Source: a virus
Length of the DNA stretch: 21,452 nt
Reading direction: 5' to 3' (one strand)
Virus record (IMG/VR): IMGVR_UViG_3300044855_000337
Span: 1 to 21,452 of that record
The notes below the pieces were generated by a model that saw only the letters and a program-made list of their open reading frames with translations, was not told where the DNA came from and did no database searches. Made by a program: the position numbers and the translations under genes. Positions within the stretch are counted from its first letter, which is position 1; each line of letters starts with the position of its first letter. Positions 1-21,452 of this stretch are shown piece by piece.

Positions 1-9
1 AAATCCTTA

Positions 10-3000
10 TTAAATAGTTTGCTCACACCAAACGGTAGCCGTAAATCCTGATGGGAAGTTAGTAAATACGTTCAAATCCCTGGAATAACTAGAGAACTGA
101 ATATAACTTAAACCAGCAGAACCACCTGGCCAATACCCGCTTTGATAAATTAAATCGCTCAATCGCACTTGGGAAATGTGCATAACGCTAGTGGACTTCC
201 AGTATTGGTAGTTAAATTCCACCGTGCCTCCTGTGCCTCCACCTAAGTTAGTTCCAGTTTCACCAGAAACAGCGAGAACAATTAAATTGCCGTTATATAA
301 ATTTCCCCAATCAAAAGATATAACATTGGGTAGAGGTACTGCGGTAGAAGCTACGTACAAACCAATAGATCTATAGGAATTACTGGCACTTTCACCGTTG
401 ATTCTAAAGAAGATAAAGCTTTGGTTATTGTTGTTATAGGTGCCTTGTAAGCTCCAATCAAAACCCCAACGTTTTACTCCAGTTAAAGGAGCATTAGCGT
501 TAATCGTCAAGGTGCTTTGGCTACCGTTACTGGTGATAGTTCCAATACGCTGACGACCAACAATAGTGTTAATAGAGTTACTGACAACACTACTTGCCAC
601 GCTAGTAGCGGTAGTTGTAGCAACGTTCACAGCCGTTGTAGAAGCCGCGTTTTGTACAAAGGCTGTAGTAGCTAAAACATTATTAGTCGTGCCAGAAGCG
701 GCTGTAGGGGCCTGAGGAGAGCCTGTAAAGATAGGACTAGCTAAGGGAGCAGCACCATTAACGTTAGAAACGTCGATCGCTCCTAGAGCCAATTTAGCTG
801 TAGTAACAGCACCATCAGCGATCGCAGCCGTACCTACAGCACCATTAGCTAACTTAGCAGAAGTCACGTTAGCATTTAATATCTTTGCCGTAGTAACCGC
901 ATTGTCAGCGATCTTTGTTGTCGTTACAGCACCGTTAGCAATTTTATTCTCTACGATAGAAGAGTCAGCCATTTTGATCGCGATAATCGTGTTATCAGCG
1001 ATCTTTGTGGTTGTTACCGCACCGTCAGCAATTTTGGTATTAGTAACGGCATCTGTGGCTAGTTTAGCGGCGGTAACACTACTATCCACAATATTTGTTG
1101 TTGATACTGCGCCAGTAGCTAATTTTGCATTGGTTACCGCACTGTCAGCGATCTTTGTGGTTGTGACCGCACCGTTAGCGATTTTACTCTCTACGATAGA
1201 AGCAGTAGCTATTTTGGCCGCAATAATCGTGTTATCAGCGATCTTGGTGGTTGTTACCGCACTATCAGCAATTTTTAGATTGGTAACAGCATCGTTGGCT
1301 AAGTCTCCACTAACAATTGTGGCGTCTGCAATCTCAGCACTCGTAACAGCGTTAGCAGCTATCTTTGCCGTTGTGACTGCACCGTTTGCTATATTAGCTG
1401 TTGCTACAGCACTAGGAGCCAATTTAGCGGATGTAATATTGCCGTCTACAATATTTGTTGTAGTAACGGCACCAGTAGCTATTTTATCTAAAGCGACGGC
1501 ACCATCAGCTATCTTTGCAGTTGTAATTGCACTATCAGCTATTTTGGTATTGGTTACCACTCCAGTAGCTAGTTTAGCGGCATCATCGATCGCGCCGTCA
1601 GCCACTTTAGCCGCCGTAACAGCATCGTCAACAATCTTAGCAGTAGTAACGTTAAGGTCTGCTATTTTATCTATTGTGACGGCATTATTAGCGAGTTTTC
1701 CAGTAGTAACATTGAGATCAGCAATCTTTGCCGTTGTTACATTAAGATTAGCTATTTTTGCTGTAGTAACATTGAGATCAGCAATCTTTGCCGTTGCCAC
1801 TGAATCGATCGCCAATTTACCAGAAGTAATGGCACTGTCAGCGATATCGGCAGTGACAATAGTACCGTCTGCTATTTTTGCACTGGTAACCGCACCATCG
1901 ATAATTTTATCAGTGGTTACAGCACTGTTAGCGATATCAGCAGTGACGATAGTACCATCCACAATATTGGCGGAAGTTACAGAATCAGCCGCTAATTTAG
2001 CATTGGTTACAGCACTGTTAGCGATCTTTGCAGTAGTAATATTTGCATCAACGATTTTCGTAGTGGTAATAGCACCGTCAGCAATATCAGCGGTAACAAT
2101 AGTACCATCAGCGATTTTTGCAGTAGTAACAGAACCGTCAGCGATTTTTGCAGTAGTAACAGAACCGTCAGCGATCTTTCCGGTAGTGACAGCACCGTTA
2201 AGAATTTTAGATTCTGCTACTGCGGCGTCAGCTAATTTTGCTAAATCGATCGCGCCATTAATAACTTTATCAGTACTGATGGCATTGGCGGCTATTTTAG
2301 CGTTGATTATGGCACTATCAGCGATCTTTGCAGTAGTAACAGAACCGTCAGCGATATCGGCAGTGACAATAGCAAGACCTTGGATAACCCATTCGTTAGT
2401 GTCTCGTTTACGCAGCACGATCGCTTGATTTTGGCGAATGGTACCTGTTAAATTTTGTAGAGTTACGCCTGAAGCAGCTACAAGAGTGATCGTGCCAGTA
2501 CCAATATTATAAACGTGGATAACTGACCCTGTAGGAAAAGCTACGATAGCGTTTGCAGGGATAGTAAGGTTACGTGCAGTAGAACTATTAAACGTTACGA
2601 CACGTCCTAAATCGGTCAACGCTAATTGATAGTTTGTAGTATTAGCAGTCGTTTCGTTTAATAAAAGTGGCGACAACTCAACGGTAGAAGATCCGTTTTT
2701 TACAAAGAAACGATCGCTACTAAAATTGACAACAGTACCTAAATCGCCAACAGAATTTCTGACGATAGGTAGACCACTACTAGAATATAAAACAAAACCA
2801 TTAGTAGGGTTAGTGGTAGGTACAGTGGTGGCATTGGTCAATCCTAATACACCCGCACCGCCACCAAATTGAGTAGCACTATTATTAAGTTGTAAACCTT
2901 GCTTTGCTACAACGTTATTATCAAATACACCACTACCTGTAAACGTCTTAGTACCACCAATATTTTGATTGGTAGTGTTATTAACATAACCGTTTAGATC

Positions 3001-3204
3001 GGTATAAATCTGAGTTTCTAGGGCGTCTACGGCGTTTAATGCGGCTTCGTTGACCACTTCAAATAGATCTTCTGCCGTAGTCCTTTTAAGTACGTTATTT
3101 TGAGCTACAATTAACGTATCTGTAAGAACGACGCTCGACGCTATATCGAGGTCTGAAACCTGACGTAGGATTACGCTATCTCTACTTAAAATTTGTTCAG
3201 TCAT
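10..3204 (-). CDS. Tail fibre protein with a long decapeptide-repeat shaft
   Basis: This is the last gene of the module and, at 1064 residues, the longest. It follows the gpI-like baseplate gene by 11 bases, the usual place for a receptor-binding tail fibre. Residues 1-75 are a probable attachment region. NQNIGGTKTFTG (79-90) is a motif common near the N-terminus of phage fibres. Residues 280-810 are 53 tandem decapeptides of approximate form T-T-A-K-I-A-D-G-A-V; one copy has 11 residues. Residues 817-851 match the familiar fibre motif APLxSPxFTGxPxAPTxxxGT...LATTAFV. The last ~185 residues are non-repetitive, rich in aromatic residues and glycine, and probably form the receptor-binding tip. 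The start is ATG, with a weak AGG upstream. The fibre role is well supported; the receptor is unknown. A chaperone for fibre folding may lie beyond the left edge. Confidence 0.88.
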   Translation of the reverse strand: MTEQILSRDSVILRQVSDLDIASSVVLTDTLIVAQNNVLKRTTAEDLFEVVNEAALNAVDALETQIYTDLNGYVNNTTNQNIGGTKTFTGSGVFDNNVVAKQGLQLNNSATQFGGGAGVLGLTNATTVPTTNPTNGFVLYSSSGLPIVRNSVGDLGTVVNFSSDRFFVKNGSSTVELSPLLLNETTANTTNYQLALTDLGRVVTFNSSTARNLTIPANAIVAFPTGSVIHVYNIGTGTITLVAASGVTLQNLTGTIRQNQAIVLRKRDTNEWVIQGLAIVTADIADGSVTTAKIADSAIINAKIAANAISTDKVINGAIDLAKLADAAVAESKILNGAVTTGKIADGSVTTAKIADGSVTTAKIADGTIVTADIADGAITTTKIVDANITTAKIANSAVTNAKLAADSVTSANIVDGTIVTADIANSAVTTDKIIDGAVTSAKIADGTIVTADIADSAITSGKLAIDSVATAKIADLNVTTAKIANLNVTTAKIADLNVTTGKLANNAVTIDKIADLNVTTAKIVDDAVTAAKVADGAIDDAAKLATGVVTNTKIADSAITTAKIADGAVALDKIATGAVTTTNIVDGNITSAKLAPSAVATANIANGAVTTAKIAANAVTSAEIADATIVSGDLANDAVTNLKIADSAVTTTKIADNTIIAAKIATASIVESKIANGAVTTTKIADSAVTNAKLATGAVSTTNIVDSSVTAAKLATDAVTNTKIADGAVTTTKIADNTIIAIKMADSSIVENKIANGAVTTTKIADNAVTTAKILNANVTSAKLANGAVGTAAIADGAVTTAKLALGAIDVSNVNGAAPLASPIFTGSPQAPTAASGTTNNVLATTAFVQNAASTTAVNVATTTATSVASSVVSNSINTIVGRQRIGTITSNGSQSTLTINANAPLTGVKRWGFDWSLQGTYNNNNQSFIFFRINGESASNSYRSIGLYVASTAVPLPNVISFDWGNLYNGNLIVLAVSGETGTNLGGGTGGTVEFNYQYWKSTSVMHISQVRLSDLIYQSGYWPGGSAGLSYIQFSSYSRDLNVFTNFPSGFTATVWCEQTI
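775..2367 (-). repeat. 53-unit tandem 30-bp repeat array inside the tail fibre gene
   Basis: The DNA encodes back-to-back decapeptides with a strict hydrophobic pattern: I or L at unit position 5 and V or I at position 10. T is frequent at positions 1-2 and D or N at position 7. Most copies have diverged. Two adjacent 30-bp units, 2111-2140 and 2141-2170, are identical. A 34-base stretch at 1703-1736 recurs exactly at 1763-1796, two units away. These identities point to recent duplication by slippage or unequal recombination. The regular period and stop-free opposite strand also create a long meaningless plus-strand open frame here. Confidence 0.92.
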
Positions 3205-3215
3205 CGTAGTAAAAC

Positions 3216-3866
3216 CTATATACTAAGAGCGTCGGTGTAATCAGAAGACAACAATACGAAATTATCTTGATCTAGGAATCCAAGGGTTTCGTAAGTAACA
3301 AAAAAGTCGGACGAATAAACGATCTCTTTAGTACACCAACAGGGACCAAAAAGATAATCTAATTTTTTGGCTAGAATTTCTTTAGGCGTGGCGTAATATT
3401 CGTAGGGTAGTATGATATTGTAATCCCAAGAAATAGTTCCTAAAGGATCTCCGACTACGTTCTTACCAACAATAAAGCTTTGACCTTCTTGGATAATATG
3501 GCGAATATCGAAAGCGTTTAGTACAAAACTTAATACCAAACTGGTACCTTTTTTAGGCCATATTAAACTAAAGGCGTTACTTAGTAACGATCGTTTTGTG
3601 TTAACTTCCCAGATAGTGTTCCAATATTGATCGGTGAATCCAAACATAGGTGCTAGAAAATCCAGCATCATTGGATCGCACGTAAGAGGGTTTAATTGTC
3701 TTGGATAATCGTCAATCTTATCTCTAATTTCAACAAGAGTGCGATCGAACGGTGCCATCAACCATTGAGATATCTCGTTATCAGTGTAACCACCATTTAT
3801 TCCTGGTAATAAACCTGAAGCTGGCTTGTTGTCGATGTACCATCTTTTATAAACTTCAGTCGTCAT
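3216..3866 (-). CDS. Baseplate/tail protein I-like (P2 gpI family)
   Basis: The protein has about 216 residues. It probably belongs to the P2 gpI-like family, whose members sit at the edge of the baseplate and link the gpJ wedge to the fibre. The sequence shows a run resembling the family core: K-R-x-L-L-x-N-A-F-x-L-I-W-P-K-K-G-T-S, followed by a hydrophobic helix ending near N-A-F-D-I. The gene order gp25/gpW, gpJ, gpI, fibre is the same as in P2. I chose the ATG at 3866 because GAGG lies 6 bases upstream. A longer form would start at a TTG at 3878, overlapping the stop of the gpJ-like gene, and has no better ribosome site. Assignment rests on position plus a moderate motif match. Confidence 0.72.
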   Translation of the reverse strand: MTTEVYKRWYIDNKPASGLLPGINGGYTDNEISQWLMAPFDRTLVEIRDKIDDYPRQLNPLTCDPMMLDFLAPMFGFTDQYWNTIWEVNTKRSLLSNAFSLIWPKKGTSLVLSFVLNAFDIRHIIQEGQSFIVGKNVVGDPLGTISWDYNIILPYEYYATPKEILAKKLDYLFGPCWCTKEIVYSSDFFVTYETLGFLDQDNFVLLSSDYTDALSI

Positions 3867-3874
3867 AACCAACC

Positions 3875-5053
3875 TCAAAGATTATCAAGATCACCACGTC
3901 CTAATTCAAATACGTTACCTTGTCCGTCTGATAGTTTAATATTCAGACTACGATATTGGACAATCGAGTACGCATTGTCAGGTTCAATATTGTTAGGCAA
4001 ATCGTTTAACAATATATAATCGATAAACTGAATACCTTCTACAAAACGTAATTGGTGGCGTACTTCTTCGATATGAAGCGTTTCACCAGGTCTAAACGAT
4101 TGTGGTGATAGATAAGATTTGATCGCGTTTTCCAAATTATCAGCTATCGTGGCGGCAGGTATAGCACCATCTATTCTAGCTGTAATATAAATATCGACAG
4201 GTGATACTTCCATTGCCGATACATACAACGTGGTCCCTAATAAAATATTAGGTTGTAGAGCTGACTGAACGCTATTTAATAATCCGATACCTGCTGGTAT
4301 ACCTTCTGTAGACAAACAAAATAGATGGATAGCACCAGGCGTTTTCGTAATTTTATCAGGGCCTAATAGACCGATACATTTAGCAGCGCTACCAACACCC
4401 ATAACTGTAACAGCGGCTTGTTCAAAATCTAATTCAGATACTAGATTTCTTATACGAACTTCTCTAAAGCCTCTATTGATCGCATCTTCGATGGGTTCAG
4501 CATCACCGCCACCTGAAGCAGGAGAATTATTAATGACACTGGATAGAAAAGCTAAAGGTTGGGTAATACGAGAGATAGAGAAAGCAGGTAGGTTGTATTC
4601 TGATCCTGTCTTTTCGGCTTCAACGTCTACGGTGCCATTGATAAAACCCGCAGGTATCGTTAGAATATTTTTAGTGAAAAATCGTAGATTGTTAGAAGTA
4701 GATACTACCTCAAAACCGGCAGGTATTTGATAAGGGGTGTTACGTGGTGAACTCAATGTGAATGTAACATTGGCTACAGCTTTAGTAGCAAGTGTTCTAG
4801 TAACGCCAGCAGCCCCTAGAAACGTTAGTACAAGTGACAGAGGTAATTTATTCGTTCTATATAAAAACTCTGCCTGAGCGAACGACAGGGCTCTTACAAG
4901 GACTCCTAATGGGTTACCATCACTGAAATCGTTTAATTGGTTATTGGATAGAAACCGAATAAGATCCTGAGCTTGGGAAGCGATCGTTTCTTCTGAGCGA
5001 TCGTCGATTAACGGGATATAAGCTTCAATCTTACTTGTATCAACTTCGGCCAT
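3875..5053 (-). CDS. Baseplate J-like wedge protein
   Basis: This 392-residue protein is a baseplate wedge subunit of the P2 gpJ / T4 gp6 / Afp11 kind, which forms the ring that holds the sheath and triggers contraction. The N-terminal part is helical. It is followed by the typical beta-rich signature IPAGFEVVSTSNNLRFFT (about residues 110-127) and then an ...IPAG...V.VEAE.TG.EYN pattern, both usual in baseplate_J proteins. The start is the ATG at 5053, preceded by a good AGGTGG site; a GTG three codons upstream lies within that site. The ATG overlaps the stop of the preceding wedge gene as TAATG, so the two are probably translationally coupled. The length is near that of Mu/P2-type family members. 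Confidence 0.88.
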   Translation of the reverse strand: MAEVDTSKIEAYIPLIDDRSEETIASQAQDLIRFLSNNQLNDFSDGNPLGVLVRALSFAQAEFLYRTNKLPLSLVLTFLGAAGVTRTLATKAVANVTFTLSSPRNTPYQIPAGFEVVSTSNNLRFFTKNILTIPAGFINGTVDVEAEKTGSEYNLPAFSISRITQPLAFLSSVINNSPASGGGDAEPIEDAINRGFREVRIRNLVSELDFEQAAVTVMGVGSAAKCIGLLGPDKITKTPGAIHLFCLSTEGIPAGIGLLNSVQSALQPNILLGTTLYVSAMEVSPVDIYITARIDGAIPAATIADNLENAIKSYLSPQSFRPGETLHIEEVRHQLRFVEGIQFIDYILLNDLPNNIEPDNAYSIVQYRSLNIKLSDGQGNVFELGRGDLDNL

Positions 5054-5373
5054 TAGGTCCACCTGTAAACGTATAACTTTGTATCTTCAGAACCTCTATA
5101 AGAATAGAAAATATTTAGAGATTCTAAATCGCTAACAACTTCAATATCCACGTCTGGTATTGCCGCTTGTAGACGGTCTTTTAAGTTTATAAAAGTAGTG
5201 GACGTTCTCGTATCGAATAAGCCAGGATTAAAACCGTAAGAACTTCTCATAGGATTTTCTAACGGGTAAGTATCTAAATAATGTCTGATCGCACTCTGAG
5301 CCCAATCATCATCCTTGACTACTTTTAGATTGCCGTTTTCTATTTCAAAAGGGTATTTCACACCAGTTATCAT
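5053..5373 (-). CDS. gp25/gpW-like baseplate wedge protein
   Basis: At 106 residues this is the size of the T4 gp25 / P2 gpW lysozyme-like wedge family, a small baseplate subunit that contacts the first sheath ring. It starts with G-V-K-Y-P-F-E-I and contains L-E-N-P-M-R-S-S-Y-G-F-N, resembling the conserved stretch in this family where a short acidic or glycine motif follows a helix. The position directly before gpJ is the classic one. The start is an ATG with GGATGG upstream. The TAA stop overlaps the next start (TAATG). The family is not thought to be catalytic despite the name. Assignment rests on size, order and a moderate motif match. Confidence 0.78.
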   Translation of the reverse strand: MITGVKYPFEIENGNLKVVKDDDWAQSAIRHYLDTYPLENPMRSSYGFNPGLFDTRTSTTFINLKDRLQAAIPDVDIEVVSDLESLNIFYSYRGSEDTKLYVYRWT

Positions 5374-5376
5374 TGA

Positions 5377-5979
5377 TTACCATCCTTTACCAGTTAGGAC
5401 ATCACCTCTATTATCAGGGGCTCCTACAGTTGCGATCTGTTGTCCATTGATCGCAACAGAAGATGCTGTTATAGCAACATCGCCTGTAAGGTTAATAGTA
5501 GGGGCTGTAAGCGTCACAGTTGATGGACTTTGTACTGATACATTACCATTAGTATTAACGGTTATAACGCCTCCTGATGCTGTTTGTAGCGTTATAGTGC
5601 GATCTGCTGTAATAGTGTAACTACCATCAAGGTTGTACATAAAATCCTCAGCCACATTATTTTTATTTAGGGGAGGATTTGTGTCATTTACGCAATATAG
5701 ATAGAAGGCGTTAGTATCTACACCATCAATACATAAAACTAAAACAGTTTGTCCTATCTTTGGTAAGGGTTCATCTTTTCCTTGTGTCGTATCTAATCGT
5801 CTTATCCAATGAGTTTCTAATTGTGGATTAGCAGGATTAACGACTTTGATACGTCTACGATTTTCAGGATCATTGTTGTTAGAAACGATCGCTAAATAAG
5901 GAGCTATATTACGCCCTATCAAACTATTAGCGAATTTAGCCGTGTCTTGTAATTCTGTTAACTTAGAAAGAAAATTCAT
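5377..5979 (-). CDS. gpV-like baseplate spike protein
   Basis: This 200-residue protein probably forms the trimeric central spike (P2 gpV / Mu gp45 / T4 gp5 type). Residues about 25-105 look like the N-terminal OB-fold: R-R-R-I-K-V-V-N-P, then H-W-I-R-R, then L-P-K-I-G-Q-T-V-L-V-L. Residues about 117-180 are short alternating beta repeats rich in T, V and N, typical of a beta-helical spike shaft. The chain ends in G-A-P-D-N-R-G-D-V-L-T-G-K-G-W with no obvious His-x-His metal-binding tip and no PAAR domain. The start codon overlaps the upstream hub stop as ATGA, so spike and hub are coupled, which fits their direct contact in the baseplate. Confidence 0.85.
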   Translation of the reverse strand: MNFLSKLTELQDTAKFANSLIGRNIAPYLAIVSNNNDPENRRRIKVVNPANPQLETHWIRRLDTTQGKDEPLPKIGQTVLVLCIDGVDTNAFYLYCVNDTNPPLNKNNVAEDFMYNLDGSYTITADRTITLQTASGGVITVNTNGNVSVQSPSTVTLTAPTINLTGDVAITASSVAINGQQIATVGAPDNRGDVLTGKGW

Positions 5980-8123
5980 TTGATAAACTGTAATGGATCT
6001 TTCGCTGTTCCATTTTGCCTAATTTCAAAGTGTAAATGTGGTCCCGATGAGTCACCAGTGTTGCCTGTAAGCCCTATCAATTGACCTTGAGACACGGTTT
6101 GACCTTGACTTACTTCTACTCTACTTAAATGAGCGTAACGGGTCTCAAAACCGCCAGGATGTGTAATATAGACAACGTTACCGTAACGTCCACCACAAGA
6201 ACGATCGCCTACTTTGCAATTTGTAACTATTTGACTAACTACACCATCTGCTGATGCAAAACACGCTTCACCTGTAGGAGTACCAATATCAACACCTCTA
6301 TGTAGACCTGAAGATCTAGGACCAAAAGGTGATGTTATCAGTCTAGTTTTGGTTGGAAATATAAACCCATTAGGATTCTTTTGATCGCTTTGAGAAGTGT
6401 CTACAGAACCGTTTTGGGTGGGATATTTATTACGCAAAGGACTATAGACAGTACCCGTAGTTTTCCAACCAGAAGATGCTGATAAACTATGAGAAACTTC
6501 TTCGATAACCCACACGCGATCTAAAAACTCAGTAACACCTTCTGTTAGTAAAATATCATCTGGTGTCAGTTTAAGTAGTTCGTTGGTGGTAGGAGTTTCA
6601 AAATTAGCTACAATACCTTTTACTCGTTGTTCGTTAAGTTTGCGATCGCGATCTATTAAATCTGATACACCATCAGTTAAAGGTTTGATACTAGCTAAAT
6701 TTACACCTAATGTAGCCGCTGTACTTTGAGAACCTAACGTTTCACTTTTAATATCATCTTCTTGTACTAATAAACCTGTATCAGGGTCAATATTATACTT
6801 TTTAATACCTGTAGAAGTTAACTCACCAGGTTCAGCACTACGAGCCCCTTGTGTAGAATTAGCTTTGTGCGATACTGAAAAATTGGTTAGATTTTCACCT
6901 AACTTTAATCTCCACACAGGAAGATCCACTAACATCTCAGATCTCGCTTTTATCTGAATGCGATTGTCACCGACGTTCTTAATTATAAGACCAATACGAT
7001 CGCACTCTCTGGTTAATAAATCCCAATCGGTTTCAGCTTTTTGCTGTATATAAACATACTTTGGTCCCTCTACAGTCATATCCACTGTTAAACCGTAGTT
7101 GGCCGATATCTTCTCAGCTAACTCTTTTAACGTGATGTTAATATATGCCGAATTTTTCTTAGACTGGTGTAATACAAAAGCAGCAGCCGTACCGTTAAAT
7201 TTAAGTATGCTATTGTCATAAAGGTCATATTGTATACCCGTATGAATGAAACTATAACCGACTGAAGGTTTATTATCGAATCCCAAAAAGATCGTAATCT
7301 GTTGACCAGCTAAAGTGGCCTCTCTTTCTACTGAACTAGGGGTGGTATTGATCGCTAAACTATCTTGAGTATCGTCAGTAACATTTGATACAACGTCCAC
7401 ATTCATTGCTTGAACTAACGCTTCTGCCATAGGCAACCAGTAAGCGTATTTATCAGGAAACGCGGATCGTTGTACACCTTGAGCGGCTACAGCGCGATCA
7501 TATCCAGAAGGATTTTGGTTTCTAGGAGTCCAAGAGAATAAACCAGGAGTGCCAGGAGCTTTACCACCTTTTAGGAATAATCCAGTAGATCCGCCAATAT
7601 CAGTACGAGTGGCGTAATCACCCCAAGGTTCTCTTTGTTGATACCAACCTACAGAATCGCGATCGCCGTCTTTTTGAAATACGAGACTCGATTCTTGCAT
7701 TACAGTGATTAATGCGGTTTCAATATCTCTAATAGATCCGCCAAGAGCTTTTACAGAAGATGCCACCTTAAATGCGTTATCAACTTGAGTCTGGCTTAGA
7801 GTTACACCACCATATACACCACCGCTAGGAGGTTCACCAGCAATGCTAGAACTAACAGGAGTATTATTAGTCCTTTGTTGTAGTTGGTTAGGTTCTAGAC
7901 CGTCTACGCTCTTTACATAGGTGAAAAAATCATTGGCTATAGTACGATCTTTGTCATAAATAGAGAAACTGCACGTTGATAGATTATTTCCTTCGTTCAA
8001 TGTGACATTGACATCGATTAAACGACCATCACCCCAATTAAATTCGTAAGTACGTAGATCGCGATCGTCGCTATCAGCGATTTCTGTAGATCCAGCACCA
8101 ATGAGAATTTTTGCGTAGGCCAT
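5976..8123 (-). CDS. Baseplate hub (gpD-like) fused to a lysozyme-like domain and an M23 endopeptidase
   Basis: This 715-residue multidomain protein is the tail hub. Residues 1-70 and about 270-560 fit the gpD/gp27 hub fold; the later part includes A-E-T-D-W-D-L-L-T-R-E-C-D-R-I-G-L, the usual gpD signature. Residues about 108-242 interrupt it with a lysozyme-like (SLT-type) domain: MQESS with presumed catalytic Glu144, GDRDSVGWYQQR (153-164) and VQRSAFPDKYAYW (217-229). This set resembles muralytic domains common in actinobacterial proteins. Residues about 586-715 are an M23/LytM zinc endopeptidase: HRGVD (His608, Asp612), YAH (His665) and HLH (His696, His698), all apparently intact. It probably cuts both glycan and peptide bonds of peptidoglycan during entry. 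The spike gene follows with an ATGA overlap. No strong ribosome site is visible. Confidence 0.9.
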   Translation of the reverse strand: MAYAKILIGAGSTEIADSDDRDLRTYEFNWGDGRLIDVNVTLNEGNNLSTCSFSIYDKDRTIANDFFTYVKSVDGLEPNQLQQRTNNTPVSSSIAGEPPSGGVYGGVTLSQTQVDNAFKVASSVKALGGSIRDIETALITVMQESSLVFQKDGDRDSVGWYQQREPWGDYATRTDIGGSTGLFLKGGKAPGTPGLFSWTPRNQNPSGYDRAVAAQGVQRSAFPDKYAYWLPMAEALVQAMNVDVVSNVTDDTQDSLAINTTPSSVEREATLAGQQITIFLGFDNKPSVGYSFIHTGIQYDLYDNSILKFNGTAAAFVLHQSKKNSAYINITLKELAEKISANYGLTVDMTVEGPKYVYIQQKAETDWDLLTRECDRIGLIIKNVGDNRIQIKARSEMLVDLPVWRLKLGENLTNFSVSHKANSTQGARSAEPGELTSTGIKKYNIDPDTGLLVQEDDIKSETLGSQSTAATLGVNLASIKPLTDGVSDLIDRDRKLNEQRVKGIVANFETPTTNELLKLTPDDILLTEGVTEFLDRVWVIEEVSHSLSASSGWKTTGTVYSPLRNKYPTQNGSVDTSQSDQKNPNGFIFPTKTRLITSPFGPRSSGLHRGVDIGTPTGEACFASADGVVSQIVTNCKVGDRSCGGRYGNVVYITHPGGFETRYAHLSRVEVSQGQTVSQGQLIGLTGNTGDSSGPHLHFEIRQNGTAKDPLQFIK

Positions 8124-8167
8124 TCTGTAAGAAAATACCGTTTCTTCTACTTATATAGATGTAGCAA

Positions 8168-8479
8168 CTACAATAACCACGATACTAATTGCTGTGAGGA
8201 TAACCCATCTACAGTTTTTAACTGACTTAAATCGATTTCTTCAAATCTTTTATCGTCAAATAGACTGAAAACACCCTCTAATTCTTCAGCTTTAGCTTTT
8301 ATACGCGATTCTAACTGGTCTGATATTTCCAGTATACGACCAGTAATAGTTTCAGTCGGATCAAATTCGTCAATGTTAAATTCATCCGCTAACTCTCTAA
8401 ACACTGATGGATTACCATACAGTTGACTAGCGATCGTGCTTAACGTTTGACCCGCTTGTACATTTAATAGAGTAGCCAT
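8168..8479 (-). CDS. LysM-domain baseplate/tail protein
   Basis: This small protein has 103 residues, of which about 4-52 form a LysM-like domain: V-Q-A-G-Q-T-L-S-T-I-A-S-Q-L-Y-G-N-P, then E-F-N-I, ending I-L-E-I. LysM domains of this type occur in P2 gpX, in T4-like baseplate proteins, and at the C-terminus of Cis7/Afp7 in contractile injection systems; there they help build the hub rather than bind free peptidoglycan. The C-terminal half is charged and helical. The gene starts one base after the stop of the tube-initiator-like gene (TAATATG), with AGGT just upstream. A 44-base gap without clear signals separates it from the hub gene. Confidence 0.83.
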   Translation of the reverse strand: MATLLNVQAGQTLSTIASQLYGNPSVFRELADEFNIDEFDPTETITGRILEISDQLESRIKAKAEELEGVFSLFDDKRFEEIDLSQLKTVDGLSSQQLVSWLL

Positions 8480-8480
8480 A

Positions 8481-9302
8481 TTACCTAAACGTCGCTAAAG
8501 GTTCTAATTGTTGAGATTCGATATTGTAAGATCCAAATTGTCCTAATGTTCTTCCGCCACTAGCCATATTTATTTCGTTAGCCGAAGGTATTAATATGAT
8601 TAATCTTTTGGCGGTGTACTCAGTTCTAATATCGACAGGAAATTTGTTAAGGTTAGATCCAATATAATCTAACACTTTCTTACGCACTTCTTCTTTCTGG
8701 CGATCAGTTAACGTAGGAGCCGGTACGGTATTAGTACTACTACCACTACTATTACTACTATCGGTAGTAACGATCGCAGTGTAATTTAATTTTACTCGTC
8801 TAGTACTAAAAGCGTTAGGTAATGTCGATGACGGTACTTGCGTTAGATTTATCGATATAGTACCAACAGCAGGTTCACCATTTAATACAGCGATCGTTTC
8901 CCATCGTAAGTCTTTTAATATGGCGGGTCCAAATATAAAACTGCCGTATACGAATATTACTAAAGGAGGTGTTAATGTTTCAGTACTTGGTAATGTAAGT
9001 CGTCCTAACCCTTCGATAAGTTCTCTAGAGGATCTATTATCGCTATAAGTGTCAAATAGTAAATTATCCAATGTCAATGTAGTACCACTTGTGTTTCGGT
9101 AATACATTGGTTGAATAGCTGTACCACCTACACTCACTTCAGAGTAATTGACACTTTTATTGAACTTTAATGTCTCAGGGTTGAATAGAAACTGATACAA
9201 TACCTCCCCATTTACATCAGTTAACAACGACCTACTATAAGTCTTAGTTACAGTAGGTAAACTTTCTAAAACATCAGGGTTAGCTATGGGTTCCAATATC
9301 AT
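8481..9302 (-). CDS. CIS tube-domain (Afp7/Cis7-like) baseplate protein
   Basis: The protein has 273 residues. Residues about 36-130 resemble the N-terminal domain of contractile injection system tube proteins of the Afp7/Cis7 type: F-L-F-N-P-E-T-L-K-F-N-K-S-V-N-Y, then G-T-A-I-Q-P-M-Y-Y, then L-T-L-D-N-L-L-F-D-T. Such proteins sit between the hub and the tube and start tube polymerisation. A Ser/Asn-rich linker (about 180-195) precedes a mixed C-terminal segment. In many relatives a LysM domain is on the same chain; here it is the next gene. The start is an ATG with AGGT about 6 bases upstream. The family call is from pattern memory and should be checked by profile search. Confidence 0.68.
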   Translation of the reverse strand: MILEPIANPDVLESLPTVTKTYSRSLLTDVNGEVLYQFLFNPETLKFNKSVNYSEVSVGGTAIQPMYYRNTSGTTLTLDNLLFDTYSDNRSSRELIEGLGRLTLPSTETLTPPLVIFVYGSFIFGPAILKDLRWETIAVLNGEPAVGTISINLTQVPSSTLPNAFSTRRVKLNYTAIVTTDSSNSSGSSTNTVPAPTLTDRQKEEVRKKVLDYIGSNLNKFPVDIRTEYTAKRLIILIPSANEINMASGGRTLGQFGSYNIESQQLEPLATFR

Positions 9303-9309
9303 TTTTTAC

Positions 9310-11313
9310 CTACACAGCATATTGTTGAGATAATCTACGTTCGATTTGTTGAATCACCATTTCAGCGATCTCAGAAGGGTTTTGGTTGGGTTGGGTATTT
9401 ATAGTAATACCACCTAATGAAATATTAGAACCTCTGTTGTTTAGAAGAGCTTGCTGTTGATTCCTAGTTAAAATCAATTCGCTAGTATTAGCAATAATAG
9501 GGTTAGCACCAGCAGGCATCGCTTTGAGTTCTCTACTAAAGGCGTCTGGTATAAAACCTTCGGCAGCGTTACCCAGTTTTGGAATTTTGGGTATGTCTAT
9601 CCCAGGTATTTTATCAAGTAAAGAGGTAAGGAAATTGATCGTGCTGATAAAGGTATTAATATAACCTTGGAAACCTTGTTTGATAAGATCCCATCCTAGC
9701 GATGCTACCTCTTTAAGAGACTCTAACCCTGATAAAATGTTGGCTTTGATAGTTTCCCAATTGTTCTTAATTAATAAGAACACACCTACTAATAATGCTC
9801 CTACAGCCGCGATCGCTAATATGATAGGAGCTGTCAATGTTATACCAATAGAAGCGGCAAGTACGGCTAATCCACCTAATATGGCGCTAGTTAAACCACC
9901 AATAGCTCCTGTAGCTAACGGCACTAACATTAGTGCGATCGCTGAACCGATTAGAACTCTAGCACCTGTTATATAAGTATTAGGATCTAGATTAATCAAA
10001 AAGTTGGCTAATCCTTTGACTACACCAATCCCTATTTCACCAAGTAATAGGAGTACCGATCCGTAATCTATTGATTTAATCAACGTCGATAGTTGATCTA
10101 AACCCTCTTGAAGGATCTGACCAAATAAGGTGCCTGTAGTTGTACCAATAGCACCCCAATCTAGCGATCGCATCATTGCTACAGCGTTATTGATTAGATC
10201 AGCGATCATCTTCCCTATATCAGGTATAGACAAATTATCTAAATTTAGAAAAGTGGATAATTTGTCGCTAAGATCCAAATTCAATCTACTAAAATCTAGC
10301 TTGTCTTCAGTGTTATTGAAGATTTGTAGATAGTTGGTAAAACGTGATACAAAGTTGTTAAATTTATCGATACCATTTTTTAAGCTAACCATTGGATCTA
10401 ATCCAAGGTTGTTTAACATCGTTGTGATAATACCGTTTTGACCGATGAATAATTTAACGGTTTCAACTAACGATTTATAGACGCTACCACCACTAGAATC
10501 CAATTCTCTCATTATACCGAACAAGCCGGTAGTAGGGTCAAAGAATCTAGTATTAAAAACTTCTACAATACCAGACACACTTTGAGATAATTTATCGATC
10601 ATCTCGTCTGATAATAAGACGTTTTTAAGTCCTGTTAGAGTTTTTACTCGTTCCTCTTGAGTAAATTGTTTCCACTCTTTGCCTAAGTCATTTTGAGCTT
10701 TTTCTAGCCCTTTCATAAAGGCGACATTACCACCAAAGAAATCGTATTGTCTGATTTCGTTTAGAGTGGCGTTGCCTGCTAACAGTTTTTCTGAGCCTAG
10801 TAATACTTTAGCTTGATCAGCTTCGCCACCTACAAATTTAAGTAACGATACAATATCAGTAGTAGCTTTCTCCCAATCTTTTACGTTAAGCGTTCCATCA
10901 GCGTTCTGAAACGCTCTAGCAACGTCGTTAGCAATTACGTTAGATAGTGCCAAATACTCTTTAGTGGCACCTGGAAGGACCGCAGCGGCGTCTACTAGCT
11001 TCTTATTTAGAGAGGCAATATAATCCTCAGCTACGGTAAGGGAAATATTACTAAATTCAGCCGTAAGATTGTTTGCGGCTTTTAGAGCGGACATACTAAC
11101 GCTGTTGGCTTCAGAAAAAGCCTTAGTCATACCAATACCGCCAGCGATCGCAGCAGCACTACCCGCTATAATGCCGCCTAAGGCTACACCACTTGCAGCA
11201 CCTAATAGGTTAAATCCTTTGGTACTGGTAGCAACGTTTCTTTGTAACCCTTCGATAACTCTAGAGGCTTCATCTTTTGCGATCAGTACTGTCTTAACAA
11301 CGTTATTTAACAT
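9310..11313 (-). CDS. Tail tape measure protein
   Basis: This 667-residue protein sets tail length and is ejected early in infection. It lies directly after the overlapping chaperone genes and before the baseplate genes, the standard place. Two hydrophobic, Gly/Ala-rich regions are visible, about residues 35-64 and 453-515, as expected for segments that may insert into host membranes. The rest is helical. Near the C-terminus, A-E-G-F-I-P-D-A-F, P-A-G-A-N-P-I-I-A-N-T-S-E-L-I-L-T and N-Q-Q-Q-A-L-L form a motif often seen at tape-measure ends. At about 0.15 nm per residue, the length implies a tail near 100 nm. The start is an ATG without a strong ribosome site. Confidence 0.88.
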   Translation of the reverse strand: MLNNVVKTVLIAKDEASRVIEGLQRNVATSTKGFNLLGAASGVALGGIIAGSAAAIAGGIGMTKAFSEANSVSMSALKAANNLTAEFSNISLTVAEDYIASLNKKLVDAAAVLPGATKEYLALSNVIANDVARAFQNADGTLNVKDWEKATTDIVSLLKFVGGEADQAKVLLGSEKLLAGNATLNEIRQYDFFGGNVAFMKGLEKAQNDLGKEWKQFTQEERVKTLTGLKNVLLSDEMIDKLSQSVSGIVEVFNTRFFDPTTGLFGIMRELDSSGGSVYKSLVETVKLFIGQNGIITTMLNNLGLDPMVSLKNGIDKFNNFVSRFTNYLQIFNNTEDKLDFSRLNLDLSDKLSTFLNLDNLSIPDIGKMIADLINNAVAMMRSLDWGAIGTTTGTLFGQILQEGLDQLSTLIKSIDYGSVLLLLGEIGIGVVKGLANFLINLDPNTYITGARVLIGSAIALMLVPLATGAIGGLTSAILGGLAVLAASIGITLTAPIILAIAAVGALLVGVFLLIKNNWETIKANILSGLESLKEVASLGWDLIKQGFQGYINTFISTINFLTSLLDKIPGIDIPKIPKLGNAAEGFIPDAFSRELKAMPAGANPIIANTSELILTRNQQQALLNNRGSNISLGGITINTQPNQNPSEIAEMVIQQIERRLSQQYAV

Positions 11314-11328
11314 TTTTGCCCACTCAAA

Positions 11329-11601
11329 TTAGTTGTTGGGTTCCCATTCAAAATTACCCGCCATAGAGTTAACCATCTTCTGTCGTTCAGCTTCTTCGTA
11401 TGATAACCGTTCTAATACTTTGGATCGGTTGAACACTTCAGTATGGTAAATAGCCTCTGATACTGGCATATCTAATAATCTAAAATACGATTCAGATATA
11501 CAACCACCAGAGACTATAACTAACAACGCTACAAAGTCAGCGATCGCGTAAGTGCGACCTTGACAATCAAATATTAGTTGCTTTGTCGTTGAGATATTCA
11601 A
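11329..11601 (-). CDS. Tail assembly chaperone, downstream frame (probable frameshift extension)
   Basis: This 90-codon frame overlaps the end of the upstream chaperone gene and ends 15 bases before the tape measure start. Its only early start is a TTG at 11601 with no ribosome site, so it is more likely read as a C-terminal extension by programmed frameshifting, as with lambda gpG/gpGT. The frame is open upstream only to 11619, where a TAG lies in the same frame. The product includes F-D-C-Q-G-R-T-Y-A-I-A-D-F-V-A-L-L and an E-W-E-P-N-N end. It lies +1 (equivalently -2) to the upstream frame, not the commoner -1. An independent small gene cannot be ruled out. Confidence 0.7.
   Translation of the reverse strand: MNISTTKQLIFDCQGRTYAIADFVALLVIVSGGCISESYFRLLDMPVSEAIYHTEVFNRSKVLERLSYEEAERQKMVNSMAGNFEWEPNN
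11564..11575 (-). promoter_or_regulatory. Candidate +1 frameshift site in the chaperone pair
   Basis: At the end of the upstream chaperone frame the minus strand reads AAT ATT TGA TTG. A peptidyl-tRNA on ATT could slip +1 onto TTT while the TGA stop is slow. It would then continue GAT TGT CAA in the downstream frame, much as the bacterial release-factor-2 gene does at CTT TGA C. No Shine-Dalgarno-like stimulator is evident just upstream. The shift must occur between 11619 and 11567, so other slip points in that 53-base window remain possible. Confidence 0.4.
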
Positions 11602-11914
11602 AGACAGATTGAAAGCTAGCTAGGCCCGCGCCTAACACCTCCACATCTTCCACTGAAATATCATCACAGAATTGATCAAAATCTGTAACTTTATAAGGTT
11701 CTCCATTTTTTTGGTGAATGCACAATGAAATCACTTTCATCGCCACACCTAACTGGGTTTTAACAAGAGGATCGTCAGAATTGGTCCAACTTTCCAATTC
11801 CATAAACGCTTTAACTCTAGGTTCTTTCATCCCGTATTCGGTGCCATCTTTTGTTTTGACAACGACCGAACCATCAGATAACTCTTGTACTTTAATATGA
11901 TTAGAAGACGCCAT
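11567..11914 (-). CDS. Tail assembly chaperone, upstream frame
   Basis: This 115-residue acidic protein lies between the tail tube and the tape measure, the universal position of gpG-like chaperones that coat the tape measure during tail assembly. It contains V-K-T-K-D-G-T-E-Y-G-M-K-E-P and a helical C-terminal half. The start is an ATG at 11914 preceded by TAGGT. The TGA stop overlaps the next frame by 35 bases. A T-rich leader and a perfect hairpin separate it from the tube gene, so its transcript level may be lower than that of the tube. The sequence itself is not strongly recognisable; the call rests on order, size and the overlapping frame. Confidence 0.75.
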   Translation of the reverse strand: MASSNHIKVQELSDGSVVVKTKDGTEYGMKEPRVKAFMELESWTNSDDPLVKTQLGVAMKVISLCIHQKNGEPYKVTDFDQFCDDISVEDVEVLGAGLASFQSVFEYLNDKATNI

Positions 11915-11954
11915 TATTAGACCTATTTAGAAAAAATTAAAGAAACGTATGGGC

Positions 11955-11992
11955 GAACGATCGCTCTCATATCACTACAAGAGCGATCGTTC
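11955..11992 (-). terminator. Perfect 13-bp hairpin after the tail tube gene
   Basis: The arms at 11955-11967 and 11980-11992 are exactly complementary (GAACGATCGCTCT and its reverse complement), with a 12-base loop. The hairpin begins 7 bases after the tube stop codon. On the minus strand it is followed by GCCC and then a loose T-rich tract rather than an immediate T-run, so it may be a partial terminator or an mRNA-stabilising 3' structure. The plus strand has TCTTTT directly after the stem, but no plus-strand gene needs it. Each arm carries a CGATCG core related to HIP1. Confidence 0.6.
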
Positions 11993-11999
11993 TTTTAGG

Positions 12000-12455
12000 C
12001 TATTGCCATTTGTAATCGTCTAGAGAGAATTTCACCTCTAGTCTAGAAGCTGTGTCACCAGCTCCAGTGTCCATACCTTGCATAATGGCGATCTCAGAAA
12101 TTCGACAGCCGTATAGATACAGAACGCGATTACCTCTGAACTCCACATCGTTGGTTCTTTTTACAAAGCGTACTTCACACTGAAATTCATCACCAGCTTT
12201 CATACGTTGAGCCCAATCGTAGGCTGCAATGTCCTCAGCATCTTCAGGGGTGATAGTACGAGTGATAGTCACTTCTTCAAGACTGCTACTACCCGAGGCA
12301 GTAAACCGCTTGCGATTAGATTGACCGTCACTATATTGAGCCCGAGAAATGGTTTCTCTTAGGCCCGAAAATGTCTCCCAGGCTCCAGGGACGCCTGTTA
12401 CAGTGAACAAGCAGTCGGCGTTGGTGACAGGGTTTTTGCTAGATAGCTTTACCAT
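12000..12455 (-). CDS. Tail tube protein
   Basis: This 151-residue protein directly follows the sheath and probably forms the inner tail tube through which DNA passes. Size and order (sheath, tube, chaperone, tape measure) match myophage practice. The chain is beta-rich, with L-E-E-V-T-I-T-R-T-I-T-P-E-D in the middle and R-L-E-V-K-F-S-L-D-D-Y-K-W-Q at the end. The latter resembles the closing strands of tube proteins. The start is an ATG with AAGGA about 9 bases upstream, one of the best ribosome sites here, which fits a high-copy product. A strong hairpin follows the stop codon. Confidence 0.85.
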   Translation of the reverse strand: MVKLSSKNPVTNADCLFTVTGVPGAWETFSGLRETISRAQYSDGQSNRKRFTASGSSSLEEVTITRTITPEDAEDIAAYDWAQRMKAGDEFQCEVRFVKRTNDVEFRGNRVLYLYGCRISEIAIMQGMDTGAGDTASRLEVKFSLDDYKWQ

Positions 12456-12484
12456 TGTTTTGATTCCTTGTTAGTTTTCTCAGA

Positions 12485-13951
12485 TTAATTAGAAACTTGA
12501 CCAGCCGCAGCCGCATCTTGGACAGCTCCCAAGTTAACGCGAATTGTGTTGATCAACAGTTTTTCTAGGATGGGAGAAGGTGCTGCGTACACTTCAAGTA
12601 GCACGTTACCATTCTCTAGATCGTCAAGTTCGTTATTCTCTAAAGAACACTTAACGGCATAGGCATCGGCTTCAGTAGCACCAAACAGTGCCTTACCTAA
12701 CCACAATCTACGGCACACAGAGTTGGCAGTACCTTCAATACGTTGGAATAGGATAGAAAACCCATCGATCGCACTAAAGATATCGTAATCAAACGCGCCT
12801 CGTAAGGTGCCATTCAACACGTTCATAATCACACGGGTATGAACGAAGGTATAGTAGCTGTTACTAGAACGGGTACGAGCCGCCCACGATACTACACCAA
12901 GATTCAATAGGAATCGCACTAAGTTAATACCCAGAGGATTCAATACCGATTGTTCAGTGTTGGTGAATCGCTTAGTAACATTTGTTACACCAGCAATGGG
13001 ATAGTTAGCACCAGCGGGAGGTTCTTGGAACCCTTGTTGACGATAACGCTTAGTAGCAATACCAGCGATCGCGGCTGAACTGGGAACAGTGTTACCTTCG
13101 AGGTCTGTCAGATAAGGCGCGTAGAACGCTAGATGACCTTGAGCGGTAGCATATAGCTGACCTTCGGCTTGTACAGCGGCTACAGTGGTCTGATTAGAAG
13201 CGCAATCAACAAGTGCTACCCAATCATAATCCTTATCGGCGGCGAGGTTTTCCATAGCTACACCTACAGCTTGACGAGCAACGGCTGTAGAGAGATTTTG
13301 GAACGCTTCGGGCGCAATGATGAAACCTTGCTCAAGATTACGTCCACCAATGGAATCGAAGGTGTTTTCGATCGCGTAAACGTAATCGTAAGAGTTGGGT
13401 AGAGAAGCAGGGGTAACGTTAGCGATCGTCAACAATGCGTTAGCAGATGCTACAGTTAGAGCTTGTTCAGGGTCAGAAGACCGAATGATAAACTTATTAG
13501 AGCTAGTAGATGTTGCAACGACTTCATCACCAACATTAGAAGAACTAATAGAGGCAATGAATTTAGCGACAGCTTGAGTAGGAGTATCACCTAGTAAAAT
13601 ATTAGTATCAACAGCTTGACCGTTAATAGTAATAGTTACTACTTGAGTGATAGGCGAACCTACGGTAACTTCAAAAACAGGAGCGATCGCTGTTCTAATA
13701 AAATACAGCTTACCTTGGCGATCGTTACGGAAATACAATTTGGCCGAATTTGTGGACGCTGATGCACCAAATTGATTTGTAAAATCTTCCACATTGTTGA
13801 CTAACGTAGGAAAATTATAATCGCCTTGTTCAGACGACCCAATCATATATACAGTCGAAAAAGAAGCAATTTCAGGAACTCGATAACCACCAGTCGTCTC
13901 AGTAATGAAAACGCCGGGTCTTGTCAGGTTGGCAAAGGCTAAGTTTGACAT
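12485..13951 (-). CDS. Contractile tail sheath protein
   Basis: This 488-residue sheath protein surrounds the tube and contracts on infection, which makes the phage a myovirus. The N-terminus shows the family signature: L-T-R-P-G-V-F-I-T-E-T (residues 9-19). It continues with V-Y-M-I-G-S-S-E-Q-G, F-P-T-L-V-N-N-V-E-D-F-T-N-Q-F-G, and Y-F-R-N-D. The C-terminal part, R-R-L-W-L-G-K-A-L-F to the end with L-L-I-N-T-I-R-V-N-L, fits the conserved C-terminal domain that threads between neighbouring subunits. The ATG has no clear ribosome site. The 70-base gap upstream is T-rich on the minus strand and could hold a weak promoter. Confidence 0.93.
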   Translation of the reverse strand: MSNLAFANLTRPGVFITETTGGYRVPEIASFSTVYMIGSSEQGDYNFPTLVNNVEDFTNQFGASASTNSAKLYFRNDRQGKLYFIRTAIAPVFEVTVGSPITQVVTITINGQAVDTNILLGDTPTQAVAKFIASISSSNVGDEVVATSTSSNKFIIRSSDPEQALTVASANALLTIANVTPASLPNSYDYVYAIENTFDSIGGRNLEQGFIIAPEAFQNLSTAVARQAVGVAMENLAADKDYDWVALVDCASNQTTVAAVQAEGQLYATAQGHLAFYAPYLTDLEGNTVPSSAAIAGIATKRYRQQGFQEPPAGANYPIAGVTNVTKRFTNTEQSVLNPLGINLVRFLLNLGVVSWAARTRSSNSYYTFVHTRVIMNVLNGTLRGAFDYDIFSAIDGFSILFQRIEGTANSVCRRLWLGKALFGATEADAYAVKCSLENNELDDLENGNVLLEVYAAPSPILEKLLINTIRVNLGAVQDAAAAGQVSN

Positions 13952-14021
13952 TTTAGTAACTCAACAGTAATTAAAAAAACAAACACAACAAATCAAACAA
14001 CACTATCAGGAGGCGATCGCG

Positions 14022-14666
14022 TCATCCACCACCTCCCTCAGACCCAGCATTTAATTCATACCGTACTAAAGAAATGCTATTGTTACTATCCAAAACATTG
14101 TCATCAAAATCACCAATATCAGACCTGTATGTATTTATACCAATATTTCTTATTTCAACACTGGTATCAAGGTCAGGATCTATCAATGCAAATTCATCAG
14201 GTAAATCGTATTCTGTCACTTGAAACTCTGTCAAATATTCCACATTGACATAGATTAACCAATCGTTTTGTTGACGTTCTTCTCGTTCAATAACAATTGG
14301 ATAATCAATCTGTGTAGGTTGAATAGACTTTATACCATCATTACCACCACCAAAGTTCAACATCGGTGATAAATGAAGAAATTGAGATAATCGTTCAAAT
14401 GCACTAATGTTTAACTGATTGTAAGTTAATTGGTTTGGTAGTCGATATTTTAACTGAAATCTAAATTTACCAATACCTGTTACAATATTGGTCGAAAGTT
14501 TCGTGTATACCAGTTCGTATGCTGGTAACACCGTTAACGTGCAAGCATAACGGTTACTTTCAGCTTGCCAATGTTTAGGAGGATCTAAATCTTCAGATCC
14601 CACATAGATATTGGTAGTAATGAAATTTTTTAGTGCTGCTGTAACTGTAGAAATATTACTTGCCAT
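14022..14666 (-). CDS. Putative tail terminator / head-tail joining protein
   Basis: This 214-residue protein lies directly before the sheath gene, where tail terminator proteins commonly sit. I do not recognise a specific family. The N-terminus (M-A-S-N-I-S-T-V-T-A-A-L-K-N-F-I) followed by an alternating beta pattern is compatible with a terminator fold. The chain ends with S-E-G-G-G-G, an unusual poly-glycine tail. I chose the ATG at 14666, which overlaps the previous stop as TAATG; a TTG at 14699 would add 11 residues and has no support. Function is inferred mainly from order. Confidence 0.55.
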   Translation of the reverse strand: MASNISTVTAALKNFITTNIYVGSEDLDPPKHWQAESNRYACTLTVLPAYELVYTKLSTNIVTGIGKFRFQLKYRLPNQLTYNQLNISAFERLSQFLHLSPMLNFGGGNDGIKSIQPTQIDYPIVIEREERQQNDWLIYVNVEYLTEFQVTEYDLPDEFALIDPDLDTSVEIRNIGINTYRSDIGDFDDNVLDSNNSISLVRYELNAGSEGGGG

Positions 14667-15139
14667 TAATCGTAATCCGATCTGATGATAAGTTCCCAAC
14701 GAGTTATGTCATCATCTATGACTGCCAACACATAAGCTTTTTTGTCATAAGATGCAACTTGATCGCAAGTGATAGTAGGATTCACATATACATCAATACG
14801 TTTTGATGTTTTATTATTACCAAAGTATGCGATCGTGCCTTCTAGAAATTTATTGATCTCAGGTACTCTACCTAAGATAACACGATAGTCATTTTTGGTA
14901 ACTGTTACGCCTGCTCCCACTTGAGAAAATGTAAGTCCTACTTGACGATCCGATACCCTACTTATATAAGGATGGCTAACGTGTAGATCGTTATAAGAGG
15001 ACACGATCGCTCCATCAACGCTTGTTATAGTCTCAATGCGAAATAAAATAGACGCCAATCGCTGATGTACACCTAATCGTGCTTCGATTTTGCCAGCAAT
15101 AGTGTCTTCGTATTTAGATAGACGTTCAATTAAAGTCAT
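14666..15139 (-). CDS. Putative neck / head-closure protein, unrecognised
   Basis: This 157-residue protein lies between the gp10-like neck gene and the putative tail terminator. I do not recognise its family. The first 35 residues look helical (L-I-E-R-L-S-K-Y-E-D-T-I-A-G-K-I-E-A-R-L-G), and the rest is beta-rich. It has two TAATG junctions: its start overlaps the preceding stop, and its stop overlaps the next start. This suggests coupled synthesis of the three neck proteins in fixed ratio. A head-completion or neck role follows only from its place in the module. Confidence 0.5.
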   Translation of the reverse strand: MTLIERLSKYEDTIAGKIEARLGVHQRLASILFRIETITSVDGAIVSSYNDLHVSHPYISRVSDRQVGLTFSQVGAGVTVTKNDYRVILGRVPEINKFLEGTIAYFGNNKTSKRIDVYVNPTITCDQVASYDKKAYVLAVIDDDITRWELIIRSDYD

Positions 15140-15459
15140 TATCCAAATCCTTTGTTGATTTCACGATTGAGTCTATCAGCAATACGATCGCTTAATTCGT
15201 TCTCTGTACGGCCTATAAGGTCCATTCTAGCGAAAACGTATCTTGCATAAGGAACGTCGTTATAAAGCTCTACAGAGCCTCGTGACACCCTCTGGGACCA
15301 TCCTTGTTGTAATCTACCAGTATCGACAGGCGTCATACCTTTGTAGATTGACAATTGCTCTCTGCCAGCTTCGTGTAGCACTTTATTCACTAGCGATCGC
15401 ATCTTTTTACTAGGACTACCTTCAAATAACGGTCCTGTAGCAGAGATAACAATTGTCAT
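15139..15459 (-). CDS. HK97 gp10-like neck protein
   Basis: This 106-residue protein carries the recognisable HK97 gp10-like pattern: TPVDTGRLQQGW (43-54) followed by VELYNDVPYARYV (63-75). Proteins of this family lie at the head-tail joint and are found in many tailed phages between the capsid gene and the tail tube or sheath. The length is near the family norm. Its stop codon overlaps the next start (TAATG). The start is an ATG with only a weak upstream site. The family assignment is fairly firm; its exact place in the neck (completion or adaptor) is not clear. Confidence 0.8.
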   Translation of the reverse strand: MTIVISATGPLFEGSPSKKMRSLVNKVLHEAGREQLSIYKGMTPVDTGRLQQGWSQRVSRGSVELYNDVPYARYVFARMDLIGRTENELSDRIADRLNREINKGFG

Positions 15460-15463
15460 AATC

Positions 15464-15838
15464 TTACGCCGATCTGAAAGATGTTTGCGCGATCATATTT
15501 TGATACTTATTGTGTACGGCTTGTATACCAACAGCCGTTTCCAAATCTTTAACCAAACTGAAAGCTAAAAGATTGAGATGGCGAAGCTTTTTAGCGTGAT
15601 CCAATTTGATGCCCCTCATATCGGTAACCATTAAATCGTCTTGTTCCTCAAAGTTTGAGTACATACGATTTTCTATGTTATTCAAACGGGCAATAATACC
15701 ATTCACTCTAGAAGCTTGAGCTTCGTTGGCATCTACTAAATTCAGTTGGTTAGTCAAAGTTTTGAGGTAGGTTTCGTCTAACTCTACGTTGGTAGGAACA
15801 CCTAAATAAAACCTTACGCTGTTACGATTAACGGCCAT
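15464..15838 (-). CDS. Putative head-tail connector protein, unrecognised
   Basis: This 124-residue, mostly helical protein is the first gene after the capsid gene, a place usually held by the connector or adaptor that docks to the portal. I do not recognise it. It includes L-G-V-P-T-N-V-E-L-D-E-T-Y-L-K-T-L and long charged helices (for example A-R-L-N-N-I-E-N-R-M). The size fits small adaptor proteins, but no signature motif is visible. The ATG at 15838 has only a weak GAG upstream, and a hairpin lies between it and the capsid gene, so expression is probably well below that of the capsid protein. Confidence 0.5.
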   Translation of the reverse strand: MAVNRNSVRFYLGVPTNVELDETYLKTLTNQLNLVDANEAQASRVNGIIARLNNIENRMYSNFEEQDDLMVTDMRGIKLDHAKKLRHLNLLAFSLVKDLETAVGIQAVHNKYQNMIAQTSFRSA

Positions 15839-15860
15839 AGTATAATCTCAAAATTAGGTA

Positions 15861-15889
15861 TAGGGGAAGTCTCTAAGAAACTCCCCCTA
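15861..15889 (-). terminator. Hairpin after the major capsid gene
   Basis: The minus strand reads GGGGAGTTTCT, a short loop, then AGACTTCCCC: a five-base G+C-rich foot, one bulge, then about four more pairs. It starts about 13 bases after the capsid stop codon. It is followed by TATACCTAATTTT, which is not a strong T-run. This is probably a partial terminator or a 3' stabilising structure that keeps capsid mRNA higher than the neck genes. Confidence 0.5.
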
Positions 15890-15902
15890 GAACAACCGAA
15901 CT

Positions 15903-16910
15903 CTATTGAGTGATCGCATTCAATACGGCTACCGCAGCCCGACGCTCAACCACCAATTGAGGTTTGACAACGATCGCAAACTGAACGGCATCAGGATTAG
16001 TACGAGCAAGCTCAACCATCTTGAAGTTTACACCTTCAGCAGGCTCTTCATCGCCAAACGCATTCAACGATTCGACGTAAGAGTATAGAGCGATCTCTGA
16101 CTCATCGACGAAATACAAAGTGTTAGCGGGGCAATAGGGGTCCATAAAGATAGGACGACCTTCAAAGGAAAGACCAGTGTAACCAACATCAGCTACACCA
16201 CCACCAACTGCAGTAAGTTCGCTAGAAGCTTGGAAAAGCTCTTTGTACTTAGTAGCGATCGCAGGAGTAGTGTAAATGGCGGTATAGTTGCTGTTAACAC
16301 CGAGGGTAGCGCCACCGATGATTTCTTCACTCATCTTGAACAGAAGAGCTTGAGTCAAAGCTCGGTTACTACCGTGAGTGTTAACGTAGTTAGACCACTT
16401 GGAATAGGTAGCAGGGTTGATGCTGGCATAACTATCAGTAGACAGACCAGAGGTTACAGCAGTATGCAATTGATTCAAACCAACCATACCAGCACTGGCA
16501 GCAAGGCCGTTACCAGTATAAATAGAGGTCGCTACTTGACGAAGAAGGGCTCTCATACCAGTACGACCAGCATAAGCTAGAAGATTGGCAAGAGCGCCTT
16601 CACCGTTAGCTGCGGCTTCAGCCATTTTGGTAGTTTGAACCGTGAACGTATGACGAAAACGGCTAGTACCAATAGCAAGAGTCGCAGGAACGACAGCACC
16701 TTCGGTAGAATCGGTAGTAGCAGCGCTAGTAACGGTTTCACCCGACACTGCCGCACCACCCACATCGGCGTTCCACTTTACAGCGGTTTGTGCGATCGAA
16801 CGTTTCTGAAGACGTGAAAGCATCGGATACAAGTCATTGCCTTGCACGTCAGCGATCCGAGGTTGAATAGCGAGGTTAAGAACACCCGCCGAGTAATTGA
16901 AAGCTGTCAT
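15903..16910 (-). CDS. Major capsid protein (HK97-fold type)
   Basis: This 335-residue protein is placed after portal and scaffold and is probably the main shell subunit. The N-terminal arm leads to L-Q-K-R-S-I-A-Q-T-A-V-K-W-N, followed by an A/T-rich segment and a long spine-like region (G-M-R-A-L-L-R-Q-V-A-T-S-I). The C-terminal half has F-E-G-R-P-I-F-M-D-P-Y-C-P, a strand-turn pattern seen in HK97-fold capsids, and a final domain with V-V-K-P-Q-L-V-V-E-R-R-A. The start is an ATG with AAGGA about 10 bases upstream, a strong site for this operon. No cleavable delta domain or separate protease is evident. Confidence 0.85.
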   Translation of the reverse strand: MTAFNYSAGVLNLAIQPRIADVQGNDLYPMLSRLQKRSIAQTAVKWNADVGGAAVSGETVTSAATTDSTEGAVVPATLAIGTSRFRHTFTVQTTKMAEAAANGEGALANLLAYAGRTGMRALLRQVATSIYTGNGLAASAGMVGLNQLHTAVTSGLSTDSYASINPATYSKWSNYVNTHGSNRALTQALLFKMSEEIIGGATLGVNSNYTAIYTTPAIATKYKELFQASSELTAVGGGVADVGYTGLSFEGRPIFMDPYCPANTLYFVDESEIALYSYVESLNAFGDEEPAEGVNFKMVELARTNPDAVQFAIVVKPQLVVERRAAVAVLNAITQ

Positions 16911-16936
16911 TGTTTTTGTCCTTGATTAGGTTAAGA

Positions 16937-17518
16937 TTACTTAGTTCGCAAAGATTCCACTAATAGCTGGTCCAGTGATTTGGGTTTTTCAACTTTAGGT
17001 TGTACATTCCCACTCGTAGACCCATTACCTTGGACCGTTGATGCAGGAGGTACAAATACTGCTCCATCATCTGAAGACAAAAATTCGTCGATAACTTTTG
17101 TCAACGGTTGAGCTACATCACCGTTCTTCACATACCACTTGCTGTCTTCCTCAACAATTTTGTCTCCGTATAAACCCAGAAGATGTTTACGAAGAATGTC
17201 AGGTGCTTTGATTTCACGCTTGCCCAATGTAGCCATAAGTGCGTTTTCTCGCTTAAGCGAGATCGCACTTTGTTTTTCAGCTTCACGTTCGTTCTTTAGC
17301 GCTTCTAACTCTTGTTGAAGTACAGAAAGTTGCATAGACTCGGGATTAGTCGTAGTCTCTTTTGTAGACGGTTGTTGAAGTTCAGAAAAACGACGATCGT
17401 TTTCTTTGTTCATCTTGACCACTACACCGTTGATAGAGGCATTCATTTGTTCTACCAAAGAAGTCTTTGTAGACTCAACAACCTCGTTAATCAACTGAAT
17501 AATTTCTTCACGTTCCAT
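16937..17518 (-). CDS. Scaffold protein
   Basis: This 193-residue protein lies between portal and capsid. Its first ~100 residues are strongly charged and helical and probably a coiled coil (M-E-R-E-E-I-I-Q-L-I-N-E-V-V-E to L-E-A-L-K-N-E-R-E-A-E-K-Q). The C-terminal part is Pro/Gly/Ser-rich and ends P-K-S-L-D-Q-L-L-V-E-S-L-R-T-K, a basic tail of the kind used by scaffolds to hold capsid subunits. I chose the ATG at 17518. A GTG at 17587 would add 23 Lys/Cys-rich residues that look like leader DNA rather than protein. No protease motif is visible. Confidence 0.75.
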   Translation of the reverse strand: MEREEIIQLINEVVESTKTSLVEQMNASINGVVVKMNKENDRRFSELQQPSTKETTTNPESMQLSVLQQELEALKNEREAEKQSAISLKRENALMATLGKREIKAPDILRKHLLGLYGDKIVEEDSKWYVKNGDVAQPLTKVIDEFLSSDDGAVFVPPASTVQGNGSTSGNVQPKVEKPKSLDQLLVESLRTK

Positions 17519-17600
17519 CGGTTTACACTCTCTATAATGTTTATAGGACTTTTTCTTTTTTGTTAGGGAAAAGAAACAAACCCTCACTGGTAGTTTAACG

Positions 17601-19058
17601 TCATACCACAGGACTCGACATCAGAATCTCTTGTTGAATAGTAGATCTCATATCAGCGGTCGCTGTTTTATTCAACGAAAGAGAAATACGTTCGTAAAAA
17701 AACCGTAAAGCCGTTGGTGACAGATTATCAGCAATAGGGATGATAGAGTTAGCGATCGCTACGTCAGTTTCTAAATCGTCCGTATCAAATTGGTTTAATC
17801 CACTTACAGAAACCTGAGACACGGCTTGGCGATCGCCTAACGCTTCAGCTACTTTTGTTAAAATGTTTTGGTAGAATTTTGTGATCAAACTTCCGTAGGA
17901 AATAAGGAATAACTCAAAGTCAGAAGCGTCCATTTTTTTAGATGCCGCCGCTCTTACCAATGCCGATCTAGAAGTATCACCCGCTGCTATACAAACAAGA
18001 TTGTTGATCTGAGTCTCGATCGCTTCTAACAGTTTCATATTGGTAGCGATCGATGTACCTTCAATTTCTTCAAACTTGAAAGAGTTGGCTGTGATTACGT
18101 GTTGGTTATCAGACTTTACTTCATCCACTACTACAGAATAATCATCATCTTTTCTTTCAATAGGTGTTAGTACTCGTTGTACATAACCAGATGACAAAGC
18201 CGTATCAGTGAGGGAATTTTCAACGTTTAGAAATTGCTTTAATTTAAGATAAGCATTGCCAGCAGCATATTGTTCGTCAGAGATATGCAGTTTGACTACA
18301 GGAATCGAACTGAACCCGTGTGCGATCTCTGAATACAAAGGAATTTCTACATCATCAGTAAAAGGTATAATCTTACTGGTTCTAGGATCGTATAGATGCT
18401 TTATTTGACCATCTTTTAGAATGACAAAGGCTTTGTACTCAACGATCTTTTCAGCGTCGATAAATCGCCATATTGCTTCTGTGTAAGTTTCACCAAAAGG
18501 TGTTGATACCTGATTCAGTACTAGAAACTTGTACCAGCCCTCTCCACTGTTTAATAGTTCAGTAGGCTTATAAGTAACCAAGAACGCCTTGTTGAGCCCT
18601 AGAGATACCTCCTGAGCCCTATTCAAAGGAGTCACCTCAACTTTGGGTTTGTCAATCTGTACGATCGCTGTCTGATTTAACAGCAGGTCTTTTAGTACAT
18701 TAGACAAAAACGTTTTCTCGTCGTTACCTTTAACGTCGATATTCTCACGAAAGGATTGCCAAGATTCTATAAACGAATTGGATAAACTACTAACCAGTAT
18801 ATCACCAGTTGAAAAACGTCCTAAAACTTTTGAAATGACGTGCGATAAAATATTAGTATAGACAAAGCGCTTAAGTCGCAATTGGTATAGTTCAAGATCC
18901 TCATCTAATCTTTTTAGGAGAAATCTATCTTTTTGAGCTTCTATATAACGTCCGCCTTTGAATAGAGTCTCAATCTCTTCTAAAAACGATTTGCGATCGT
19001 TATAGTCAGGATCTTTACTCTGTAATTGCTTTATTGTCAAAACTTCAGGATAAATCAT
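17601..19058 (-). CDS. Portal protein
   Basis: This 485-residue protein probably forms the twelve-subunit portal ring at one vertex of the head, the docking point for the terminase. Length and order (after large terminase, before scaffold) are typical. The central region is beta-rich. The C-terminal region includes R-S-A-L-V-R-A-A-A-S-K-K-M-D-A-S-D-F, then long helices (Y-G-S-L-I-T-K-F-Y-Q-N-I-L), as in many portal wing and crown segments. The ATG at 19058 has AGGAC about 8 bases upstream, and that site overlaps the stop of the terminase gene. The family match is from pattern and position. Confidence 0.82.
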   Translation of the reverse strand: MIYPEVLTIKQLQSKDPDYNDRKSFLEEIETLFKGGRYIEAQKDRFLLKRLDEDLELYQLRLKRFVYTNILSHVISKVLGRFSTGDILVSSLSNSFIESWQSFRENIDVKGNDEKTFLSNVLKDLLLNQTAIVQIDKPKVEVTPLNRAQEVSLGLNKAFLVTYKPTELLNSGEGWYKFLVLNQVSTPFGETYTEAIWRFIDAEKIVEYKAFVILKDGQIKHLYDPRTSKIIPFTDDVEIPLYSEIAHGFSSIPVVKLHISDEQYAAGNAYLKLKQFLNVENSLTDTALSSGYVQRVLTPIERKDDDYSVVVDEVKSDNQHVITANSFKFEEIEGTSIATNMKLLEAIETQINNLVCIAAGDTSRSALVRAAASKKMDASDFELFLISYGSLITKFYQNILTKVAEALGDRQAVSQVSVSGLNQFDTDDLETDVAIANSIIPIADNLSPTALRFFYERISLSLNKTATADMRSTIQQEILMSSPVV

Positions 19059-19066
19059 ATAAAGTC

Positions 19067-20350
19067 CTAAACCGGATCTTCGTCGTCGTTTTTGATTAAA
19101 TACGAATGCGGTAACAGTTCTGGATGATCCATAGCTAACTTACCACAACCGTATAAAAAGGCGTCAATTCTGTGGTCCTGCTGTTCAGGTGCTATATTCT
19201 CAGTTATATTACCCAAAAGGTCTGTATGCCTATGGTAAGATTCAATTTCGTCCCAAAAAGCTTGTTCTGATCGGTTGATTAAAATGCGATCGCACTTAAA
19301 GGAAGCGTTTAATATCTCAGCTCTCTCTTTAGGACTAGGTTTATTACGCCGCACTAATATAGTTTGCTTCAATCCGCCTTGCCTAAACGTTTTTACAAGA
19401 TCAGCACGATCATCAGGGATAAAAATACGTTTTACATCTCTAAGACAATGGTGCTGTAGCGATTTAGCAATATTTAATAGATCGTCTGACGTATAGGGTC
19501 CGTTATTAGGGTTATAGAAGGTTTTATATATTCTGAAAATGCGATCGTCTCCAATACCAAAAAGAACCATAGCAGCGTTAGTAGTGCCAGGGTCCACTCC
19601 AATATAGAAAAGATTGGAATCCTCTAACGATAGATCGCAAAAATGCTTGTCTTTGTTAGCCTCAGTACAAATCTTTCCAGCAAAATCTTCAAAGTTGGCG
19701 AGAAATTCTTGTTTGAATAATCTTTCAGGTAATGTAAGTCTAGCACGTTCGATTTCAGAGCGATTAATAAAAGGATTGTCCGATGTGTGCTTTGAAAAAA
19801 AAGTCCAGTCGTCTAAAGTTTTTGTTCGTAAGTATAACTGATATAGCGTGTTACGATTTTTACCTTTAGGAGTACCAGTAAGAGTGGCACTTGATCCAGG
19901 TGTATCCGCCATTGCTGGCATAAGTGTAGCATCGATCGCTTCTATACTTTGAAAATCTTGAACTTCATCACAAAGCAATTTGTATATTTTTAGACCTCGA
20001 AGTGCATCGCCTCCGTCATTGAAACCTCGAATTAAAATATCAGGTTTGCCATCAATAGAAATACGATAATCAGAACGATCTATTTTAACTCCCGGTTTTC
20101 CATCTAGAAGGCTGCACAACGGCTTAAAGAAAATTTGTCTACCTTGCTTAAGAGTGGGCGTTACTAAGGCTACAACGGGCTGTGAGATAGGACTGATGCT
20201 TTTATCGTAGGCTAGTGAAGCAGCGATCGCTTCAGCAATGGCAACATACGATTTGCCGAATCTTCGTCCACTACAAACAACACGAAAACGCGAGGGACAA
20301 AAAAAGATGTCACGCTGGGCTTTGTGTAGCTTGATGTCTAGTTGAGCCAT
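19067..20350 (-). CDS. terL: Terminase large subunit
   Basis: This 427-residue ATP-driven motor and nuclease packages DNA into the head. ATPase motifs are clear: Walker A SGRRFGKS (27-34), Walker B L-L-C-D-E (Asp128, Glu129) and coupling motif T-L-T-G-T-P (156-161). The C-terminal RNase H-like nuclease shows G-V-D-P-G-T-T-N (Asp253), I-P-D-D-R (around 311-315) and D-H-R-I-D-A-F (Asp392, Asp396), which should bind the catalytic metals. The length is near the family norm. The ATG has no strong ribosome site. The 172-base gap before it, unusual in this packed module, may hold packaging or regulatory sites. Confidence 0.95.
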   Translation of the reverse strand: MAQLDIKLHKAQRDIFFCPSRFRVVCSGRRFGKSYVAIAEAIAASLAYDKSISPISQPVVALVTPTLKQGRQIFFKPLCSLLDGKPGVKIDRSDYRISIDGKPDILIRGFNDGGDALRGLKIYKLLCDEVQDFQSIEAIDATLMPAMADTPGSSATLTGTPKGKNRNTLYQLYLRTKTLDDWTFFSKHTSDNPFINRSEIERARLTLPERLFKQEFLANFEDFAGKICTEANKDKHFCDLSLEDSNLFYIGVDPGTTNAAMVLFGIGDDRIFRIYKTFYNPNNGPYTSDDLLNIAKSLQHHCLRDVKRIFIPDDRADLVKTFRQGGLKQTILVRRNKPSPKERAEILNASFKCDRILINRSEQAFWDEIESYHRHTDLLGNITENIAPEQQDHRIDAFLYGCGKLAMDHPELLPHSYLIKNDDEDPV

Positions 20351-20522
20351 AGTTTAGCGATCGTTTTTGACCAATCGATTTTTCAAAAAAACAACGAAAA
20401 TGACAAATGCTCTTTCATTTTGAACGCAGAAATCGCTGAAACCATTGATATACGGTGGGGGGTCCGGTCAAATTGACCTAATCGATTGTCCAAAATGAAA
20501 AAAAACAACCTTAAAAATACGA
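20351..20522. promoter_or_regulatory. Terminase intergenic region with dyad and repeated AATCGATT sites
   Basis: This 172-base gap has no gene. The plus-strand motif TTGACC-(T)-AATCGATT occurs twice, at 20367-20380 and 20473-20488, near the two ends. A perfect dyad GGTCAA-A-TTGACC lies at 20466-20478 and overlaps the second copy. A G-run (GGGGGG) sits next to it at about 20457-20462. On the minus strand, T-rich stretches follow the small-terminase stop, and a six-base stem (20521-20526 with 20538-20543) precedes GTATTTTT. Possible roles are a packaging (pac or cos) site, an operator or a weak terminator; the sequence alone does not decide. Confidence 0.45.
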
Positions 20523-20978
20523 TCAATCATCGATTTCTTGATCTCTTTCCTCGGTAGATCCAATGTTTAGAGTGAACGTAATATCGTCATCATTCTGTAA
20601 ACGAGGTAGAAAGCGATCTAATACCCGCTCTGATGGTAGTACTTGCTCTTTTTCTTCAAAAATGATCGCACCATTGCCATCAGTGCGCGTTTTCGTTTTA
20701 TAAACTTCGCCACGTAATAATCGCAAAACGTATAATTTAGCAAGATCTTCACACTCTTTTAACTGATCAAGCGCTTGTTCTGCCCTAAGCTTTACACGAT
20801 CGCTTTTGGCGCTATCTATATCGTTTTTTAATTCAGGATGCGATCTTTGCCAATTATACAATGTCGCTAAACTGATACCAAGACCTTTTACAGCATCGCT
20901 ATCGTTACCACCCGATTTGTAAATAGATACGATAGCGTCGTGGGTGGTTTTATTATATCGATTTCGTAATGCGGACAT
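20523..20978 (-). CDS. terS: Terminase small subunit
   Basis: This 151-residue protein probably binds the packaging site and hands DNA to the large subunit. Residues about 12-46 form a helix-turn-helix of the small-terminase type (A-V-K-G-L-G-I-S-L-A-T-L-Y-N-W), followed by H-P-E-L-K-N-D-I-D-S-A, a usual continuation. A helical oligomerisation segment follows (about 60-92). The acidic C-terminus (E-E-R-D-Q-E-I-D-D) may touch the large subunit. The start is an ATG with AAAGGTG upstream. It is the first gene of the leftward operon, about 25 bases downstream of the predicted transcription start. Confidence 0.87.
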   Translation of the reverse strand: MSALRNRYNKTTHDAIVSIYKSGGNDSDAVKGLGISLATLYNWQRSHPELKNDIDSAKSDRVKLRAEQALDQLKECEDLAKLYVLRLLRGEVYKTKTRTDGNGAIIFEEKEQVLPSERVLDRFLPRLQNDDDITFTLNIGSTEERDQEIDD

Positions 20979-21007
20979 TGGAACACCTTTATTTTTAACG
21001 ATCTAGT

Positions 21008-21037
21008 TTTATATACTCTAATTGCGTTCGGTGTAAA
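21008..21037 (-). promoter_or_regulatory. Predicted sigma70-like promoter for the late operon
   Basis: On the minus strand TTTACA (21037-21032) is separated by 16 bases from TATATA (21015-21010), or by 18 bases from the overlapping TATAAA (21013-21008). Both boxes are close to the bacterial consensus. Transcription would start near 21001, about 23 bases before the small-terminase ATG. The -35 box overlaps the T-run of the terminator just upstream. Confidence 0.6.
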
Positions 21038-21078
21038 AAAATGGCGATCGCTCTTATAGAGCGTACAAAAGCGATCGC
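21035..21078 (-). terminator. Intrinsic terminator upstream of the late promoter
   Basis: The minus strand has GCGATCGCT paired with AGCGATCGC (21078-21070 with 21052-21044), extended by T-G, T-A and T-A pairs to about 12 bp around an 11-base loop. It is followed by CA and seven Ts (21041-21035). An alternative inner stem CGCTCT-ATA-AGAGCG also forms. This is the strongest terminator in the window and would stop leftward transcripts arriving from beyond the right edge. Both arms are complete HIP1 octamers. Confidence 0.7.
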
Positions 21079-21452
21079 TAGATCACGCGAGAGAGGAAAA
21101 AACACCACTTCTTCTGATTATATAGGTTTGGCAACCTTTTTGAGACAACTAATCGATTATTTACGATTCGACTAATAGTACGTTGACCCACATTAAGCTC
21201 TCAGTCCATTCAGAATCGATTTTAAGACGGGTTAATAGATGTATTGGTATATTCTATCGTTAATTTGTTCTAGAGCCTTCTAGAGGCTTTATAGACGACT
21301 TTTTTATTTTTTATATTTATAGGAATCTTATTGATCGCGATCGTTCTTTTTATATTATATGATTTTTATTATTTATATACATCGACCCTCTTTTCATAGA
21401 TGCCGTGTGTGCGTCTGCTATCGGTCTTTAATTATTGATCTGAATATCGGAT
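21079..21452. other. Noncoding A+T-rich region at the right edge
   Basis: No convincing gene is present. Two AATCGATT copies (21151-21158, 21214-21221) and a TTGACC (21183-21188) echo the terminase gap. Plus-strand hairpins followed by Ts occur at 21124-21141 (5-bp stem) and 21271-21306 (8-bp stem with one wobble, T-run 8 bases later); both are weak terminator candidates. A plus-strand promoter-like pair, TTGATC (21331-21336) and TATTAT (21353-21358) with a 16-base spacer, could drive a rightward gene beyond the edge. The stretch from about 21300 to 21380 is very A+T-rich. Confidence 0.5.

Follow-up and report, generated by a model that had tools for sequence, protein, structure and literature searches.

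The locus described here raises the question of how the baseplate hub of a phage could carry two different wall-cutting domains on one polypeptide, one of them lying inside the hub fold, and from where such domains may have been recruited. The window (the whole stretch of DNA analysed) comprises 21,452 nt, positions 1 to 21,452 of the IMG/VR record IMGVR_UViG_3300044855_000337. We consider it probable that the product of its hub gene is the baseplate hub, presumably a trimer, of a cyanophage with a contractile tail, and that its two enzyme slots are occupied by domains that would cut the cell wall: a GH184 muramidase-type domain, probably acquired once, and an M23 endopeptidase. The neighbours of the gene encode spike, wedge, tube and tape measure proteins; no tRNA was found in the window. 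The relevant features are as follows.

3216-3878: Tail_P2_I protein (Pfam)
3875-5062: Baseplate_J wedge (Pfam)
5377..5979, minus strand: spike with a Phage_base_V OB domain (Pfam), the next gene, overlapping the hub stop
5976..8123, minus strand: hub gene (715 aa, ATG start), domain order N-GH184-core-M23
7896..8123, minus strand: first half of the hub barrel, residues 1-76 (aligns in all relatives; beta strands in the model)
7833..7895, minus strand: flexible linker 1, residues 77-97 (pLDDT mostly <50)
7389..7832, minus strand: inserted GH184 muramidase-type domain, residues 98-245 (profile and fold matches)
7692..7694, minus strand: codon of the presumed catalytic Glu144, equivalent to KsGH184 Glu41 (alignment; invariant in 40 rows)
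7308..7388, minus strand: flexible linker 2, residues 246-272 (pLDDT <50)
6435..7307, minus strand: hub core, the remainder of the gpD/gp27-like fold, residues 273-563 (fold matches)
6378..6434, minus strand: linker 3, residues 564-582 (pLDDT <50)
5979..6377, minus strand: M23/LytM endopeptidase domain, residues 583-715 (Pfam E 1.8e-30; fold match)
8168..8479, minus strand: small baseplate gene, the positional counterpart of A-1(L) gp16 (assigned by position; 36% identical to a Tildeniella prophage gene; no Pfam LysM match)
8481..9302, minus strand: tube-initiator-like protein (CIS_tube, Pfam)
9310-11313: gene matching tape measure families
12485-13951: sheath (Pfam)

Pfam matches of the 715-residue protein to hub families were weak (Phage_GPD, E 0.0076, below the cutoff; Gp44-like, E 0.0021). 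The best PDB match of the full-length model was the hub of phage A-1(L) (8KEA; E 1.3e-30, Z 27.6), and further fold matches over residues 1-565 were to eCIS, Mu, pyocin, T6SS and T4 hubs of the gpD/gp27/VgrG type, the hub body aligning with Mu gp44 over 275 residues (Z 21.1) and with T4 gp27 over 296 residues (Z 19.7). The model (pLDDT 77.7; pTM 0.48, the relative placement of the domains not being fixed by it) contains confident hub, GH184 and M23 parts and low-confidence stretches at residues 69-91, 246-268 and 564-582; the insert domain is predicted at about 100-244 and the hub resumes at G273. The proposal of an earlier note, made from the sequence alone, that a muralytic domain interrupts the first barrel domain of the hub is thus borne out by both profile and fold.

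When the two putative enzyme regions were searched separately with profiles, the insert led to GH184 and the C-terminus to M23. The presence of the M23/LytM domain, also anticipated earlier, is clear: Pfam Peptidase_M23 (PF01551) matches residues 607-710 at 105 bits, above the cutoff of 28.7, the fold agrees with those of LytM, DipM and ShyA (Z about 19-21), and the active-site residues are complete (His608, Asp612, His665, His696 and His698, in HxxxD, His and HxH arrangement). All five had been listed as zinc ligands. By analogy with LytM, we take only His608, Asp612 and His698 to be ligands, while His665 and His696 are presumably catalytic.

The insert proved more difficult to name. Residues 98-245 match an actinophage tape measure family; no naming model for them was found in Pfam or NCBIfam, and a single-sequence search of the PDB gave nothing significant, the profile search alone being successful. 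In that search the insert retrieved the GH184 muramidases 8B2H (E 4e-23) and 8B2E (E 7.5e-23), the two solved structures found, and in the reverse direction a GH184-type profile matches hub residues 108-240 (E 3.5e-44). An AlphaFold2 model of the insert alone (pLDDT 93.6) was superimposed (VIA-align) on 8B2E at 1.4 Å over 125 residues (Z 19.1) and on 8B2H at 1.6 Å (Z 18.8), the next-best fold match being phi29 gp13 (Z 10). Neither a non-hydrolase family nor the absence of a lysozyme-like cleft at Glu144, the outcomes that would have spoken against the original proposal, was found; profile and fold both indicate a muramidase. The suggested catalytic residue also stands, as Glu41 of KsGH184, essential by mutation (PMC10394673), aligns with hub Glu144, and Asp66, located at the active site of the same enzyme, aligns with Asp154. 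Glu144 and Asp154 are invariant across 40 aligned rows and, together with the motif DxDSxGxxQQR, are largely kept in the window, in Tildeniella and in the remaining rows of the family. We infer that the insert is a GH184 muramidase-type domain, with predicted muramidase activity. It resembles the GH184 muramidases in fold, catalytic Glu, Asp and motif; the characterised members (8B2E, 8B2H; PMC10394673) are free fungal enzymes, whereas the domain in the window is embedded in a virion hub. GH184 muramidases can now be placed in phage virions, and no paper describing such a placement was found in the literature searched.

The anatomy of the hub, together with the A-1(L) precedent, suggests how the protein may work. 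The first slot is the barrel loop ahead of a conserved strand (G-x-x-I-x-I), from which GH184 is suspended on two flexible tethers, and the second is the C-terminus, where an M23 DD-endopeptidase domain is carried on the third flexible linker. Tail contraction would drive the spike through the outer membrane and bring the hub into the periplasm. There, the three GH184 domains of the presumed trimer would cleave glycan strands (Glu144 acting as the acid, assisted by Asp154) and the three M23 domains the peptide cross-links, the combined cleavage producing a local hole in the wall that would admit the tube. The activities of both domains, the trimeric state and the timing of these events are all inferred.

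Virion enzymes can be degenerate, and GH184 might instead be a non-catalytic wall-binding or structural module, leaving M23 as the sole cutter. Occupying a slot does not guarantee activity, since for the A-1(L) hub cell lysis is described for the endoglucanase and peptidase domains and activity of its slot lysozyme is not claimed in the text consulted (PMC10966104). We nevertheless regard this alternative as unlikely, given the conservation of the catalytic residues and motif in the family and the fit of the model, at 1.4-1.6 Å, to active muramidases.

The reading with two cutting domains is not without parallel. The hub of A-1(L), an Anabaena myophage, is trimeric and carries a lysozyme (residues 56-265), an endoglucanase (266-430) and a peptidase (736-899) beside a conserved barrel (PMC10966104). 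The broad two-enzyme architecture is therefore already known. The two-cutter hub, which had been judged unusual, is so in comparison with T4; it is not so beside the A-1(L) hub and about 20 cyanobacterial prophage hubs. A-1(L) gp15 shares with our hub the family, the insertion loop and the C-terminal M23-type peptidase, but its slot holds a lambda-type lysozyme and a DPBB endoglucanase instead of GH184, and the cores are only 27% identical. It was not matched by the GH184 profile, and the two inserts have no BLAST similarity. The A-1(L) hub (locus L012:3726-6425, protein P0002) has an M23 domain without the HxxxD histidine, yet the peptidase domain is reported as active; phrog_7930, which bears the label "lipoprotein precursor", corresponds to the family of A-1(L)-type hubs and matches P0002 over the full length.

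T4 gp5/gp27 is similar in having a hub-associated lysozyme, and gp27 aligns with our core, but in T4 the lysozyme is placed on the spike protein gp5 and M23 is absent, whereas in the window both enzymes are on the hub. The OB spike of the window is encoded by a separate gene and gave no enzyme match in Pfam, i.e. the lysozyme-on-spike arrangement of gp5 was not found. Another tail protein, phi29 gp13, combines lysozyme-like and LytM-like domains; it is a tail-knob protein without the hub fold and its lysozyme belongs to a different family. Protein gp134 of the Mycobacterium phage LinStu (Bxz1 group; L024:1493-4339), a baseplate-region protein, carries GH184 (E 7e-26) and a second wall enzyme, NlpC/P60. 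By inspection its N-terminal part contains an apparently uninterrupted barrel, so the GH184 slot appears to be elsewhere.

The same domain order was sought in other phages and found in a prophage of the cyanobacterium Tildeniella torsiva, whose hub (734 residues) is 51% identical over its whole length. Near-identical copies of the hub (92-100%) are also present in six IMG/VR contigs. A chance assembly of the two-enzyme hub is excluded by this shared order and by these copies.

How general is the slot? Apart from Tildeniella, five of the 386 cyanobacterial genomes sampled have strong hub matches that are interrupted at this position. Viral contigs supplied 15 further hub loci, and an additional locus merely duplicated one of the hubs in the set; with the A-1(L) protein P0002 as a query, no relative was found in viral contigs, and a scan of them with A5 gave no conserved stretch. 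The hub cores are pairwise homologous (26-60% identity, plus near-copies), while the inserts fall into classes without a BLAST link to each other. GH184 occupies the slot in the window and Tildeniella hubs. Other occupants are a lambda-type lysozyme (profile match to 1AM7, E 4e-37), a double-psi barrel (DPBB_1) and, in Leptolyngbya phage Lbo402-yong5, a GH19-like domain. DPBB_1 stands alone or is followed by a second cassette, which is amidase-like (a weak class, with E 0.09 to Pfam Amidase_3 and nothing matched in the PDB), lambda lysozyme or unclassified; the searches assigned no class to the insert of L112 and the second cassette of L110. In one hub the C-terminal M23 is replaced by CHAP. 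In hubs lacking an insert (about 355 aa) the slot is only a brief loop, immediately preceding the G-x-x-[IV]-x-[IV] strand.

Two pairs of hubs are natural swaps. The first, L171 and L172, shows 85-97% identity across most of its flanks and core, yet the value falls to 13-28% for the second cassette and to 34-57% for the C-terminus. The same pattern is seen in G043 and L165 (core about 82-97%, second cassette 11-28%). A tree of the cores (unrooted; deep branches are unresolved both here and in the M23 tree) contains 10 architecture changes; its starred branches by themselves call for a minimum of three changes involving the amidase type and of two involving DPBB plus lambda lysozyme. In the M23 tree, L172 joins G341, L173, L165 and L167 in a starred clade and G043 is the sister of L169. 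The core tree instead groups L172 with L171 and G043 with L165, and this conflict falls at supported branches. Near-identical cores with unrelated cassettes, and the conflict between the trees, show at the level of sequence comparison that both the barrel loop and the C-terminus have been exchanged in relatives of the hub. It seems rather likely that these two positions are general exchange sites of cyanobacterial phage hubs for unrelated wall-cutting domains, sometimes across phyla and perhaps in step with host wall chemistry. The novelty here lies in the finding of GH184 in a phage hub and in the evidence for repeated refilling of loop and C-terminus. A single odd hub thereby becomes a testable rule (a loop that accepts whole enzyme domains and has been refilled many times), and the swap pairs provide natural material for examining whether the enzyme on the tail tracks the wall of the host.

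As to the origin of GH184, the affinity to actinobacteria noticed at the outset holds, the matches being mostly from actinophages and actinobacteria. In sequence, the insert is nearest (up to 48% identity) to domains in the tape measures of phages of Streptomyces, Rhodococcus and Gordonia; there the carrier is the tape measure and not the hub, and in some M23 adjoins GH184. The 395 phage records matching the domain are all from actinophages with the exception of Microcystis phage Mwe-JY05 (PP395638; L026), in which GH184 lies in the tape measure protein. The genome of that phage looks like that of an actinophage, with an annotated lysin A and with relatives of the domain in actinobacteria, and the Microcystis host may be doubtful. 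The "motif 2" of mycobacteriophage tape measure proteins has been described previously (PMC1796659); TM4 gp17 was not matched by the GH184 profile. In sampled genomes GH184 occurs in 1 of 386 cyanobacteria (the Tildeniella hub) and in 12 of 198 actinobacteria, and 78 of the best 80 loci of a genome scan with the domain are actinobacterial by title. The window and Tildeniella hubs are joined in the core tree (99/100). Independent gains by these two hubs were considered, as the first domain tree had separated them, and set aside; a single clade for both was not rejected (p 0.644) and gave the better fit.

On the basis of these genome counts and of the almost exclusively actinophage relatives, GH184 was likely acquired once, from an actinobacterium or an actinophage; this is the simplest reading, with the trees unrooted, and would point to domains passing between actinophages and cyanophages. 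Alternatively, GH184 might be ancestral in the hub family and have been replaced elsewhere, with no actinobacterial import. The unrooted trees would accommodate this, as would base composition (GC3 of 0.257 in the insert and 0.259 in the core), which gives no signal of recent transfer, an event we discarded for this reason. We consider an ancestral origin improbable in view of the occurrence of the domain in genomes, its confinement to one starred hub clade and its grouping in the domain tree with actinophage tape measures (the window beside those of Streptomyces phages), although the latter is without decisive support.

Very improbable is the derivation of GH184 and M23 from one actinophage tape measure cassette split around the hub core. 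Streptomyces phage tape measures do hold both families side by side and in the same order, but hubs whose inserts are different also carry M23 as a rule, and the M23 tree disfavours the split: the M23 of the window is nearest to other hub M23s, and those of the Streptomyces tape measures form a long separate branch and lack HxxxD. These M23 domains beside GH184 (L011, L019 and L021) are possibly inactive, as HxxxD is missing.

Judging by relatedness, the host is most likely a cyanobacterium: 20 window genes match the Tildeniella prophage with order kept (28-64% identity). That the contig is a phage-derived injection system or tailocin is scarcely credible, although eCIS hubs align well with the hub model, since window genes match in order the upstream genes of that prophage that look like terminase, portal and capsid genes (judged from their residues, size and order).

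Several hub loci showed irregularities. The hub gene of L170 (about 869-5389) is apparently split, the N-terminal half and inserts lying in one ORF and a separate frame of 504 codons, transposase-like by eye, preceding the core, which may reflect a mobile element inside the gene. Decay or sequencing error might account for L168:5251, where the hub ORF ends within M23 ahead of HLHxE, and for L178 (about 2938-3824), in which the N-terminal half and core are in different frames.
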